In this document: piece after piece, positions 1 to 64,000 of the stretch
How the letters are laid out: each line of letters begins with the position of its first letter
Numbering within the stretch: position 1 is the stretch's first letter
NCBI RefSeq assembly: GCF_006714895.1
Contig: NZ_VFME01000001.1
Coordinates: 2,356,001 to 2,420,000 of the forward strand
DNA from: Gramella sp. Hel_I_59
GTDB lineage: Bacteria > Bacteroidota > Bacteroidia > Flavobacteriales > Flavobacteriaceae
Length of the DNA stretch: 64,000 bases
Direction: 5' to 3'
Notes under the pieces: generated by a model
What the model saw: only the letters and a program-made list of their open reading frames with translations
What the model was told of the DNA's origin: nothing
Database searches by the model: none
Translations under genes and position numbers: made by a program

Positions 1-2
1 GG

Positions 3-365
3 ACTTGGGGTGCGGATATCGAAAATTTGATAATTAAACATTTAAAGACCTATGTAAATAAAGATCCGAAAATTTTAAATTTCTTTAGGTTCAATCCTGA
101 ACGAATTGAATATTTATTATTCTCTTTACTATTTATTATTAATCTATGTTTTGCCTTTATCTGGCAAACGAACCTCAATTCCAGTGACATATCATATCTG
201 CTATCCAACTATTTTCAAATCGCTACTTCCTTTATTGTAACACTAATAATTTATAAAATTACTGCCGTATTTTTAGATTCATTTGAAGTTTTTAATAGAC
301 CTAGCTTCATACTTCTAACTAAAGAATCAGAAAAAAATAAAACGAAAAGCATTAGAAAATATTGA
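3..365 (+). CDS. Membrane protein, 5' partial (cassette 1)
   Basis: The reading frame is open to the left edge of the window (first full codon at position 3), so the gene probably begins upstream; the first in-window start-like codon is a TTG at 27. About 120 residues are visible. Two hydrophobic segments (around YLLFSLLFIINLCFAFIW and IATSFIVTLIIYKITAVF) indicate an integral membrane protein, followed by a Lys-rich cytoplasmic tail. No family is recognised. It is the main gene of the first visible cassette and lies in the usual orientation, reading toward its attC site. A tiny ORF follows immediately at 366. Confidence 0.6.
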   Translation, partial: TWGADIENLIIKHLKTYVNKDPKILNFFRFNPERIEYLLFSLLFIINLCFAFIWQTNLNSSDISYLLSNYFQIATSFIVTLIIYKITAVFLDSFEVFNRPSFILLTKESEKNKTKSIRKY

Positions 366-455
366 ATGAGATGGGGTAAATATTTTATTACATTATTGCT
401 TAGTATTATCCTAAATATTATCTCTAATTATATCTATACCACCTATTTCCAGTAA
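366..455 (+). CDS. Possible 29-residue membrane peptide (cassette 1)
   Basis: An ATG directly abuts the TGA of the preceding gene and opens a 29-codon frame ending TAA at 453-455. The product is hydrophobic (core YFITLLLSIILNIISNYI), like many single-span micropeptides. Position within the cassette just before the attC and translational adjacency to the upstream gene support it; the short length is the main doubt. No family is recognised. Confidence 0.35.
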   Translation: MRWGKYFITLLLSIILNIISNYIYTTYFQ

Positions 456-464
456 AAACCTACA

Positions 465-596
465 GCCAACATCGGTTAATCGCAAATAACGGGTCTTGTC
501 GAAAAAGTGTGGTTTTAAAAACCAAGAAACAAAAGAGTTAATCCGACAAGTCCGCGTACCTAATCCCGCAACTTGCGATAACCGTAACCGTTGCCC
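465..596 (+). repeat. attC site 1 (family A), end of cassette 1
   Basis: R'' box GCCAAC ends at 470; the L'' stem CGGTTAATCGC pairs with GCGATAACCG near 575-584, and the crossover GTT is at 590-592. Central filler is of family A (GAAAAAGTG, ACCAAGAAA). One base in the L stem is bulged. Confidence 0.85.
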
Positions 597-602
597 ACAA
601 TT

Positions 603-1592
603 ATGAAACAAGCATTTTTAGTAACGACTTTATTCTTAGCTGTAAATCTGATTTCTGCACAAACAGAAAAACCGATTGATAAAATTGTATCAGAAAAGTT
701 TGAAAATAACTTCAATTCAAATGATTTTGAGAAAATCTTTAATTCCTTTTCAAATGAGATGCAGAAAGCTTTACCAAACGATCAAGCAATCAAATTTCTA
801 TCTGATTTTAAGAATCAGGCAGGAGAAATAAAATTTCGAGAATTTAGAAAATATGTAAAAGGAACTTTTGCATCCTACAAAACAGTTTTTGAAAATGGAG
901 TTTTCGCTCTGAACATATCAACTGATAATAAATCAAAAATAAATGGATTTTATATTGAACCATTTAAAGAAGATAATTTTCCTATAATTGATCGAAATTT
1001 AACTAAACTAATTTTGCCATTTCAAGATGAATGGACCGTAACTTGGGGCGGAGATACTGCAGAATTAAATTACCACGTTGAAAATAAAGCTCAGAAAAAT
1101 GCTTTTGATTTCGTAGTGACTGATGAAAATGGAAAATCATATAAAACAGACGGAAGGACAAACGAAGATTATTACGCATTTGGAAAAAAGTTAATTTCAC
1201 CTTGTGACGGAGAAGTTGTTTTAAAAGTAGATGGGATTGAAGATAATCTGCCAGGAGAATTAAATCCAATTTATGTACCTGGAAATACGGTAATTTTAAA
1301 AACCGTGAATAATGAATATTTGTTTTTTGCACATTTTAAACAAAATACGATCAAAGTTGAACAGGGACAAAAAGTAAAAAAAGGAGAAGTTTTAGGGCTT
1401 TGTGGTAACTCGGGTAATTCCTCTGAACCACATTTACATTTTCATATTCAAAACGTAAAAAACATGAATGTCGCAACTGGTGTAAAATGTTATTTTGAAG
1501 AAATAAATGCGAACGGAGAAATTAAGAGGGATTATTCAACAATCAAAGGCGACAAGATTAGTAACATCATAACGGTGGGCAACAACGGTTAA
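603..1592 (+). CDS. Secreted M23-like peptidase with N-terminal DUF3887-like region (cassette 2)
   Basis: I choose the ATG at 603 rather than the in-frame TTG at 591, because it starts a clean signal peptide (MKQAFLVTTLFLAVNLISAQ). Residues ~25-130 resemble the DUF3887-type region found ahead of M23 domains. Residues ~165-290 are an M23/LytM-like beta domain with GLCGNSGNSSEPHLHFH; His277, His279 and the upstream His244 (FFAHFK) are visible. The usual first zinc ligand of an H-x3-D motif is not obvious: NAFDF stands at that place, so catalytic activity is uncertain. M23 enzymes normally cut peptidoglycan cross-links in the periplasm. The last residues (GNNG) and the TAA stop are supplied by attC 2. 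The start lies only 12 bases after the cassette junction. Confidence 0.8.
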   Translation: MKQAFLVTTLFLAVNLISAQTEKPIDKIVSEKFENNFNSNDFEKIFNSFSNEMQKALPNDQAIKFLSDFKNQAGEIKFREFRKYVKGTFASYKTVFENGVFALNISTDNKSKINGFYIEPFKEDNFPIIDRNLTKLILPFQDEWTVTWGGDTAELNYHVENKAQKNAFDFVVTDENGKSYKTDGRTNEDYYAFGKKLISPCDGEVVLKVDGIEDNLPGELNPIYVPGNTVILKTVNNEYLFFAHFKQNTIKVEQGQKVKKGEVLGLCGNSGNSSEPHLHFHIQNVKNMNVATGVKCYFEEINANGEIKRDYSTIKGDKISNIITVGNNG

Positions 1593-1710
1593 TCGCCAAT
1601 AAGCGGCACCGTTAGTAAGAAAATATTTAACTTGACCAACAAACCAACACTAAGCCGACAAATCCGCGTCCCTCACTCCGCCAACTGGCGATAACCGAGA
1701 CCGTTGTGCG
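1575..1710 (+). repeat. attC site 2 (family B), end of cassette 2
   Basis: R'' GTGGGCAAC (1575-1583) is the exact complement of this cassette's start TTGCCCAC at 591. L'' CGGTTAATCGCC pairs with GGCGATAACCG; crossover GTT is at 1703-1705. The site encodes the last codons and stop of the upstream gene. Confidence 0.9.
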
Positions 1711-1792
1711 CAATCCCTTAGAAAATAATCTGATAACATTACTGATATCGATTTAAAATAAAACTCAGAAGAGGATCAAAACACTAAAATAT

Positions 1793-2284
1793 CTACCATA
1801 ATTTTCGTTCACGTTTGGCTTTTCTTCTGTCGGATAAAGACGATATAGCAATGTATAAAGTGAAAAATGGTATATAGAAATAATATTCACCAAAGAAATA
1901 AGCTAACAAAATGTCTAGAGGTAGAATCATTAAAGAAGCGAAAAACCAAACATAATTTGTTGTATAGCCGGTTTCTCTCAATTTGCCATCAATACTAGGT
2001 AAAATATAATCTCTTTCCATTTCAAGTAGCTCTCTAAATGAATAAGATGATATTGAATTTGAGTTTAATGTATTTAAATATTCAATTAGTAATTTTTTTT
2101 CTTTACGTATATCGTCAACGGGGGAATAGATGCTAAGATCTTCAGCTAATTTATCAAGTTTATGAAATTTGATTTTTTCCAAAGACTTAGTAGAATTGTC
2201 CTGCTTAATAGCGGATAATAATTCTTTCGAAGCTGACAAAAACCTTTTATCGAATTCTTCATCATTACAAAAGTCAAGTTCCAT
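1793..2284 (-). CDS. Unknown membrane protein, reversed in its cassette (cassette 3)
   Basis: A 163-residue protein with ATG at 2284. The first ~110 residues are hydrophilic and helical (many Lys/Glu, e.g. KSLEKIKFHKLDKLAEDL). Residues ~113-150 form two adjacent membrane spans (VWFFASLMILPLDILLAYFF and FYIPFFTLYIAISSL), ending in a basic tail (RRKAKRERKLW). No family recognised. It is the only clear cassette gene that reads against the direction of the array, so it would not be expressed from an upstream array promoter and must have its own. The competing + strand frame at 2169-2375 runs into the attC and has no protein-like features. Confidence 0.7.
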   Translation of the reverse strand: MELDFCNDEEFDKRFLSASKELLSAIKQDNSTKSLEKIKFHKLDKLAEDLSIYSPVDDIRKEKKLLIEYLNTLNSNSISSYSFRELLEMERDYILPSIDGKLRETGYTTNYVWFFASLMILPLDILLAYFFGEYYFYIPFFTLYIAISSLSDRRKAKRERKLW

Positions 2285-2349
2285 ATATTACTACTTGAAA
2301 AAAAGAAAACACTATTTAAGATACCAAAAGTATAGGAAAAAGGGACTAC

Positions 2350-2483
2350 GCACAACAACGGTTAATCGCCAATAAGCGGCAGCGTTATAAAGAAAATAAT
2401 TAACTTGACCAACAAATCAATACTAAGCCGACAAATCCGCGTCCCTTACTCCGCCAACTGGCGATAACCGAAACAGTTATACA
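2350..2483 (+). repeat. attC site 3 (family B), end of cassette 3
   Basis: R'' GCACAAC ends at 2356 and complements the cassette start TTGTGC at 1704. L'' CGGTTAATCGCC pairs with GGCGATAACCG; crossover GTT at 2476-2478 (right arm CCGAAACAGTT). Confidence 0.9.
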
Positions 2484-2850
2484 CAAGTGCTCCGCAACGA
2501 TTTTAGCTACTAAAGACAATAAGAATCCAATCTGAAAAATTCGGATTTTGAAAGCTTCAATTGATAATTCTCAACTAAGAATCTTTTGTAAATCGTAAAC
2601 TTAGAAAATCCTGGTTCTATCGAAAATTCTAAAAGATCGTTCAGGAAAAATTTAATAAGTAAAGAAGCTTTTGGTAGCTACTCAAAAACAAATTAGCTAC
2701 TAAGAATTTCATCAAAAAGAAGCTTAGTACCAAGAAACGGACGCTTACTCAGACGCAATAATTGTAACAAAACGAGCAATATTTTTTATAAAAGTCAGAG
2801 TATTCCCGACAGTGGCCTATCTCAGGTTCTCACTCGGCTCTGTCGCACCA
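2484..2850. other. ORF-less cassette 4 body
   Basis: About 370 bases between two intact attC sites with no open frame of 60 codons or more on either strand. The cassette is nevertheless bounded properly: it starts TTATACAC and ends GTGTATAAC. It contains three variants of a short word (TTAGCTACTAA near 2504, GGTAGCTACTC near 2673, TTAGCTACTAA near 2694). It could be a non-coding RNA, a promoter cassette or a decayed gene; the sequence does not decide. Confidence 0.6.
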
Positions 2851-2986
2851 GTGTATAACAACGAATATTCGCAATTGTGGCCTTTTGAAATAAAATAGTA
2901 TTTTTAGAATCCAACTAACAAAAACCTAAGCCGACAAATCTGAATACGTACAACCACAACTGACGATTATTCGAAACCGTTGTAGC
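2851..2986 (+). repeat. attC site 4 (family C), end of cassette 4
   Basis: R'' GTGTATAAC (2851-2859) exactly complements the cassette start TTATACAC. Stem arms CGAATATTCG / CGATTATTCG plus TTGTGG / CCACAA define family C. Crossover GTT at 2979-2981. Confidence 0.85.
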
Positions 2987-2990
2987 AAAT

Positions 2991-3668
2991 ATGTTAAAGA
3001 AATTTTTAGTTTTCATAACCGTCCTAACATTGCTTTCCAGTTGCAATGAAAAATTCGATCATCTAAAGTTCGAAAAGCAAGTGGCATATGAAGTTTTTCC
3101 GCAATTAATGGATTCTCTGCATAGAGATAATAGAATACCTATTCCTGCACCGGCGTATAAAACTGATTCTCTTGGTAATAGATTAGAGTATGATACAATT
3201 GAATCACAAAAAAGTTGGAAGGAATTTGATAGATTAAAACTTGAATATTATAAAGATTCTGTAAAATTGGTGACTGCAATTAGCGATTCAACTTTTTTAC
3301 TAGAGGGAGGCGAAAAGAGCCAACTACTAAAATTTTACAATCTTAATAATTCAGATATTGATACTATAAATACCAATGAAAAATATAAGATTGATCTTGA
3401 CAAATTAAATGCTGACAATAAAATAAGGTTCATCTATAGATCGGACTTACCTGAAGGAAGAGAAATTTGGAGAACAGATTATAAATTTTATCTAAACTCT
3501 GTTGTATCGATTAGTAGAATACAATTTGATATAAATAAGAAGTTTGGTGTAATGTCAATTGGTTATTCGATGGGAATTTTAAATGGCATTGGATGTAGAG
3601 TTTTTATTAGAAAAAATAATGAAGGTGATTGGGTAATTGACAAAATTCAAACAACAACTATTTCGTAA
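2991..3668 (+). CDS. Lipoprotein of unknown function (cassette 5)
   Basis: A 225-residue protein beginning 11 bases after the cassette junction. A lipoprotein signal is clear: MLKKFLVFITVLTLLSSC with the lipobox Cys at residue 18, so it is likely anchored to the outer or inner membrane. The mature part is mixed and Asp/Lys-rich with a stretch YRSDLPEGREIWRTDYKFY and a likely beta-rich C-terminus (VVSISRIQFDINKKFGVMSI). I recognise no family. It is the only gene of its cassette and reads toward the attC that is split by the first IS110-type element. Confidence 0.8.
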   Translation: MLKKFLVFITVLTLLSSCNEKFDHLKFEKQVAYEVFPQLMDSLHRDNRIPIPAPAYKTDSLGNRLEYDTIESQKSWKEFDRLKLEYYKDSVKLVTAISDSTFLLEGGEKSQLLKFYNLNNSDIDTINTNEKYKIDLDKLNADNKIRFIYRSDLPEGREIWRTDYKFYLNSVVSISRIQFDINKKFGVMSIGYSMGILNGIGCRVFIRKNNEGDWVIDKIQTTTIS

Positions 3669-3679
3669 TAACATACTTG

Positions 3680-3800
3680 CAACAACAACGGTTAATCGCC
3701 AATAAGCGGCACCGTTGGTAAGAAAATAATTAACTTTACCAACAAACCAACACTAAGCCGACAATTCCGCGTCCCTTACTCCGCCAACTGGCGATAACCG
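3680..3800 (+). repeat. attC site 5, left part (family B), split by IS copy 1
   Basis: R'' ends at 3686 (GCAACAAC; complements cassette start TTGTAGC with one mismatch). The left arm and central filler are intact up to GGCGATAACCG at 3790-3800. The remaining AGACCGTTAGCC lies at 5030-5041, after the insertion. Confidence 0.85.
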
Positions 3801-3839
3801 TATTCCAAGGTTAAATCCAAGCCTTTTGTGCTAATTTTT

Positions 3840-4826
3840 TCAGGCTGCAAATCTTTGTAATTCCACATAAGGCGTTCCTCTCTTCACCACTGCAAACACT
3901 CTGGATAACAGTTTATTGCGGACATTGTTTAGCGCAATCATCTTTAACTTACCTTCCTCCCGCTTTTTCTTATAATATTGCCGTAATTCACTGTCATATT
4001 GAATGGCTGTACAGGCCGCCATGCTAAGCAGGCTCTTCATTTGCCGATCTCCCATCGGGTGGCATTTTCGCTTTTTGTGAATACTGCTTCCCGAACTATG
4101 ACCAAAGGGAGCCGTCCCACAATAACTGGAGAATTGGCGCCAGCTATTAAAGCGTTCAAAATTATTGGTGTGATAAAGCAACTGGGCGCCTACAACTAAA
4201 CCAACACCTTTTAAAGAAGTGATCAACTTATAATTTTGCGATAATGCCTCAGAAGTCTTTATCAGTGATTTTAGTTGCTTCTCTATTTTATTTATTTGAG
4301 AAGTCAGGTGAGTAATAGAGCTTACAAGCGTTTTACAACAGGTATCTGTAGAACTGCTGCTGAGCAACTTTTTCAGCTCTGAAAGGGTATTCTTCAATCC
4401 CGTACGACTACGAACCAGCTGATCACGCAAAGCCAGCAACCTGCTTACTTCTAATAGTTCATTATCTTTCAGCTCACTCGGTGAAAGTTCCTCACGGTGA
4501 AGCCAGCCATACCTGGCGATCATCATGGCATCTACCACGTCATTCTTCTCTCTGATCACTCCGGAAGAACGTTTGATTACTACAGGATTTTCCTGTACAT
4601 ATACCTGCTTCTTTGAAGATAAATACAACGCTAACTTCAAGGAATAATGACCGGTATTCTCAAAACAGAAAAACACTTTTTGTTCCTTACCGTTAGCCCA
4701 TTGCAACAAGGCTTTATAACCCTTCACATCATTACTGAACTCCCGATGGGAACTACGATTGTAAGCATAGGCATCTAACTTGTTTTTTGAAACATCAATT
4801 CCGATTACTTCTTGGTAATTTTTCAT
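3840..4826 (-). CDS. IS110-family DEDD transposase (copy 1)
   Basis: A 328-residue recombinase of normal family length. The N-terminal RuvC-like DEDD domain shows IGIDVSKNKLDAY (first Asp), CFENTGHYS (Glu), and KNDVVDAMMIARYG (the two further Asp). The C-terminal Transposase_20 region shows LKGVGLVVGAQLL and YCGTAPFGHSSGSS, whose Ser is the likely catalytic nucleophile, then MKSLLSMAACTAI. The reading frame is intact, so activity is plausible. IS110 recombinases use a bridge RNA encoded in the element to pair donor and target. Compared with the other copies, this one has Ser instead of Gly in LLEVSRLLAL. Confidence 0.95.
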   Translation of the reverse strand: MKNYQEVIGIDVSKNKLDAYAYNRSSHREFSNDVKGYKALLQWANGKEQKVFFCFENTGHYSLKLALYLSSKKQVYVQENPVVIKRSSGVIREKNDVVDAMMIARYGWLHREELSPSELKDNELLEVSRLLALRDQLVRSRTGLKNTLSELKKLLSSSSTDTCCKTLVSSITHLTSQINKIEKQLKSLIKTSEALSQNYKLITSLKGVGLVVGAQLLYHTNNFERFNSWRQFSSYCGTAPFGHSSGSSIHKKRKCHPMGDRQMKSLLSMAACTAIQYDSELRQYYKKKREEGKLKMIALNNVRNKLLSRVFAVVKRGTPYVELQRFAA

Positions 4827-4861
4827 ATTTTTAAAAAATTATTATTTGAAGGGCGCATTAA

Positions 4862-5000
4862 CTAACTCCTTTAACGGGTCCATAATAAGACCTGGTATTC
4901 CAAATGGTTCTTGCTGCCCGTATGAAGAATGGAGGACTCTTACGGCTATTGGATCTGTAATCTCGAGACCGTTTTAGTTCTCCTCCTTCTTCATCTCAAA
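4862..5000 (-). ncRNA. Candidate bridge RNA of IS copy 1
   Basis: Reading the minus strand, two hairpins follow each other. The first has a stem GAAGAAGGAGGA / TCCTCC-A-TTCTTC (+ strand 4981-4992 and 4924-4936). Its loop holds AACGGTCTCG (+ 4964-4973), identical to the attC right arm, and ATAGCCG (+ 4943-4949), able to pair with CGGTTAT of the attC left arm with one G-T wobble. The second has a stem ACGGG / CCCGT (+ 4874-4878 and 4917-4921). Its loop holds TTGGAATACC (+ 4894-4903), identical to the joined IS ends; TAAAGG (+ 4868-4873), beside the stem, can pair with CCTTTA at the IS start. This is the layout expected of target and donor guides. Transcript ends are guesses. Confidence 0.75.
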
Positions 5001-5029
5001 GGTATATTTATTAATAAGCGAAGTAAAGG

Positions 5030-5041
5030 AGACCGTTAGCC
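5030..5041 (+). repeat. attC site 5, right remnant
   Basis: AGACCGTTAGCC, the R' side of the interrupted attC; crossover GTT at 5035-5037. It now begins cassette 6 (TTAGCCACA). Confidence 0.85.
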
Positions 5042-5237
5042 ACAATTACAATATTGCGATTCGTTGATCCAATTTCCTCTTTTGATCTGTGAAATGCTTC
5101 ATTATGGAAGCTTATATCATATTGTAAATTTTAATTCTCAATTACTTTTACAATTCATCTATTAAATTCTACAGTACAGTAGAAGAAAAATTAATCAATC
5201 TGAATTTATATTCATCTTTGATAAAAACCTGTCTAAG

Positions 5238-5741
5238 ATGCCACACGATTCAATTGGATGGATACATACTATTTTCGCCATCATCGCATTAATAACTGGA
5301 AGTTTAATTTTGATCAACCGAAAGGGAACTGAATTTCATGTAAGAACAGGAAGAATTTATGGTGTTTCGATGCTTATAGTTTGCGCATCAGCGTTCTCAA
5401 TATATCGTGTGCACAATGCATTCGGAGTGCTACATTTTTTCGCAATTATTAGCACAGTTACACTCATTCTGGGAATGATTCCATTATACAAAAAGGGTTT
5501 TAAACAACCAATTGTATCACATTTATCCTGGATGTATTGGTCGGTTATTGGACTATATTGTGCTTTTGCAGCAGAAATTTTTACGCGCTTGCCCCTTATT
5601 CTCAATCTCAAAAACAGCTATGGAATTTTTTATCTCTTAATCGGTCTATCTACTGGAATTGTCGGGATGACTGGAAGCTGGTATTTTAAAAAGAAAAAAA
5701 ACACTTGGGAAATAAAGTATAGTAAACCTAGAAATAACTAG
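5238..5741 (+). CDS. DUF2306-like membrane protein (cassette 6)
   Basis: A 167-residue protein with four or five membrane spans: IHTIFAIIALITGSLILIN, YGVSMLIVCASAFSIY, FGVLHFFAIISTVTLILGM, SHLSWMYWSVIGLYCAFAAE and IFYLLIGLSTGIVGMTGSWY. Conserved polar residues such as H12, the HVRTGRIYG loop, HNAFG-LHFF and SHLSWMYWS fit DUF2306-type proteins, which are uncharacterised inner-membrane proteins common in Bacteroidota. ATG at 5238 is the first good start. A leader of about 200 bp precedes it with no other gene; the cassette ends just after it with GTGGCTAAC. Confidence 0.75.
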   Translation: MPHDSIGWIHTIFAIIALITGSLILINRKGTEFHVRTGRIYGVSMLIVCASAFSIYRVHNAFGVLHFFAIISTVTLILGMIPLYKKGFKQPIVSHLSWMYWSVIGLYCAFAAEIFTRLPLILNLKNSYGIFYLLIGLSTGIVGMTGSWYFKKKKNTWEIKYSKPRNN

Positions 5742-5751
5742 AAATGTAACT

Positions 5752-5887
5752 GTGGCTAACAACGAATATTCGCAATTGTGGCCATTTCAAATAAAATAGT
5801 ATTTTTAGTAACCAAGAATTTAAATCCTAAGCCGACTAATCCGAATACCTTCAACCACAACTGACGATTATTCGAGACCGTTGGCAG
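5752..5887 (+). repeat. attC site 6 (family C), end of cassette 6
   Basis: R'' GTGGCTAAC (5752-5760) exactly complements TTAGCCAC at 5036. Family C arms CGAATATTCG and CGATTATTCG; crossover GTT at 5880-5882. Confidence 0.9.
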
Positions 5888-5909
5888 CAAGCTTTAATCA
5901 AAATTTTAG

Positions 5910-6590
5910 ATTAAAAGAATATTTATAACTCTAATTCTGACTTTACTCACTTTTAGTTGTAAAGAAAAAGAATCCAATGAACAGATAGTTGTAGAAAAAA
6001 CTGAAGTAAATAAAAAGTTAGAAAATGAATTAGAGAAAATAAGAAAGATTGATCAAATTGCTTCTGATATAGCCCGAGGAGAAAATAAAAAATTATCTGA
6101 AAGAGAATGGAAATCTAAACAAGATAGCCTTCACAGAGAAAATCAGAAAAAAATAAAAGAAATATTTAATAAATATGGATACGTTGGATATGATTTAGCA
6201 GGAGAAAGAGGATCCCAAAGTTTTTGGTTGGTGGTTCAACACGCTGATAATGATCTTGAGTTTCAACAAAAAGTCCTAGACGAGATGAAGGTAGAAGTTG
6301 AAAAAGGAAATGCAGACGCTAACAGTTATGGATTATTGGTAGATAGAGTTAGATTAAATAGTGGAAAAAAACAATTGTACGGAACACAAGTTGACTATAA
6401 TTGGAAAATTTGCCAAGCTTACCCAAAAGAATTAAAAGATAGTTCCAGTGTAAATGAAAGAAGAGAAAAAATTGGCTTAAAACCATTAGAAGAATATCTT
6501 AACGAAATGTCAGAATTGCATTATAAAATGAATGAACAAGGCTTTAAACAAATAGGCTTAAAAGGACCAACCCTTTATCTAACTAAATAA
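5910..6590 (+). CDS. DUF6624-type lipoprotein with ATT in place of ATG (cassette 7)
   Basis: The recognisable frame extends far upstream of the first conventional start (TTG at 6228). From 5910 it reads I-K-R-I-F-I-T-L-I-L-T-L-L-T-F-S-C, a textbook lipoprotein signal with Cys at residue 17, but codon 1 is ATT and the codon before it is a stop. Either ATT is used as a rare start or the ATG has been lost. The 226-residue product then shows DUF6624-like features: SFWLVVQHADND, DEMKVEVEKG, VDRVRLNSGKKQLYGTQ and RREKIGLKPLEEYL. A homologue with a normal start lies in the backbone at 31297. Function of the family is unknown to me. Confidence 0.7.
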   Translation: MKRIFITLILTLLTFSCKEKESNEQIVVEKTEVNKKLENELEKIRKIDQIASDIARGENKKLSEREWKSKQDSLHRENQKKIKEIFNKYGYVGYDLAGERGSQSFWLVVQHADNDLEFQQKVLDEMKVEVEKGNADANSYGLLVDRVRLNSGKKQLYGTQVDYNWKICQAYPKELKDSSSVNERREKIGLKPLEEYLNEMSELHYKMNEQGFKQIGLKGPTLYLTK

Positions 6591-6611
6591 AAGTGAGCCC
6601 GCAAAAAGCCA

Positions 6612-6746
6612 GCTGCCAACATCGGTTCATCGCAAATAACGGATATTGCCGAAAAAGTGTAATTTTAGAAACCAGGAATGAAAATAGTTAATCCGACAAG
6701 TCCGCATCCCTACTCCCGCAACTTGCGATAACCGTAACCGTTAGCC
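6612..6746 (+). repeat. attC site 7 (family A), end of cassette 7
   Basis: R'' GCTGCCAAC (6612-6620) exactly complements TTGGCAGC at 5881. L'' CGGTTCATCGC has C at the bulged position. Crossover GTT at 6740-6742. Confidence 0.9.
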
Positions 6747-6766
6747 ACCATATTACTATTAAGAAA

Positions 6767-8128
6767 ATGAAGAACTTTTATATTTTATTCAGCCTATTAC
6801 TAACTATTAATTTCATTCAAGCACAAGATATCACTGGTGATTGGTATGGGAATTTAAACATACAGGGAACGGAATTGCCACTTGTATTTCATTTACAAAA
6901 AAATGACTCTACTTATCTATCTACAATGGATAGTCCTAAACAAGGTGGATTTGATATAAAAGTTGATGAAACGAAATATGAAGATTCAATTTTAGAAATG
7001 AAGATTTCAGCTTTAGGTGTAAAATACGATGGTGTTTATGATAAAAATGACGAAATAATAAACGGCACCTTCAAACAAGGAGGAATGTCGCTAACGCTAA
7101 ATTTAACGAGAGAAAAACCCATTAAAAAAATTATTAGACCCCAAGAACCTCAAAAACCATATCCCTATAATTCTGAAGATATTTCATTTTATAATGAGAT
7201 AGATAAAATTAAATTAGCAGGAACTCTAACTATACCAAAGAACAAAAAAGATTTTCCAACTGTAATTTTAATAAGTGGTAGTGGTCCTCAGAACAGAAAT
7301 GAGGAAATAATGGATCATAAGCCATTTTTAATATTATCAGACTATTTAACAAGAAATGGAATTGGAGTATTGAGATACGATGACAGAGGCGTTGGAGAAT
7401 CAGAAGGAGAATATTCAGAAGCAACTTCTAAGGACTTATCTAGAGACACAAAAGCTGCAATCAAATATTTACATTCCAGAAAAGAAATCAATAAAAATAA
7501 AATTGGTCTAATTGGACATAGTGAAGGTGGTTCAATAGCTCCTATGATTGCGTCAAAAACCAAAGATGTTAGTTTTATAGTTCTTTTAGCTGGGCCTGGT
7601 TTGAGTGGAAAACAACTTTTATTATTACAAAAAAAATTAATTGAAGAAAAAAGTGGAATCAATGAAGATGCTGTAAATCAAAGTCAAGAAATATTCAAAG
7701 GTGCTTATAACATCATTTCAAATTTTAAAGGAAATGATGAGCAACTTAAAAATGATCTCAAAGAATACTTTAATGAAAGATTCAATAATTCAATGGGAGA
7801 AAGTCAACTGAATAATTTGATTGTAAATTTAACATCTCCGTGGATGAAATATTTTATCAAATATGATCCTTCATTACCTTTAAAGAAAATAGATATTCCT
7901 GTATTGGCGTTATTTGGAGAAAATGATTTACAGGTTCCAGCTTTAAAAAATTCTAAAGTATTTCAGGATATTGGTAATAAAAATATAGATATTATCAAAT
8001 TAGATAATTTGAATCATCTTTTCCAAGAAAGTAAAACAGGTTTGCCCAACGAATATTCCGAAATAGAACAAACTATTTCTCCCAAAGTTTTAAATATTAT
8101 TTCAGATTGGATAATAGAACACAATTAA
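6767..8128 (+). CDS. Secreted alpha/beta hydrolase (cassette 8)
   Basis: A 453-residue protein with a signal peptide (MKNFYILFSLLLTINFIQAQ). Residues ~22-125 form a small beta-rich domain (ITGDWYGNL, LPLVFHLQKNDSTYLSTMD) often seen ahead of hydrolases in Bacteroidota. From ~150 it is an alpha/beta hydrolase: VILISGSGPQNRN, LRYDDRGVGESEG, and the nucleophile elbow GHSEGG with Ser252. Asp387 (LFGENDLQVP) and His417 (NLNHLFQ) complete a plausible triad, so it should be catalytically active on an ester or peptide in the periplasm; the substrate is unknown. It fills the cassette, starting 26 bases after the junction and ending just before R''. Confidence 0.9.
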   Translation: MKNFYILFSLLLTINFIQAQDITGDWYGNLNIQGTELPLVFHLQKNDSTYLSTMDSPKQGGFDIKVDETKYEDSILEMKISALGVKYDGVYDKNDEIINGTFKQGGMSLTLNLTREKPIKKIIRPQEPQKPYPYNSEDISFYNEIDKIKLAGTLTIPKNKKDFPTVILISGSGPQNRNEEIMDHKPFLILSDYLTRNGIGVLRYDDRGVGESEGEYSEATSKDLSRDTKAAIKYLHSRKEINKNKIGLIGHSEGGSIAPMIASKTKDVSFIVLLAGPGLSGKQLLLLQKKLIEEKSGINEDAVNQSQEIFKGAYNIISNFKGNDEQLKNDLKEYFNERFNNSMGESQLNNLIVNLTSPWMKYFIKYDPSLPLKKIDIPVLALFGENDLQVPALKNSKVFQDIGNKNIDIIKLDNLNHLFQESKTGLPNEYSEIEQTISPKVLNIISDWIIEHN

Positions 8129-8132
8129 CACG

Positions 8133-8268
8133 GTGGCTAACAACGGTTCATCGCCAATAAGCGGCAGCATTAGAAAGAATATAATTAACTTGACCAACAA
8201 ATCAATACTAAGCCGACAAATCCGCGTCCCTTACTCCGCCAACTGGCGATAACCGAAACAGTTAGCTG
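8133..8268 (+). repeat. attC site 8 (family B), end of cassette 8
   Basis: R'' GTGGCTAAC (8133-8141) complements TTAGCCAC at 6741. L'' CGGTTCATCGCC (bulge C) pairs with GGCGATAACCG. Crossover GTT at 8261-8263. Confidence 0.9.
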
Positions 8269-8297
8269 CAAGCCTATTTCAAAGTAATTAACTAAAA

Positions 8298-8831
8298 ATG
8301 AACACATTTCCCATTATAAAAACGGAAAGATTAGTTCTGAAAAAACTCAAAGAATCCGATTGGGAAACTGTCTCGTATTTGCGCTCTGATGAAATTGTAA
8401 ATCAATTTATCAAGAGAAAAAAGGCTGACACTCAGAAAAAAGCGCTCGAATTTATTCTAAACACAAATTTGAAGATATCCAACAATGAGTTAATTTATTG
8501 GTGCATTACTCTGAAAAATGAAACGAAAATGATAGGCTCGATCTGTTTGTGGAATTTCTCAGAGGATAGAAAAGTTGCAGAAATTGGATATGATTTGGAT
8601 CCAAAATATCAGCGAAAAGGAATTATGAATGAATCTATGATTGCGGTTCTGAATTTTGGATTTCGAAAATTAAACCTTGAGAAGATAGAAGCCTTTACTC
8701 AAAACCAAAATAAAAGTTCAATCAGTCTTTTAATTAAAAATCAATTTCAATTGAACAAAGAACGATTCGATAAAGACAATGAGGAAAATAGAATATTCGA
8801 ACTATATCGGCCAGCAGCTAACAACGGTTAA
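8298..8831 (+). CDS. GNAT N-acetyltransferase, RimJ/RimL type (cassette 9)
   Basis: A 177-residue cytosolic protein. The opening IIKTERLVLKKLKESDW is typical of RimJ/RimL-like GNATs. The acetyl-CoA binding motif appears as AEIGYDLDPKYQRKGIMNES (Q/R-x-x-G-x-G/A variant QRKGIM), followed by NLEKIEAFTQNQNKSSISLL, the usual late motif. It likely transfers an acetyl group to an amine of a protein or small molecule; targets cannot be told. It is one of the few cassette genes without an export signal. The reading frame runs into attC 9, which supplies the terminal NNG and TAA. Confidence 0.88.
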   Translation: MNTFPIIKTERLVLKKLKESDWETVSYLRSDEIVNQFIKRKKADTQKKALEFILNTNLKISNNELIYWCITLKNETKMIGSICLWNFSEDRKVAEIGYDLDPKYQRKGIMNESMIAVLNFGFRKLNLEKIEAFTQNQNKSSISLLIKNQFQLNKERFDKDNEENRIFELYRPAANNG

Positions 8832-8936
8832 TCGCCAATTAGCGGTAGCGTTAGAAAGAAAATATTTAACTTAACCAACAAACCAATACTAAGCCGACAA
8901 ATCCGCGTCCCTTACTCCGCCAACTGGCGATAACCG
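8814..8936 (+). repeat. attC site 9, left part (family B), split by IS copy 2
   Basis: R'' GCAGCTAAC (8814-8822) complements TTAGCTGC at 8262. Arm and filler are intact to GATAACCG at 8936; the right remnant is 10166-10177. Confidence 0.88.
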
Positions 8937-8975
8937 TATTCCAAGGTTAAATCCAAGCCTTTTGTGCTAATTTTT

Positions 8976-9962
8976 TCAGGCTGCAAATCTTTGTAATTCC
9001 ACATAAGGCGTTCCTCTCTTCACCACTGCAAACACTCTGGATAACAGTTTATTGCGGACATTGTTTAGCGCAATCATCTTTAACTTACCTTCCTCCCGCT
9101 TTTTCTTATAATATTGCCGTAATTCACTGTCATATTGAATGGCTGTACAGGCCGCCATGCTAAGCAGGCTCTTCATTTGCCGATCTCCCATCGGGTGGCA
9201 TTTTCGCTTTTTGTGAATACTGCTTCCCGAACTATGACCAAAGGGAGCCGTCCCACAATAACTGGAGAATTGGCGCCAGCTATTAAAGCGTTCAAAATTA
9301 TTGGTGTGATAAAGCAACTGGGCGCCTACAACTAAACCAACACCTTTTAAAGAAGTGATCAACTTATAATTTTGCGATAATGCCTCAGAAGTCTTTATCA
9401 GTGATTTTAGTTGCTTCTCTATTTTATTTATTTGAGAAGTCAGGTGAGTAATAGAGCTTACAAGCGTTTTACAACAGGTATCTGTAGAACTGCTGCTGAG
9501 CAACTTTTTCAGCTCTGAAAGGGTATTCTTCAATCCCGTACGACTACGAACCAGCTGATCACGCAAAGCCAGCAACCTGCCTACTTCTAATAGTTCATTA
9601 TCTTTCAGCTCACTCGGTGAAAGTTCCTCACGGTGAAGCCAGCCATACCTGGCGATCATCATGGCATCTACCACGTCATTCTTCTCTCTGATCACTCCGG
9701 AAGAACGTTTGATTACTACAGGATTTTCCTGTACATATACCTGCTTCTTTGAAGATAAATACAACGCTAACTTCAAGGAATAATGACCGGTATTCTCAAA
9801 ACAGAAAAACACTTTTTGTTCCTTACCGTTAGCCCATTGCAACAAGGCTTTATAACCCTTCACATCATTACTGAACTCCCGATGGGAACTACGATTGTAA
9901 GCATAGGCATCTAACTTGTTTTTTGAAACATCAATTCCGATTACTTCTTGGTAATTTTTCAT
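8976..9962 (-). CDS. IS110-family DEDD transposase (copy 2)
   Basis: 328 residues, full length, same DEDD and Ser motifs as copy 1. It differs from copy 1 by Gly in LLEVGRLLAL and retains LITSLKG, placing it between copy 1 and copies 3-4. Confidence 0.95.
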   Translation of the reverse strand: MKNYQEVIGIDVSKNKLDAYAYNRSSHREFSNDVKGYKALLQWANGKEQKVFFCFENTGHYSLKLALYLSSKKQVYVQENPVVIKRSSGVIREKNDVVDAMMIARYGWLHREELSPSELKDNELLEVGRLLALRDQLVRSRTGLKNTLSELKKLLSSSSTDTCCKTLVSSITHLTSQINKIEKQLKSLIKTSEALSQNYKLITSLKGVGLVVGAQLLYHTNNFERFNSWRQFSSYCGTAPFGHSSGSSIHKKRKCHPMGDRQMKSLLSMAACTAIQYDSELRQYYKKKREEGKLKMIALNNVRNKLLSRVFAVVKRGTPYVELQRFAA

Positions 9963-9997
9963 ATTTTTAAAAAATTATTATTTGAAGGGCGCATTAA

Positions 9998-10136
9998 CTA
10001 ACTCCTTTAACGGGTCCATAATAAGACCTGGTATTCCAAATGGTTCTTGCTGCCCGTATGAAGAATGGAGGACTCTTACGGCTATTGGATCTGTAATCTC
10101 GAGACCGTTTTAGTTCTCCTCCTTCTTCATCTCAAA
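9998..10136 (-). ncRNA. Candidate bridge RNA of IS copy 2
   Basis: Same sequence and hairpins as in copy 1, with target guide at + 10100-10109 and donor guide at + 10030-10039. Confidence 0.72.
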
Positions 10137-10165
10137 GGTATATTTATTAATAAGCGAAGTAAAGG

Positions 10166-10177
10166 AGACCGTTACCT
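10166..10177 (+). repeat. attC site 9, right remnant
   Basis: AGACCGTTACCT; crossover GTT at 10171-10173, beginning cassette 10 (TTACCTGCA). Confidence 0.85.
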
Positions 10178-10213
10178 GCAATTTTATAAAATGGCTAGTA
10201 CAATAATTAAATT

Positions 10214-10828
10214 ATGAAAAAAATCTTATCGAAACTTACCCTTATTATCTTATCAACTTTTGCTATATCTTGCAATAGTGATGATAACGAAATTGAAATA
10301 AATGATTTTAAAGGAATCTATAAAATAACATCGATTTCAAGTAGTCTCCCTATTGATTTAAATAATGATGGTTTAAAAACAACCGATTATTTACAAGAGA
10401 TTAAATCAAAGTATATTTCATTCAACGGTAATGAAATTGATTATAAATATGATAATGAATTGAGTCAAAATTTTGCTGTAGCAAGACCTACTAAAAGATA
10501 TGAGTCAAATTTCACTCAATTTTTAGACATTCGATTTCCAATTCAACATATAGATTCAATTTTTCAAGGAAATGACAACTTCGCAAAAATGAACATGAGA
10601 TATGATAATATTATAACTTATTTTATTTATAAACTGACAAATAATGATGTTGAAATTGAATCTGATTCTACCCCTGAATTTGAGTATTACGATATCACAA
10701 ATTTTGAAATCAGCAGAATAAATAAAGATGAATTTGAAATCTCTTTTGATTTTAAAGTTTATGATTTTACAGAAAATGAATGGATTGAGACGAATCTGAA
10801 TTCCAGATATATTAAAGTAGCTGAATAA
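10214..10828 (+). CDS. Lipoprotein of unknown function (cassette 10, first gene)
   Basis: A 204-residue protein with lipoprotein signal MKKILSKLTLIILSTFAISC (Cys20) followed by an acidic NSDDNEIE tether, typical of surface-routed Bacteroidota lipoproteins. The mature part (FKGIYKITSISSSLPIDLNN, then beta-rich segments) suggests a lipocalin-like or beta-sandwich fold of the kind seen in secreted flavobacterial proteins, but no named family is recognised. Its TAA is immediately followed by the ATG of the next gene, so the two are co-translated in a two-gene cassette. Confidence 0.78.
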   Translation: MKKILSKLTLIILSTFAISCNSDDNEIEINDFKGIYKITSISSSLPIDLNNDGLKTTDYLQEIKSKYISFNGNEIDYKYDNELSQNFAVARPTKRYESNFTQFLDIRFPIQHIDSIFQGNDNFAKMNMRYDNIITYFIYKLTNNDVEIESDSTPEFEYYDITNFEISRINKDEFEISFDFKVYDFTENEWIETNLNSRYIKVAE

Positions 10829-11701
10829 ATGAACAATACTTATCTGACTTGCCTACTATTCTTAATTCTAGTTTCCAACGGTTTTTCACAAGAAATTATA
10901 TTACAAGGAAATGTAACGGATCAAAATAATGAAACACTTCCTTTCGTAAATATTGGAATTCCAAATAAGAATACTGGAACAGTTTCAAATGAGAATGGTA
11001 GTTTCAAGCTAAAAATACCTTCAAATATATCAGAGAAGGATACAGTTGCATTTTCGTATATAGGTTTCAAAACATTAAGGAAATCGGTAGCAGATCTGAT
11101 AAGGCAACAAGGAAAATCAATTCGGATGGAAACGGAAGAAAACCAATTAGCAGAAGTCGTCCTGGAAACTAAAAAATTCAAAAACAGAAAACTAGGAAGA
11201 ACAGGTAAGGGTCTGGGATTTATGCACTTTAATTATTATACAGCTAAAGAAAAAGAAGTTGATGATAGATTAAGCAAAGAAATCGGAATGAACTTTAAAC
11301 TGAAAAACAATTGCCGTCTAGAAAAATTCAATTTCGCCATATCCACTAACGAATTTGAAAAACTAAAACTAAGGCTTAACATTTATAGTTTGAAAGACGG
11401 AAAACCTCAAAAATTAATGATATCAGATAATATAATAATCGAAATTACAAATGAAGAAACTGGATGGAAATCAATTGATTTAGATCCATACAACATATAC
11501 CTAAAAAAAGAATTAGATGAATTTCTTGTAACTCTTCAATGGATAGAAAGTAAGAAATCAAAAACTAAAAGTAAATTTTTCGCAATACCTGCAAGTAAAT
11601 CTCCATTGCACAAGACCTACTCCAGACAAAAAGCAATGGATGAATGGAAATCACAAACTGGAAGTTTAAGTATGTATTTGGATGCAAGATGTTCGCGTTA
11701 A
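10829..11701 (+). CDS. Secreted CarboxypepD_reg-like domain protein (cassette 10, second gene)
   Basis: A 290-residue protein with a signal peptide (MNNTYLTCLLFLILVSNGFSQ). Residues ~25-110 are a CarboxypepD_reg-like beta-sandwich: LQGNVTDQNNETLPFVNIGI, GTVSNENGSFKLKIP, VAFSYIGFKTL. This module normally precedes TonB-dependent receptor plugs or sits in cell-surface proteins. The C-terminal ~180 residues (LGFMHFNYYTAKEKEVDD onward) are beta-rich and not assigned. The start codon abuts the stop of the preceding lipoprotein gene, implying a shared transcript and perhaps a surface complex. Confidence 0.8.
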   Translation: MNNTYLTCLLFLILVSNGFSQEIILQGNVTDQNNETLPFVNIGIPNKNTGTVSNENGSFKLKIPSNISEKDTVAFSYIGFKTLRKSVADLIRQQGKSIRMETEENQLAEVVLETKKFKNRKLGRTGKGLGFMHFNYYTAKEKEVDDRLSKEIGMNFKLKNNCRLEKFNFAISTNEFEKLKLRLNIYSLKDGKPQKLMISDNIIIEITNEETGWKSIDLDPYNIYLKKELDEFLVTLQWIESKKSKTKSKFFAIPASKSPLHKTYSRQKAMDEWKSQTGSLSMYLDARCSR

Positions 11702-11705
11702 AAAC

Positions 11706-11842
11706 TGCAGGTAACATCGGTTCATCGCAAATAACGGGTTTAGTCGAAAAAGTGTAATTTTAGAAACCAGGAAAGAAAATGGTTAATCCGACAAGTCCGC
11801 ATCCCTACTCCCGCAACTTGCGATAACCGTAACCGTTACCTG
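11706..11842 (+). repeat. attC site 10 (family A), end of cassette 10
   Basis: R'' TGCAGGTAAC ends at 11714 and exactly complements TTACCTGCA at 10172. L'' CGGTTCATCGC (bulge C). Crossover GTT at 11835-11837. Confidence 0.9.
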
Positions 11843-11958
11843 CAATGGCTTCAGAAAGAAAATGTGAAATATATCATAGATAACTCAATCCAGGCGAAAA
11901 ATACAAAACAAAAAAATCTTCCTTCAAATAATAATTTATTAATATATAGTTTTAAGAA

Positions 11959-12369
11959 ATGAACGAAAATTTACTACCTCATTACTCTAAAAAGTTTGCC
12001 TTAGGTATCGGAATAATTACGCTTATAGCATTAATTTTTAAAAACTCATATGTTGATTTATTATTAATCGATCAGACCAGGTTAGTTTGGATCCTGAAAA
12101 ATATAATCTTGATCGCTTTAATAGTTCTCGTCTTTTCTAAAGAAAAAAATGTAACTAAGAATATTGAGAAATTGAAATTACAAGAACTAAAAGGAGCTCT
12201 CGGGTTTGGCATTATCATTCTATTTTTCGACTCATTTCAAGAACTTGTTTTTTGGGATGGGGATTATGAAATGAAAAGTGGATACGAACTTATGGTTGCG
12301 ATGCTTATATTCCACCTAGTCTTTTTTTATTACAGAAAAAGTAAGTTGAAGAATACATCAAAGCGCTAA
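11959..12369 (+). CDS. Small multi-span membrane protein (cassette 11)
   Basis: A 136-residue protein with four likely spans: FALGIGIITLIALIF, WILKNIILIALIVLVFS, LGFGIIILFFDSFQELVFW and LMVAMLIFHLVFFYY, ending in a Lys/Arg-rich cytoplasmic tail. No family recognised. ATG at 11959 is preceded by an AT-rich leader of about 115 bp after the cassette junction. Single gene of its cassette, in array orientation. Confidence 0.75.
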   Translation: MNENLLPHYSKKFALGIGIITLIALIFKNSYVDLLLIDQTRLVWILKNIILIALIVLVFSKEKNVTKNIEKLKLQELKGALGFGIIILFFDSFQELVFWDGDYEMKSGYELMVAMLIFHLVFFYYRKSKLKNTSKR

Positions 12370-12414
12370 TAAATAATATAAAGTATAAACAACAAATTAA
12401 GAGGTGTCGCCACA

Positions 12415-12550
12415 GCAGGTAACAACGGTTAATCGCCAATAAGCGGTACCGTTCGTAAGAAAATAATTAAATTGACCAACGAACCAGTTCTAAGCCGACA
12501 AATCCGCGTCCCTTACTCCGCCAACTGGCGATAACCGGGACCGTTGCCCA
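12415..12550 (+). repeat. attC site 11 (family B), end of cassette 11
   Basis: R'' GCAGGTAAC (12415-12423) complements TTACCTGC at 11836. Crossover GTT at 12543-12545 (right arm CCGGGACCGTT). Confidence 0.9.
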
Positions 12551-12554
12551 CAAT

Positions 12555-13172
12555 ATGAAAAAAAAGATATTTCTATTATTCTTAACAATATTTATAACTT
12601 CTTTTGATGCAAATTCTCAAGTAATAGAAGAAAATGGGGAAATTGAAAATGGAATTTATAAATGCAACCTTTTTGATTGGCAGATAAAAATACCTGATGG
12701 TTATGAAATAAGGTTATTAAAAGTTGAGCAAGATTTAGAAGAAATTGGCTATAATGCAGCAAAAGAAAATCTTCCTAACGGAGTAAAAGCACGTAAAAAT
12801 CGACCATATTTAGTTGGGTTTGGAATTGACGAAAGCAACTACTTTTCTTCTTCATTTGAACCATTGGAAGGAACCAAGAAAATGACCTTATCTGAGCATC
12901 AAGAATTCATTGCAAATTTAATAAAGGACACATATTCTGATATTAAAGGCATTAAATCTGACCAACAATTGGATAATAAGAAAATTGGAGAATATGATTT
13001 CTATATTATAAAAGAAAGAATTTACAATGAAAAGACGGATGAACTTTTATTGACTCAGCTAATTTATAATACTTATGTCAAAAATCATTTATTCAGCATA
13101 TCAATAAATTATTCAAGTGAATACAATGGTAAAATTTTGATTGAAAATTTTGAACAATCATTAACTAAATAA
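12555..13172 (+). CDS. Secreted protein of unknown function (cassette 12)
   Basis: A 205-residue protein whose ATG lies 11 bases after the cassette junction. Signal peptide MKKKIFLLFLTIFITSFDANSQ. The mature part (CNLFDWQIKIPDGYEIRLLK, then KIGEYDFYIIKERIYNEKTDELLLTQLIYN) resembles the small beta-rich secreted proteins that pair a lipid- or ligand-binding fold with a PsbP/MOG1-like layout, but this is only an impression. No named family. Sole gene of the cassette. Confidence 0.75.
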   Translation: MKKKIFLLFLTIFITSFDANSQVIEENGEIENGIYKCNLFDWQIKIPDGYEIRLLKVEQDLEEIGYNAAKENLPNGVKARKNRPYLVGFGIDESNYFSSSFEPLEGTKKMTLSEHQEFIANLIKDTYSDIKGIKSDQQLDNKKIGEYDFYIIKERIYNEKTDELLLTQLIYNTYVKNHLFSISINYSSEYNGKILIENFEQSLTK

Positions 13173-13181
13173 AAAAATACT

Positions 13182-13316
13182 GTGGGCAACAACGGTTAAT
13201 CGCCAATAAGCGGCAGCGTTAGAAAGAAAATAATTAACTTGACCAACAAACCAATCCTAAGCCGACAAATCCGCGTCCCTTACTCCGCCAACTGGCGATA
13301 ACCGAGACAGTTGCCT
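13182..13316 (+). repeat. attC site 12 (family B), end of cassette 12
   Basis: R'' GTGGGCAAC (13182-13190) exactly complements TTGCCCAC at 12544. Crossover GTT at 13310-13312 (right arm CCGAGACAGTT). Confidence 0.92.
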
Positions 13317-13348
13317 GCAATTCACCAATAGTATTACAAAGAAGAAAA

Positions 13349-13882
13349 ATGAAATGTTATATAATAGTTGAGAATGTCCAAACTTACATCATTGAAAATG
13401 TTTTAATGAATTTAGCAAATCTGTATGCTAATACAGAGTTTGTTAGAGGAATTCAGCTATTCAGAAAAAAAGGTACTACTGATTCATTTTTAATCTTATT
13501 CACTAATACTCCAGACATCGAAAGATTCAATTACTTCGTAAATTACATTGAATATCCAATAGGACTTGAAAATCACTCACCGTTTACTCGGGGTTTTTAT
13601 AGAACTGATCAGATTGATAAAAATTACGACTTTAAAAACGGTGATTGGATAATGGTTTTCATTTCTAAGACTGATAAAGAATATGACAATGTTCATATTA
13701 CTAATAGCTCCAATCGAAACTTCGTCTTTGATTTTGGAGGCTCAGTAAAAGCCCTTAATTTAATTGAGGAAAAATTTGAATTGATTGCTACAGATATTGA
13801 AAATTATAATCATATCATTGATATCTATCCAAGTAAGGACTTTGAACAGAAAAATCTCAAATCCTGGTGGAAGTTTTGGTAA
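13349..13882 (+). CDS. Cytosolic protein of unknown function (cassette 13)
   Basis: A 177-residue protein without a signal peptide or membrane span. Alternating strand/helix pattern: MKCYIIVENVQTYIIENVLM at the start, FLILFTNTPDIERFNYFVNY in the middle, DWIMVFISKTDKEYDNVHI later, ending in KSWWKFW. The start (YIIVE…) and FNYFVNYIEYP suggest a small alpha/beta domain. No family recognised. It is one of only two cassette proteins here with no envelope signal. Confidence 0.7.
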   Translation: MKCYIIVENVQTYIIENVLMNLANLYANTEFVRGIQLFRKKGTTDSFLILFTNTPDIERFNYFVNYIEYPIGLENHSPFTRGFYRTDQIDKNYDFKNGDWIMVFISKTDKEYDNVHITNSSNRNFVFDFGGSVKALNLIEEKFELIATDIENYNHIIDIYPSKDFEQKNLKSWWKFW

Positions 13883-13939
13883 AATGTAAAGGTTAATTTA
13901 GTATTAAGTTTTTGAGTAATATTTAGTATCCTAAAGAAC

Positions 13940-14076
13940 TGCAGGCAACATCGGTTGATCGCAAATAACGAGTTTTGTCGAAAAAGTGTAATTTTAGAAA
14001 CCAGGAAAGAAAACAACTAATCCGACAAATCCGCGTCCATACTCCCGCAACTTGCGATAACCGAGACCGTTATATA
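13940..14076 (+). repeat. attC site 13 (family A), end of cassette 13
   Basis: R'' TGCAGGCAAC ends at 13949 and exactly complements TTGCCTGCA at 13311. L'' CGGTTGATCGC has G at the bulged position. Crossover GTT at 14069-14071. Confidence 0.9.
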
Positions 14077-14225
14077 CAATGGCTCAAAAACGAAAATCGA
14101 ACTTTTAACGTTCAAAATTTGATTAAAATGTAACGTTTTTCCAAAAAATCAACCAATAACTAAAGAAAAAGAGTTGAAATAATCTATATAAACAATTTCA
14201 ATACAATCAAAAACATTCAACTAAA

Positions 14226-14363
14226 ATGACAATGGCTAGAATATTAAAATCAAAAAAAACTCATCTACTAATTTTTCTTATCACATTCGTAGTTGCATTC
14301 TTAATATTTAGAACCATATTTTCAGATTGGGAGCATTTCAAAGCAGGACTCTTTGGTTACTAA
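14226..14363 (+). CDS. 45-residue single-span peptide (cassette 14)
   Basis: ATG at 14226 opens a 45-codon frame. The product has one clear span (HLLIFLITFVVAFLIF) after a basic start and a short polar C-terminus (SDWEHFKAGLFGY). A second small peptide with a similar plan (ILK…, hydrophobic core, acidic/aromatic tail with DGW) follows at 14379, so the pair may be diverged duplicates. Too short for family assignment. Confidence 0.5.
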   Translation: MTMARILKSKKTHLLIFLITFVVAFLIFRTIFSDWEHFKAGLFGY

Positions 14364-14378
14364 ACTAATTTTTAATTT

Positions 14379-14492
14379 ATGAAAATCAGCATATTAAAAA
14401 TTTTAGGAATAATATTCTCGATAATTGTGATATTAGTATTTTTAGACTTTACTCTTGAAGCTGCAATAGATGGTTGGAAAAATCCTCATTAA
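14379..14492 (+). CDS. 37-residue single-span peptide (cassette 14)
   Basis: ATG at 14379, stop TAA at 14490-14492. One membrane span (LGIIFSIIVILVFL) and a short tail ending DGWKNPH. Same layout as the preceding 45-residue peptide and immediately upstream of the next gene (4-base gap), suggesting one transcript. Confidence 0.5.
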   Translation: MKISILKILGIIFSIIVILVFLDFTLEAAIDGWKNPH

Positions 14493-14495
14493 AAA

Positions 14496-14759
14496 ATGAT
14501 AAACACTGTATTTCAAATTGAATCCAACCAAATTAAATTTATCAATTCCATTCTTGGAAGAGAAAAAATAATTGTTGACGGACAAGAAAAGTCAAATAAA
14601 TATTCTCTTTCTGGAACGGATCACAACTTTAAAATAAAAGAAGATAATTTTTCACTAATATCAAGTTATAAGCAATTTGATATGAAAGAGATAAAACTTA
14701 AAGTTTATAAAAATGGAGATCTTGTAGATTCTCAAGTATTAAAACTGAGCTTTAAATAA
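14496..14759 (+). CDS. 87-residue protein, probably truncated by an in-frame stop (cassette 14)
   Basis: The product is soluble and beta-rich (VFQIESNQIKFINSILGREK, IIVDGQEKSNKYSLSGTDHN), ending …LKLSFK. After its TAA the same frame stays open for 26 more codons to 14840 and encodes a perfect membrane span (WIIIGVILGIALYQLLNFIV). That pattern suggests the original protein had a C-terminal anchor and a nonsense change at 14757-14759 removed it. Alternatively the 87-residue form is natural and the tail is chance. Family not recognised. Confidence 0.55.
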   Translation: MINTVFQIESNQIKFINSILGREKIIVDGQEKSNKYSLSGTDHNFKIKEDNFSLISSYKQFDMKEIKLKVYKNGDLVDSQVLKLSFK

Positions 14760-14840
14760 AGACTTCCCTGGATAATAATTGGAGTGATTTTAGGAATTGC
14801 ATTATATCAACTTCTTAATTTCATAGTTGGAACAATTTAA
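14760..14840 (+). pseudogene. Cut-off C-terminal membrane span of the preceding gene
   Basis: In frame with 14496-14759 and separated only by one TAA. It encodes 26 residues with one span and has no start codon of its own. Read-through would fuse it to the upstream domain. Confidence 0.45.
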
Positions 14841-14884
14841 ATAACTAAAAAGAGTTCAAATTTAAAATTGTAACTGTCGCCACA

Positions 14885-15021
14885 GTATATAACAACGGTT
14901 AATCGCCAATAGGCGGCAGTGTTAATAGGAATAATAATTATCTTGACCAACAAACCAATACTAAGCCGACAAATCCGCGTCCCTTACTCAGCCAACTGGC
15001 GATAACCGGAACCGTTGTACG
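14885..15021 (+). repeat. attC site 14 (family B), end of cassette 14
   Basis: R'' GTATATAAC (14885-14893) complements TTATATAC at 14070. Crossover GTT at 15014-15016 (right arm CCGGAACCGTT). Confidence 0.9.
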
Positions 15022-15058
15022 TAAGCCGTAAGAAAAATTCAGTTCCAAAGTTTAGAAA

Positions 15059-15988
15059 ATGAAAATAGCACGAGTATTTATTTATTTTATAACAATTATT
15101 CTACTTAATAGTTGTTCCCTTAGTAAAGCCGTAAAGCACCTTAAAGAAGGTGAAACAACTCAGCAAAATTATAGTGCTACATTTCCTTTCGAAATTAAAA
15201 ATGGTTTTATAATTATCCCTGTAGAAATCGAAAATAAAAACTATGATTTTCTATTAGACACAGGCTCTCCTAATCTGGTATCAAATGAACTTGCTGAAAG
15301 TTTGAATTTAAAAGCTATAGATTCTGCAAAAGCAGGTGATGTTTATAACAAAAAGGTCCAAAATAAATATACCCGATTAGAGAATGTTAAAATCGGAAAC
15401 ATAGATTTTACCGGAACAACTGCTTTAATCAATAATTTTAATGATGTATCAGTGTGGTCTTCTTTAAATATTGACGGATTTATAGGAGCTAATTTAATGC
15501 AGCATGCTATTTGGGATATTGACTTCAAAAAGCAAGAAATTACAATAACGGATAAAGAATCAAAATTAGAAATACCTGAAAACATAATTGAAAACAAGTT
15601 ATTTATCGGTGTAGCAGGAGTACCCGCTATCGCTTGTAAATTGAATAAAAAGAAAGTTTGGAATTTCACTGTTGATTTAGGGTATAATGGAGGTATCGTA
15701 GTACCATTTTCTGAATTCAAAAAGCAAACAGAAAATGGCGAAATCTTAGATTTCAAAAAATCTAAGACCAAAGGTGTTACTGGAATTTATGGAGAACAAA
15801 ATACAACCAGGGAATCTTATATAGGAATTATCAATGAAATTGAATTTGGAAATTCAACTTTAGAAAATGTCCAAGTGTATTCAGAGCAATATTTAGAAAA
15901 GAGGTTTGGTGCTGATTTTTTCAAAAATTACCGTGTTATTTTAAATTGGGATAGTAAAAAAATAATGTTAATCAAAAATATAGAATAG
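15059..15988 (+). CDS. Retropepsin-like aspartyl protease lipoprotein (cassette 15)
   Basis: A 309-residue lipoprotein (MKIARVFIYFITIILLNSC, Cys19). Two related halves of an aspartyl-protease-like fold are visible. The first half carries the active-site motif FLLDTGSPNLVS (Asp-Thr-Gly), the flap-like region and IDGFIGANLMQHAIWDIDF, typical of bacterial retropepsin-like proteins. The second half has FTVDLGYNGGIVVP, where the expected D-[ST]-G is changed to D-L-G, then FGADFFKNYRVILNWDSKKI. Whether it works as a single-domain dimer or a pseudo-two-domain enzyme is unclear. It is probably periplasmic or surface-anchored. Confidence 0.85.
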   Translation: MKIARVFIYFITIILLNSCSLSKAVKHLKEGETTQQNYSATFPFEIKNGFIIIPVEIENKNYDFLLDTGSPNLVSNELAESLNLKAIDSAKAGDVYNKKVQNKYTRLENVKIGNIDFTGTTALINNFNDVSVWSSLNIDGFIGANLMQHAIWDIDFKKQEITITDKESKLEIPENIIENKLFIGVAGVPAIACKLNKKKVWNFTVDLGYNGGIVVPFSEFKKQTENGEILDFKKSKTKGVTGIYGEQNTTRESYIGIINEIEFGNSTLENVQVYSEQYLEKRFGADFFKNYRVILNWDSKKIMLIKNIE

Positions 15989-16012
15989 AAGAATTACTAG
16001 TTTACGGCCTAC

Positions 16013-16133
16013 GCACAACAACGGTTAATCGCCAATAAGCGGGACCGTTAGAAAGAAAATAATTAACTTGACCAACAAACCAATACTAAGCCGACAATTC
16101 CGCGTCCCTTACTCCGCCAACTGGCGATAACCG
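16013..16133 (+). repeat. attC site 15, left part (family B), split by IS copy 3
   Basis: R'' GCACAAC (16013-16019; extended TACGCACAAC) complements TTGTACGTA at 15015 with one mismatch. Intact to GATAACCG at 16133; right remnant 17363-17374. Confidence 0.87.
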
Positions 16134-16172
16134 TATTCCAAGGTTAAATCCAAGCCTTTTGTGCTAATTTTT

Positions 16173-17159
16173 TCAGGCTGCAAATCTTTGTAATTCCACA
16201 TAAGGCGTTCCTCTCTTCACCACTGCAAACACTCTGGATAACAGTTTATTGCGGACATTGTTTAGCGCAATCATCTTTAACTTACCTTCCTCCCGCTTTT
16301 TCTTATAATATTGCCGTAATTCACTGTCATATTGAATGGCTGTACAGGCCGCCATGCTAAGCAGGCTCTTCATTTGCCGATCTCCCATCGGGTGGCATTT
16401 TCGCTTTTTGTGAATACTGCTTCCCGAACTATGACCAAAGGGAGCCGTCCCACAATAACTGGAGAATTGGCGCCAGCTATTAAAGCGTTCAAAATTATTG
16501 GTGTGATAAAGCAACTGGGCGCCTACAACTAAACCAACACCTTTTAAAGAACTGATCAACTTATAATTTTGCGATAATGCCTCAGAAGTCTTTATCAGTG
16601 ATTTTAGTTGCTTCTCTATTTTATTTATTTGAGAAGTCAGGTGAGTAATAGAGCTTACAAGCGTTTTACAACAGGTATCTGTAGAACTGCTGCTGAGCAA
16701 CTTTTTCAGCTCTGAAAGGGTATTCTTCAATCCCGTACGACTACGAACCAGCTGATCACGCAAAGCCAGCAACCTGCCTACTTCTAATAGTTCATTATCT
16801 TTCAGCTCACTCGGTGAAAGTTCCTCACGGTGAAGCCAGCCATACCTGGCGATCATCATGGCATCTACCACGTCATTCTTCTCTCTGATCACTCCGGAAG
16901 AACGTTTGATTACTACAGGATTTTCCTGTACATATACCTGCTTCTTTGAAGATAAATACAACGCTAACTTCAAGGAATAATGACCGGTATTCTCAAAACA
17001 GAAAAACACTTTTTGTTCCTTACCGTTAGCCCATTGCAACAAGGCTTTATAACCCTTCACATCATTACTGAACTCCCGATGGGAACTACGATTGTAAGCA
17101 TAGGCATCTAACTTGTTTTTTGAAACATCAATTCCGATTACTTCTTGGTAATTTTTCAT
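16173..17159 (-). CDS. IS110-family DEDD transposase (copy 3)
   Basis: 328 residues, intact. It shares LLEVGRLLAL with copies 2 and 4 and has LISSLKG like copy 4 (LITSLKG in copies 1-2). Confidence 0.95.
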   Translation of the reverse strand: MKNYQEVIGIDVSKNKLDAYAYNRSSHREFSNDVKGYKALLQWANGKEQKVFFCFENTGHYSLKLALYLSSKKQVYVQENPVVIKRSSGVIREKNDVVDAMMIARYGWLHREELSPSELKDNELLEVGRLLALRDQLVRSRTGLKNTLSELKKLLSSSSTDTCCKTLVSSITHLTSQINKIEKQLKSLIKTSEALSQNYKLISSLKGVGLVVGAQLLYHTNNFERFNSWRQFSSYCGTAPFGHSSGSSIHKKRKCHPMGDRQMKSLLSMAACTAIQYDSELRQYYKKKREEGKLKMIALNNVRNKLLSRVFAVVKRGTPYVELQRFAA

Positions 17160-17194
17160 ATTTTTAAAAAATTATTATTTGAAGGGCGCATTAA

Positions 17195-17333
17195 CTAACT
17201 CCTTTAACGGGTCCATAATAAGACCTGGTATTCCAAATGGTTCTTGCTGCCCGTATGAAGAATGGAGGACTCTTACGGCTATTGGATCTGTAATCTCGAG
17301 ACCGTTTTAGTTCTCCTCCTTCTTCATCTCAAA
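17195..17333 (-). ncRNA. Candidate bridge RNA of IS copy 3
   Basis: Same hairpins and guide words as copy 1; target guide at + 17297-17306, donor guide at + 17227-17236. Confidence 0.72.
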
Positions 17334-17362
17334 GGTATATTTATTAATAAGCGAAGTAAAGG

Positions 17363-17374
17363 AGACCGTTGGCA
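17363..17374 (+). repeat. attC site 15, right remnant
   Basis: AGACCGTTGGCA; crossover GTT at 17368-17370, beginning cassette 16 (TTGGCAACA). Confidence 0.85.
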
Positions 17375-17471
17375 ACAAACCAATGAAAACTTGAACTTAA
17401 AGAAAATATTAAAAGTTGCTTCTTAATAAACTCAGACCAGTCTAAAAAAGTCAAATAACCCGATATATAAA

Positions 17472-17879
17472 ATGAATAAAAAATCACAACTAACCGAGCA
17501 TTTAGAAAAATGCTGCGAATCTTACTCTGAGATTGAGAATAATATTATAATAACAACTACAAAACCTCTCATATTTCAAGTAGATTTTTCAAATAATAAA
17601 ACTGATATTTCTGCTAAACTGAAAGGCTGGAATTTTCTGACGGGTTTCTTAGAAATGAGATTTGAAAAAGTCGCAAGCTATATATCGATAATGTTGATTC
17701 TAATGATTTTGATTACTTTGTTTTCATTAGTGATGGTTGAAAATGAAATTGAAAACACCACTGTTCTAACTTCAATTACTTGTATAGTAGTGGCTGCAGT
17801 ATGGACTTGCCTATTCTATATAAATTATCGAATTAAATATGAAAACATGAAAAATAGGATTGTAGATTGGACCAACTAA
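17472..17879 (+). CDS. Two-span membrane protein of unknown function (cassette 16)
   Basis: A 135-residue protein. The N-terminal ~70 residues are cytosolic (LTEHLEKCCESYSEIENN, then a short beta region IIITTTKPLIFQVDF). Two spans follow (ISIMLILMILITLFSLVMV and VLTSITCIVVAAVWTCLFYI), with a basic C-terminus. No family recognised. The gene ends 5 bases before the R'' box, filling the cassette. Confidence 0.72.
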   Translation: MNKKSQLTEHLEKCCESYSEIENNIIITTTKPLIFQVDFSNNKTDISAKLKGWNFLTGFLEMRFEKVASYISIMLILMILITLFSLVMVENEIENTTVLTSITCIVVAAVWTCLFYINYRIKYENMKNRIVDWTN

Positions 17880-17884
17880 GGTCA

Positions 17885-18020
17885 ATTGCCAACATCGGTT
17901 GATCGCAAATAACGGGTTTAATCGGAAAAGCGTAATTTTAGAAACCAGGAAATAAAATAGTTAATCCGACAAGTCCGCGTCCCTACTCCCGCAACTTGCG
18001 ATAACCGAGACCGTTATGTA
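17885..18020 (+). repeat. attC site 16 (family A), end of cassette 16
   Basis: R'' ATTGCCAAC ends at 17893 and complements TTGGCAA at 17369. L'' CGGTTGATCGC (bulge G). Crossover GTT at 18013-18015. Confidence 0.88.
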
Positions 18021-18046
18021 TTATGCCAAAACTTGAAAAACCCACT

Positions 18047-18538
18047 ATGAAAAAACTTATTATCGCCCTCACACTACTCTTTATCAATCCTTTATTTAGC
18101 CAGGAAGAAGAATTTAAATTTATTGACACAAAAGAACAGAATGATCAGTGGAACATTAAATTTAAAACTGAAAATTTAGAACAGCAGATAAAATTAATCC
18201 AAGAAAGACTTATATCTGATTCGAATATCTTTTATACTCCGACCAATGCTCACGGCGAAACTCAATTACCTGACGGCTTTAAAAGCACCACTCAACATAG
18301 ACCGCTATATATCTTGAAATCGCAGAACTCAGAAGGAATATTATTGGAAAGTAATATAAGCAAAAAGAGAGTTGCTCTGATTAATTCTCATTTAATTGAA
18401 AATAACATTGAGAACATATCACTTTCAAACGACATGAAATCTCAATCTCTTTACGGAGCTAGGGCAAAAAGCGGACTAATAATAATAAATTTTTCGGATG
18501 AAAAAGTACTGGAAAAATTAGCTACTAAAGAAAAATAA
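18047..18538 (+). CDS. Secreted TonB-plug-like protein (cassette 17)
   Basis: I prefer the ATG at 18047, which begins a signal peptide (MKKLIIALTLLFINPLFSQ), to the in-frame ATG at 18023. The 163-residue product ends with SLYGARAKSGLIIINFSDEK, which resembles the plug motif S-x-YG-x-x-G-x-NG-hhhh-TT found in TonB-dependent receptors and in small stand-alone secreted plug-like proteins. A backbone protein at 34275 shows the same plan. The role is unknown; no barrel is present, so it cannot itself transport. Confidence 0.65.
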   Translation: MKKLIIALTLLFINPLFSQEEEFKFIDTKEQNDQWNIKFKTENLEQQIKLIQERLISDSNIFYTPTNAHGETQLPDGFKSTTQHRPLYILKSQNSEGILLESNISKKRVALINSHLIENNIENISLSNDMKSQSLYGARAKSGLIIINFSDEKVLEKLATKEK

Positions 18539-18553
18539 TTCTGCAATGGCACA

Positions 18554-18689
18554 ATACATAACAACGGTTAATCGCCAATAAGCGGCAGTGTTATTAAGAA
18601 AATAATTAATATGACCAACAAACCAATATTAAGCCGACAAGTCCGCGTGCTTACTCCCGCAACTTGCGATAACCGTAACCGTTGTAGCC
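18554..18689 (+). repeat. attC site 17, hybrid of families B and A
   Basis: R'' AATACATAAC ends at 18562 and complements the cassette start TTATGTATT at 18014. The left half is family B (CGGTTAATCGCCAATAAGCGG up to the filler), but the right half is family A (ACTCCCGCAACTTGCGATAACCGTAACCG). Crossover GTT at 18681-18683. The L stem is therefore imperfect. Confidence 0.85.
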
Positions 18690-18706
18690 AATTTGCAAAT
18701 AAAATC

Positions 18707-19808
18707 CTGGGTTCAATAACTTAACGCAACAAATCATAACTTTAGATTTGTTGTATGGAACTAAAAAAACACCGGAGATTATCTCATAAAGAGAGGGTGA
18801 TTATCCAGACTCTTTTAGAAGAAAATAGGTCCAAATCCTTTATTGCAATCAAGCTGGGTAGATCCCGTTCAACCATTACCCGAGAAGTGAACAGATGGAT
18901 CACTAAACCAGGGGAATATTACAGTGCTGATATAGCTGATTATATTGCTAAAGACGATTACCTCAATAAAAAAAACAAGGATAAAATAAGCACCTATAAA
19001 AGGCTCTGTATTTATGTTTACAAAGGTCTTTTGAAAGACTGGTCACCGGAACAAATATCCGGAAGGATCAAAGATGATTATCCCAATGATCCAGTGATGA
19101 CTATTTCTCACGAAGCTATTTATCAGCACATCTACAATAAGCCACAAGCAAGGCTTAATTTAAAGCTCATCAAGCTTCTGGCCAGAGGAACACAGCGTAG
19201 AAGATCAAGAAAAAAACGTAAGGTAAAAGGAAGCAGAATTATCGATCAGGTTAGCATTGACCAGCGACCAGCGCATATTAACCTTCGAGAAGAAAGCGGT
19301 CACTGGGAAGGTGATCTTATGGTGGGAGCCAATCACAAAAGTGTCATAGGGACTATCATAGAACGCAAGTTTAGATACACATTGATTGTGAAATTAGATC
19401 ATAAAAAGGCTGATCACGTCAGTAAAAAATTCTCCAAAACCTTGAATCAAATGGATCCAGTTTTTAAGAAAACGATGACTTACGACAACGGAGTTGAAAT
19501 GGCAGCACATAAGAAAATTACTGTAAAAACAGGAATGCAAATCTACTTCGCTCACCCCTATTCTTCCTGGGAAAGAGGAACCAATGAGAACACTAACGGA
19601 CTCATTAGAAGATACCTTCCAAAAGGAAAAAATTTTAATACCATTGATGAAAAACAATTGAAAATTATACAGGATAAACTCAATAACAGACCTCGTAAAA
19701 TCCTAGGGTTTAAAACGCCACAGGAAATGATGGATCTTGAACGAAAAAAATTATATTTGAATACCTAACCTTTTAATACGCTTTGTTGCGTTACAACCTT
19801 GAATCCAG
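18707..19808 (+). mobile_element. IS30-family insertion sequence in cassette 18
   Basis: About 1.1 kb bounded by 27-bp imperfect inverted repeats: left 18707-18733 (CTGGGTTCAA…TAACGCAACAAA), right 19782-19808, with 12 identical terminal-side bases. Length and single transposase fit the IS30 family. The right end lies 4 bases before the start codon of the next gene. No clear target duplication is visible. Confidence 0.85.
18755..19768 (+). CDS. IS30-family transposase
   Basis: A 337-residue DDE transposase. The N-terminal helix-turn-helix reads LSHKERVIIQTLLEENRS then IKLGRSRSTITREVNRW, the IS30 hallmark. The catalytic domain shows GHWEGDLMVG (first Asp), TYDNGVEMAAH (second Asp) and WERGTNENTNGLIRRYLPKG (Glu). 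The frame is full length, so it may be active. Confidence 0.95.
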   Translation: MELKKHRRLSHKERVIIQTLLEENRSKSFIAIKLGRSRSTITREVNRWITKPGEYYSADIADYIAKDDYLNKKNKDKISTYKRLCIYVYKGLLKDWSPEQISGRIKDDYPNDPVMTISHEAIYQHIYNKPQARLNLKLIKLLARGTQRRRSRKKRKVKGSRIIDQVSIDQRPAHINLREESGHWEGDLMVGANHKSVIGTIIERKFRYTLIVKLDHKKADHVSKKFSKTLNQMDPVFKKTMTYDNGVEMAAHKKITVKTGMQIYFAHPYSSWERGTNENTNGLIRRYLPKGKNFNTIDEKQLKIIQDKLNNRPRKILGFKTPQEMMDLERKKLYLNT

Positions 19809-19812
19809 CGAT

Positions 19813-20793
19813 ATGAACAAAATTTTTAAACTATTCTTGTTACTCAATCTAATTATAAGTTACAGTAATAAGACCATCTCACAGAACATTGTTGAAGAAT
19901 ATGAACAAAGAAAAAATGATAGTATTAGGATTGGAATAGGAGAAAAAGATTTTTTACCATTCATTCAAAGTGGCTACACACTAATGCTACCTACAAGTAA
20001 AGATATAAAAGGTGTATTAGTATTTCTTGAAGATTCAGGATACGATAAAAAGAATAAAAATTCAAAACAGATTTATGACCAGGCTTCTGAAAAGAATTTT
20101 GCAGTTCTATCAGTTTCAAATGAAATTCCTTTTGATTTTTATTTTTCTAAAAAATCTGCCCGCTCCTCACATATAATAATCAATCAAGTCTTTAAAAAAT
20201 ACAATTTACCTAACGAAAATATCTTTTTTATTGGAGTTGGATTGTCGGGACATAGGGTAATGAAACATATCGAATTTATGAAGGAAGATAATTATGGGTT
20301 TCAATTAAACATACAAGGTATTGTAGTTTGTAATGCAGTGTTAGATTGGGCAAGCGAATGGTATAAATTTGATAGAGAAAAAAGAAATCAACGCAATAAT
20401 TTATGGGAACCAACATTCGCTACCTATATGTTAGAAACACATCTTAATGGCACACCTAAAAACAATCCCGACGGTTATTACGATTTCTCAGCTTATAGCT
20501 ATTTTGATGAAAAAAATGAGAACATTAAGTTTTACACTAGTTATGCAGTAAGAGCATATATAGAACCTGCAATAAAGTATTGGCTAAAAAAGCATCTTAA
20601 AACAATGTATGACAACAATTCACCTGATATGGTTGGACTATTAGCCGAATTGGAACTTGCAGGAAATGAAAAAACAGAATTAATTGTTTTACAACCAGAA
20701 GACAATGAATCACAAAAAAAGAATCCAGATTCCACTTGGGATGCAATAAATAAAAATGAATTAATAGATTGGATAAATAATCAATCGGAATAA
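19813..20793 (+). CDS. Secreted protein with alpha/beta-hydrolase-like features (cassette 18)
   Basis: The ATG at 19813 begins a signal peptide (MNKIFKLFLLLNLIISYSN…); the in-frame ATG at 19783 lies inside the IS30 end and is unlikely. The 326-residue protein has YTLMLPTSKDIKGVLVFLED, NFAVLSVSNEIPFDFYFSKK and NIFFIGVGLSGHRVMKHIEF, the layout of an alpha/beta hydrolase with a nucleophile-elbow-like GLSGH (not a strict G-x-S-x-G), so enzyme activity is uncertain. The IS30 insertion sits 4 bp upstream, so its native leader has been replaced. Confidence 0.65.
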   Translation: MNKIFKLFLLLNLIISYSNKTISQNIVEEYEQRKNDSIRIGIGEKDFLPFIQSGYTLMLPTSKDIKGVLVFLEDSGYDKKNKNSKQIYDQASEKNFAVLSVSNEIPFDFYFSKKSARSSHIIINQVFKKYNLPNENIFFIGVGLSGHRVMKHIEFMKEDNYGFQLNIQGIVVCNAVLDWASEWYKFDREKRNQRNNLWEPTFATYMLETHLNGTPKNNPDGYYDFSAYSYFDEKNENIKFYTSYAVRAYIEPAIKYWLKKHLKTMYDNNSPDMVGLLAELELAGNEKTELIVLQPEDNESQKKNPDSTWDAINKNELIDWINNQSE

Positions 20794-20797
20794 AAAC

Positions 20798-20935
20798 TAC
20801 GCACAACATCGGTTCATCGCAAATAACGGGTATAGCCGGAAAAAGTATAATTTTAGAAACCAGGAAAGAAAATAACTAAGCCGACAAGTCCGCGTCCCTA
20901 CTCCCGCAACTTGCGATAACCGTAACCGTTGTAAA
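20798..20935 (+). repeat. attC site 18 (family A), end of cassette 18
   Basis: R'' TACGCACAAC ends at 20807. It does NOT complement the start of this cassette (TTGTAGCC at 18682), unlike every other cassette. L'' CGGTTCATCGC (bulge C); crossover GTT at 20928-20930. Confidence 0.87.
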
Positions 20936-20951
20936 GCATTAAAATGAAAAT

Positions 20952-21995
20952 ATGAACAAAACAATAAATCTTCAGAAAAACCTAATCATATTTGGAATAC
21001 CATTTCTGATTATTGGATTGATCATTTTCATTGCGAAATCACAACTATTTATAAATAACTCAAATAATCTAGCCACAGGAATAACGTTTGACTTATTATT
21101 GACAGTGCCGTTTATATATTTTTTGCTAATTAGAAAAACAAATATTCCTAAAACAACGGTAGTTCCATTTTTAATACTCGGAATCGTAATAAGTTCAATT
21201 ATTCTCCCATCAGAAAATCAGTATTATTTAAATCTTTTTAAAACTTGGGTACTCCCTATCGTTGAAATATCAATTCTATCATTTGTAATATACAATGTCA
21301 GAAAAGGAATAAAACACTACAACTTAAACAAAACCGAATCGTTTGATTTTTTTACCACATTAAAGAACACTTGTTATGAAATACTTCCCAAAGGATTTGT
21401 TATCCCTGTTGTTACAGAAATTGCGGTTTTTTATTATGGGTTTATTTATTGGAAAAAAAGAGATTTAAAAGAAAATGAGTTTTCTTACCACAAAGAAAGC
21501 GGCACAATCGCATTAATGATTGTAATCATATTTTTAGTAGCAATTGAAACGGCTGTAATACACATTTTATTAGCAAAATGGAGCAATACTGCTGCTTGGA
21601 TTTTGACATTTTTAAGTATTTACACTGGAATTCAAATTTTCGGATTCTTAAAATCAATGTTTAAAAGACCAATATCAATAGAAAATAACAAACTATTTCT
21701 TAGATATGGAATTATGAAGGAGGCCACCATTAATATAGAAGATATCGAAAGTATAGAAGTATCATCAAAAGATGTAGAGCTAAATAAGGAAACTCGGAAT
21801 CTATCTCTTTTAGGAGAATTAGAAAGTCATAACTTAATTATTAGGTTAAAAAAAGAAAATACATTAATTGGATTATACGGAATGAAAAGAAAATTTAAGA
21901 ATCTAACATTTCACGTGGACGATAAAATTAAATTTAAAGATCTAGTAATTAACGCTTTACAACAACGGTTCATCGCCAATAAGCGGCAGCGTTAG
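20952..21995 (+). CDS. Multi-span membrane protein with PH-like C-terminus (cassette 19)
   Basis: A 347-residue protein with about seven spans in its first ~230 residues (IIFGIPFLIIGLIIFIAKS, GITFDLLLTVPFIYFLLI, VVPFLILGIVISSIIL, WVLPIVEISILSFVIY, FVIPVVTEIAVFYYGFIYW, GTIALMIVIIFLVAIETAVI, AAWILTFLSIYTGIQIFGFL). The C-terminal ~100 residues (ISIENNKLFLRYGIMKEATI, DIESIEVSS) look like a PH-type domain. The frame reads into attC 19: since this site has TTCATC rather than TTAATC, no stop is met until the TAG at 21993-21995, adding about 11 attC-encoded residues. No named family. Confidence 0.75.
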   Translation: MNKTINLQKNLIIFGIPFLIIGLIIFIAKSQLFINNSNNLATGITFDLLLTVPFIYFLLIRKTNIPKTTVVPFLILGIVISSIILPSENQYYLNLFKTWVLPIVEISILSFVIYNVRKGIKHYNLNKTESFDFFTTLKNTCYEILPKGFVIPVVTEIAVFYYGFIYWKKRDLKENEFSYHKESGTIALMIVIIFLVAIETAVIHILLAKWSNTAAWILTFLSIYTGIQIFGFLKSMFKRPISIENNKLFLRYGIMKEATINIEDIESIEVSSKDVELNKETRNLSLLGELESHNLIIRLKKENTLIGLYGMKRKFKNLTFHVDDKIKFKDLVINALQQRFIANKRQR

Positions 21996-22077
21996 TAAGA
22001 AAATAATTATCTTGACCAACAAACCAATACTAAGCCGACAAATCCGAGTCCCTTACTCCGCCAACTGGCGATAACCG
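21954..22077 (+). repeat. attC site 19, left part (family B), split by IS copy 4
   Basis: R'' GCTTTACAAC (21954-21963) exactly complements TTGTAAAGC at 20929. Bulge base C. Intact to GATAACCG at 22077; right remnant 23307-23318. Confidence 0.9.
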
Positions 22078-22116
22078 TATTCCAAGGTTAAATCCAAGCC
22101 TTTTGTGCTAATTTTT

Positions 22117-23103
22117 TCAGGCTGCAAATCTTTGTAATTCCACATAAGGCGTCACTCTCTTCACCACTGCAAACACTCTGGATAACAGTTTATTGCGGAC
22201 ATTGTTTAGCGCAATCATCTTTAACTTACCTTCCTCCCGCTTTTTCTTATAATACTGCCGTAATTCACTGTCATATTGAATGGCTGTACAGGCCGCCATG
22301 CTAAGCAGGCTCTTCATTTGCCGATCTCCCATCGGGTGGCATTTTCGCTTTTTGTGAATACTGCTTCCCGAACTATGACCAAAGGGAGCCGTCCCACAAT
22401 AACTGGAGAATTGGCGCCAGCTATTAAAGCGTTCAAAATTATTGGTGTGATAAAGCAACTGGGCGCCTACAACTAAACCAACACCTTTTAAAGAACTGAT
22501 CAACTTATAATTTTGCGATAATGCCTCAGAAGTCTTTATCAGTGATTTTAGTTGCTTCTCTATTTTATTTATTTGAGAAGTCAGGTGAGTAATAGAGCTT
22601 ACAAGCGTTTTACAACAGGTATCTGTAGAACTGCTGCTGAGCAACTTTTTCAGCTCTGAAAGGGTATTCTTCAATCCCGTACGACTACGAACCAGCTGAT
22701 CACGCAAAGCCAGCAACCTGCCTACTTCTAATAGTTCATTATCTTTCAGCTCACTCGGTGAAAGTTCCTCACGGTGAAGCCAGCCATACCTGGCGATCAT
22801 CATGGCATCTACCACGTCATTCTTCTCTCTGATCACTCCGGAAGAACGTTTGATTACTACAGGATTTTCCTGTACATATACCTGCTTCTTTGAAGATAAA
22901 TACAACGCTAACTTCAAGGAATAATGACCGGTATTCTCAAAACAGAAAAACACTTTTTGTTCCTTACCGTTAGCCCATTGCAACAAGGCTTTATAACCCT
23001 TCACATCATTACTGAACTCCCGATGGGAACTACGATTGTAAGCATAGGCATCTAACTTGTTTTTTGAAACATCAATTCCGATTACTTCTTGGTAATTTTT
23101 CAT
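22117..23103 (-). CDS. IS110-family DEDD transposase (copy 4)
   Basis: 328 residues, intact. It has LLEVGRLLAL and LISSLKG like copy 3, plus a unique Val in KRVTPYVEL near the C-terminus (Gly in the others). Confidence 0.95.
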   Translation of the reverse strand: MKNYQEVIGIDVSKNKLDAYAYNRSSHREFSNDVKGYKALLQWANGKEQKVFFCFENTGHYSLKLALYLSSKKQVYVQENPVVIKRSSGVIREKNDVVDAMMIARYGWLHREELSPSELKDNELLEVGRLLALRDQLVRSRTGLKNTLSELKKLLSSSSTDTCCKTLVSSITHLTSQINKIEKQLKSLIKTSEALSQNYKLISSLKGVGLVVGAQLLYHTNNFERFNSWRQFSSYCGTAPFGHSSGSSIHKKRKCHPMGDRQMKSLLSMAACTAIQYDSELRQYYKKKREEGKLKMIALNNVRNKLLSRVFAVVKRVTPYVELQRFAA

Positions 23104-23138
23104 ATTTTTAAAAAATTATTATTTGAAGGGCGCATTAA

Positions 23139-23277
23139 CTAACTCCTTTAACGGGTCCATAATAAGACCTGGTATTCCAAATGGTTCTTGCTGCCCGTAT
23201 GAAGAATGGAGGACTCTTACGGCTATTGGATCTGTAATCTCGAGACCGTTTTAGTTCTCCTCCTTCTTCATCTCAAA
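23139..23277 (-). ncRNA. Candidate bridge RNA of IS copy 4
   Basis: Same hairpins and guide words as copy 1; target guide at + 23241-23250, donor guide at + 23171-23180. Confidence 0.72.
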
Positions 23278-23306
23278 GGTATATTTATTAATAAGCGAAG
23301 TAAAGG

Positions 23307-23318
23307 AAACCGTTGGCA
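23307..23318 (+). repeat. attC site 19, right remnant
   Basis: AAACCGTTGGCA; crossover GTT at 23312-23314, beginning cassette 20 (TTGGCAACAAGCC). Confidence 0.83.
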
Positions 23319-23346
23319 ACAAGCCGAAATAATCACTCTCAACAAT

Positions 23347-24594
23347 ATGATTTTACCTCAAGAACGAAAAGAGCATTGGAATTTTACGAATAAACTTATT
23401 TTTCAATTTCTATTCACCTACATTGTTCTGTACATTCTTTTATTGTTGTCCTCTTATTTATTGGACACTCCGTTAAGGTGGTTTGCTGAATACGTTTTGA
23501 ATTGGGGAACTGATTTTACAATGGAAAGTACTGGAAGTGGAGATAGAGCCTTTGATTATGTTAGGTTGGGTTTTAACTTATTCCTAACCATTCCAATAGT
23601 ATTAATATGGTCAATAATTGACCTTAAAAGAAATTCTTATAATAAGCTTTTTTACTGGTTTCAAGTTATCATTAGACTCACCCTTATATTCGCGATGCTT
23701 ATTTATGGTTTAGCTAAAGTATATAAAGGTCAATTTGCTGACCATAGTTTAGAACGATTAGTGGAAACTGTTGGTAATATGTCGCCTATGGGATTGGCCT
23801 GGACTTTTATGGGGCACTCTTTTTTTTATAACATTTTTATTGGTTTTATTGAAATCCTTGGTGGAATCTTATTGATTTTCAGAAAAACAGTCACTCTGGG
23901 CAGTTTAGTAATTATAGGGGTAATGAGCAATGTTCTTATGATGAACCTGACTTATGATATTCCAGTAAAATTAGTTTCGGCTCATCTATTCATAATGGCA
24001 CTGATTTTATTGCAAGTTAATGGTCAAAGAGTGTTTGATTTCTTCTTTAAAAACAAAACAATAGAAAAAGTGGAATATTATGTTCCACTAAAAAACACAA
24101 ATTTTAAAAAAATTATTACAATCGGTAAAAGATTTTTAGTCTTTGTAGTTATGGGAGCGGTATTAATACAAACCTTAATAAGATTTAAAGCTACTGAACA
24201 ATTAAAGGAAAAATCAGAGTTATATGGAATTTGGGAAACACAATTATTTGTAAAGAACAAGGATATTCTATCTCCACTTCTAACGGATACTTATAGATGG
24301 AGGTATTTAATAGTTGATGAGAAGAATAAAGCTACTATAAAAAAAATGACAGATTCTATAGACAGATATCTTTTTAAAAATAATTCCGATTTGAATGAGA
24401 TTATTTTTAGAAGTGAGAATGATTCTGTATCACATCGGTTTTTATATAAGTTTATTAATCCTCAAGAACTGGAGTTGAATGGAACTATATATGCTGATTC
24501 TATCTCTATTCTATTTAAAAGAAAACCTAAATCTGACTTTAGATTAATTAATAGGAAGTTTCATTGGGTAAATGAGACTAACTATAACCACTAA
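23347..24594 (+). CDS. DoxX-like membrane protein (cassette 20)
   Basis: I take the ATG at 23347, because the longer frame from 23206 lies inside the IS non-coding end. The 415-residue protein has about eight spans in residues ~15-270. A DoxX/MauE-like core is visible: LIFAMLIYGLAKVYKGQF, then FIGFIEILGGILLIFRKTVT, GSLVIIGVMSNVLMMNLTYD and KLVSAHLFIMALILLQ. The last ~130 residues are soluble and beta-rich (LYGIWETQLFVKNKD, ELNGTIYADSISILF), unlike short DoxX proteins. DoxX proteins are membrane proteins often linked to redox systems; function here is unknown. It is the last gene of the array. Confidence 0.75.
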   Translation: MILPQERKEHWNFTNKLIFQFLFTYIVLYILLLLSSYLLDTPLRWFAEYVLNWGTDFTMESTGSGDRAFDYVRLGFNLFLTIPIVLIWSIIDLKRNSYNKLFYWFQVIIRLTLIFAMLIYGLAKVYKGQFADHSLERLVETVGNMSPMGLAWTFMGHSFFYNIFIGFIEILGGILLIFRKTVTLGSLVIIGVMSNVLMMNLTYDIPVKLVSAHLFIMALILLQVNGQRVFDFFFKNKTIEKVEYYVPLKNTNFKKIITIGKRFLVFVVMGAVLIQTLIRFKATEQLKEKSELYGIWETQLFVKNKDILSPLLTDTYRWRYLIVDEKNKATIKKMTDSIDRYLFKNNSDLNEIIFRSENDSVSHRFLYKFINPQELELNGTIYADSISILFKRKPKSDFRLINRKFHWVNETNYNH

Positions 24595-24620
24595 CTACAA
24601 ATTATGGAATGAGGAATATT

Positions 24621-24653
24621 GAACCCAACTTGGGACAACCGAAACCGTTAAAT
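24621..24653 (+). repeat. Truncated attC right half, distal end of array (site 20)
   Basis: GAACCCAACTTGGGACAACC followed by GAAACCGTTAAAT resembles the L'-R' side of the array's attC sites (CAACTTGCGATAACCG…CCGTT). No matching left half lies upstream. Crossover-like GTT at 24647-24649. Confidence 0.65.
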
Positions 24654-24672
24654 GCAAGCAATTTAAAAATTC

Positions 24673-24702
24673 CTGAGTTCAATAACTTAACGCAACAAAT
24701 CA
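24673..24702 (+). repeat. IS30 left-end relic
   Basis: CTGAGTTCAATAACTTAACG and the following CAACAAATCA match the left end and inverted repeat of the IS30 element at 18707 almost base for base; the rest of that element is absent. It sits directly after the truncated attC and marks the border with ordinary chromosome. Confidence 0.75.
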
Positions 24703-25019
24703 GATATCAAAACCACTTAAGTAATCCCGTTTCTATAGCCAGAGCTATCCTACCCAAAGTTAGTTCATCGAAAAGCTTGACACCTTCCAGGCGCGTAGAT
24801 ATTCATCACAACTAAATTCAAATTGGCTATAGAATATAGCTATTCATTTCAATTTGTTTAGGAGATCAGACAAAAGTCAGAGTTAAACTATTATTTTAAT
24901 AAAACTATCGGTATTTATGCACTATAGATTGTTTACGCTCAAATAATAATCAGATAGTCTATAGGACATTCCTTAGCTATCTAAATTAGTCTTTGAACAA
25001 ATATCTTTTTAGCAGTTAT
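24703..25019. other. Border region between cassette array and backbone
   Basis: About 317 bases without a convincing gene. A 68-codon frame at 24609-24815 overlaps the attC and IS relics and looks accidental. No tRNA, terminator or further attC-like arm is seen. Confidence 0.5.
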
Positions 25020-25958
25020 ATGAAAAAAACCTTTCTTAAAAGAATCTTTTGGATAGTGTTAATCGCAGTTCTATTAGCCTCAGTAATGCCCCACATCATA
25101 ACCAACTACTGGTTAATCGATATATTTTCAAATTTTAAGATGCAACTTCTTATCATTTCGATCTTATTAGTCTTTCCTACCTTAATACTGTTGAGAAAAC
25201 AGGTGCTGGCAATTCTAATACTAAGCATCAATCTTCTGTCGAATCTTTATTTTATCATTCCGTTTTACACCGAAACATCAATTCCTTCAACTGACAATCA
25301 TTTCAAGATCTCAAGTATTAATTTACTTTCTAGTAATTCGAATAGAGAACTAACCATTAATTACATCGAAAATGAGGATCCGGATGTACTCATTTTAATG
25401 GAACTAACTCCGGAATGGTTAAGCTCACTTGAGCCTGTGATCGGCAACTATCAATACACAGAAATTGTTCCCAGAAACGATAATTTTGGGATCGCTCTAT
25501 TGAGTAAGTACCAAATGAAAAGCTCAGTAGACTATTTCAGTCTCAATGACAAACCTTCTATTATTGGAAATGTGAGTGGTATGGAACAGGAATTTACGGT
25601 CGTGGCGACTCATCCCGTTCCACCAATTGGCCAGCAGTCCTTCTTGAATCGGAATAAGCAATTGTCTAATATTGTCAAAGATATTCCCAGGTTTTCTAAG
25701 AATCTAATTATTGCTGGTGACTTCAATACTTCATCCTTTTCCCCTCATTTTGATAGCTTGCTGAAGCAAAATCTAAAGGATAGTAGGATTGGTTTTGGTC
25801 TTCTTCCAACCTGGCCTGCCGATCATAATGTCTTACAGACAACCCTGGATCATTTCTTAGTATCTAAACATCTTCAGGTCACTAAAAGAGCAACAGGACC
25901 AGATATAGGATCAGACCATCTGCCAATCACCATGACCATAGGTCTTAAGACACTTTAA
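25020..25958 (+). CDS. Membrane-anchored endonuclease/exonuclease/phosphatase family protein
   Basis: ATG at 25020 preferred over the in-frame TTG at 24993. The 312-residue protein starts with three membrane spans (FWIVLIAVLLASVM, MQLLIISILLVFPTLILL, VLAILILSINLLSNLYFI). An EEP-fold domain follows from about residue 95. Its motifs are ISSINLLSSN, PDVLILMELTPEW (metal-binding Glu), VVATHPVPP, IIAGDFNTSS, TLDHFLVS and GSDHLPI (catalytic Asp-His). Members cut phosphodiester bonds of nucleic acids or lipids; the extracytoplasmic active site argues for an envelope or external substrate. Confidence 0.87.
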   Translation: MKKTFLKRIFWIVLIAVLLASVMPHIITNYWLIDIFSNFKMQLLIISILLVFPTLILLRKQVLAILILSINLLSNLYFIIPFYTETSIPSTDNHFKISSINLLSSNSNRELTINYIENEDPDVLILMELTPEWLSSLEPVIGNYQYTEIVPRNDNFGIALLSKYQMKSSVDYFSLNDKPSIIGNVSGMEQEFTVVATHPVPPIGQQSFLNRNKQLSNIVKDIPRFSKNLIIAGDFNTSSFSPHFDSLLKQNLKDSRIGFGLLPTWPADHNVLQTTLDHFLVSKHLQVTKRATGPDIGSDHLPITMTIGLKTL

Positions 25959-26034
25959 AAAAACTGCTTCATTATGGCAAATATTATCTTAGTAAGATGT
26001 GTAGTTCAACTTAAATAAATTCACTTTTTTATCA

Positions 26035-26619
26035 ATGCGTCAATCAATAAAGAAAAACTACTTCAAAGGTAAAACAGTATTTATAATTTCTATTCTCGTT
26101 GTAACCGCTACTTTTCTAAGTGTCTGGCTGAGTGGAATAACTTATAATAGAGGAATCACTACAAACCTCTACCTTTCTCTATCTATGATAGGAATTATTC
26201 TATTCCTGTTCATGACTTATGGTCTCTATACAGGCGCCGGACTCAAGGATAATTTCCCCAAATTCAGAAGTTATAAAAAGGGAGAATTTTTTGGTGATGA
26301 TACTCCGGGTAACTTTGAAATGCCCACTTCAGATGTGGGGGATGGGATAGCAGGTTTTCTTATTTCCATTCTGCTCTGGATCCTCATGACGATAGCCATG
26401 ATCCTATTATTCATATTACTGGAAGCTTTGTTCTGGTTCACCTTGTTCATCCTTATTCTGATGCTCTACTGGATATTTTTTAGAGCATTAAAACTGGTTT
26501 TTAGCAGATCTGGTAAAACTTTCGGAAATATTGTGCTCTCCATATCCTACTCAATCACCTATACGATTTTATACTTAGGATGGATCTTTCTGATTGTTTT
26601 CCTGGCAGATATGTTATAA
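26035..26619 (+). CDS. Membrane protein of unknown function
   Basis: A 194-residue protein with five likely spans (VFIISILVVTATFLSVWL, LYLSLSMIGIILFLFMTYGL, GIAGFLISILLWILMTIAMI, ALFWFTLFILILMLYWIFF and TYTILYLGWIFLIVFLADM). A hydrophilic loop between spans 2 and 3 holds KGEFFGDDTPGNFEMPTSD. No family recognised. It follows the EEP gene by 76 bases on the same strand and may be cotranscribed. Confidence 0.75.
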   Translation: MRQSIKKNYFKGKTVFIISILVVTATFLSVWLSGITYNRGITTNLYLSLSMIGIILFLFMTYGLYTGAGLKDNFPKFRSYKKGEFFGDDTPGNFEMPTSDVGDGIAGFLISILLWILMTIAMILLFILLEALFWFTLFILILMLYWIFFRALKLVFSRSGKTFGNIVLSISYSITYTILYLGWIFLIVFLADML

Positions 26620-26957
26620 AGTTTTTGCCTTTTATTGCCAACCTTAATAAGCTCAGCTACATTTATATGGTGAATTTTTAAATCCACTATTCTTCTCAAT
26701 TTAGATATTTTTCAGAATTTATATACGACGCCGTAAGCATTATTAATTATGAAGCCAGAACTTGATTAACTTCTGAAGATGTTAATTGCAGAGCAGAAAA
26801 AATACCGAACTAATACCCTTAATTTTTTGCTGAAGTGTCTTCAGAAAGAATTTCAGACTAAATCACAGTTTTTTCCGCCAGTTATGTATATTTAACTATT
26901 GACTGAAGACTGATGTGCTCCAATGAGTTTATCTCAAATTAATTAAAACCACCAACA
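26620..26957. other. Intergenic region, nothing recognised
   Basis: 338 bases between a membrane-protein gene and a small secreted-protein gene. No ORF, tRNA, attC arm, IS end or strong hairpin is visible. It presumably contains the promoter of the downstream gene. Confidence 0.5.
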
Positions 26958-27311
26958 ATGAAATTCAAATTCGTAGTCATTATTGCACTATTATTCTGTT
27001 TTACCGGCATAAATGCTCAGGAACAGAAGTCCGATCCAAGGCTTCCTTATTCGGTTACAGAACTTAAATTCGAAACTAAAAAACTAATAGAATTAACTGA
27101 GTTCGATTGGAATTCTCTGGATACGATTTTTGCAAACAACACACCTGCAACAGAGATTAACCTGATTTTTGAAATAAACGGGAATGTCCGTATAAAAACC
27201 ACAAAAGTAGATAACATCAAATTTGTTGTGTCTGGCAAGACTTCAGAACTTGATTCTCTAAAGGTCAAAGCTCAGAAGCTTATCAGCAAACTTGAGTCAA
27301 ATATGGACTAA
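26958..27311 (+). CDS. Small secreted protein of unknown function
   Basis: A 117-residue protein with signal peptide MKFKFVVIIALLFCFTGINAQ. The mature ~96 residues include a strand-rich middle (EINLIFEINGNVRIKTTKV, IKFVVSGKTSELDSL) and a helical end. No family recognised. It lies alone between two gaps, upstream of another exported protein. Confidence 0.7.
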   Translation: MKFKFVVIIALLFCFTGINAQEQKSDPRLPYSVTELKFETKKLIELTEFDWNSLDTIFANNTPATEINLIFEINGNVRIKTTKVDNIKFVVSGKTSELDSLKVKAQKLISKLESNMD

Positions 27312-27397
27312 TAAGTCATTCGAATTCGACAGTTCCTATTTCAGAATATTTCTACCTACTTCGGAATTTTTGCTCTCGAATCTATAAAAATAATTCA

Positions 27398-28066
27398 ATG
27401 AAAAAATTACTAATAAGCCTGGCATTTATTCCCTTGTTGATCCAGGCACAATCAGATCAAATCGAAAATTCAGAAGTTATCAATAAGCAGATTCAGGCTG
27501 AAACTGCTATGATCGATGTTTCCATCAAGACTCGTGCGGAAACTGAAGAAATGCAATTATTATATGATTTTGAGAATATCAATAAATCTGAATTCAGTTT
27601 TAATGGTGAATCTATCAAGGGGCGTTATTATGTGCTTAGAATGAAAGAATTTCTGGATGGTAAATTAATTGAAACCAGTAGTCTTTTCGACGAGCGTGGC
27701 AACAAAATGTTTAAGATCGACTCCAGTCATACTTCCTTTAAATTGATGAGTAAGATTGATCAAGGTGATCTTAAGATCTGGCTAAGGGGTCAACAATTTG
27801 GCAGCAGACAATCTCATTTCGCACTTACCAACGACAATGGCAGGTATGTCGCCAAAGATTTCTTCGGAAGTAAAAAAATATTGCAGGAAGATATCAATAA
27901 AGCCTTTCATTTGATGGCGATTATAACACCTAACAGAAATCCTGATGGGTCGGGATCCTATTGCCGGGTAGCACAGTCTGAAATTGATCCTGAAAAGTTG
28001 GGGACTGCTTTTGATATCCCGCATTATTACCTGATAGAAATTGAATTTATTGAATCTGAAGAGTAA
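27398..28066 (+). CDS. Secreted protein of unknown function
   Basis: A 222-residue protein with signal peptide MKKLLISLAFIPLLIQAQ. The mature sequence is mixed alpha/beta (SEFSFNGESIKGRYYVLRMK, GDLKIWLRGQQFGSRQSHFA) and ends with an acidic tail (IEIEFIESEE). No family recognised. Same strand as its neighbours, with an 86-bp gap upstream. Confidence 0.72.
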   Translation: MKKLLISLAFIPLLIQAQSDQIENSEVINKQIQAETAMIDVSIKTRAETEEMQLLYDFENINKSEFSFNGESIKGRYYVLRMKEFLDGKLIETSSLFDERGNKMFKIDSSHTSFKLMSKIDQGDLKIWLRGQQFGSRQSHFALTNDNGRYVAKDFFGSKKILQEDINKAFHLMAIITPNRNPDGSGSYCRVAQSEIDPEKLGTAFDIPHYYLIEIEFIESEE

Positions 28067-28261
28067 AATTTATTTTTTTCCGAAGAGAATGAGCGAATAA
28101 GCAAAGGTTTAACTCTAAGCGTTAGTAGTTCAAATAATTAGCGTACTGAATGTTTTCTATTGTTCCCTATACACTGCTAATAGTGCTGAAGTGTGGAGGT
28201 CAATTATATTTGGATATCAAACGGGAATTTCTAAATTTGACAAACATCATAAATTACATCA

Positions 28262-29560
28262 ATGCATCACAAATTTTACATGTCGCTGCTACTGGCAGTT
28301 ACAGTTCTATTTTCTTCCTGCACGGCAGATGATAGCACACCATCAATCGATTATTCCATAAAATCTAACGATCATCTAAAAATTCTGAGTCAGTACGACA
28401 ATGGCTGGATCAAAGAAGCAAAACATATATACTCAGAAGATCAACCTATACATGAGGTTAAATATCATGAAAATGGATTCATCAAATCGGCTAAAGTATA
28501 TAACTTCTATGAGGATCGGGAATTATATATGGAGGTGAGAAGAGATGAGCAAAACCGACCTCTATGGTCCAGGTACTATACTCCTGAGGGCGATGTTTGG
28601 TTCGAAACGGCGTATGAGAATGGTTTAGTTTCAGAAAAAATCGTTTACAGCGCACTTGGGACTTCGAAACACACCTACACAGATGGAGAAATCACATCCA
28701 CTGAATTTATAAGTTCAAACGGCCGGGATAAAAGTATGACTACTTATGATCTGGAAACAGGGGTAAAAACCGTAAAGATCACCGAAAATTCTGAAATGAT
28801 TCTGGAACAGCAATTTAATGGTCAGGATGATTTTGGTTCGGGTATTCTAACGAGTAACCACGCTCCAAAAGCTAATCCTTTTAATGAACCTCAAAACGGC
28901 TACTTAGCAATAGGAACCTCTATCAACCATAGTCCCATCTGGCAATTCAATGCTAATCCTCAGGATGATGTGATCGCTTACAGAAAGTATGCAGGTTTGC
29001 ACCCACCATCTTCAAAATTTGCCGTACAGCATGCTGTTAATTTTGAGATGTACCAATCTATTATTGAACAGTATCCATATAGTGAAGACCAGGTTTTAAT
29101 AGTTGGTTATAAAGAATATGAAGGTCGGGCAGGACTAATTGACCTGAGCAGAGACGAAAGGCTGGCTATTGATGCAGAACGACTCGAAAACCCTGAACTG
29201 TTTTCACTGAAATATGGAGACCAGTATATAAATGAGATACATTACGGGAAAAATCTTGTAGTTGTTGGTGCATTGAGAAATATGCCTACACATGTAACAG
29301 CGATCAATCAGGTTAACGAAATCGCAAAAAAGCGGATGAACGATATTCTAAGCGGCTCTAACCTGGTGAGCGATCATGAGATGGAAATACTGGATAAAGT
29401 ATGGTTCGAAGTCAAATTATTTTCCACCTTCAAGAACCAGAGAAATGGAATTGTGCTGAAATCTTTCAATGATTATGAAACTGCTACCCAGGAGTTCATA
29501 GATGCCGAACCCGAGATCATTCAGTATGAATATAAGAAATTCGAACACCTGGTTCAATAA
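28262..29560 (+). CDS. Lipoprotein with MORN-like repeats and a possible MACPF-like C-terminus
   Basis: A 432-residue protein with lipobox Cys20 (…VTVLFSSC). Residues ~35-190 contain repeated Y/F-x-N/D-G motifs (YDNGWIKEAKH, YHENGFIKSAKVYN, YENGLVSEKIVY, YTDGEITSTEF), as in bacterial MORN_2 repeats. The C-terminal half has YGDQYINEIHYGKNLVVVGA, which recalls the Y-G-T-H-Y-I…GG signature of MACPF/perforin-type proteins, but the second glycine pair is absent and the length is short. That link is weak. A strong terminator follows at 29580. Confidence 0.6.
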   Translation: MHHKFYMSLLLAVTVLFSSCTADDSTPSIDYSIKSNDHLKILSQYDNGWIKEAKHIYSEDQPIHEVKYHENGFIKSAKVYNFYEDRELYMEVRRDEQNRPLWSRYYTPEGDVWFETAYENGLVSEKIVYSALGTSKHTYTDGEITSTEFISSNGRDKSMTTYDLETGVKTVKITENSEMILEQQFNGQDDFGSGILTSNHAPKANPFNEPQNGYLAIGTSINHSPIWQFNANPQDDVIAYRKYAGLHPPSSKFAVQHAVNFEMYQSIIEQYPYSEDQVLIVGYKEYEGRAGLIDLSRDERLAIDAERLENPELFSLKYGDQYINEIHYGKNLVVVGALRNMPTHVTAINQVNEIAKKRMNDILSGSNLVSDHEMEILDKVWFEVKLFSTFKNQRNGIVLKSFNDYETATQEFIDAEPEIIQYEYKKFEHLVQ

Positions 29561-29579
29561 AACTCTAAACGTTTGACAT

Positions 29580-29611
29580 AAAAGCCATCCAATTCCGGAT
29601 GGCTTTTTCTT
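29580..29611 (+). terminator. Rho-independent terminator
   Basis: AAAAGCCATCC and GGATGGCTTTTT form a 10-11 bp stem around a short AATTCC loop, with a T run following. It lies 20 bases after the preceding stop codon. Confidence 0.85.
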
Positions 29612-29657
29612 TTCTGAAGTTTAATTATTTTATATTAGAGCGTTATTATGATTATAT

Positions 29658-30683
29658 ATGGTCAAATTTCTCTTCCGAAGTAGATTCTTAAGTATTATTT
29701 GTGTTCTATTGATTATGACTGCCTCAACAGTCCATTCCCAGAATAGGATCTCTGGAACCGTTCTTAGTGCTGAAGATTCAACCGCAATTATGGGTGCTTC
29801 CATATACTTTGACGGAACCAGTATTGGAGTTTCTTCAAATCAGGATGGAAATTTTGATATCTCCTTTATGGATAATAATTCCGCACTTATAATTACTTCT
29901 CTTGGTTACGAAGCGCTTGTACTTGATGCTTCTGAAATATTAAAGAAATCGGCAAATTCAAAATACTACTTACCTATTAAACGTGAGGAGCTGGAAACAG
30001 TTTACCTTGAAATAGACCCATGGAGCAGGTCACGAAAACTCAAGCATTTTAGAAAAGAATTTCTGGGACGGAACTACGCGAAATATAACTGTAAGATCGT
30101 TAACGAGGACGCGATTAAGCTTAGATATTCCCCATCAGAAAAAACAATAATCGCTACCGCAAATGAGCCCTTAATCATACACAACGAATATTTAGGTTAC
30201 GCAATTAGATACCGGCTTGCCGACTTTGAACTAAGATTTCAAATGAATGGTGGTTTACTTCTACCCTATTCTACTTATTTTGCCGGTTCAGCCTACTTTC
30301 AGCCATTAAAGAAAAAAACCGGCAGAAGGATACTGAGAAACAGAGATCGTAGCTACTATGGCTCATCACTGCATTTTATGTGCTCACTTTATAAACAAAA
30401 ACTAGAAGAAAACAATTTTGCAATCTATCATAAACGTTTTCAGGTGCCTACCTATAAATTTTTCAACATTAGCGAGGAAGGAAAAAATCGAAGAATAGAA
30501 TTACTTGAAGATGACTTGAATATTCTCTACGATAAAACTGAGCAATCTGCCATCGTTTCTAAAAATTCGTTTACCATAGATCAATTTGGGAATCCATCCC
30601 CACCAGAAGCCATCCTTTTAAAAGGTATAATGTCTGAAAAACGAATATCAGAACTTCTTCCTCTGGACTATAAGATCAACTAG
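29658..30683 (+). CDS. Secreted CarboxypepD_reg-like domain protein
   Basis: A 341-residue protein with a signal peptide ending near STVHSQ. Residues ~32-110 form a CarboxypepD_reg-like beta-sandwich (ISGTVLSAEDSTAIMGASIY, GVSSNQDGNFDISF, LIITSLGYEALVLDA). The remainder is a beta/alpha domain often seen fused to it in flavobacteria (WSRSRKLKHFRKEFLGRNYA, SAYFQPLKKKTGRRILRNRD). Likely outer-membrane-associated; no substrate can be named. Confidence 0.82.
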   Translation: MVKFLFRSRFLSIICVLLIMTASTVHSQNRISGTVLSAEDSTAIMGASIYFDGTSIGVSSNQDGNFDISFMDNNSALIITSLGYEALVLDASEILKKSANSKYYLPIKREELETVYLEIDPWSRSRKLKHFRKEFLGRNYAKYNCKIVNEDAIKLRYSPSEKTIIATANEPLIIHNEYLGYAIRYRLADFELRFQMNGGLLLPYSTYFAGSAYFQPLKKKTGRRILRNRDRSYYGSSLHFMCSLYKQKLEENNFAIYHKRFQVPTYKFFNISEEGKNRRIELLEDDLNILYDKTEQSAIVSKNSFTIDQFGNPSPPEAILLKGIMSEKRISELLPLDYKIN

Positions 30684-30781
30684 AAAGAGTTCGTAAAAGT
30701 TTAGACTTAATTCCTACCATTATTTAGAATATAGTGATATTTAATGATCTATCTTACCTCACTAAATAACTAAAATATAAG

Positions 30782-31012
30782 ATGCTACTTTTCTGGATAT
30801 CAACCATCATCGCATTTATCATTATCGCATATATTGTACATAAATTCTTCTTTAAAGATGTTCGTGGGAACCCGTCTGAGGATAAAAGGCTTTGGAAATT
30901 CTGGGGTATAAGAACGTTTTACTGGCAGGGAGTTTTCCTTATAGCGCTGGGAATTGTCGCACTACTACTGGCAATTATTAAATGGAGCGGCGTCTGGCCT
31001 TTACTTAATTAA
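30782..31012 (+). CDS. Two-span small membrane protein
   Basis: A 76-residue protein with spans at ~4-24 (FWISTIIAFIIIAYIVHKFF) and ~52-70 (GVFLIALGIVALLLAII), linked by a charged loop. No family recognised. It stands alone with gaps on both sides. Confidence 0.65.
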   Translation: MLLFWISTIIAFIIIAYIVHKFFFKDVRGNPSEDKRLWKFWGIRTFYWQGVFLIALGIVALLLAIIKWSGVWPLLN

Positions 31013-31296
31013 ACTTTGAATTTCTACGGAATTATTTATTGCTATTGAAGATCTATTCGAAAAATGATACTTTAGAGTCAAGATACCGTAGTTCTAACCG
31101 TTATGATGTTTTATTTACTGAAGTTACCTTAAATACTAGCTTCTGTAAAATTATTCATTTGAAGGAAAACATCTACAGCTATTTGATTATAAGCACTTTA
31201 CACGAAATATTCAGGTTAAAATTAATTTTTCGAAAAAAAGTTGTAACAAACTAAAGTCTAATTCGTTGTACTAGTACACCATCAAAACTATAATTC

Positions 31297-31950
31297 ATGA
31301 TCAAAATTATCATAAGCCTTGCGATGCTTGTAGCAAGTAGTATCGCCACATCACAAAATCAACCACAAAATTTTCAGTCACAACTGGACTCGATCTGGAA
31401 GACCGACCAGGATATAAGATTCGGGCTCATAAAACTTCAGCAGGAAGGAAAGATGAATTCAGATGAAATGAAGGATCTGATTCAGCAAATGAAGAAACAG
31501 GATTCAATTAATCTGTACCAGGTAGAAAACATACTTCAGGACGGGTGGCCAGATGATCTCAACATGCAAGGGAATCAAACAATTTTCCTGGTGATTCAGC
31601 ATGGCGATTTGCAAACTCAAAAGGAATATCTTCCGGTAATTGAAGAAGCTGTTCAGGATAACAAAACATTCCCAGCGAACCTGGCTCTTTTAAAAGATCG
31701 AAAGGCCCTTCGTGAAGGAAAGAAACAAATTTATGGTAGCCAGATTTTTATCGATTCTAATACCGGTAAGAAATATGTACAGCCGCTTCAAATTCCTGAA
31801 GAAGTTGACAAACTACGTGCTGAATTTGGACTACCTTCTATGGAAACTTATTTGCAGCAATCATTTCAAATGGACTGGAATCTTGAAGAATACTATGAGA
31901 ACCTGCCAGAGATTGAGAAACTGCTGGAAGAAAGGAGGGCGACAAAATAA
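31297..31950 (+). CDS. DUF6624-type secreted protein
   Basis: A 217-residue protein with signal peptide MIKIIISLAMLVASSIATSQ. It follows the same plan as the cassette-7 product: DSIWKTDQDIRFGLI, a Gly-Trp-Pro segment (LQDGWPDDLN), TIFLVIQHGDLQTQKEYLPV, LKDRKALREGKKQIYGSQIF and RAEFGLPSMETYL. The conserved His of IQH, the D-R and the Y-G-S/T-Q are the shared hallmarks. The biochemical role of the family is unknown to me. It is the backbone relative of the cassette gene at 5910. Confidence 0.8.
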   Translation: MIKIIISLAMLVASSIATSQNQPQNFQSQLDSIWKTDQDIRFGLIKLQQEGKMNSDEMKDLIQQMKKQDSINLYQVENILQDGWPDDLNMQGNQTIFLVIQHGDLQTQKEYLPVIEEAVQDNKTFPANLALLKDRKALREGKKQIYGSQIFIDSNTGKKYVQPLQIPEEVDKLRAEFGLPSMETYLQQSFQMDWNLEEYYENLPEIEKLLEERRATK

Positions 31951-32066
31951 ATTTAGAAATACTTGTATTTTATTATCAATTGGAAAACTGGATTATCATT
32001 CCGAAATTCCTGAAAGTTCATTTTAAGTTATATTTGAAAGAACTCTAATAGATAACTGTACTATTA

Positions 32067-33101
32067 ATGCCTGCTACAAAAAGTAAGATTGTTATTCGAA
32101 CCATACTTTTGGCTGGTACTTTGATATCGCTCTATTTCGTTCCCTGGATACTCATCTGGGCTTGGATACTACCATTACCAGACAATGTGCAGGAACAATT
32201 AAACGAAGGTATCGAGCATGGCTTTGACGGAAGCATCGTTTATATTCAGCAGGGAGATCAGCCAGCAGAATTATATGCCGCAGGATGGCATGACCGCGAC
32301 CGCATTATAAGAGCTTATCCCGAAGCTTATTTCAAAATTGCGAGTATTGGCAAATTGTATGATGCGGTCGCAATTACAAAACTAGTAGCAGACGACCTTA
32401 TATCCCTGGATGAAAGCATTCTTAATTATTTTCCTGAGTTTGCCGGGCGAATTGAGTATGCTGAAAATATCAGCGTTCAAATGCTGGTCCAGCATCGCAG
32501 TGGTATGCCTAATTTTACTGATGTCCCGGATTTCTGGATGAATCCGCCAGAAAATACAGAGCAGACCCTGAAACTTTTTCTTGACAAACCCGCCAGTTTC
32601 GCACCTGGAACCGACTATGCTTACTCAAATTCGAATTATTTCCTGTTAGGTTTGCTAATGGAGAAGGTTACCAATAACTCCAATACGCAGGTGATACAGG
32701 ATAGAATTCTTGAGCCATTAAATCTGAAAAATACTTTCTTCAGCCTGGATGATATTGATCAGGATAAGCTAATGAGTGGTTATTATGTTGGAGTTGAAGA
32801 AGATATCAAGTCTACTAATTATCATTCGATGATCGCTACTGCGCAGGATGTGGGAATCTTTGTCAAAGCTCTGAATACTGGTAAATTACTTACCAAAGAG
32901 GAGAATGAGATTTATTCTTCCATCTATGTTTACGATCATACCGGACTCATCCCAGGTTACCAGAGTATTGCAAAATATCATGCAAATATCGATACGGTAG
33001 TGATCCAGTTCGTTAATACCGCAAATTTTGATGGCTATACCTGGAGTATTTCTGAAATTGTTTACGACCGAATTATAAAAATCTTAGAGAAGCGCGACTA
33101 A
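32067..33101 (+). CDS. Beta-lactamase-related serine hydrolase (class C fold)
   Basis: A 344-residue protein with an N-terminal membrane anchor (TILLAGTLISLYFVPWILIW). The penicillin-binding fold is intact: SxxK as ASIGK (Ser93, Lys96), the Y-x-N motif in YAYSNSNYF, and a KTG-like HTG in YDHTGLIPG. Family members are DD-peptidases, esterases or D-aminopeptidases, so this may trim peptidoglycan peptides or hydrolyse small esters; there is no direct evidence for beta-lactam resistance. It converges with the Nudix gene downstream, only 3 bases apart. Confidence 0.88.
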   Translation: MPATKSKIVIRTILLAGTLISLYFVPWILIWAWILPLPDNVQEQLNEGIEHGFDGSIVYIQQGDQPAELYAAGWHDRDRIIRAYPEAYFKIASIGKLYDAVAITKLVADDLISLDESILNYFPEFAGRIEYAENISVQMLVQHRSGMPNFTDVPDFWMNPPENTEQTLKLFLDKPASFAPGTDYAYSNSNYFLLGLLMEKVTNNSNTQVIQDRILEPLNLKNTFFSLDDIDQDKLMSGYYVGVEEDIKSTNYHSMIATAQDVGIFVKALNTGKLLTKEENEIYSSIYVYDHTGLIPGYQSIAKYHANIDTVVIQFVNTANFDGYTWSISEIVYDRIIKILEKRD

Positions 33102-33104
33102 GAT

Positions 33105-33695
33105 TTATGAATCTGCCTGCAGTAATTTCAATTGTAAATGCTGTAATAGCATGATCGTTTTACCATCTTTTATCTTTCCCGTTTTAATCATTTTTAACGC
33201 ATCATAAAACTTAAGTTCCAGGACTTCAATGTCTTCCTGTTCTTCAGCTACACCTCCACCCTCGCTTATTTTCATGTCTTCGTGATATTCAGCTATAAAG
33301 AAATGTACGATCTCGGTCACCGAACCTGGAGACATATAAGCTTCAAAAACTTTTTCGACATTGGAGATCTCATACCCGGTTTCCTCCTGCGTTTCTCTTC
33401 GAATACAATCTTCAGCACTATCTTGATCAAGCAGACCAGCACAGACTTCGATCATTATCCCTGAAGAGTTTCCGTTTAAAAAAGTAGGCATCCGGAATTG
33501 CCTGGTAAGAATCACAGTTTTCTTTTCTAAATTGTACAGTAGGATTGCCGCTCCATTTCCGCGATCATAAGCCTCTCTACTTTGCCGCTCCCAATTACCA
33601 TCATTTTTTCTGAAGTCAAAATTTACTTTTTTGAGCGTGTACCAGTTATCAGATAAAATTTCAATTTCTAAATTATCAACTCGTTCTTGTTTCAT
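33105..33695 (-). CDS. nudK: Nudix hydrolase, NudK-like GDP-mannose pyrophosphatase
   Basis: I prefer the ATG at 33695 (MKQERV…) to the one at 33722, since homologues I recall start there. The ~196-residue protein carries a complete Nudix box [20 protein letters not shown] with GY after it (G-x5-E-x7-R-E-x-x-E-E-x-G pattern). Segments [45 protein letters not shown] and [16 protein letters not shown] match the NudK group closely. NudK hydrolyses GDP-mannose to GMP and mannose-1-phosphate. That fits a genome region with a GDP-mannose-forming enzyme at 53478, though the two genes are far apart. Confidence 0.85.
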
Positions 33696-33828
33696 TACTT
33701 CTGAAAAATTTAAAGTTCGCAAGATAATAAGCAGTTTTCATTCGAAATGCTTAAAACCAGATATAGTGCAAAAACTTCAGTTTACAGAATTACAAATATT
33801 TTACTAACTTTAAATACATTGAAAATGA

Positions 33829-34179
33829 ATGTCTTACGAAAATCACTATTCCATGTCTGTAGAGCGAGGTCCTAAAAGTTTACACGAGCACAATAAATCA
33901 TTACTGTATTCACAGAAACCTAAATTCAAGGAAGATCTTCGGGACCCGATCAATAGTGATCGTATACGTTTGGATGGCGTGAAATTCAGAAATTATTCTT
34001 CAGAAGAACTTGAGCAGGTACTTGCTGAAATAAAACTCAATGCTGCCAGGGATCTACGCCAACAATATAAATTGATGGTCGTCTCCATGATCATTTCAGT
34101 TTTGATCATGCTATTTTTAAAATATAAATTAGATCAAAGATTCAGCATCGTAGAATCTGCAGCTACCGACCTATTATAA
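33829..34179 (+). CDS. Single-span protein of unknown function
   Basis: A 116-residue protein; hydrophilic N-terminal ~78 residues (SVERGPKSLHEHNKSLLYSQ, SSEELEQVLAEIKLNAARDL) and one membrane span (LMVVSMIISVLIMLFL) near the C-terminus. The helical region before the span may be a coiled coil. No family recognised. Divergent from the Nudix gene. Confidence 0.65.
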   Translation: MSYENHYSMSVERGPKSLHEHNKSLLYSQKPKFKEDLRDPINSDRIRLDGVKFRNYSSEELEQVLAEIKLNAARDLRQQYKLMVVSMIISVLIMLFLKYKLDQRFSIVESAATDLL

Positions 34180-34274
34180 AATTTATCCCGCCAGATTTTA
34201 TAGAATAAGATGTAATACCAGGAATTATCTTGATCGTAAATCATATATTTCAGCTATAAATAATAGACATCCAA

Positions 34275-34802
34275 ATGAGTAAAATCTTAGCAAGCCTGCT
34301 TTTAATACTTTCACTTAACTTAAATGCTCAGGAAATTTCAGAAAAGAAAAGTCAGGATAACTATTTGCATGACCTTATCGCAGATCTAATTCAGAAAGAA
34401 GAAATTGCCAGCGATCCTGTCATCATTTTAAATGAACAACTTCTAACCTCTGATATCCTAGATACACTCAGTATTTCAAAATTTGAAATAACCTCTTATG
34501 CTGTTCTTAAGAAAGAACAAAGCGATGTTGAGGATAAGTTTGGGAAACAAGGGCTTAACGGAGTACTCATGATCAAAACCAAATCTTATCAGGAGACCGT
34601 TAGAGATAATGATTATCTGGCGCAAGAGGATGTTTTGTATCTAGTCGATGGAAAAGCCGCACATAGCTCAATGCTGAAAGATATGGATCCGGAAACCATT
34701 GCGAAAATTGATGTATTAAAAGATCAGGACTCTATCGCAAAGTATACAAGCGAGGAGATTAATGGAATCATAAAGATCCAGCTAAAAAAAGAGACTAAAT
34801 AA
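34275..34802 (+). CDS. Secreted TonB-plug-like protein
   Basis: A 175-residue protein with signal peptide MSKILASLLLILSLNLNAQ. Two plug-like elements are seen: KFGKQGLNGVLMIKTK (plug motif G-x-x-G-x-NG-hhhh-K) and, after VLYLVDGKAAHSSMLKDMDP, the second KYTSEEINGIIKIQL. The phrase LYLVDGK is typical of plug domains. No barrel follows, so this is a stand-alone plug-like protein, similar in plan to the cassette-17 product. Confidence 0.7.
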   Translation: MSKILASLLLILSLNLNAQEISEKKSQDNYLHDLIADLIQKEEIASDPVIILNEQLLTSDILDTLSISKFEITSYAVLKKEQSDVEDKFGKQGLNGVLMIKTKSYQETVRDNDYLAQEDVLYLVDGKAAHSSMLKDMDPETIAKIDVLKDQDSIAKYTSEEINGIIKIQLKKETK

Positions 34803-34875
34803 CGGTGAACACCAATGCTGAGTAAAGTTTCATATTTTTATTAAATTGAAAAAAGTTTAATAAAAGAATTGGATC

Positions 34876-35610
34876 ATGAGTAAGCCAGACTTCAGTAATC
34901 TACGTTGTATCTATATTAACTGTACGCTGAAAAAATCACCAAGGGAGAGCCATACATCAAAATTAATAGAACTTTCCGCAGAGATCATGCGGCGGGAAAA
35001 TGTGGAAGTGGAAGAAATAAGGTTTATCGATCATGATATTGCTACTGGTATTTATCCCGATATGACAGAACATGGTTGGGATAAGGATGAATGGCCAGCT
35101 ATTTATGATAAGATCATGGCTGCAGATATATTAGTTCTTGGAACACCAATCTGGCTTGGCGAAAAATCTTCCATGGCCCAGAAACTTATAGAAAGGTTGT
35201 ATGCCATGAGCGGTGTTCAAAACGATAAAGGTCAGTATGTATTTTACGGTAAGGTTGGAGGTACGCTTATCACCGGGAATGAAGATGGGATCAAACATTG
35301 TGCGATGGGGATTCTTTATTCTATGCAACATGTTGGTTTTAGCATTCCTCCTCAGGCAGATGCAGGCTGGATAGGAGAAGTTGGCCCTGGCCCGAGTTAC
35401 GGTGATACTGAGTGGAAAGACGATAAACTTGATCCACCAGCTGGTTTTGGAAGTAATTTCACTAATAAGAATACTACTTTCATGACCTATAATTTAATGC
35501 ATTTGGCGTCCAGTCTCAAAGATCAAGGTGGTTATCCTGCTTATGGAAATTCGGCCGAAGGCTGGGAAGATGGGAAGCGCTGGAATTTCGAAAATCCTGA
35601 GTATCGATAA
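34876..35610 (+). CDS. Flavodoxin-fold NAD(P)H-dependent FMN reductase-like protein
   Basis: A 244-residue cytosolic protein of the NADPH-dependent FMN reductase / flavodoxin-like superfamily: IYINCTLKKSPRESHTSKLI forms the FMN phosphate loop after strand 1, and ADILVLGTPIWLGEKSSMAQ with KLIERLY is the second FMN contact. GKVGGTLITGNEDGIKHC follows. The C-terminal ~70 residues (GEVGPGPSYGDTEWKDDKLD) match a flavobacterial version of the family. It probably reduces a quinone or flavin; substrate unknown. Confidence 0.83.
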   Translation: MSKPDFSNLRCIYINCTLKKSPRESHTSKLIELSAEIMRRENVEVEEIRFIDHDIATGIYPDMTEHGWDKDEWPAIYDKIMAADILVLGTPIWLGEKSSMAQKLIERLYAMSGVQNDKGQYVFYGKVGGTLITGNEDGIKHCAMGILYSMQHVGFSIPPQADAGWIGEVGPGPSYGDTEWKDDKLDPPAGFGSNFTNKNTTFMTYNLMHLASSLKDQGGYPAYGNSAEGWEDGKRWNFENPEYR

Positions 35611-35632
35611 AACTATTTTCAGAATATAATTA

Positions 35633-35908
35633 ATGAGAATCTTTTTGAACTTATTGCTTTTTCAGAGAAATATTATGCTCACAGCATTACCTATTTCTTT
35701 ACTGATAGCCGCTCTAACTTCTGAATTTTCAAATTTTGGATTCTTCTACTTTCTTAGCAGTCTTCTAATCCACCTAAGTGTTTATAGCATCAATCCACCT
35801 AAAGAACTATATTTTTATCTAAATAACGGATTCTCCAGAGTTCAGCTCTTTTTAAGTACAATCTTTATTTCGGTTTTAATGATCCTTATATCACAGCTTT
35901 TTGAGTAA
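35633..35908 (+). CDS. Small membrane protein, likely partner of the ABC ATPase
   Basis: A 91-residue protein with three hydrophobic segments (MLTALPISLLIAALTS, FFYFLSSLLIHLSVYSI, LFLSTIFISVLMILIS). Its stop overlaps the TTG start of the ATPase gene by 8 bases, so the two are translationally coupled. It is far shorter than a usual ABC permease; it may be a partial or accessory membrane subunit. Confidence 0.65.
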   Translation: MRIFLNLLLFQRNIMLTALPISLLIAALTSEFSNFGFFYFLSSLLIHLSVYSINPPKELYFYLNNGFSRVQLFLSTIFISVLMILISQLFE

Positions 35909-36551
35909 ACTTCAACTTGATAGTGTACAAAAGGCTTATGATGGTCAAAAGATCCTGAACGATGTCTACCTGCAGTGTTCAACAGGAGAAGTGGTTGGTT
36001 TACTGGGAAGAAACGGAAGTGGGAAATCAACGTTACTGAAGATCATGTTTGGGTCATTGAGAGCTGACAGTCGGTTTCTAAAAATTGATGACAAGGTTTA
36101 TTCAGGCTCGAAATCTATAAAAGATATCAAGTACTTACCGCAGGATAGCTTTTTAATTAAGAGTATAAATGTTAAGAGTACTATCAAACTGTTTCTTAGA
36201 CGGCAGTATAGCAGAATAGTTCTGGATTTGCCTATGGTAAAGCCGATATTGAGTGAGCGCGTAGGTCATCTAAGTCTAGGACAAAAAAGAACTCTGGAAG
36301 TTCTGCTATTGCTTTATTCTGAATCCAGATTTCTATTACTGGACGAACCTTTTAACGGACTCAGTCCTACCAGCAGAGAAGTAATCTCGCAACTTATACA
36401 GGAAAGAAAAGAACACAAAGGCATCATTATTACAGATCATGATTACCGCAACGTAATATCACTATCAGATCGAATAATGCTTATGGACAGTGGTAATCTT
36501 CGGGAAATCGATGATTTAAATCGGTTGACTCAGTACGGTTATCTTACTTGA
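35901..36551 (+). CDS. ABC transporter ATP-binding protein
   Basis: A 216-residue ATPase starting at TTG 35901. Walker A GRNGSGKST, signature LSLGQKR (variant of LSGGQ), Walker B FLLLDEP and the switch His in ITDHD are all present; the Q-loop is YLPQDS. It has the size of a single ATPase subunit. It probably energises the overlapping small membrane protein or an unlinked permease; the substrate cannot be told. Confidence 0.85.
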   Translation: MSKLQLDSVQKAYDGQKILNDVYLQCSTGEVVGLLGRNGSGKSTLLKIMFGSLRADSRFLKIDDKVYSGSKSIKDIKYLPQDSFLIKSINVKSTIKLFLRRQYSRIVLDLPMVKPILSERVGHLSLGQKRTLEVLLLLYSESRFLLLDEPFNGLSPTSREVISQLIQERKEHKGIIITDHDYRNVISLSDRIMLMDSGNLREIDDLNRLTQYGYLT

Positions 36552-36629
36552 AAATCGTTAGTAAATTCAGCCTGTTGGTAATAAAGCTTCAGAAAAAGCA
36601 TTAAATCGTAACTTTATGAAAAAGATGCT

Positions 36630-37364
36630 ATGAAAAATCATTACAATTTGTTCCTGTTATTGCTGCTTGTATTAAGTATGACAGCATGCGGACAGACAAA
36701 AAAAGAAAGCAACGAAGAGGAAACCTATACTTTTAAAAACGGTGATCCAAACGGAATTGGAAAGTGGTATATGGGTAGAGAGATCGCGCATGTCATGGGT
36801 TATCAAGGAATAAACTGGCTGGAAAGATCTGATCGCGAAAAGGAGGAAAATACGAGTCAGTTACTGAAGAACATGAATATCCAGCCTGGTGATACGATCG
36901 CTGATGTTGGTGCCGGCAGTGGATATCATGCTTTTAAAATGGCGAAATTGGCTACCGAAGGTTTTACTTATGCGGTGGATATACAGCCAGAAATGCTTCA
37001 GGCGATTTCAACAAAGCAGTCAGAACAACAGGTGAATAATATTCAAACCATTCAGGGTTCAGAAAAAAGTATAAATCTGGATGAGAATTCAGTTTCAAAA
37101 ATATTGCTGGTGGATGTCTATCATGAATTTAATTTTCCGAAGGAAATGATAGAATCCATGCACAAATCTCTGACTTCTGATGGTAAAATTTATTTGATCG
37201 AATATAAAGCTGAGGATGCGAGCATTCCGATCAAGGAAATTCACAAAATGAGTGAAAAACAGGCCGTAAAAGAATTTAAAGCCTCCGGTTTTAAACTGGA
37301 GCAGAATGTTGAGAATTTACCCTGGCAGCATTGCCTGATCTTTGTAAAAGAAAAAACGAATTAG
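36630..37364 (+). CDS. Lipoprotein with a class I SAM methyltransferase domain
   Basis: A 244-residue protein beginning with a lipoprotein signal (…LVLSMTAC, Cys20), which is unusual for a methyltransferase. The Rossmann-type domain is complete: motif I ADVGAGSGYHAFKMAK, acidic motif II AVDIQP, and LLVDVYHEF where motif IV is expected. The upstream conserved segment MGREIAHVMGYQGINWLERS resembles flavobacterial extracytoplasmic methyltransferase-like proteins. Whether S-adenosylmethionine is available outside the cytoplasm is not clear, so the true site or activity is open. Confidence 0.8.
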   Translation: MKNHYNLFLLLLLVLSMTACGQTKKESNEEETYTFKNGDPNGIGKWYMGREIAHVMGYQGINWLERSDREKEENTSQLLKNMNIQPGDTIADVGAGSGYHAFKMAKLATEGFTYAVDIQPEMLQAISTKQSEQQVNNIQTIQGSEKSINLDENSVSKILLVDVYHEFNFPKEMIESMHKSLTSDGKIYLIEYKAEDASIPIKEIHKMSEKQAVKEFKASGFKLEQNVENLPWQHCLIFVKEKTN

Positions 37365-37441
37365 CTCTGCCGAAAAAATCTAATAAAACTATAAATTCAA
37401 CAATTTTAAATCCAGTTCAATTTTAAAAAGTTTTTTAACCT

Positions 37442-38380
37442 ATGACGTGGAAATACCTGTTTCTAAGTATCCTTGTTAGTTTTATGTTCTATACACCCAA
37501 CTCCAATGCGCAACTTCCGGATATCGAGATCATGCATGAGCGCAGAGGTGATAAAAGTATCGAGTTCAGTTACCGGAAGAATAAACCAGGCACTTACTAT
37601 CTAAAATTGGAGTTTCCAGATCTTAAAAATACCAATCACGGTGATCACAAACAGATTCTGGATCATGATTATGGCAATCTTACCGTATTGCGTGCAATTA
37701 ATCGGGAAGAGGAAATAGGCTATTCATATACCTTCTCCTATATACGGGGCATTCCAAATCCTGAAGTGGACTCAACTTTTAAGTACTTGTTACCTTTGAA
37801 AACTTCAGAAACCGCCAGAATAGTAGAGACCAGTCAACAAAATGCAGAAGAAAACCTAGCAATGGTTACCGGAAACTGGATCTCCTATATAATCACCAAA
37901 GGTGAGAGTTTTCCCGTTCACGCAATGAGGGAAGGTGTAGTTGTAGAAGTAAGAAATTCAAGCGCTGATAGTATCTCCCAGGATGTACGAAATAGTATTA
38001 TTATTGAGCATAAAGACGGAACCTATGCAAATTACCAGGGTTTGGAGGAAATCAAGGTTCTTCCAGGAGAAGAGGTATATCCAAACCAATATCTTGGCGA
38101 TGCACAGAAATTCGAAGACCAGAAACACCGACTCGATTTTTCTGTAAATTACATTTATAGTGAAAAATTTGAAGGAAACCGCCAGAATGCATTGAAACAG
38201 GATGAGGCTAATTTTAATTTTCTGAAGCCAATTTTCTATGCTAAAGATTATTCAGGAGTTATCGATTCTGGCAAAGAATACACCATGGAAATGACTCAGG
38301 AAATCTTTACACAGGACTTTTCTAAAAGAGATCTTAGAAGATTTAAAAAGAATCCGTCTCAGTTTAACTGGACAAATTGA
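37442..38380 (+). CDS. Degenerate M23-like (LytM) domain protein
   Basis: A 312-residue secreted protein (signal peptide ending near SNAQ). Residues ~155-240 follow the M23 fold: GESFPVHAMREGVVVEVRNS, NSIIIEHKDGTYANYQGLEE, VLPGEEVYPNQYLGDA. The zinc motif H-x-H is replaced by HRLDFSV and the first ligand H-x3-D is missing, so it is probably not a peptidase. Such inactive LytM proteins in other bacteria regulate amidases or bind glycans; that is only a suggestion here. Confidence 0.72.
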   Translation: MTWKYLFLSILVSFMFYTPNSNAQLPDIEIMHERRGDKSIEFSYRKNKPGTYYLKLEFPDLKNTNHGDHKQILDHDYGNLTVLRAINREEEIGYSYTFSYIRGIPNPEVDSTFKYLLPLKTSETARIVETSQQNAEENLAMVTGNWISYIITKGESFPVHAMREGVVVEVRNSSADSISQDVRNSIIIEHKDGTYANYQGLEEIKVLPGEEVYPNQYLGDAQKFEDQKHRLDFSVNYIYSEKFEGNRQNALKQDEANFNFLKPIFYAKDYSGVIDSGKEYTMEMTQEIFTQDFSKRDLRRFKKNPSQFNWTN

Positions 38381-38438
38381 TCAGCCTTTATTAAATTGTA
38401 ATTCGAAAATATCTTTAATTAAGAAAACGAGATTTTTT

Positions 38439-38666
38439 ATGTGGAGTACTATCATCATCACTTTGATCATTCTAAGCCTCGTTCTATGGATCTGGGCACT
38501 GGTGGATATTCTAAAAACCAGGTTCAGTTCTCCCATTCTGCAGGTATTATTGATCCTTATGATCTTTTTATTTCCTGTAATTGGATCACTCGTATACTTT
38601 CAATTCAAGCATAGATTTACAGAATCAGAGAGAAGCTTTGAACCTGCATTCAAACCAAGAAATTAG
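38439..38666 (+). CDS. PLDc_N-like small membrane protein
   Basis: A 75-residue protein with two spans (TIIITLIILSLVLWIWALVD and VLLILMIFLFPVIGSLVYF) separated by DILKTRFSSP. The order of spans, the central Asp, and P-x-x-G-x-x-x-Y pattern match the phospholipase D nuclease N-terminal (PLDc_N) domain, here stand-alone. Confidence 0.75.
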   Translation: MWSTIIITLIILSLVLWIWALVDILKTRFSSPILQVLLILMIFLFPVIGSLVYFQFKHRFTESERSFEPAFKPRN

Positions 38667-38829
38667 CATCCAAAGTTTACATTCTTCTGAAAATTTAGCC
38701 TGGTTTATAATGCTTATACAGCTTTAAGTTTCTTCGGAAGGAGCCAGCTCTTTATCTGGAGATCAAATTTTAGGTAGTATGATAGTTTTCTGAAACATTT
38801 TCCTATTTTCGTCGGAAGGTGAAGTCCCT

Positions 38830-39399
38830 ATGAATAAACAGAAATCAAGAATAAAACAAGCCCGGATCTTAAGAATTTTCAGAAAGATCCATCGTACTAT
38901 GGGTGCTTTTTTATTCGTATTCTTTTTTATCGTTTCCGTCTCCGGTATCCTTCTGGGAGCCAAGAAAAATACTGCTGGCTATATTCTTCCAGAAACCCAA
39001 AGCGGACAAACTTCAAATTTTGAAGAATGGAAGTCTATTGCTGTCCTTGAAAATATTGCCCAACAAACATTGAAGGACTCGGTTTCATCTTCATTATCCA
39101 GCGATATTGACAGGATGGATATTCGCAAGGAAAAAGGTATTGTAAAGTTTCTTTTCGAAAATCACATTCACGAGATACAACTTGATGGTGCTACAGGTGA
39201 AGTGCTAAGTATTGGCCAGAGAAGATCAGATGTTATAGAGAATATTCATGATGGTTCTATTGTAGATGATTACCTGGGCACCGGTGGCTACTTTAAGTTG
39301 ATCTACTCTGTGAGTATGGGGATTGCATTACTAGTATTTACCATTACCGGGTTCTGGCTTTGGTATGGTCCCAAGAAATTGCGTAAGACTGGCAGATGA
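38830..39399 (+). CDS. PepSY-associated membrane protein
   Basis: A 189-residue protein: a first span (MGAFLFVFFFIVSVSGILLG) after the typical RKIHRTMG motif, a periplasmic PepSY-like region (LSSDIDRMDIRKEKGIVKFL, IHEIQLDGATGEVLSIGQRR) with DVIENIHDGSI, and a second span (LIYSVSMGIALLVFTITGFW). Short PepSY membrane proteins often accompany iron-uptake or reductase systems. No such gene is adjacent. Confidence 0.82.
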   Translation: MNKQKSRIKQARILRIFRKIHRTMGAFLFVFFFIVSVSGILLGAKKNTAGYILPETQSGQTSNFEEWKSIAVLENIAQQTLKDSVSSSLSSDIDRMDIRKEKGIVKFLFENHIHEIQLDGATGEVLSIGQRRSDVIENIHDGSIVDDYLGTGGYFKLIYSVSMGIALLVFTITGFWLWYGPKKLRKTGR

Positions 39400-39400
39400 T

Positions 39401-40117
39401 CTATTTAAAATGCTTCTCTCCTACTTCGTAATGAATATAGTTTCGCTTCATCCATAAATAACCAAAGCAATCTATTAAAGGTTTGATCAACCTATTTCGC
39501 AGTCCAAATTTTGCTGTTCCGGCTACTCTTGGGTAATGGCGAATTGGGATCTGAATCACTTTACCTCCCTGTAACATGATCATTGCCGGTACAAACCTGT
39601 GCAGTCCTTTAAAAAAGGGAATTCGCTTAGCGTAATCTGTATGCATGATCTTTAGGGGACAACCCGTATCATACATCCCATCATTCGTGAAAAAGTTCCT
39701 GACGTTATTGGCGACTGTGGAGGAAAGATTCTTTTTAAAAGAATCCTTACGCTGATTCCTATACCCGTTTACTAATTGATAATTATTGATTTCTTTTAGC
39801 AGAACTTCAAAGTCTTCAGGATCTGTTTGAAGATCGGAATCTATATATCCGGTAAGACTGGTGGTTACGTGGTCGATCCCAGCTTTGATCGCCGCACTTA
39901 GACCGGCATTTTTCGTAAAGGATATGTAACTGAAATGTTCAGATCTTTCACAGATTTCCCTGACTATTTTCAAACTTTGATCTGTTGACCCATCATTTAC
40001 CAGTAATATTTGAGTCGGAACACTGGATTTTTCTGCAAACTCTCCAAGTTTCTGCTCAACGCGGAGCAGGTTCTCTTCTTCGTTAAATAAAGGAACTATA
40101 ACAGTTAATTGGTGCAT
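39401..40117 (-). CDS. Glycosyltransferase family 2, dolichol-phosphate-mannose-synthase-like
   Basis: A 238-residue GT2 enzyme. The nucleotide-binding start TVIVPLFNEEENLLRVEQKL, LLVNDGSTDQSL, and GYIDSDLQTDPEDF (D-x-D) are intact. Short length without C-terminal spans matches the group that transfers a sugar to undecaprenyl or dolichyl phosphate (DPM1-like). It likely acts at the inner membrane in glycan assembly. It converges on the PepSY gene. Confidence 0.85.
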   Translation of the reverse strand: MHQLTVIVPLFNEEENLLRVEQKLGEFAEKSSVPTQILLVNDGSTDQSLKIVREICERSEHFSYISFTKNAGLSAAIKAGIDHVTTSLTGYIDSDLQTDPEDFEVLLKEINNYQLVNGYRNQRKDSFKKNLSSTVANNVRNFFTNDGMYDTGCPLKIMHTDYAKRIPFFKGLHRFVPAMIMLQGGKVIQIPIRHYPRVAGTAKFGLRNRLIKPLIDCFGYLWMKRNYIHYEVGEKHFK

Positions 40118-40210
40118 TCAGCAATATTGGTCAAACGATGTATGAAAATCTTAAACTGCCGCAAATATATAAATATTGCTCAATAGTAATTTTCATGTGC
40201 TTCCGAAGCA

Positions 40211-40246
40211 TAAAAAAACCGACAACACAATTGTTGCCGGTTTCTT
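40211..40246 (-). terminator. Hairpin terminator downstream of tRNA-Pro
   Basis: AAACCGACAAC and GTTGCCGGTTT form an imperfect stem around ACAATT. On the minus strand it lies just after the tRNA and ends in a T run. Confidence 0.7.
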
Positions 40247-40249
40247 TTG

Positions 40250-40323
40250 TCGAGATGACAGGATTTGAACCTGCGACCCCACGCCCCCCAGGCGTTGACG
40301 CTACCAGACTGCGCCACATCTCG
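40250..40323 (-). tRNA. tRNA-Pro (anticodon GGG)
   Basis: Read on the minus strand it folds as a cloverleaf: acceptor stem CGAGATG / CATCTCG, D arm GCGC…GCGT, anticodon loop CTGGGGG giving GGG, five-base variable loop, and T arm GCAGG-TTCAAAT-CCTGT. Discriminator A at 40250, no encoded CCA. The anticodon stem has one A-G mismatch at its top. Confidence 0.93.
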
Positions 40324-40390
40324 ATTGCTTTGCAAAAATAAGCTGGTTTCGTAGAGAATTCAAAATAATTTCGAGTAAACAATAGCCTTA

Positions 40391-41236
40391 CTAAAGGTCC
40401 ATTTCTTCCATAAAAGTATCTGGATGAGCTCCAGTACGCGTATTATCTTCCAGAGCATCAATTTCAGCTACCTCATCTTCCGTTAGTTGAAAATCAAAGA
40501 CATCGGCATTTTCCTGAATTCGTTGCTTATGTACACTCTTCGGAATAGTCGCAACCCCTTTTTGCAGATCCCAGCGAATTACTATTTGTGCTTCAGACTT
40601 TCCATATTTTTCAGCAATAGTTCCAATAAGCTCATTCTCTAATATTTCTCCTCGCATAAGTGGTGACCAGGCCTGATACTGGATCTTATTCTTCTTGCAG
40701 TAGTCAAGAATATCCTGCTGAACTAGTTTAGGATGAAATTCATTTTGCAAAACCATGGGCTGCACACCTCCGAGTTCTTTAATACTTTCCAGCTGATGGA
40801 TCATGCAATTACAAACTCCAATGGCTTTAGTTTTTCCTTCCTCGTAAAGCTCCTGCAAAACTTTCCAGGATTCCAGATATTTACCAGGCTTTGGCCAGTG
40901 AATCAGGTATAGATCTAGGTATTCCAGTTCCATTCTTTCCAGAGTCTCTTCAAAAGCTTTGCGTGTGGTTTCCATCCCCTGGTCTTCTATCCAAAGCTTG
41001 GATGTGATAAAGATCTCTTCTCTAGGAATACCGCTTTTTCTAATCGCTTCCCCTACTCCCTTTTCATTTCCGTAAAATGTTGCGGTATCTATCAATCTGT
41101 AACCAGTTTCAAGAGCAGCTGCAATTGCATTATTGATCTCTTCTCCGTTATCGGCTTTATATACCCCAAGCCCTAAACCCGGCATTTTATAACCGTTATG
41201 CAATTCTATTTTACTACTAATACTATCTAACATCAT
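40391..41236 (-). CDS. Aldo/keto reductase
   Basis: A 281-residue TIM-barrel oxidoreductase. The catalytic tetrad is visible as Asp and Tyr in RLIDTATFYGNE, Lys in FITSKLWIED and His in LYLIHWPKP. NADPH-binding residues appear in IPKSVHKQRIQENADVFDF. It reduces aldehydes or ketones such as methylglyoxal with NADPH in the cytosol; the substrate cannot be told. ATG start at 41236 or the next Met one codon later. Confidence 0.92.
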   Translation of the reverse strand: MMLDSISSKIELHNGYKMPGLGLGVYKADNGEEINNAIAAALETGYRLIDTATFYGNEKGVGEAIRKSGIPREEIFITSKLWIEDQGMETTRKAFEETLERMELEYLDLYLIHWPKPGKYLESWKVLQELYEEGKTKAIGVCNCMIHQLESIKELGGVQPMVLQNEFHPKLVQQDILDYCKKNKIQYQAWSPLMRGEILENELIGTIAEKYGKSEAQIVIRWDLQKGVATIPKSVHKQRIQENADVFDFQLTEDEVAEIDALEDNTRTGAHPDTFMEEMDL

Positions 41237-41282
41237 CTTCTTTTTTGAGAAAGTTAAGAGTATAAGTAGAACATCTGAGTCT

Positions 41283-42182
41283 CTAATTGGACTTTAAAAA
41301 TTCTTTAACCTCTTTTAGATAAATTTCAGGTTTTTCAATCCAACCATAATGACCGCAGTCTTTCATTAAAATCAATCTCGAATCTGGAAGAACACTATCT
41401 GCATAGATCGCAATATCTTTATGAACAATTTCATCTATACCATTCAGGATCAAAACAGGTTTATTAAAATTTTTCATCTCTTCGGAAACATCAAAACCAA
41501 TGAGGTTCATATTAGCCCAAACCTGCGAATTAATGGTTCGATCTGTTGTCATAAGCCTTTCTGCTACTTCCGAAGTTCTGGTGGAATCATTCAAATAAGC
41601 GATCGCCATTAGCTTTGCCCGCTGGTAACGAGTTTCTCTCAAAGTATCACCTAAACTGATTTTCAGAACTAACTGATTCAATTCATCTTGCTGGGATCTG
41701 CTTAATCTATCCCGTAGATCCGGGTAATCTCTTAATCTTAGATCCATGCCGCCTGAGTGCGACTGTATCATTGCGCTTACTCTTTCAGGATATTTTGCCG
41801 CATAGGCATAAGCGAGCATTCCGCCAAAGGAATGTCCCAGTACGATCCAGTTCTCATATCCCAGGTGTTTTCTTAAAATCTCAATATCCTCCACCATGAG
41901 ATCGATCGTAAAGTCGGTATTTGTATTGGTATGAATCTTTGAATTTCCAGTACCTCTTTGATCGTATATTATAGTAATATTATCTTCTGAAAGCAATTTC
42001 GCCAGTTCTCCAAAACCAGCACTACTAATCCCAGGACCACCATTTATGATTAGAACAGGGTCTCCAGCCCCATACGTACTGTAGTGAAGTTTGCCATCTT
42101 TGTACTCGATCGTTTCTTCAGTCTGAGCCTGAAAATTATAAGTGATAAGAAATAGAAAAGTCAGATGGAAAAGCAATTTCAT
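41283..42182 (-). CDS. Secreted alpha/beta hydrolase, proline-iminopeptidase-like
   Basis: The ATG at 42182 starts a signal peptide (MKLLFHLTFLFLITYNFQAQ); the frame extends upstream but without one. The ~299-residue enzyme has LIINGGPGISSAG (oxyanion HGGPG-like motif, with N for H), IIYDQRGTGNS, and the nucleophile elbow LGHSFGGMLA. Late Asp (ILNGIDEIV) and His (KDCGHYGWIE) complete the triad. The HGGPG-like and DQRGxGxS motifs are typical of the S33 prolyl aminopeptidase group. Confidence 0.87.
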   Translation of the reverse strand: MKLLFHLTFLFLITYNFQAQTEETIEYKDGKLHYSTYGAGDPVLIINGGPGISSAGFGELAKLLSEDNITIIYDQRGTGNSKIHTNTNTDFTIDLMVEDIEILRKHLGYENWIVLGHSFGGMLAYAYAAKYPERVSAMIQSHSGGMDLRLRDYPDLRDRLSRSQQDELNQLVLKISLGDTLRETRYQRAKLMAIAYLNDSTRTSEVAERLMTTDRTINSQVWANMNLIGFDVSEEMKNFNKPVLILNGIDEIVHKDIAIYADSVLPDSRLILMKDCGHYGWIEKPEIYLKEVKEFLKSN

Positions 42183-42319
42183 AAGATGGAATTTGATTAA
42201 AAATACGTATTTATTGCGTTGGCCTGCTTTACAACGCAGCATGGACAATTTTAGTTCAGGTTTGTCGCAAATCGCTTAATATGATTATCTTCACCCCGGT
42301 TTTGCCCAAATCAACTTCT

Positions 42320-43564
42320 ATGAATAGATCACTTTTACTCTGCCTGTTCTTCTTCGCTTTTGTGAAGGTGAACGCACAGCAAATCACCGAAAAAAATACA
42401 GATAGCCTTTATTTCCAGGGACTCGAACTCTACCAGGATAAACAATATCAAGAGTCTTTACAATACACTAACCGGGGATTGCAGCTTGCTCCAGAATATC
42501 ATGATATCAGAATCTTAAGGGTTCGGAATTTATGGGCTCTGGACAGTATTGATCAGGCTACTACAGATCTTGAATTTCTGATGCAGAATGCCCAAGATTA
42601 CCCGGGTGTTAGAGAACTTACCGTTCGCCATACAAAATTATTAAAGGATCCTGAAGATGCTCTGGCTTACCTTGAACAATTAGAAAAAACACAGAGTTTA
42701 AGTGCGAATATGCTTATCCTTAAATCTGAACTTTTACTTCAGAATAAAGATAAAAAAGCTTCCAGAGAGATCGCTTTAGACCTTTTCAATAATCGTGAGT
42801 TGGATCAAAACAAGCGATATGTCCTTCAGAATATATTAAAGAGAACCATTAGGGATGAGATTGGGGTAAATTATCAATACATCTATTTTAGTGACGAGTA
42901 TAATCGTGAGAACTGGCAAACCATTAGTCCGGAGTTTCAACATTATTTCAACAGCAGTGCAGTGATCGCCCGGGTAAATTATACAGATCGTGGCTATGAC
43001 CAGAGTACTTTATATGAGCTGGAATCTTACCCTGTTTTCAGCAATAAGGTATATGCATTTCTAAACCTGGGAATTTCAGACGGAACTTTGTATCCCGACC
43101 TTAGAACCAGCGCCTCTTTATTTGTCAATATCTTCTCGATCTTTGAATTAGAAACCGGAGCGAGATTACTACATTTCTCAGATGAGGATTATTACTCCGG
43201 AATTCTGGGGCTTACTATGTACAAAGGTAAATTCTATATCAACTCAAGAGTTTTCCTTGGACCGGAGATCAATGATCAGTTAACCCAGAACTACCAGTTG
43301 AACGTTCGTTACTATCTTAATAATGCAGATAATTTCTTCTTTTTAAGACTTGGAACGGGTATTTCGCCAGATGAGACCACAATTTTTACGCAAGTACAGG
43401 AGAACCCGTCTCTGGAAGCATATTATTCAAATCTTGGCTTGAATTTCACTATTGGACCTCATCATATTTTCCAGGTAGGTGGCGGTTATTTGTTCGAAGA
43501 TATCACCTCAAACAGGCAAGGTGATCAATTCATTGGCAATGTTGGCTATCGCTATAGATTCTAG
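42320..43564 (+). CDS. YaiO-like outer membrane beta-barrel protein
   Basis: ATG at 42320 begins a signal peptide (MNRSLLLCLFFFAFVKVNAQ). The 414-residue protein has short TPR-like helices in residues ~20-170 (YFQGLELYQDKQYQESLQYT, AYLEQLEKTQSLSANMLIL). A barrel of alternating strands then ends in the aromatic GNVGYRYRF, the usual C-terminal beta-signal. The barrel segments (IGVNYQYIYFSDEYNRENWQ, YDQSTLYELESYPVFSNKVY) match the YaiO/PgaA-related family, thought to serve polysaccharide export or surface functions. It converges with the GT2 gene with a 4-base overlap of the stop regions. Confidence 0.82.
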   Translation: MNRSLLLCLFFFAFVKVNAQQITEKNTDSLYFQGLELYQDKQYQESLQYTNRGLQLAPEYHDIRILRVRNLWALDSIDQATTDLEFLMQNAQDYPGVRELTVRHTKLLKDPEDALAYLEQLEKTQSLSANMLILKSELLLQNKDKKASREIALDLFNNRELDQNKRYVLQNILKRTIRDEIGVNYQYIYFSDEYNRENWQTISPEFQHYFNSSAVIARVNYTDRGYDQSTLYELESYPVFSNKVYAFLNLGISDGTLYPDLRTSASLFVNIFSIFELETGARLLHFSDEDYYSGILGLTMYKGKFYINSRVFLGPEINDQLTQNYQLNVRYYLNNADNFFFLRLGTGISPDETTIFTQVQENPSLEAYYSNLGLNFTIGPHHIFQVGGGYLFEDITSNRQGDQFIGNVGYRYRF

Positions 43565-45012
43565 GTGTCGGAAACTTTAAATCCTTTTCTGGTCATAGTT
43601 CCCCAGCCAGATTTAATACGGAAGATCTTCTTGTAATAACCCTTCATTTGTCCATATACCAGTATTGGATGATACAGGAATGGTTCGAGATAAGCAGCAA
43701 GTAAAAGTTCTATAACTTGCTTTGGCTTGGTATAATGATTAAAGTTCTTGACATACATAAAGATAGCAGCTGTGGAAAAGATACATCCTACAATGTAAGC
43801 GGCCGTAAATAATAGCACTGCCATCGTCCAGTTGATCATTCCGAAGAAAGCAAAAGCGATGATACAAATGATTCCCAGAAATTCAATAATAGGCGCTCCA
43901 AACTCGAAAAACAGCCAGTAAGGATAATAGAAAATTCCCATGTATCGATACTTAGGGTTGAAGAACAATTTCCTATGGATCTTCAAAGTTTCCCAAAGTC
44001 CCCTCGCCCAGCGATCACGTTGCTTAATTAAAATATCATAATCTGGCGGCCCTTCTGTCCAGCATAAGGTTTCCGGTAAATAAACCACTTTATAGGGTAA
44101 TTCCTTTTCTTCCATCAAACGCCTTAAGCGAATACATAGCTCAAGATCCTCTCCAACTGTTTTTGCGTCAAACCCACTAACCTCGATCACCCTTTTTCTA
44201 GGATACATACCAAAAGCTCCAGACACGAGCATGAGTCCGTTTATTTCGCTCCAGGCCATTCTACCTAACAGAAATGCCCTAATGTATTCAACGACCTGTA
44301 CCATGGGCACCAGATTATTAGGCAAACGAAGTTCTTTCATCACCCCGTTCTTTACGACCGAATCGTTCGCAATTCCAATACCTCCACCACAGGCGATTAT
44401 TTCACTGTGATATTCTTCGAGGTAAGGTCTAACCATTTTAAGCAAGGCATCCTGCTCGATGATACAATCTGCATCTGTACAAACCACCAGTTCTGATGTT
44501 GCAAAATTGATCCCGGCATTCAGAGCATCTGCACGCCCACCATTGTTTTTATCGAGTACGGTTAGATGCGTGTACTTCGAAAGCGTACTCTTATATACAT
44601 ATTTAACGGTCGCTGTAGGAATTGGCTGCGTAATAAAGGTCGCATCTCTTCTCTCCAGTTTAAATTCCTTGATGAGTTTTTCCAGTGAATCGTCTTTACT
44701 TCCATCATTTACCAGGATGAGTTCGTAGTATGGATATTGTATGGATAATAAGCTTTTTACGTTCTCAATTATGGTAAGACCTTCATTGAAAGCAGGTGCA
44801 ATAAGCGATACCGAAGGAATATCAGTGGCACTAACAATATCATTCACCTGAAGGAATCGTGATTTCTTCTTATTTCGGCGTATGGCACGACTGGCCAGGA
44901 TCACTCCTGCGAAATACATCGTCATGAGGGCGATCCCGTATGCAAAGAAAAAATAGTTTGCCGCCAGGAATACATATTCCCCGCTAAAAAACCTTTCTAT
45001 ATCATTCAACAT
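43561..45012 (-). CDS. Membrane glycosyltransferase family 2, polysaccharide-synthase-like
   Basis: A 483-residue enzyme with an N-terminal span (FFFAYGIALMTMYFAGVILA), a GT2 catalytic domain and three C-terminal spans. Key motifs: APAFNEGLTIIENV, LVNDGSKDDS, CTDADC (D-x-D), GEDLELCIRL (ED base region), and KQRDRWARGLW (Q-x-x-R-W of processive synthases). This layout fits synthases of linear beta-glycans such as poly-N-acetylglucosamine. It is the last gene of a three-gene overlapping operon. Confidence 0.88.
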   Translation of the reverse strand: MLNDIERFFSGEYVFLAANYFFFAYGIALMTMYFAGVILASRAIRRNKKKSRFLQVNDIVSATDIPSVSLIAPAFNEGLTIIENVKSLLSIQYPYYELILVNDGSKDDSLEKLIKEFKLERRDATFITQPIPTATVKYVYKSTLSKYTHLTVLDKNNGGRADALNAGINFATSELVVCTDADCIIEQDALLKMVRPYLEEYHSEIIACGGGIGIANDSVVKNGVMKELRLPNNLVPMVQVVEYIRAFLLGRMAWSEINGLMLVSGAFGMYPRKRVIEVSGFDAKTVGEDLELCIRLRRLMEEKELPYKVVYLPETLCWTEGPPDYDILIKQRDRWARGLWETLKIHRKLFFNPKYRYMGIFYYPYWLFFEFGAPIIEFLGIICIIAFAFFGMINWTMAVLLFTAAYIVGCIFSTAAIFMYVKNFNHYTKPKQVIELLLAAYLEPFLYHPILVYGQMKGYYKKIFRIKSGWGTMTRKGFKVSDT

Positions 45013-46054
45013 TTAAATTTGAATTTTCAGGGTATTGTTGGTAATAGAATTCCTGGACCTTCTCTTTATATCCATTGTTCCATAAAATTTCAGCAACGTT
45101 CAGTTTAAGCTCTTCATTATTTCCATTAAGCTGTCTCAGGTAGAAGTCAACGTCAATATCAGAATTGTCATAGATATAATTTAAAAGTTGCGCCTGCTGT
45201 ACGGGATCTGCAACGCTTTCGTAAACATCCTTAATATAATCCATTCTTTCCGTAGACAGAGCGAAAGTCTGTATACAGTAAATAGCTGTTTCGCGTACCT
45301 CATAATCAGCATGCTCCAGATGCTCCATGATAAACGGAATTTCAGTATGCAATTCAAATTTTCTAATAATTCTCATGACCAGTTTTTTACCGAAAAGCTT
45401 ATCGGTCATATAGGCTCTTTTTAACCATTTCATTTCTGGTTTTGGATATAGATCATAGAGCTTTTCAACGATCTTTATTTGTTGCCACAAGGTGATATTA
45501 CGTTTTAAGTATGGAAGAAACCTAAGCGATTCCCATCCCATAAACACAACCATAGCGATCTGTGCTTCTCTTCGCACGAATACGTTTTTGTTATTCTGAA
45601 ATTTAAAGACCTCATTCATGTGCTGAGACTGATTCATCTCGTAGATCTCCCGAATTCCACGAGCTTTGGAATACCATCCCCATTTGGAAATTTTCGTGAA
45701 TGAAGCATTGTAAGGTGGGATCTGCGCATATAGCTTCTTGAGCTTGATATAATTCTCTCCAAGTATAGTTCGCTGGGTTCGTATCATCAATCGAATAAGA
45801 TACTGCACGTTGTTTCTATTGCCTTTACGTATTCCAACAGCTTTTAAGCGATCATTGATCTCACTAATATGCAAGGGATCATCTACATTATTATAGAGAT
45901 AACGGCTTACGACATCGGCAAAGGTATGCTCAATGCGATCGAGTGCTCGCATACGATTCTTTCTATAGATCATGGTGACCGCTATGGAAATCCAGTAAAC
46001 GACCAGGATCGCCAGCACGCACTTAATAAAAAGCAAAACTCCCGCTTCGGTCAT
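45002..46054 (-). CDS. HEAT-repeat protein with N-terminal membrane span
   Basis: A 350-residue protein with one N-terminal span (LFIKCVLAILVVYWISIAVT). Helical repeats follow: FVRREAQIAMVVFMGWESLR, PFIMEHLEHADYEVRETAIY, DPVQQAQLLNYIYDNSDIDV, EELKLNVAEILWNNGYKEKV. These resemble HEAT/armadillo units. It overlaps its neighbours at both ends (4 and 11 bases), so it is strictly coupled to the receiver and the GT2 synthase. A scaffold or regulator of the synthase is a fair inference. Confidence 0.78.
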   Translation of the reverse strand: MTEAGVLLFIKCVLAILVVYWISIAVTMIYRKNRMRALDRIEHTFADVVSRYLYNNVDDPLHISEINDRLKAVGIRKGNRNNVQYLIRLMIRTQRTILGENYIKLKKLYAQIPPYNASFTKISKWGWYSKARGIREIYEMNQSQHMNEVFKFQNNKNVFVRREAQIAMVVFMGWESLRFLPYLKRNITLWQQIKIVEKLYDLYPKPEMKWLKRAYMTDKLFGKKLVMRIIRKFELHTEIPFIMEHLEHADYEVRETAIYCIQTFALSTERMDYIKDVYESVADPVQQAQLLNYIYDNSDIDVDFYLRQLNGNNEELKLNVAEILWNNGYKEKVQEFYYQQYPENSNLNVE

Positions 46055-46407
46055 GAATATGCCTGAATTGTTGATTCGATTTCGTCCAGATCTATAGGCA
46101 CTGCGTAAAAGCCTGTTATATCTTTTAATGCGAAGATCTCCTTTTTGATCTTGTCCTGTCCCATATTCGTAACCACTAATAAGTTTTTATGCGGAATAAC
46201 TTCCTGCACCTGGGCTACGAATTCTAAAGGTGCAATTCCTTCAAAAAGAATGTCTGTGATAATGAATTCAAAATCACTTTCCTGATCCTCTATTGTAAGT
46301 GCATCCAGCGATCTTATGGCTTTGCAATCAAAATGATTTACGGTTACAAGCCTTTCCAGAATCTTTAAAATGATGATATCTTCCTGGATGACCAGAACTT
46401 TTCGCAT
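46051..46407 (-). CDS. Receiver domain, degenerate
   Basis: A 118-residue stand-alone receiver. Phospho-acceptor Asp52 (FIITDILFEG) and acidic Glu9/Asp10 (VIQEDIII) are present. The conserved Lys of the K-P motif is missing: the equivalent reads FYAVPIDLDEI (Val-Pro). Signal output may therefore be phosphorylation-independent or weak. It is the first gene of the operon with the HEAT and GT2 proteins (4-base overlap), suggesting control of the synthase by protein-protein contact. Confidence 0.75.
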   Translation of the reverse strand: MRKVLVIQEDIIILKILERLVTVNHFDCKAIRSLDALTIEDQESDFEFIITDILFEGIAPLEFVAQVQEVIPHKNLLVVTNMGQDKIKKEIFALKDITGFYAVPIDLDEIESTIQAYS

Positions 46408-46818
46408 GCTCTCGATTTAAGTTGAAATATACGTAATAGGTCGTTAAACAGTAAAAATTAATGCGTTTAGGCACATAAAATGTACAAAATTTAAAAATGA
46501 GTAAGAAAAATCTTTCTATATTAAGCTCGTTTAACATAGTGAATTAAGAATTTTCAACGCTAAAAAAGTACTTCAATAGTTTTAAGCCGCTTGTTTTTAG
46601 ATGGTTGATTAGAGTATTGAAATGGGATTATAATGGTTAACCTGACATGGCTAAAAGTTAAATGAATTTAATAGTAAACGCTTTTAAACCGGCATTTTCG
46701 CAGTAAGTCTATTGGTCTACACTAAGGTGCAACTGAACGAAGCTAAACCCTGCTTAAACGAATTAAAGCCTTTAAACTCGACTATTATGGCATCTTTGGT
46801 TGACTAAAACAATTCCCT
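46408..46818. other. Divergent intergenic region, promoters expected
   Basis: 411 bases between two divergent signalling operons. No convincing ORF, hairpin or repeat is seen. Both operon promoters should lie here. Confidence 0.5.
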
Positions 46819-47232
46819 ATGAAACGTAAGTTAAATATCCTTTTTATCGAAGATGATGAAATTGAGGTAATGAAACTAAACCGCACCCTGAATTCGGTAG
46901 AATTAAAGCATGTGGTTCATAATGCAAGAGATGGTGAAGAAGCGCTGGAATTTTTAAAACAAAAGGATAGGTTACCGGAAATAATATTACTGGACTTAAA
47001 CATGCCTAAAATGAATGGTATTGAATTTCTTAGTATTTTGAAGCAGGATGATAATCTAAAGTATATTCCAACAATTATTCTAACAACTTCAAATAACAGA
47101 AAGGATCTGTTAGAATGTTTTAATATTGGAATCGCAGGATACATTATAAAGCCTCTTAAGTATGATGATTATGTGTATAAACTAAAAAGCGTACTGGATT
47201 ACTGGAGTATCAATGAACTAATTAAAGTATAA
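46819..47232 (+). CDS. Stand-alone response regulator (Rcp1-like receiver)
   Basis: A 137-residue receiver: acidic triad Glu11, Asp12, Asp13 (FIEDDE), phospho-acceptor Asp59 (LLDLNMP), Thr/Ser in ILTTSNN and Lys in IIKPL. All key residues are intact. The long loop (EFLKQKDRLPEII) resembles the CheY-like receivers paired with phytochromes or PAS kinases. It opens a seven-gene operon and follows no DNA-binding domain. Confidence 0.88.
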   Translation: MKRKLNILFIEDDEIEVMKLNRTLNSVELKHVVHNARDGEEALEFLKQKDRLPEIILLDLNMPKMNGIEFLSILKQDDNLKYIPTIILTTSNNRKDLLECFNIGIAGYIIKPLKYDDYVYKLKSVLDYWSINELIKV

Positions 47233-47233
47233 T

Positions 47234-47788
47234 ATGAAAGGAATTGTTTTTACTGAGTTTCTGGAGATGGTAGAAAAAGAGTTTGGCCTGGAAGTTCTGG
47301 ACCAGATTATCAATGAGTCTAACTTGGCTTCAGGAGGAATATATACTTCGGTTGGAACCTATGACTTCATTGAAATGCAAAGCCTTATTGTAAAGCTTTC
47401 AGAAAAAACTGGTTTGGGGGTAAATGATCTTCTGTATGCCTACGGAAAAACATTTTTTGCAGTTCTGGAAAAGAACCATGCAAATATTTTCAGCCTGTAT
47501 AGTGGGCCTTTGGAAATGCTTGCTTCTATAGAAAATCACATTCATGTAGAAGTTAGAAAACTATATCCGGGAGCTGAGCTTCCCACCTTTCGTATCATTC
47601 AGCAGGACGATCATTTTCTTGAAATGATGTATTATTCAGATCGATCTATGTATATGTTTGCAAAAGCACTCATGGAGCAAACCTTTTCACATTATCATGA
47701 AAATTCCAGGATCGAACTGGAAAAGATTCAGGAAAATGGAACACAGGTAAGATTTAGAATTTACAAAGAGCCGCATGCAGTTAGCTAA
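47234..47788 (+). CDS. H-NOX (heme nitric oxide/oxygen binding) protein
   Basis: A 184-residue H-NOX sensor. The opening MKGIVFTEFLEMVEKEFG and the heme ligand His104 in IENHIHVEV followed by RKLYPGAELP are diagnostic. The propionate-binding YxSxR motif is YYSDR. Such proteins bind NO (and sometimes O2) at a ferrous heme and signal to a partner kinase; no distal-pocket Tyr is evident to me, which would favour NO over O2. The next gene overlaps it by 14 bases and encodes a PAS kinase, the natural partner. Confidence 0.92.
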   Translation: MKGIVFTEFLEMVEKEFGLEVLDQIINESNLASGGIYTSVGTYDFIEMQSLIVKLSEKTGLGVNDLLYAYGKTFFAVLEKNHANIFSLYSGPLEMLASIENHIHVEVRKLYPGAELPTFRIIQQDDHFLEMMYYSDRSMYMFAKALMEQTFSHYHENSRIELEKIQENGTQVRFRIYKEPHAVS

Positions 47789-50147
47789 AAACATTGAAAT
47801 TTTAGAGCGTGCACTTGTGCGTGAGAAAGCTGCCCGAAAGGCGGCTGAAGCGATATTGGAGCAAAAGTCTCTGGAGCTTTATAATGTCTCAGAAGAATTA
47901 CGCCAAACTAATTCAATACTTGAGGAAACGCTGAATAGAAAAACTTCTGAATTGGAAGGGGTTTTTGAAACTTTGATCGACGCCTTTATAGTCATGGAAC
48001 TTTCTGGCGATGTTATCAAGATGAACCAGGCAGCCAAGGACCTACTTGGTTTCGACCCTGAAGAAGAACATGTTAATTTAATTGGACTCGTAAAGGACCA
48101 ATACAAAGAATATACTTTTGAAGCTTTTAAAGAGCTTACCATCCACGGGAAATTTAATAATTATCGTGCGGTGATCATTACCAAGAATGGGGATGAAAAG
48201 ATCGTACAGATAAATGCCAGCATCATTTATAATACTAAAGGCGAGCCAGTCGCTGCACAGGGCATTGCACGGGATATTACACAGGAAACCGCGATGAAGC
48301 GGCAAATGCAACACCAGAAGAGACAGCTTGATATTATCTTCGGAAACTCCCCGATTGGGGTGTCCCTCGCCAGGTCCATGGACGGAGGCCTTCTTATGGT
48401 TAATAGTGCCATGAGTAAGATGTTTGGATACACGCCTGAAGAATTTGAGAAGGTGGATGTAAACCAGATCACCCATCCAGATCACCGCGAGGAAACATTA
48501 AAATTGAGGGAGAAGCTTTTCGCAGGAGAGATCCAGTCTTTCCAGATGGAAAAACGCTATTTTAAAAAAGATGGCTCTCTGCTTTGGGCTAATACAAGTG
48601 TTACTGCCGTTCCAGACGAAAATGGTGTTACTGAATATCTTGTGGCTACTGTTGAAGATATCACAGAACGCAAAGAAGCCAGTAATAAACTTAAACAGTC
48701 TGAAAACAGGATGTCCACTCTTATTATGAACATGCAGAGTGCGGTATTGCTGGAAGATGAAAATAGAACGATAAGTCTTACGAACCAGAGATTCTGTGAT
48801 CTCTTCGAAATACCGGCTCCTCCTGCTGCTCTAACCGGTGCCGACTGCTCTAGTGCCGCAGAACAATCTAAAAGGCTTTTTGCAGAACCTGAAAATTTTG
48901 TATTAAGAATAAAAAAACTACTAGAAAAACGAGAAACAGTAATTGGAGAAGAGATTGAAATGGCAGATGGACGTTATCTCGAACGTAGTTATATCCCAAT
49001 TTTTAGTGATGGCATCTATAAAGGGCACCTTTGGAGCTATGATGACATCACTATTAGAAAACGTTATAAAGAATCTTTAAAGGCTCAGAAGGAAAAATAT
49101 AGTAACATCATTGCGAATATGAACCTGGGACTGCTGGAAGTGGATAATAATGACCATATAATTATGGCGAACCAGAGTTTCCAGCATATTAGTGGTTACA
49201 CAGAGAAAGAATTGAAGGGTAAACATCCAGCAGATCTTCTATTAACTGATGAGTCTAAACAATTACTTGAAACAATAGAGGACCATAAAAAAACCGGAAT
49301 TACCACTAGTTATGAAATTACGGTATTTAATAAAACTGGTGAAAAAAGAACATGGATTATAAGTGGTACACCCAATTATAATATGCAAGGTGAGATGATT
49401 GGCTCCATCCTCATCCATCTCGATATTACAGATCGTAAGGACCTTGAAAACAAACAGGTGGAACTTTTAAAGGATTTGGAGGTTCAGAACCAGGAATTAA
49501 ATGATTATGCTCATATCGTATCCCACGATCTAAAATCTCCTCTTCGGAATATTTCGGCACTACTGAGCTGGACTAAGGAAGATTTCAGGAATCAGTTAGG
49601 TGAAGATAGCCTTGTGAATATTGATCTTATGCAGGATAAGGTGGAAAAAATGGATCACCTTATTGAGAACATTCTGAAGTATTCCAGTATAGATCGTAGT
49701 TCAGCAAGCGTCGAGAAAGTAGACGTTCAGGCGTTGGTGGAAGATATCATCGCCATGATCTATATCCCAGATCACATACAAGTGACCATCAAGAACAAAT
49801 TACCGGTCATTCAGGCTGATACTACCAGAATTCAGCAGCTATTCCAGAATATTATATCTAATGCTGTAAACTACATCGATAAGGAACAGGGAATTGTGGA
49901 AGTGGATGTGGAGGAAAATGCAATGGAATATATATTCTCTGTACAGGATAATGGAATTGGCATTCCAGAAGACCAGCATGATCGTATTTTCCAGATTTTC
50001 AACACTGCCTCAGACCATAAGAAATCTACTGGAATTGGTCTAAGTATCGTAAGAAAGATCATCGATCTTTATGATGGAAAAGTTTGGCTGGAAAGCAAAC
50101 CTGGAATTGGCACCACTTTTAATTTCAGTATAAAAAAGAGTTTATGA
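47775..50147 (+). CDS. Multi-PAS sensor histidine kinase
   Basis: A 790-residue cytosolic kinase with no membrane span. An N-terminal coiled coil (residues 1-60) leads into PAS domains at ~60-175, ~180-300, ~305-425 and ~440-555, several with a PAC tail (VAAQGIARDIT, YLVATVEDITERKE, GSILIHLDITDRK). The HisKA domain carries His584 in IVSHDLKSPL. The ATPase domain shows N-box NIISNAVNYID, DNGIGIP and STGIGLSIV. It overlaps the H-NOX gene, so it likely takes its signal from heme-bound NO in addition to its PAS domains. Confidence 0.92.
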   Translation: MQLAKNIEILERALVREKAARKAAEAILEQKSLELYNVSEELRQTNSILEETLNRKTSELEGVFETLIDAFIVMELSGDVIKMNQAAKDLLGFDPEEEHVNLIGLVKDQYKEYTFEAFKELTIHGKFNNYRAVIITKNGDEKIVQINASIIYNTKGEPVAAQGIARDITQETAMKRQMQHQKRQLDIIFGNSPIGVSLARSMDGGLLMVNSAMSKMFGYTPEEFEKVDVNQITHPDHREETLKLREKLFAGEIQSFQMEKRYFKKDGSLLWANTSVTAVPDENGVTEYLVATVEDITERKEASNKLKQSENRMSTLIMNMQSAVLLEDENRTISLTNQRFCDLFEIPAPPAALTGADCSSAAEQSKRLFAEPENFVLRIKKLLEKRETVIGEEIEMADGRYLERSYIPIFSDGIYKGHLWSYDDITIRKRYKESLKAQKEKYSNIIANMNLGLLEVDNNDHIIMANQSFQHISGYTEKELKGKHPADLLLTDESKQLLETIEDHKKTGITTSYEITVFNKTGEKRTWIISGTPNYNMQGEMIGSILIHLDITDRKDLENKQVELLKDLEVQNQELNDYAHIVSHDLKSPLRNISALLSWTKEDFRNQLGEDSLVNIDLMQDKVEKMDHLIENILKYSSIDRSSASVEKVDVQALVEDIIAMIYIPDHIQVTIKNKLPVIQADTTRIQQLFQNIISNAVNYIDKEQGIVEVDVEENAMEYIFSVQDNGIGIPEDQHDRIFQIFNTASDHKKSTGIGLSIVRKIIDLYDGKVWLESKPGIGTTFNFSIKKSL

Positions 50148-51271
50148 AAGTAGCACAGGCAAAATATGAAGCTGGAAACTGGAATTCTAATACTGAAACT
50201 TCAGATCTAGAAAACCCGATCGTTTTAATATTTGGTGATCGCCATCTTTTAGAAAAGCAAAGTTTTACTGAAGCTTGTAAAGATCAGTTTCCATATAAGA
50301 ACCTGGTTTTCGGGACTGCCGCCGGAGAGATCCTGGGTGATAGAATTAGTGAAAATGGGGCTGTTGCCACCCTTATCGACCTTGAAAGATCACATTTTGA
50401 AATTAAAACTGCTAACATTCACAATTATAACATGGATGGAATGGCGCTGGGCAAAGAGTTGATCAGTAAACTGGATCATAAGAATCTTAAACATGTTTTT
50501 GTGATTTCAGAAGGAAGTTTTATTAACGGAAGTGATCTATTGCGTGGTCTGGAGCATGAGGAGCATAAAGATTTTTGTGTTACTGGTGGTATGTGTGGTG
50601 ACGGACCAAGATTTGAGAAAACCTTAGCCGGTTTAAATGCTGCGGAAGAAGGTGAAGTTGTGGTCATAGGATTTTATGGCGATGATCTTGAAGTATCCTT
50701 CGCAAGCGTTGGTGGATGGATTCCTTTTGGTCCTGAAAGACTTATCACAAAATCTGAAAATAATGTCCTTTTTGAACTGGATGGACAGCCAGCTCTTGAT
50801 CTGTATTCAAAATATCTGGGAGAAAAATCTGCTGAGTTACCGCAGTCTTCCCTATTCTACCCTCTTTACGTTAGAGAAAAAGGAAAAAAACACCCCGTAG
50901 TACGTACCATTCTAAATATAGATAGAGAGAACAATTCTATGATCCTGGCGGGAGATGTACCTCAGGGTTCAAGAGTTCAATTAATGATGGCTTCAGCAGA
51001 TGCATTACTTAATGGTGCACAGGATGCGGCAAGTCTGGCCAACCAGAACCGAAAGAAAAAACCTGAGCTGGCACTTCTTGTTAGTTGTATTGGCCGCCGA
51101 CTCGTCCTTAGCCAACGAGCAGAAGAAGAGATCGAGGAAGTAATCAATGTAATTGGAAAGGATGTCGCCGTTGGTGGATTCTATTCCTATGGTGAAATAG
51201 CACCTTTTTATGGGGAAAGCAATGGAACCCTACACAATCAAACCATGACTTTAACCCTACTAAGCGAATGA
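50144..51271 (+). CDS. FIST-domain sensor protein
   Basis: A 375-residue protein of the FIST_N/FIST_C architecture: NLVFGTAAGEILGDRISENG, HVFVISEGSFINGSDLLRGL, CVTGGMCGDGPRF (FIST_N core), then PLYVREKGKKHPVVRTILNI, SRVQLMMASADALLNGAQDA and LLVSCIGRRLVLSQRAEEEI (FIST_C). FIST proteins are predicted small-ligand sensors, for example of amino acids, and act with kinases. Coupled to both neighbours by 4-base overlaps. Confidence 0.9.
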   Translation: MKVAQAKYEAGNWNSNTETSDLENPIVLIFGDRHLLEKQSFTEACKDQFPYKNLVFGTAAGEILGDRISENGAVATLIDLERSHFEIKTANIHNYNMDGMALGKELISKLDHKNLKHVFVISEGSFINGSDLLRGLEHEEHKDFCVTGGMCGDGPRFEKTLAGLNAAEEGEVVVIGFYGDDLEVSFASVGGWIPFGPERLITKSENNVLFELDGQPALDLYSKYLGEKSAELPQSSLFYPLYVREKGKKHPVVRTILNIDRENNSMILAGDVPQGSRVQLMMASADALLNGAQDAASLANQNRKKKPELALLVSCIGRRLVLSQRAEEEIEEVINVIGKDVAVGGFYSYGEIAPFYGESNGTLHNQTMTLTLLSE

Positions 51272-52302
51272 ATAGTTTGTTGCAACGCCAGGTAAGCAAG
51301 TACCTGGATGAAGAAGCCTTGGAAGACCCGAAAATTAAAGCTTTTCTCACCGCTATCGATGAATCTTATAATAACAGTGAAGAACAGTTCAACATGCTAC
51401 AGCGTGCTATGCGCATTAGTTCTGATGAACTCTTTGATGCCAACCAGCAGCTCCGCACAGATGTAATGTATCAAAAGGATATTCTTGATAGCATCACTAC
51501 TGCGATCCAGGCTTTGAATCTAAAAGAATTTGAGAAGGAAAACGGTGAATTTGAGATCAAAGACCTAGCAGAGCATATACGTGAGCAAAGTGAAGAATTA
51601 CAGATAGCCGCTAGAAAACAGGAGCAGCTTCTAAAGAACCTGGAAAACAAAAACCAGGTGCTTACAGATTACGCTCATATGGTATCCCACGATCTAAAGT
51701 CCCCACTACGAAGCGTAGATACTCTAATTTCCTGGATCAAGACAGACAATTACGACAGTTTAACTGCTGAAGGAAAAGAGCATTTCGATATGATACTGAA
51801 GAATGTAGAGAAAATGGATGCTCTAATTGAAGGCATCCTCAACTACTCCACTATTGAGATGGCAGATCATGGACAGTACCAGGTGGATACGAAATACATG
51901 GTCCAGGAAATTGTAGACCTGCTGGTTATTCCAGATGGTATTGAAGTAGAAATTTCAGAAAAACTTCCGGTTATCAAGGCAGATAAGTTTAGAATTCAGC
52001 AACTGTTCGAAAATATCATTCACAATGCTGTTAAAAGCATTGAACATGAGGGTAAGATCGAGATCAATGTAGCAGATGCCGGCGAACTTTGGAAATTCGA
52101 GATCAAGGATTCCGGCAAAGGAATTCCTGAAAGGCATCACCATAAGATATTTAAGATCTTTGAAAAGATCGATACTAACCAGAACTCGACTGGAATAGGG
52201 CTCTCGATCGCCAAAAAAGTGGTCGATTTCTATGGAGGGCAGATTAGCCTGGAGAGCAAGGAAGACGTTGGAACGAGTTTTTATTTTACTTTACCAAAAT
52301 GA
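51268..52302 (+). CDS. Cytosolic histidine kinase paired with FIST protein
   Basis: A 344-residue kinase without PAS domain. A helical N-terminal segment (~1-120) precedes HisKA with His141 (MVSHDLKSPL) and an ATPase domain (NIIHNAVKSI, DSGKGIPE, STGIGLSIA). The HisKA region is close to that of the preceding PAS kinase (YAH-VSHDLKSPLR), so the two probably share partner regulators. It overlaps the FIST gene by four bases and the Hpt gene by four. Confidence 0.9.
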   Translation: MNSLLQRQVSKYLDEEALEDPKIKAFLTAIDESYNNSEEQFNMLQRAMRISSDELFDANQQLRTDVMYQKDILDSITTAIQALNLKEFEKENGEFEIKDLAEHIREQSEELQIAARKQEQLLKNLENKNQVLTDYAHMVSHDLKSPLRSVDTLISWIKTDNYDSLTAEGKEHFDMILKNVEKMDALIEGILNYSTIEMADHGQYQVDTKYMVQEIVDLLVIPDGIEVEISEKLPVIKADKFRIQQLFENIIHNAVKSIEHEGKIEINVADAGELWKFEIKDSGKGIPERHHHKIFKIFEKIDTNQNSTGIGLSIAKKVVDFYGGQISLESKEDVGTSFYFTLPK

Positions 52303-52619
52303 ATGAACAACCAAATTTAAACTACCTGCATCAGCTATCTGGTGGAGATAAAGAGTTTGAAAACAAACTCTTAGATGTTTTAAAAAGAGAATTCCCTGAG
52401 GAAGAAGCTGTTTATCACCAAAATATAGAACAAGGCAATTTTACTGAAGCTGCCTCAAATGTTCATAAACTTAAGCACAAAATTAGTATTTTAGGCCTTG
52501 AAGAAAGTTATCGCTTCGCGGAAATCTATGAAGAAGAACTCCGTGAGAATGATCCAAAAAAGCACAAAAGCTTTAATGAGATCCTTCAGAATATGAGCGA
52601 TTTTATTGCTAAGTCTTAA
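52299..52619 (+). CDS. Histidine phosphotransfer (Hpt) protein
   Basis: A 106-residue four-helix protein; the phospho-accepting His56 lies in NVHKLKHKISILGL. It is the relay element that moves phosphate from a receiver to a final regulator, and it directly precedes the LytTR regulator (12 bases). Confidence 0.85.
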   Translation: MNEQPNLNYLHQLSGGDKEFENKLLDVLKREFPEEEAVYHQNIEQGNFTEAASNVHKLKHKISILGLEESYRFAEIYEEELRENDPKKHKSFNEILQNMSDFIAKS

Positions 52620-52630
52620 ACTACCGGTTC

Positions 52631-53350
52631 ATGAAATGTTTAGTTATTGATGATGAGGCTACGGCCAGAATGATCATAAGTCAGCTTATTGATACTCATA
52701 AGGAACTCAACCTTGTTGGTGATTTCTCTAACGCCTTGCAGGCGATCAAATATCTAAACCAAAATGAAGTGGATCTTATCTTTCTGGATATCCATATGCC
52801 AGATTTTACAGGTTTTGACTTTATTCAAACTTTAAAAAATCCACCAAATGTAATCTTAACGACTTCAGACAGGAGCTTTGCAATAGAAGCTTTTGAATAT
52901 GACTGTATCGTAGATTATATAGTGAAACCAATAACTTCGGAACGTTTTAAAAAGGCAGTTCAAAAAGCTGAGAATTCTAAACCTGCAAAACAAGCTATTA
53001 CAGAGCCAACCGAAATTACATCAGACGTTAATAAAACTGAGAATGACCTTTATGTGAATATTGACCGTAGACTTATAAAGATCGATATTCCGAGTATCTA
53101 CCTAATAGAAGCTAAAGGTGATTATATACAAATTAAGACATTCGAAAAGAACTATACAGTTCATTCTACGCTGAAAAAGATCGAAAATAAATTACCTGAA
53201 GACCTCTTCCTGAAGGTGCACAGATCTTATGTTATTAATACAAAGCATATTATCGATATTGAAGATAATAGCGTACTAATTGAAAAAGATGTTGTTCCCG
53301 TTAGCCGTAGTAACCGCCCGGAACTCATGAAAAGATTGAACCTGCTTTAA
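52631..53350 (+). CDS. LytTR-type response regulator
   Basis: A 239-residue two-domain regulator. The receiver holds Asp7/Asp8/Glu9, Asp53 (FLDIHMP) and Lys in IVKPI. A Lys/Ala/Thr-rich linker (~115-140) leads into a LytTR DNA-binding domain (IPSIYLIEAKGDYIQIKTFE, FLKVHRSYVINTKHI, VVPVSRSNRPELMKRL). LytTR regulators typically control virulence, biofilm or cell-envelope genes. This is the probable output of the operon. Confidence 0.92.
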   Translation: MKCLVIDDEATARMIISQLIDTHKELNLVGDFSNALQAIKYLNQNEVDLIFLDIHMPDFTGFDFIQTLKNPPNVILTTSDRSFAIEAFEYDCIVDYIVKPITSERFKKAVQKAENSKPAKQAITEPTEITSDVNKTENDLYVNIDRRLIKIDIPSIYLIEAKGDYIQIKTFEKNYTVHSTLKKIENKLPEDLFLKVHRSYVINTKHIIDIEDNSVLIEKDVVPVSRSNRPELMKRLNLL

Positions 53351-53477
53351 CAACTTATCTTTACATAATTTCCATTCGTCGCTCTTAGATTCTGCTTAGA
53401 CGAATATTCCCACACACATCGCATTGTGCCGGTATCTTTACATCAAATAAGTACCTAAACATCTAAAATTGAAAGCG

Positions 53478-54557
53478 ATGAAAAATCATAACTATGCAGT
53501 AATCATGGCAGGAGGAGTTGGAAGCAGATTCTGGCCTGTATCCAAACAAAGCAATCCAAAACAATTTCAGGATATCCTGGGTAGTGGTAAAACGCTTATT
53601 CAAAATACGTTTAATCGTTTGAACCGATTTATTCCAGCTGAAAATATTCTTGTGCTTACCAATGCAATTTACAAGGATATCGTAATGGAACAATTACCTG
53701 AAATTTCAGGTTCGCAAATAGTTTTAGAACCAATCATGAGAAATACGGCTCCATGTATCTTGCTTGCAGCTATGAAAATTCATAAACTGGATCCTGAAGC
53801 CAGAATGCTGGTAGCACCAAGTGATCACTGGATCCAGGAAGAAGATCTTTTTGAGCAGGATATGTGTAAGGCATTTGAAGCTTCTGAGGAAGGTGAAAGA
53901 CTTATTACATTTGGTATTAAACCTCACTTCCCTAATACCGGTTATGGGTATATACAATACGATCATAATAAAACCGCACAGGTTTATGATGTCCAGAGAT
54001 TTACAGAGAAACCAGATTTCCAGACGGCGCAAAGTTTTCTGCACCAGGGAAATTACCTTTGGAATAGCGGGATCTTCGTTTGGAAAGCGCAAACAATCCT
54101 GAATAAATTTAAGAAGTTACTTCCCGAGATGTACAACTTATTCAAAATCGGGCAGGTTTTTTATAACAATCCGCATGAAACGAATTTCCTTAGAAGTCAT
54201 TACCAGTACGCTGAAAACATTAGTATCGACTACGCAATCATTGAAAATTCAGAAGAAGTGATGGTAATTCCAGCTTCATTTTCCTGGAACGATCTTGGAA
54301 CCTGGTGTTCGCTAGAAGATGAGCTTCCCGGTGATGCCGAATCCAATACAGTGGTAAACACTAGATTCATCCCAGTTGAAGCCACGGGTAATATTATTAG
54401 AACTGAAAGCAATAAGGTGGTTTTAGTCGACGGACTGAAGGATTATATGATCCTTGAAAACGATGAAGTCCTTCTTATTGTTCCGAAGGAAAAAGAACAA
54501 GAGATCAAAAACATCCGCAACGAGGTCATAGAACGCTACGGTGTTCATTTTGCCTAA
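53478..54557 (+). CDS. manC: Mannose-1-phosphate guanylyltransferase
   Basis: ATG at 53478 preferred over the in-frame TTG at 53469. The 359-residue enzyme has the nucleotidyltransferase signature MAGGVGSRFWPVS, APSDHW, FGIKPHFPNTGYGYIQ, RFTEKPD, and SGIFVWKA. It forms GDP-mannose from mannose-1-phosphate and GTP. The phosphomannose isomerase half of bifunctional ManC is absent. It would feed mannose-containing polysaccharides made by the surrounding GT genes and is opposed by the NudK-like enzyme at 33105. Confidence 0.93.
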   Translation: MKNHNYAVIMAGGVGSRFWPVSKQSNPKQFQDILGSGKTLIQNTFNRLNRFIPAENILVLTNAIYKDIVMEQLPEISGSQIVLEPIMRNTAPCILLAAMKIHKLDPEARMLVAPSDHWIQEEDLFEQDMCKAFEASEEGERLITFGIKPHFPNTGYGYIQYDHNKTAQVYDVQRFTEKPDFQTAQSFLHQGNYLWNSGIFVWKAQTILNKFKKLLPEMYNLFKIGQVFYNNPHETNFLRSHYQYAENISIDYAIIENSEEVMVIPASFSWNDLGTWCSLEDELPGDAESNTVVNTRFIPVEATGNIIRTESNKVVLVDGLKDYMILENDEVLLIVPKEKEQEIKNIRNEVIERYGVHFA

Positions 54558-54563
54558 ACCATT

Positions 54564-54624
54564 TACCGACACTTAATACTTTTTTATCGTCTGCTTACCT
54601 ACAGCAAACGAATAAGTATCGGTA
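54564..54624. repeat. Inverted repeat between manC and the T9SS protein gene
   Basis: TACCGACACTTA (54564-54575) and TAAGTATCGGTA (54613-54624) are complementary at 11 of 12 positions with a 37-base spacer. This is longer than a normal terminator loop and could be a regulatory palindrome or protein-binding site for the gene starting at 54659. Confidence 0.45.
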
Positions 54625-54658
54625 GAGAGAAATCAAAAATTAATTTTACTCCCAGGTT

Positions 54659-57127
54659 ATGAAAACACTACTACACTTTTTTTGTCTCATCTTAATACAA
54701 GAGGTTACTGCACAGCAGTTCCAATATCTTGGTGAATATGATGGCCAGGGAGTACCTAAATATCTGGAGCCGGTAGACGACTACATCTCTGCTGAAAGTA
54801 TGGCAATGATCGATGCCGCCCTACCGGAAAGTTATCCGGTTCCAGATTATAATCCGCACTACATCTCTGCTGGTTATGATACCAATATCGAACTGGCAGA
54901 AGATGCAGCGGTATGGGTAAGCTTTGTAAAAGAAGGTGCTGGTTATAAGAATGTACTGGGATTTTATACCTATAACGTTAATGATTCCGAACGCACTAAA
55001 CCCACAGATAACGATATCACTATCATCTTTCCAAATGCTTCAAAAGAGTGGTCTGGTGGTGGTTTAAGAGAAGGAAATAAAGTAAAGCTAGGTGATTTCA
55101 AGGCCGGTACTGGGATTGGCTGGGTTCTTCTTGCAAATGCCTGGAACGGTAATAATGTTGGTTGGGGATTGTGGCAGGTATTTTCAGATCCACAATTTAA
55201 TCCTGAACAGCAAAAACAATTAAGGCATCATACCGTTTTACTTGCAGATCCTGAAAACGAGAGAATCTATCTAGGCTTTGAAGATATAAGAAGAGATTAT
55301 GCATCATGCGACCAGGATTTTAATGATGCTATATTTTATGTGACTGCCAATCCATATTCTGCCATCAAAGTGAATAATGTTGCTGACGTTAAGAGCGCTA
55401 CAGATGTAAGCTCAGCAAACAAAGGAGGATTGGAAAGCAATGGAAAACTAGCGGGTTTGATTGCTGAAAGAAACTTTAAAAGACTAAAAACGAACTATAA
55501 TAAATTTCAAAAAGCGAGACAGGAAAAATTCCATCAAAAATATTCAGTTCATAAAAATGCTGAAGGAATAGATCTTTCTTCGCTTATTCCTGAAACTGGG
55601 ATGTTCGGTACCGAGAATGCCAGGATTTCCAGCCCTGAGGATCTAATGGGAATTACCAATGCAAGTGCGGTATTTTCCGCAGATTATTACCAGGGAGATA
55701 AAAGGGTCGCGGCAGCGCTTATGACCAGTACTTCTAATGGGATCTATGATCATTCCAAGGTGATCTGTGACCGTTTAAATAGCTCTAGCCTCGAAGATAT
55801 TAGAACAATAGAATTGAAGGGACACGAGCTTATTATGATTAAAATACTGAGAGCTTCAGGTCAACTGGAATATGCGGTTAACTTTTCAATCCACTTAGAT
55901 GGCAGTCCTAAACTCCACTCCTACTGGAACATTGCAGATTACCCGGAAGGAGATTACCTAAACTTCCAGGTTTGGGGTGCAGATATGGGACAGGTGAGCA
56001 GTATTGCTGGTCATGTAATAGATAAAATTAATGCCTTCCAGACATTGGAAAGCGATAAGATAGTCGGCAGGTACCCTACTGTCTTTGTAAAACGTGGTTT
56101 TTATGAGGGCAGCCGGCTTCATCTTATCGTGAAAAATAAAGAAGGTGATTCCGGTTTCACAATCGATGGAAAGATAAGAGAAACTGAAACTTCTTCGGAA
56201 ATAGATTATAACAAAACATTGAGTTTGGATAAAAGCTATGAAGAAGAGATCACAGTAGAAACTGGTGGACTGTTTGACATTGGTATGCAAATACGCGGTG
56301 AAAATTCACCACAGGCAGATGCACTTTACCTTGCAGACGGCCCATGGGGTATAGATTACCTGGATACTGAAACTAAGGTGGACAAATTTGCGATACAACA
56401 TTCAAATTATACAGCAGCAGCTGGAGAGCATCATGTTGAACGTAATGTGGTTGTAAATGGAAGCATCCTTGGTACCGCTAATATCTTCAGAAGTATCATG
56501 CCAGGAGATCAGGTGTTCGATCCATCTCAATTCGAAGCATTAAATTTCGAAATTCAAAACAACCTGGAAATAGAAATGATCCTGGTAACAAATGATCTTC
56601 AGGATTGGAATGATCGATATAGAGTTAAGTTGAACTCCAGCGATGAGCTGAGTGCAATGAGTATAGCGCTATCAGAATTTAAAAATGATACCGGTGGTTA
56701 TAAAGGTGAGGAGTTAAAAGCGATCGTATTTTCTGTTCAGGGTGATTATAGCAGTTATCAGGAATTTAACCTTCATATCCAGAACCTTGTGTTCTCTGCA
56801 AGCGTGACCGTGAACGAGCCGGAACCACTACCAGAGCCTGTGACCGATATCGCGGAAGTGGACAGCCTGGTTCAGAAAAAAGCATATAATTATCCAAATC
56901 CATTTAAGTCAGAAACCAGTGTGGTCCTGCCGATGGAAGCTGCAACTGCAGAGATCTATATCTACGATCTTACCGGGAAGATAATTTACTCAAAAATATA
57001 TGACGATGTCCATACAAAAAATGAATTACCTGTAAGATTAAGAGCTGTAAATCCAGGGATTTACAAAGGTGTACTGATCTTAAATGGAAGGCATAAATTT
57101 ACACTTAGTTTGTTGGTTACTCACTAA
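54659..57127 (+). CDS. T9SS-exported DUF4114/LruC-type surface protein
   Basis: An 822-residue protein with signal peptide MKTLLHFFCLILIQEVTAQQ. Residues ~60-235 contain a DUF4114-like domain ending GFEDIRRDYASCDQDFNDAI, which recalls calcium-dependent or LruC-type surface modules. The middle is beta-rich with no clear domain. The final ~75 residues (YNYPNPFKSETSVVLPME … IYIYDLTGKII … NPGIYKGVLILNG) are a type A T9SS sorting domain, so it should be secreted through the type IX machinery. It may be an adhesin or matrix protein; the next element is a strong terminator. Confidence 0.85.
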   Translation: MKTLLHFFCLILIQEVTAQQFQYLGEYDGQGVPKYLEPVDDYISAESMAMIDAALPESYPVPDYNPHYISAGYDTNIELAEDAAVWVSFVKEGAGYKNVLGFYTYNVNDSERTKPTDNDITIIFPNASKEWSGGGLREGNKVKLGDFKAGTGIGWVLLANAWNGNNVGWGLWQVFSDPQFNPEQQKQLRHHTVLLADPENERIYLGFEDIRRDYASCDQDFNDAIFYVTANPYSAIKVNNVADVKSATDVSSANKGGLESNGKLAGLIAERNFKRLKTNYNKFQKARQEKFHQKYSVHKNAEGIDLSSLIPETGMFGTENARISSPEDLMGITNASAVFSADYYQGDKRVAAALMTSTSNGIYDHSKVICDRLNSSSLEDIRTIELKGHELIMIKILRASGQLEYAVNFSIHLDGSPKLHSYWNIADYPEGDYLNFQVWGADMGQVSSIAGHVIDKINAFQTLESDKIVGRYPTVFVKRGFYEGSRLHLIVKNKEGDSGFTIDGKIRETETSSEIDYNKTLSLDKSYEEEITVETGGLFDIGMQIRGENSPQADALYLADGPWGIDYLDTETKVDKFAIQHSNYTAAAGEHHVERNVVVNGSILGTANIFRSIMPGDQVFDPSQFEALNFEIQNNLEIEMILVTNDLQDWNDRYRVKLNSSDELSAMSIALSEFKNDTGGYKGEELKAIVFSVQGDYSSYQEFNLHIQNLVFSASVTVNEPEPLPEPVTDIAEVDSLVQKKAYNYPNPFKSETSVVLPMEAATAEIYIYDLTGKIIYSKIYDDVHTKNELPVRLRAVNPGIYKGVLILNGRHKFTLSLLVTH

Positions 57128-57147
57128 GTTTTTAGGTGGTTAGGTTG

Positions 57148-57183
57148 ATAAGCCAGGGAGGGGTCCCTGGCTTATTGTTTTTT
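57148..57183 (+). terminator. Rho-independent terminator
   Basis: ATAAGCCAGGGA and TCCCTGGCTTAT form a perfect 12-bp stem with a four-G loop, followed by TGTTTTTT. It ends the transcript of the T9SS protein. Confidence 0.92.
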
Positions 57184-57369
57184 AGTAACTTATAATCTCC
57201 ATTAATCCTGAATATCTATGGAAATCACCTTAAATATCAGTTTTTTTAACAAGTGTTTGACAAATTTAATTTTATATTTATCACGAAGACTGTCCATTTT
57301 TGCAAGTCTTTCCCCCGAAAATATTGAATCAGCTTCCATTACCTAACCAGTTTTATTCGCTTTACCATA

Positions 57370-59160
57370 GTGATTAAAAGAATTTTAAAATACTACCTAC
57401 CTCTCTTTACAGTAAGCATTTTGCTTTCGGTTTGGATTTTTTATAATGAAAGGTCGAACCTCGCTGATTTAGAACTCAAAGATCTTTCTGCTAAGTCTAA
57501 TCTTATTGTCGAAAGTATTACGCCAGTTATTAGCAGCATTTTTTACTGGAGTCAATATGACTTTCTAGAAGCTGACTTTATACCCGGTAGTAATAGTAAA
57601 TTTGAAGAGAAACTTGGAAACTTTATGGTAGGCACCAATCAGTTTAGTCAATTCCGACTGATTGATATAGATGGAAATGAAGTCTTTAGAATTGACAGAA
57701 CAGATGATGGGATTCAAACGCGAAAGGATCTTCAGAATAAAAGCAAAAACGGATATTTTCAGAAAACTATAGCTCTGGATAGCGGCGCGCTCTATGTATC
57801 TCCTCTTAATCTCAATAATGAATTTGGTAAAGTTGAAAAACCTTACAAACCGGTTATAAGAGGAAGTGCTCCATTGTTTTCCGGGAATGGTCATCGATTA
57901 GGGATTGTGGTGATTAATTACGATGCGAAAGAACTTCTAAAATCACTAAATCAAGAACTGACCTCGAACTTTTATGTTATTGATAATGAAGCAAATTATT
58001 TATCCAATTCATTAGATAGATCAAGAGAATTTGAAAAATTCATTACTCCAGATAAGGCTGTTGGTTTTGACATCGATCATCCGGAAACCTGGAATTTATT
58101 AAAAACTAACCAAAAGGTTATAAATGATGATGAAGGTTTCTGGGTTGCTGAAAGACTTGATTTTGAAGAAGCTACCTCTAATTTGAATCTGGTAAAGGAT
58201 GGATATGCACATATTGAAACTGAAAATTCATGGTTTCTTATTTCTAAAATTTCAAATGCCACTGTTTTTGCTGCAGCTAAGAACTTCTACATTTCCTTAC
58301 TGTTCATCAATTTTATCTTCTTACTTATCATTCTATATGTTTCAAATAGAGAAACAAAAAATGAACTTATTAAACTTCAGTATCTACAAGAACTAAAAGA
58401 GAAAAAGAACAAGCTTGAAAATCAAAATATTTTACTGTCTTCTATTCAGAATAAATTACAATTAAGAAACAGGCAGTTAAAAGAATACAATAGCATTGTT
58501 GCTCACAATCTAAGAGCGCCCACCACGAGCATGTCTGCCCTGGTTTCCATGGTTAGCGGGTCTGAAGATTACGACGAACTAAAAACCTACATTCCAAAAT
58601 TGAATACCATTACCAGTAGTATTAATACGCTTGTAAAAGATTTACTTGTTTATGTGAGGGTTCTGAATGATGACCAGGTTAAAACTGAAAAGATCCACGT
58701 TGAGCCTCTTATTAGGGACTGCTTAGGTTTATACCTGGAAATTCTTGATCAAACTGTGCAGGTAGAATTAGATTTCAGTAGTTGGAAAACTATCAAATTT
58801 TCGAAGATCTACCTGCAGAGTATAATTCAAAATCTTATTTCGAACGCGATCAAATACCGGGATCCTGCTAAAAAAAGTTGCATAAAGATTAGCACTTCCA
58901 TCAATGAAACTGAAAGAATTTTGATCATTGAAGATAATGGCCTGGGAATTGATCTGGATAGATACGACGATGATATGTTTAAACTGTATAAAAGATTTCA
59001 TCGCAATGTTTCGGGCAGAGGCATGGGTCTATTCCTGGTAAAAACACAATTAGAATCATTGAACGCCGGTATACAGGTAAAAAGCAAACCAGGAGTTGGC
59101 ACTAAATTCATACTAACCTTCAGTCAAAACAATATTCATCATGACATTCTTCCTAATTGA
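57370..59160 (+). CDS. Membrane sensor histidine kinase with periplasmic sensor domain
   Basis: GTG start at 57370. The 596-residue kinase has a first span (YLPLFTVSILLSVWIFY), a periplasmic ~260-residue region of Cache-like character (SQFRLIDIDGNEVFRIDRTD, YFQKTIALDSGALYVSPLNL, PVIRGSAPLFSGNGHRLGIV), and a second span (FYISLLFINFIFLLIILYV). A coiled coil then leads to HisKA with His379 (SIVAHNLRAP). The ATPase domain has NLISNAIKYRD, EDNGLGID and GRGMGLFLV. It is coupled to the next receiver gene by a 20-base overlap. Confidence 0.9.
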   Translation: MIKRILKYYLPLFTVSILLSVWIFYNERSNLADLELKDLSAKSNLIVESITPVISSIFYWSQYDFLEADFIPGSNSKFEEKLGNFMVGTNQFSQFRLIDIDGNEVFRIDRTDDGIQTRKDLQNKSKNGYFQKTIALDSGALYVSPLNLNNEFGKVEKPYKPVIRGSAPLFSGNGHRLGIVVINYDAKELLKSLNQELTSNFYVIDNEANYLSNSLDRSREFEKFITPDKAVGFDIDHPETWNLLKTNQKVINDDEGFWVAERLDFEEATSNLNLVKDGYAHIETENSWFLISKISNATVFAAAKNFYISLLFINFIFLLIILYVSNRETKNELIKLQYLQELKEKKNKLENQNILLSSIQNKLQLRNRQLKEYNSIVAHNLRAPTTSMSALVSMVSGSEDYDELKTYIPKLNTITSSINTLVKDLLVYVRVLNDDQVKTEKIHVEPLIRDCLGLYLEILDQTVQVELDFSSWKTIKFSKIYLQSIIQNLISNAIKYRDPAKKSCIKISTSINETERILIIEDNGLGIDLDRYDDDMFKLYKRFHRNVSGRGMGLFLVKTQLESLNAGIQVKSKPGVGTKFILTFSQNNIHHDILPN

Positions 59161-59563
59161 CGACGATCAGGTCTTCCAGTTCGTAACGAGTAAGACCTTG
59201 AAAAAAATAAATCCTGATGTAAAAGTTGAAAAATTTCTTGACGGTGAACAAGGTATAGATAGGATTAAAAATAGTCTTGATAATCAGAAGGGGCTTCCAG
59301 ATGTAGTGCTATTAGATATTAATATGCCATTTCTAAATGGCTGGCAATTTCTTAAAGAATTTAGATCCATCGAGGAAAAGATAGAAAAGGAGGTGCACAT
59401 TTACATGCTAACTTCTTCAGATGATTCTGAAGATCTTGAAAAAGCAAAACAATTCAGCGAGTTATCTGGATACCTCATCAAACCGGTTACGGAAGATGAA
59501 TTGGAGGTTCTTATTAGAGATTTTCCTGTAAAAGGCTGGTATCAGCCCAATTTAAAGCTTTGA
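59141..59563 (+). CDS. Stand-alone response regulator
   Basis: A 140-residue receiver with Asp7-9 (LIDDDQ), phospho-acceptor Asp59 (LLDINMP), YMLTSSDDS and Lys in LIKPVTED; all key residues present. No output domain. It is the cognate receiver of the overlapping kinase. It converges on the TPR-barrel gene with a 1-base gap. Confidence 0.9.
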   Translation: MTFFLIDDDQVFQFVTSKTLKKINPDVKVEKFLDGEQGIDRIKNSLDNQKGLPDVVLLDINMPFLNGWQFLKEFRSIEEKIEKEVHIYMLTSSDDSEDLEKAKQFSELSGYLIKPVTEDELEVLIRDFPVKGWYQPNLKL

Positions 59564-59564
59564 A

Positions 59565-61619
59565 TTAGTACTTGAATATTGGTGCTTTCGTAAAGTTCCA
59601 TTTTAAATTAATACCGAATTCAGTATAGGTAAAACCAGCAGCTGTAGCAGAGGCAATATTACTGTGATTCCCATAGATACCTGCGATGAATCGATCGCTG
59701 ATGTTATATCCAAACTTTCCCTGTAATCTATAAGTGCCCTGTTTCTCATCATCTTCGATAAACTGGAATCCGGTGGCTGCTGTAAGATCATAAGAGATCC
59801 TGGAATCTGGATCATTACTTAAAAAGTTCAGGAAGATCTCGGTAGCATGAAATTGCTCGGGACTAAAATATATGGTAGGCACCTGGTTTTTAAACTGTAT
59901 GAATTGATAATTAAGTCCACCTTTTAGCACCGGTTTTTTCAGAAAACTGTAATAGAAAGAAGTAAAAAGGAGATCACGGGTGTTATCATCGCTTTGCTCG
60001 GTGTGCAAATATTGTAAATACCACCCTAGTCCATACCTGGTTGAGTAATTGTTATTCAGAAAGAAATGATTCCCGGCGATCTGCCTGTTCAGTAATTCCG
60101 CATTAAAATCCTGTATATCCCTGCGATAACCGATCTCAAGATCATCTCTAACAAATGGTTTTAGCCCGGCAGCGATCTCACCTACAGCGTTTGTATATTC
60201 TGTTTGGGAAGAATTAGCTTTTACAAAACCTGCGTTAGCCCGTAACATTAGTCCAGGACTCCATCGATACCTCGCAGCAAGATTAAACTGATTAGAAGTA
60301 GCTTCAAGATCTGAATTTGAATTCATGGTCTCTCTAAAAGTATAGGCTCCAGAAACTTGCAGTTTTGTACTCAATGGTAGTACCAGCCTGGTCGTTGAAG
60401 CCACGGCTTCGTTATCACCGTTGTCAAAAGAGTAACTTATGTTTTCCTCCAGTAATGGTCTGTAAGTATTATTCAGTTTTGTAAGAAACTGTTGTGCATC
60501 CTGCTGATTCGTATAATATTCCAACGTCCTTTCAGCAGCGTTCTTTGCTTTTATGATTTCAGAATTTGCAAAGTAGGCATTAGCTATTCCCAGGTTTCCA
60601 TCGAAAGAAGCTGAATCCTGAGCAAGTATCGATTTATAGTTTTCTATACTATTTCTAAACTCGCCTGTATACATCCCCATACTTGCTTCCAACGCCAGGA
60701 TACGGGATTCTCCAGGATATTTCTGCTTTAGTTTTGCGATTAGATCTTCAGCTTGAGAGAACTTCCTATTCCAGGTCAAAGCCTGTATATAACGTTCTTC
60801 AGCGTCGAGTACACGTTCATTATTAGAAGAAGATCCTGAAAGTTCATAAGCCTTTTCAGCATATTTTAGTGCTTCCTTTTCGTCACCATCAATATGGTAA
60901 GAAAGAGAAATCCCATTGAATGCTAAAATACTATCGTTCTTGGTAAGCGCCAGTTTCTCATAAACCTCCCTTGCCCCTGCTCCATTCTTCTGAATTAAAT
61001 AAACGTTTGCCTTATTAAGTAAGCTTTCCTGATCCTGTTCATTCTCACCCAGGTTTTCATCCAGATAGCGAATCGCAGTCTCATAGTCGCGGTTAGTTAA
61101 AAACTGATTGGCGTATCCCAGTCTGATATATTTTCTGGATAACATCGCGTTAGGATTTTGAGGCGATACCTCCAGTGATTTATTAATAAGGCTTAGTGCC
61201 TGTTCGTATTCCTTTAAATTACTAAGCGTATTCGCGTAACCTAATAAGGCTCCGAAATTGTCAGGATTTTTCTTTACCAGTTCCCTATAGTAAACTTCAG
61301 CTTCCTTATAGTTTTTATTCCAAAGTAAAGATTCGGCATAATTAAGCTGAATCTCGAGATCACCCGGATATTCCTTCAGTAGTTCGCTAAATAGGTCGTT
61401 TGCTTTAGAGGGATCGTCAAGCAATCCTACCGCTCTGGCGTAACAAAGCCTGGCAGTCTTATTATCAGGATAGTTTTCGAGGATCTCTGAGAAGAAATCT
61501 TTAGCCGCAGCAAATTCTCCATTTTCCAGGTAGCCAAAACCCTGGTCCATTTCCTGAGCGTTGGATCTTGATTGAAAAATAAGTGAAACAAGTACAATAA
61601 ATAAATATCTAAAATTCAT
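59565..61619 (-). CDS. TPR-YaiO outer membrane protein
   Basis: The ATG at 61619 begins a signal peptide (MNFRYLFIVLVSLIFQSRSN); the frame also runs upstream without one. The 684-residue protein has a TPR superhelix at ~25-400 (EFAAAKDFFSEILENYPDNK, YKEAEVYYRELVKKNPDNFG, YEQALSLINKSLEVSPQNPN and others). A YaiO-like beta-barrel follows to the end (FGINLKWNFTKAPIFKY, terminal aromatic). This TPR-plus-barrel layout resembles PgaA-type exopolysaccharide exporters, which fits the GT2 synthase at 43561. Confidence 0.87.
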   Translation of the reverse strand: MNFRYLFIVLVSLIFQSRSNAQEMDQGFGYLENGEFAAAKDFFSEILENYPDNKTARLCYARAVGLLDDPSKANDLFSELLKEYPGDLEIQLNYAESLLWNKNYKEAEVYYRELVKKNPDNFGALLGYANTLSNLKEYEQALSLINKSLEVSPQNPNAMLSRKYIRLGYANQFLTNRDYETAIRYLDENLGENEQDQESLLNKANVYLIQKNGAGAREVYEKLALTKNDSILAFNGISLSYHIDGDEKEALKYAEKAYELSGSSSNNERVLDAEERYIQALTWNRKFSQAEDLIAKLKQKYPGESRILALEASMGMYTGEFRNSIENYKSILAQDSASFDGNLGIANAYFANSEIIKAKNAAERTLEYYTNQQDAQQFLTKLNNTYRPLLEENISYSFDNGDNEAVASTTRLVLPLSTKLQVSGAYTFRETMNSNSDLEATSNQFNLAARYRWSPGLMLRANAGFVKANSSQTEYTNAVGEIAAGLKPFVRDDLEIGYRRDIQDFNAELLNRQIAGNHFFLNNNYSTRYGLGWYLQYLHTEQSDDNTRDLLFTSFYYSFLKKPVLKGGLNYQFIQFKNQVPTIYFSPEQFHATEIFLNFLSNDPDSRISYDLTAATGFQFIEDDEKQGTYRLQGKFGYNISDRFIAGIYGNHSNIASATAAGFTYTEFGINLKWNFTKAPIFKY

Positions 61620-61767
61620 GATTTGGGTGGTTAGAATCTTTGAAAGCAAGTTACAAACACATCTTCGATAATTCATCTACAGCAACCTGCCATTCATCGA
61701 AGCTTGGCTTTAATTCCCTGATTTAGAAACGATCTTAGCGGTAGTTAAGAACCGAAAAACTAAAATT

Positions 61768-62079
61768 ATGTCGCTAAATATCTATGAGAACGAAGGAGTA
61801 TTTGAGTTACACGGTAAGGTTTCATCCTACAATGCTGAACAAGTTAAGAAATACTTTGAAATTATGCTGAAGATGAAATCCCGAGTCATCATAAACCTTA
61901 CTCTACTTGATAATATGGATGTTTCAGGAGTTTATGCATTCTACGAACTATTACTTCATGCTACCGCAGAAGGAAAATATCTAACCTTTAAAGGAGCGAA
62001 TAATCCCAGTCTCCAGGTTGCTTTTTTAAATTCCGGATGTAATCTATTTGAATTTAATTATTTCCAGCTGAGTGCCTAG
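61768..62079 (+). CDS. STAS-domain protein
   Basis: A 103-residue protein with one STAS domain: VFELHGKVSSYNAEQVKKYF at the start and VIINLTLLDNMDVSGVYAFY, whose Ser is the usual phosphorylation site of anti-sigma antagonists. It lies between polysaccharide genes, so it may switch that system rather than a sigma factor. Confidence 0.82.
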   Translation: MSLNIYENEGVFELHGKVSSYNAEQVKKYFEIMLKMKSRVIINLTLLDNMDVSGVYAFYELLLHATAEGKYLTFKGANNPSLQVAFLNSGCNLFEFNYFQLSA

Positions 62080-62099
62080 AACCCGATAAAACCACCACC

Positions 62100-63350
62100 A
62101 TGATCACCTTAAAATTACACAAACTGAATATTGTACTGCAACCCACCCAGGTTTTTATGATCAGTGCATTGATTGTTAACGTAGGAAACTATCTCTACAA
62201 TCTTATATTAGGAAGACTTCTTGGTCCTGAAGCATTTGCAGATGCTGCGATCCTTATCACCTTTCTACTCATTCTATCATTTGTAGCGATGACGCTTCAA
62301 TTAAGCGTCGCTAAGTTCATCGGGACTTTTGATGGCGGCAAGAAAGAAGCATTTCTTAAATACAGCAGGAAATGGAGTATTATCATTGGTGCGCTTCTAG
62401 GTGCGGTGATCTTGATTGGAGCATCAGAATTACAGGCATTTTTTAATACAGGTTCAGCAACAATGTTCAGAATATTTGGAATGGGAGTTCCAGTCTATTT
62501 CTTGATGAGCGTAAACAGAGGTTATTTCCAGGGAGAACAGGATTTTATAAAACTTTCTATAACATACCAGGGAGAGATGTTGAGCAGATTGCTACTAACT
62601 CTGGCCTTTATTATGTTGTTACCCTTTCGTAGTTCAGAATTGGTAGCCCTTGGAATCCTGCTTAGCCTTGTTCCAGGTTTATTGCCTTTTAAAAGAATTT
62701 CTGAAAAAGTGCTTCCTTCAATAAATTCTGCGGAATTAAAACATTTAAGGAAGTTCGTTGTGGTCACTGCCTTTTATGAACTTACCCAGATTCTTATTAA
62801 TAATGGAGACATCTTAATGGTAAAACATTTTTTTGATGCTCATGAAGCAGGTTTGTATTCATCACTGGCACTTATTGGAAGAGCTGTGTATTTTGTAGCC
62901 TGGATGTTCGTCATGCTATTACTACCGGAAGTAGTTAAGCGGGAAAAAGAAGGTCTGGACACGACCAGGTTATTCTTTAAATATCTTGGAATGATCACAT
63001 TTCTTGCTATTGCGATCGTAGTTGTGAATGCTATGTTTCCAGCATTGATCATTAATATCCTGTTTGGAGAGGCCTATGTGGAAGTTGCATCACTTTTATG
63101 GAAATATGCCCTTGCAAGTTCACTTTTTGCCATAGCTAACGTTTTTGTGTACTACTTCCTTTCTTTAGATAAATACCTTCCTGTACTACTCTCCGGAATT
63201 TTTGGCCTACTTCAGCTTACGGTGATCTTCTTTCAACATGAGAGCCTGGAGATGGTTGTAGAAGCACAGATCTTTGTTATGACACTTCTATTGATCGTAC
63301 AGGGGATCTATTTTCTTTATCATATAAAACGATCTATTAGTCGAAACTAA
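62100..63350 (+). CDS. Polysaccharide flippase (Wzx/MATE-type)
   Basis: A 416-residue protein with about 12 spans (VFMISALIVNVGNYLYNLIL, AILITFLLILSFVAMTLQLS, IIIGALLGAVILIGASELQA, and others). It starts with the Q-P-T-Q-V-F opening and GRLLGPEAFADAA loop typical of polysaccharide biosynthesis/flippase proteins. It likely moves lipid-linked glycan units across the inner membrane. Confidence 0.85.
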   Translation: MITLKLHKLNIVLQPTQVFMISALIVNVGNYLYNLILGRLLGPEAFADAAILITFLLILSFVAMTLQLSVAKFIGTFDGGKKEAFLKYSRKWSIIIGALLGAVILIGASELQAFFNTGSATMFRIFGMGVPVYFLMSVNRGYFQGEQDFIKLSITYQGEMLSRLLLTLAFIMLLPFRSSELVALGILLSLVPGLLPFKRISEKVLPSINSAELKHLRKFVVVTAFYELTQILINNGDILMVKHFFDAHEAGLYSSLALIGRAVYFVAWMFVMLLLPEVVKREKEGLDTTRLFFKYLGMITFLAIAIVVVNAMFPALIINILFGEAYVEVASLLWKYALASSLFAIANVFVYYFLSLDKYLPVLLSGIFGLLQLTVIFFQHESLEMVVEAQIFVMTLLLIVQGIYFLYHIKRSISRN

Positions 63351-63428
63351 ACTTCAACCGAACGAAAATATCTTCAGTAAAGACATAAAGATGAGATCTT
63401 TACATAGAATCTAATTAAAACCACTATT

Positions 63429-64000
63429 ATGAAACTTGCACTAATCACCGCTTACCCGCCAAGCAAAGTAACCTTGAACGAATATGGTTATCATCTTGCT
63501 AAACAATTCGCTCAAAAACCAGAAGTTGATGAACTTGTATTGATCACAGATCATACTAAGGAACCTAAACAAATAGACTTTAATACAGATAACTGTAAAG
63601 TAAGTGTAAAGGAAAGCTGGAACTTCAATAGTTACAAGAACATATACAGCATCTATAAAAATGTGGTAAAACAAAAGCCTGATGCAATTCTTTTCAATCT
63701 TCAGTTTATGAAATTCGGCGATAAAAAGATCCCGGCAGCTTTAGGACTTTTATTACCCTTGCTGTTCAGGTTAAAAGGAATCCCTACGATCGTATTACTT
63801 CATAATATACTGGAACAGGTAGATCTTGGAAACGCTGGTTTCACACAGAACAAATTTCTTCAGAAATTATATAACATGATGGGTACAGGGCTTACTAAAG
63901 TGTTGCTGCAGGCAGATACCGTAGCTCTTACCATAGGAAAATATGTAGATGTGATCAAGGATAAATATAAGGCAGAGAATGTGATGCAGGTGCCTCATGG
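63429..64000 (+). CDS. Glycosyltransferase, 3' partial (GT4/GT1 type)
   Basis: ATG at 63429; the frame is open to the right edge (190 residues visible). LALITAYPPSKVTLNEYGYH is the typical N-terminal loop of GT-B glycosyltransferases, followed by PDAILFNLQFMKFGDKK, GIPTIVLLHNILEQVD and a visible VMQVPHG, the junction before the second Rossmann domain. It follows the flippase by 78 bases, so the two probably share a transcript. Confidence 0.85.
   Translation, partial: MKLALITAYPPSKVTLNEYGYHLAKQFAQKPEVDELVLITDHTKEPKQIDFNTDNCKVSVKESWNFNSYKNIYSIYKNVVKQKPDAILFNLQFMKFGDKKIPAALGLLLPLLFRLKGIPTIVLLHNILEQVDLGNAGFTQNKFLQKLYNMMGTGLTKVLLQADTVALTIGKYVDVIKDKYKAENVMQVPH

Follow-up and report, generated by a model that had tools for sequence, protein, structure and literature searches.

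The bridge-RNA mechanism of IS110 elements has already been published (PMC11208160, PMC11208158), and guide-RNA targeting of attC sites has been reported for IS1111-type elements (PMC11187229). For ISPa21, an element of the IS1111 group, a passage in PMC11616780 suggests that it may immobilise cassettes. Herein, we describe a 1,229-bp IS110-type element present in four copies of the same length in a 64,000-nt stretch of DNA (the window) and in 13 copies in the genome to which the window belongs (G000).

First, the G000 element resembles IS621 and ISCro4, as outlined in the published accounts, in a transposase with DEDD and Tnp domains, an RNA in a long left end, a target loop followed by a donor loop, a left guide lying 5' and addressing the bottom strand, a right guide lying 3' and addressing the top strand, and handshake bases, the RNA and its parts being predicted in the case of the G000 element. 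However, the IS621 and ISCro4 proteins are distant from the G000 transposase (phmmer, 105 and 89 bits), and the target is REP in IS621 and attC in the G000 element. The core in the IS621 accounts is one shared CT, whereas it is CG in the target (4943-4944) and CC in the donor (4868-4869) of the G000 element, with the first base in common; the shared core is an IS621 trait that is not known to define the group. Second, the G000 element is like ISKpn4, ISPst6 and ISPa25, the attC-targeting elements of the IS1111 type, in inserting at one attC end in one orientation, and like ISKpn4 and ISPst6 in an RNA matching both target strands (PMC11187229). In these IS1111 elements, as portrayed in that source, the RNA lies downstream of tnp, the top-strand match comes first and subterminal inverted repeats are present, whereas in the G000 element the RNA region lies upstream, the bottom-strand match comes first and no exact inverted matches of at least 6 bases, and hence no subterminal inverted repeats in this sense, were found within 60 nt of the element ends. 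Third, ISEc21, an IS110-type element with a seekRNA, likewise has an upstream non-coding region and a guide order reversed relative to IS1111; according to the same source its target lies within IS3-family transposase genes, whereas that of the G000 element is attC (PMC11187229).

Results

The element and the attC array

The element is bounded by CCTTTAC...GGAATA. All 13 copies lie on the minus strand, spanning 2,243,816-2,379,103 of the 3.44-Mb chromosome, and an IS110-domain search of G000 returned these copies and none besides. The transposase combines both IS110 domains with the G--P----SG motif in the form in which literature excerpts give it; alignment with ISCro4 and the motif point to D11, E56, D96 and D99 as candidate catalytic residues and to S245-G246 as the SG motif. 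It passes the NCBIfam model NF033542, 'IS110 family RNA-guided transposase' (189 bits, cut-off 140), and among solved structures only ISCro4 (9t56) and IS621 (8wt6) were related to it at E<=0.001. A weak match of residues 131-291 to a TIGR-Tas endonuclease model was also observed (43 bits, cut-off 100). Non-coding DNA measures 203 nt upstream of tnp and 39 nt downstream, and Rfam, searched over the whole window at gathering thresholds, returned tRNA only. A scan of genome contigs for relatives gave two, and two plasmid records were found at 35% identity (E<=1e-40). The homologues collected number 754.

A profile built from the attC beside the copies recovered 172 attC, all in one orientation (+), between 2,191,110 and 2,378,077; 19 of these start in the window, of which the array (G000:C1:2191110-2378077) occupies positions 1-22077. 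This chromosomal, integron-like array of 172 attC is very large for its group. It adjoins a tyrosine recombinase gene (2189404-2190561), the product of which passes NF040815, 'site-specific tyrosine recombinase/integron integrase' (229, cut-off 220), and falls below the cut-off of the integron-specific model TIGR02249 (195, cut-off 265). Thirteen of the 172 attC are occupied, and all 13 copies sit at the same attC base in the same orientation. The flanks of copy 1, AACGGTCT and CGGTTATCG, join into the sequence of a free-site attC with no duplication, and the cassette of copy 1 occurs without the element in L153, from another genome of the genus (93% identical), where the plus strand reads GGCGATAACCGAGACCGTTGGC. 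Since the flanks join cleanly and the empty cassette exists, the element parts L' from R' of attC. A genus-wide search with the neighbouring cassette of copy 1 gave mostly attC matches and one empty cassette. Many free attC in the array read AACGGTCTCGGTTATCGCCA; others read AACGGTTAC, AACGGTCCC and the like, and the arm is not universal. An alternative target register, AACGGTTATCG, was rejected because free attC sites give another joining of the flanks. The attC of ranks 1-47, nearest to the recombinase, hold no element (chance 0.013 for 13 random placements), and their cassettes may be newer.

Table 1. Positions in the window of the element copies, the split attC and the predicted RNA features of copy 1
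Feature	Position	Strand	Basis or remark
attC interrupted by copy 1, from 5' arm to L' side	3683..3800	+	R' side starts at 5030
IS110-type element copy 1, 1,229 bp	3801..5029	-	13-copy comparison, boundaries, flanks, empty cassette in L153
Element copy 2	8937..10165	-	1,228/1,229 bases identical to copy 1; attC start 8820
Element copy 3	16134..17362	-	Inside attC starting at 16016
Element copy 4	22078..23306	-	Inside attC starting at 21960; left flank AACGGTTTC
Transposase, 328 aa, DEDD_Tnp_IS110 + Transposase_20	3840..4826	-	Domain search
Putative promoter box TACCTTTG	4997..5004	-	Sequence only
Target-binding stem-loop, predicted bridge RNA	4924..4992	-	Fold and sequence
Left target guide AACGGUCUCG	4964..4973	-	Identical to attC arm; core CG included
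Right target guide AAUAGCCG	4943..4950	-	Pairs CGGTTAT, one G-T; eighth base against C, a mismatch
Target-loop handshake dinucleotide UA	4941..4942	-	Pairs donor TA (GGAATA end), not target CT; rule as given in an excerpt of PMC11208158
Donor-binding stem-loop, predicted bridge RNA	4851..4919	-	Fold and sequence
Left donor guide UUUGGAAUACC	4894..4904	-	UUGGAAUACC within it corresponds to element end TTGGAATA followed by element start CC
Right donor guide UUAAAGG	4868..4874	-	Its UAAAGG pairs element start CCTTTA
Donor-loop handshake dinucleotide AG	4866..4867	-	Pairs target CT, not donor TA

The predicted bridge RNA

Two stem-loops are predicted in the upstream non-coding region of the element. 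The first, at 4924-4992, reads on the minus strand GAAGAAGGAGGA-GAACTAA-AACGGTCTCG-AGATTACAGATCCA-ATAGCCG-TAAGAG-TCCTCCATTCTTC. According to the earlier note, a stem closes a loop here in which one word is identical to the right arm of attC and another, ATAGCCG, is complementary to CGGTTAT with one G-T wobble, in the left-guide/right-guide layout of the IS621 bridge RNA. The stem was confirmed, with one bulged A; the word AACGGTCTCG (4964-4973) does equal the free attC 3' arm AACGGTCTCGGTTATCG at 10/10 bases, though other free sites differ; and ATAGCCG (4943-4949) forms seven pairs with CGGTTAT, the single G-T included. The layout was supported as well, as far as the IS621 descriptions extend, by a left guide at the 5' side, a right guide at the 3' side, handshake bases and a separate donor loop that can be placed. 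Over its eight bases the right guide is imperfect here (six Watson-Crick pairs and one wobble). Among 20,000 loop shuffles that preserved dinucleotides, 3 contained a match of 10 bases to the 19-base target, and a target match of at least 8 bases was seen in none of the 1,081 other 44-nt segments of the element on the same strand. Because the guide words of the loop match cassette joining sites, the element appears to insert specifically there.

The donor loop matches the joined ends of its own element, as read in the copy 1 element alone, and both handshake dinucleotides fit the donor and target bases in the manner outlined for IS621. The donor-loop handshake pair is complete (2/2) in 9 of the 12 clade types. 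Its correlation was reached in 387 of 20,000 permutations within the attC clade, and in 18,966 of 20,000 among 8 distant types, where it is thus absent. For the region 4846-4994 the predicted folding energy is -46 kcal/mol (z -4.25), which none of 200 shuffles equalled. The putative box TACCTTTG, which we take to resemble the Bacteroidota -7 promoter consensus, would place the start of the RNA near the first stem.

Helix conservation was measured in 15 chosen elements, one per group, with the helices taken from the fold of the G000 element. Across these elements, 82.1% of the cells were paired against 73.6% in shuffles, and two-sided change was observed in 40 cells against 16.2 (0/500 shuffles as high in either case); further pair types were not above the shuffles (23 against 23.2; 323/500). 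Every measure dropped when the helix partners were slid by 1-3 columns, a control that leans toward the G000 fold because the structure was taken from one of the aligned sequences. In the RNAalifold structure of this alignment, the first stem and the donor hairpin were retained and the donor closing stem was lost.

Covariation of guides and targets among relatives

Loci of at least 36% identity provided 67 recognisable target loops of 28 distinct types, leaving out L052, L056, L134 and L136 (loop not found), L014-L026 (second fetches of L001-L013) and L077 and L078 (second views of included copies). Targets were located by the element ends and not by the guides, and for types with more than one copy the commonest target was taken. 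The left guide and its target could both be read in 20 types, the right guide and its target in 24. The left guide was identical to its own target at 7.7 of 9 bases compared with 4.25 after permutation, and the right guide formed 5.62 of 8 Watson-Crick pairs compared with 3.28. The covariation check proposed in the earlier note was therefore run and passed, with 0 of 20,000 permutations reaching the observed value on either side. Among relatives below 50% identity, the values were 6.5 against 3.21 for the left guide (8 types) and 5.58 against 2.93 for the right guide (12 types), again with 0/20,000 for each, and 3/20,000 for the left guide when wobbles were included. Among relatives of at least 50% identity, 1/20,000 permutations for the left guide and 13/20,000 for the right guide reached the observed value (12 types each). 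The outcome that the note had named as contrary, related elements keeping the same loop words at other targets, was not the rule; poor matches were three of the 20 types on the left (L034, 4/9; L129, 4/9; L130, 3/9) and one of the 24 on the right (L127, 2/8).

Preference among attC variants

In G000, the guide-matching variant AACGGTCTC was observed at 12/13 occupied and 52/159 free attC (Fisher p=3.2e-5), a comparison that depends on an indirect step, in which the bases next to the left end are counted as part of the target. The same variant was found at 8/8 occupied and 4/55 free sites in the related genome G006 (p=1.3e-7; 63 attC, one unparsed free site scored as non-matching) and at 4/4 occupied and 3/16 free sites in G009 (p=0.007; 20 attC, six unparsed free sites scored as non-matching). 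Regarding the assignment, the left flank of L013 is AACGGTTTC with an unchanged loop, so the flank base derives from the site. Element-free copies of the cassettes carry AACGGTCTC at 100% (L007), 97% (L005) and 98% (L032) identity, and also in L153; near-identical element-free copies with AACGGTCCC instead (99.6%, L007; 98.9%, L013) count against assigning the left-end bases to the target. A far-side marker, the GCC that follows the right-guide region, is in agreement for G000 (12/13 against 75/159, p=0.0024), is weak in G009 (3/4 against 2/10, p=0.09) and is not enriched in G006 (3/8 against 17/54, p=0.71).

Sites with AACGGTTAC were found at 0/13 occupied and 56/159 free attC in G000 (p=0.010) and at 0/8 and 11/55 in G006 (p=0.33); the corresponding counts for AACGGTCCC were 0/13 and 21/159 (p=0.37) and 0/8 and 14/55 (p=0.18). 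From these counts, handshake locking is indistinguishable from ordinary guide mismatch. A handshake-specific avoidance, by which a AACGGTTAC attC would pair the target-loop handshake with its own target, was unsupported in G006 at the p value given.

The attC-specialist clade and a second group

Of 46 loci with at least 57% identity (L056, L077, L078 and second fetches excluded), 43 show TGTTA/G or the second-group junction at the distance of the second arm, a simple test with a background of 5%. L116 passes on a weak-looking arm, and the pairs L027/L111 and L028/L120, with identical flanks, probably each represent one insertion sampled in two collections. L030, L114 and L117 fail the test, the site of L117 resembling an attC in which the spacing is longer. 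The insertion point of L030, ACAACGGTCT/CGGTATTAG, is in a protein gene and outside attC; there the left guide matches at 9/9 bases and the right guide poorly (three pairs and one wobble of 8). Both the uninterrupted homologue L163 in another genome (34/50 bases) and the paralogue L168 about 2 kb away (42/52 bases) align across the L030 site gap-free and show no attC.

The concentration on attC-like sites could also arise if the transposase read the attC hairpin in its folded form, or a protein of the integron, the loop words being incidental. However, L030 occupies a gene without attC, where the sequence fits its left guide, occupied attC are biased to the guide-matching variant, and distant relatives that carry other guides are found at other sequences, which match those guides; we consider this explanation very improbable.

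The guide AACGUGUUU and the flanks AACGTGTT are shared by elements in G169, G155, G230 and G407. The free target AACGTGTTTGTRTATG, read from the flank of L141, occurs at eight sites in three of these four genomes (G169, 3; G155, 3; G230, 0; G407, 2) and at none in G000, G006 and G009; three of the six distinct AACGTGTTTGTRTATG sites among those listed pass the second-arm test. Two earlier guesses at the free target of these elements yielded no sites. The sequence AACGGTCTCGGTTATC occurs 45 times in G000, every one inside the array span, and 3 times in G006, with none in G009, G169, G155, G230 and G407. In G407 (L116, L138-L141), attC-like sites are dispersed over the chromosome, each with an element, and do not form one array. 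The left junctions there read AACGTGTTT or AACGTGTTC, the core base being T or C; this may reflect a mixture of donor and target strands, and we do not count it as evidence.

A second group of about 30% identity (L037-L046, L048, L049, L051, L069-L076, L079-L084, L090) comprises 28 readable elements with 12 distinct left guides, 14 unreadable ones being left out. These left guides also track their targets (8.0/9 against 5.29; 0/5,000 permutations, offset re-optimised). TGTTA/G stands directly after the right end in 24 of the 28, as at the other attC arm, and the common junction is GATGAACCG/T..TGTTG with the guide AUGAACCG. Read from flanks and not by a profile, the sites of this group would be attC, mostly occupied at the opposite end. 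Two attC of G009 (beside L032 and L067) hold elements of both groups, with a first-group element occupying one end and a second-group element starting at the other.

Discussion

In the present study, the insertion site, orientation, guide-target match, covariation, conserved RNA fold and variant preference were all read from sequence. On this basis, it is very likely that an IS110-type insertion sequence, through a bridge RNA from its upstream region, directs its own insertion into attC. The proposal of the earlier note that the element is RNA-programmed for attC thus finds support in the site, the covariation and the variant preference.

The 13 copies might instead have multiplied chiefly by riding on cassettes that the integrase duplicated, without repeated guided insertion, and some cassettes do occur in several near-identical copies. 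However, no occupied cassette matches another over the 3' 700 bases (matches of at least 260 bases reaching the junction), the right flanks are all different, some of these cassettes are also found free of the element (100%, 99.6%, 98.9% and 97% copies), and the covariation of the guides would be left unexplained; this history is hardly credible. It is just as implausible that AACGG/CCGTAA is an internal RNA stem only, with the attC match due to a loop resembling its own left junction, for although the ACGG of the left guide can pair CCGU in the RNA and the left junction of copy 1 reads AACGGTCTCC, the guide words beyond those bases track targets between relatives and L013 combines its differing flank with an unchanged loop.

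Herein, we propose the following course for RNA-guided insertion. The upstream non-coding region would encode the bridge RNA, which would be produced and bound by the transposase. Its donor loop would pair with the joined ends of the excised, circular element (TTGGAATA+CC+TTTA). The transposase would then exchange strands at the core, with the handshake bases pairing each loop with the other DNA, and the element would be left between the L' and R' parts of attC in a single orientation. Such an insertion would disable the attC and so hold the adjacent cassettes together.

In the open-licence literature, as represented by titles and the opening parts of abstracts, we recognised no IS110-type attC specialist outside IS1111; some further papers that mention IS110 deal, in the relevant passages, with the IS1111 group or with an element located next to an integron. 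Thus, an attC-specialist clade of IS110-type elements in Flavobacteriaceae-like genomes looks new, its target class being unreported for its type in that literature, and so does a second, distant IS110 group that sits mostly at the other attC end. We hypothesize, with considerable doubt, that in these bacteria attC sites and RNA-guided IS110 elements evolve in lockstep: the guides would follow the attC of each lineage, the two distant groups would take opposite ends, and variants mismatched to the guide beside the core, such as AACGGTTAC, would be maintained because they escape insertion.

The array provides a natural many-target data set for the guide specificity of a bridge recombinase, with 172 similar sites, many of which vary at guide positions, and a record of their occupancy. 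The sequence evidence suggests that guide-RNA targeting of attC is not confined to the IS1111 type but occurs in the IS110 type too, and that an RNA-guided element helps to shape large chromosomal cassette arrays.
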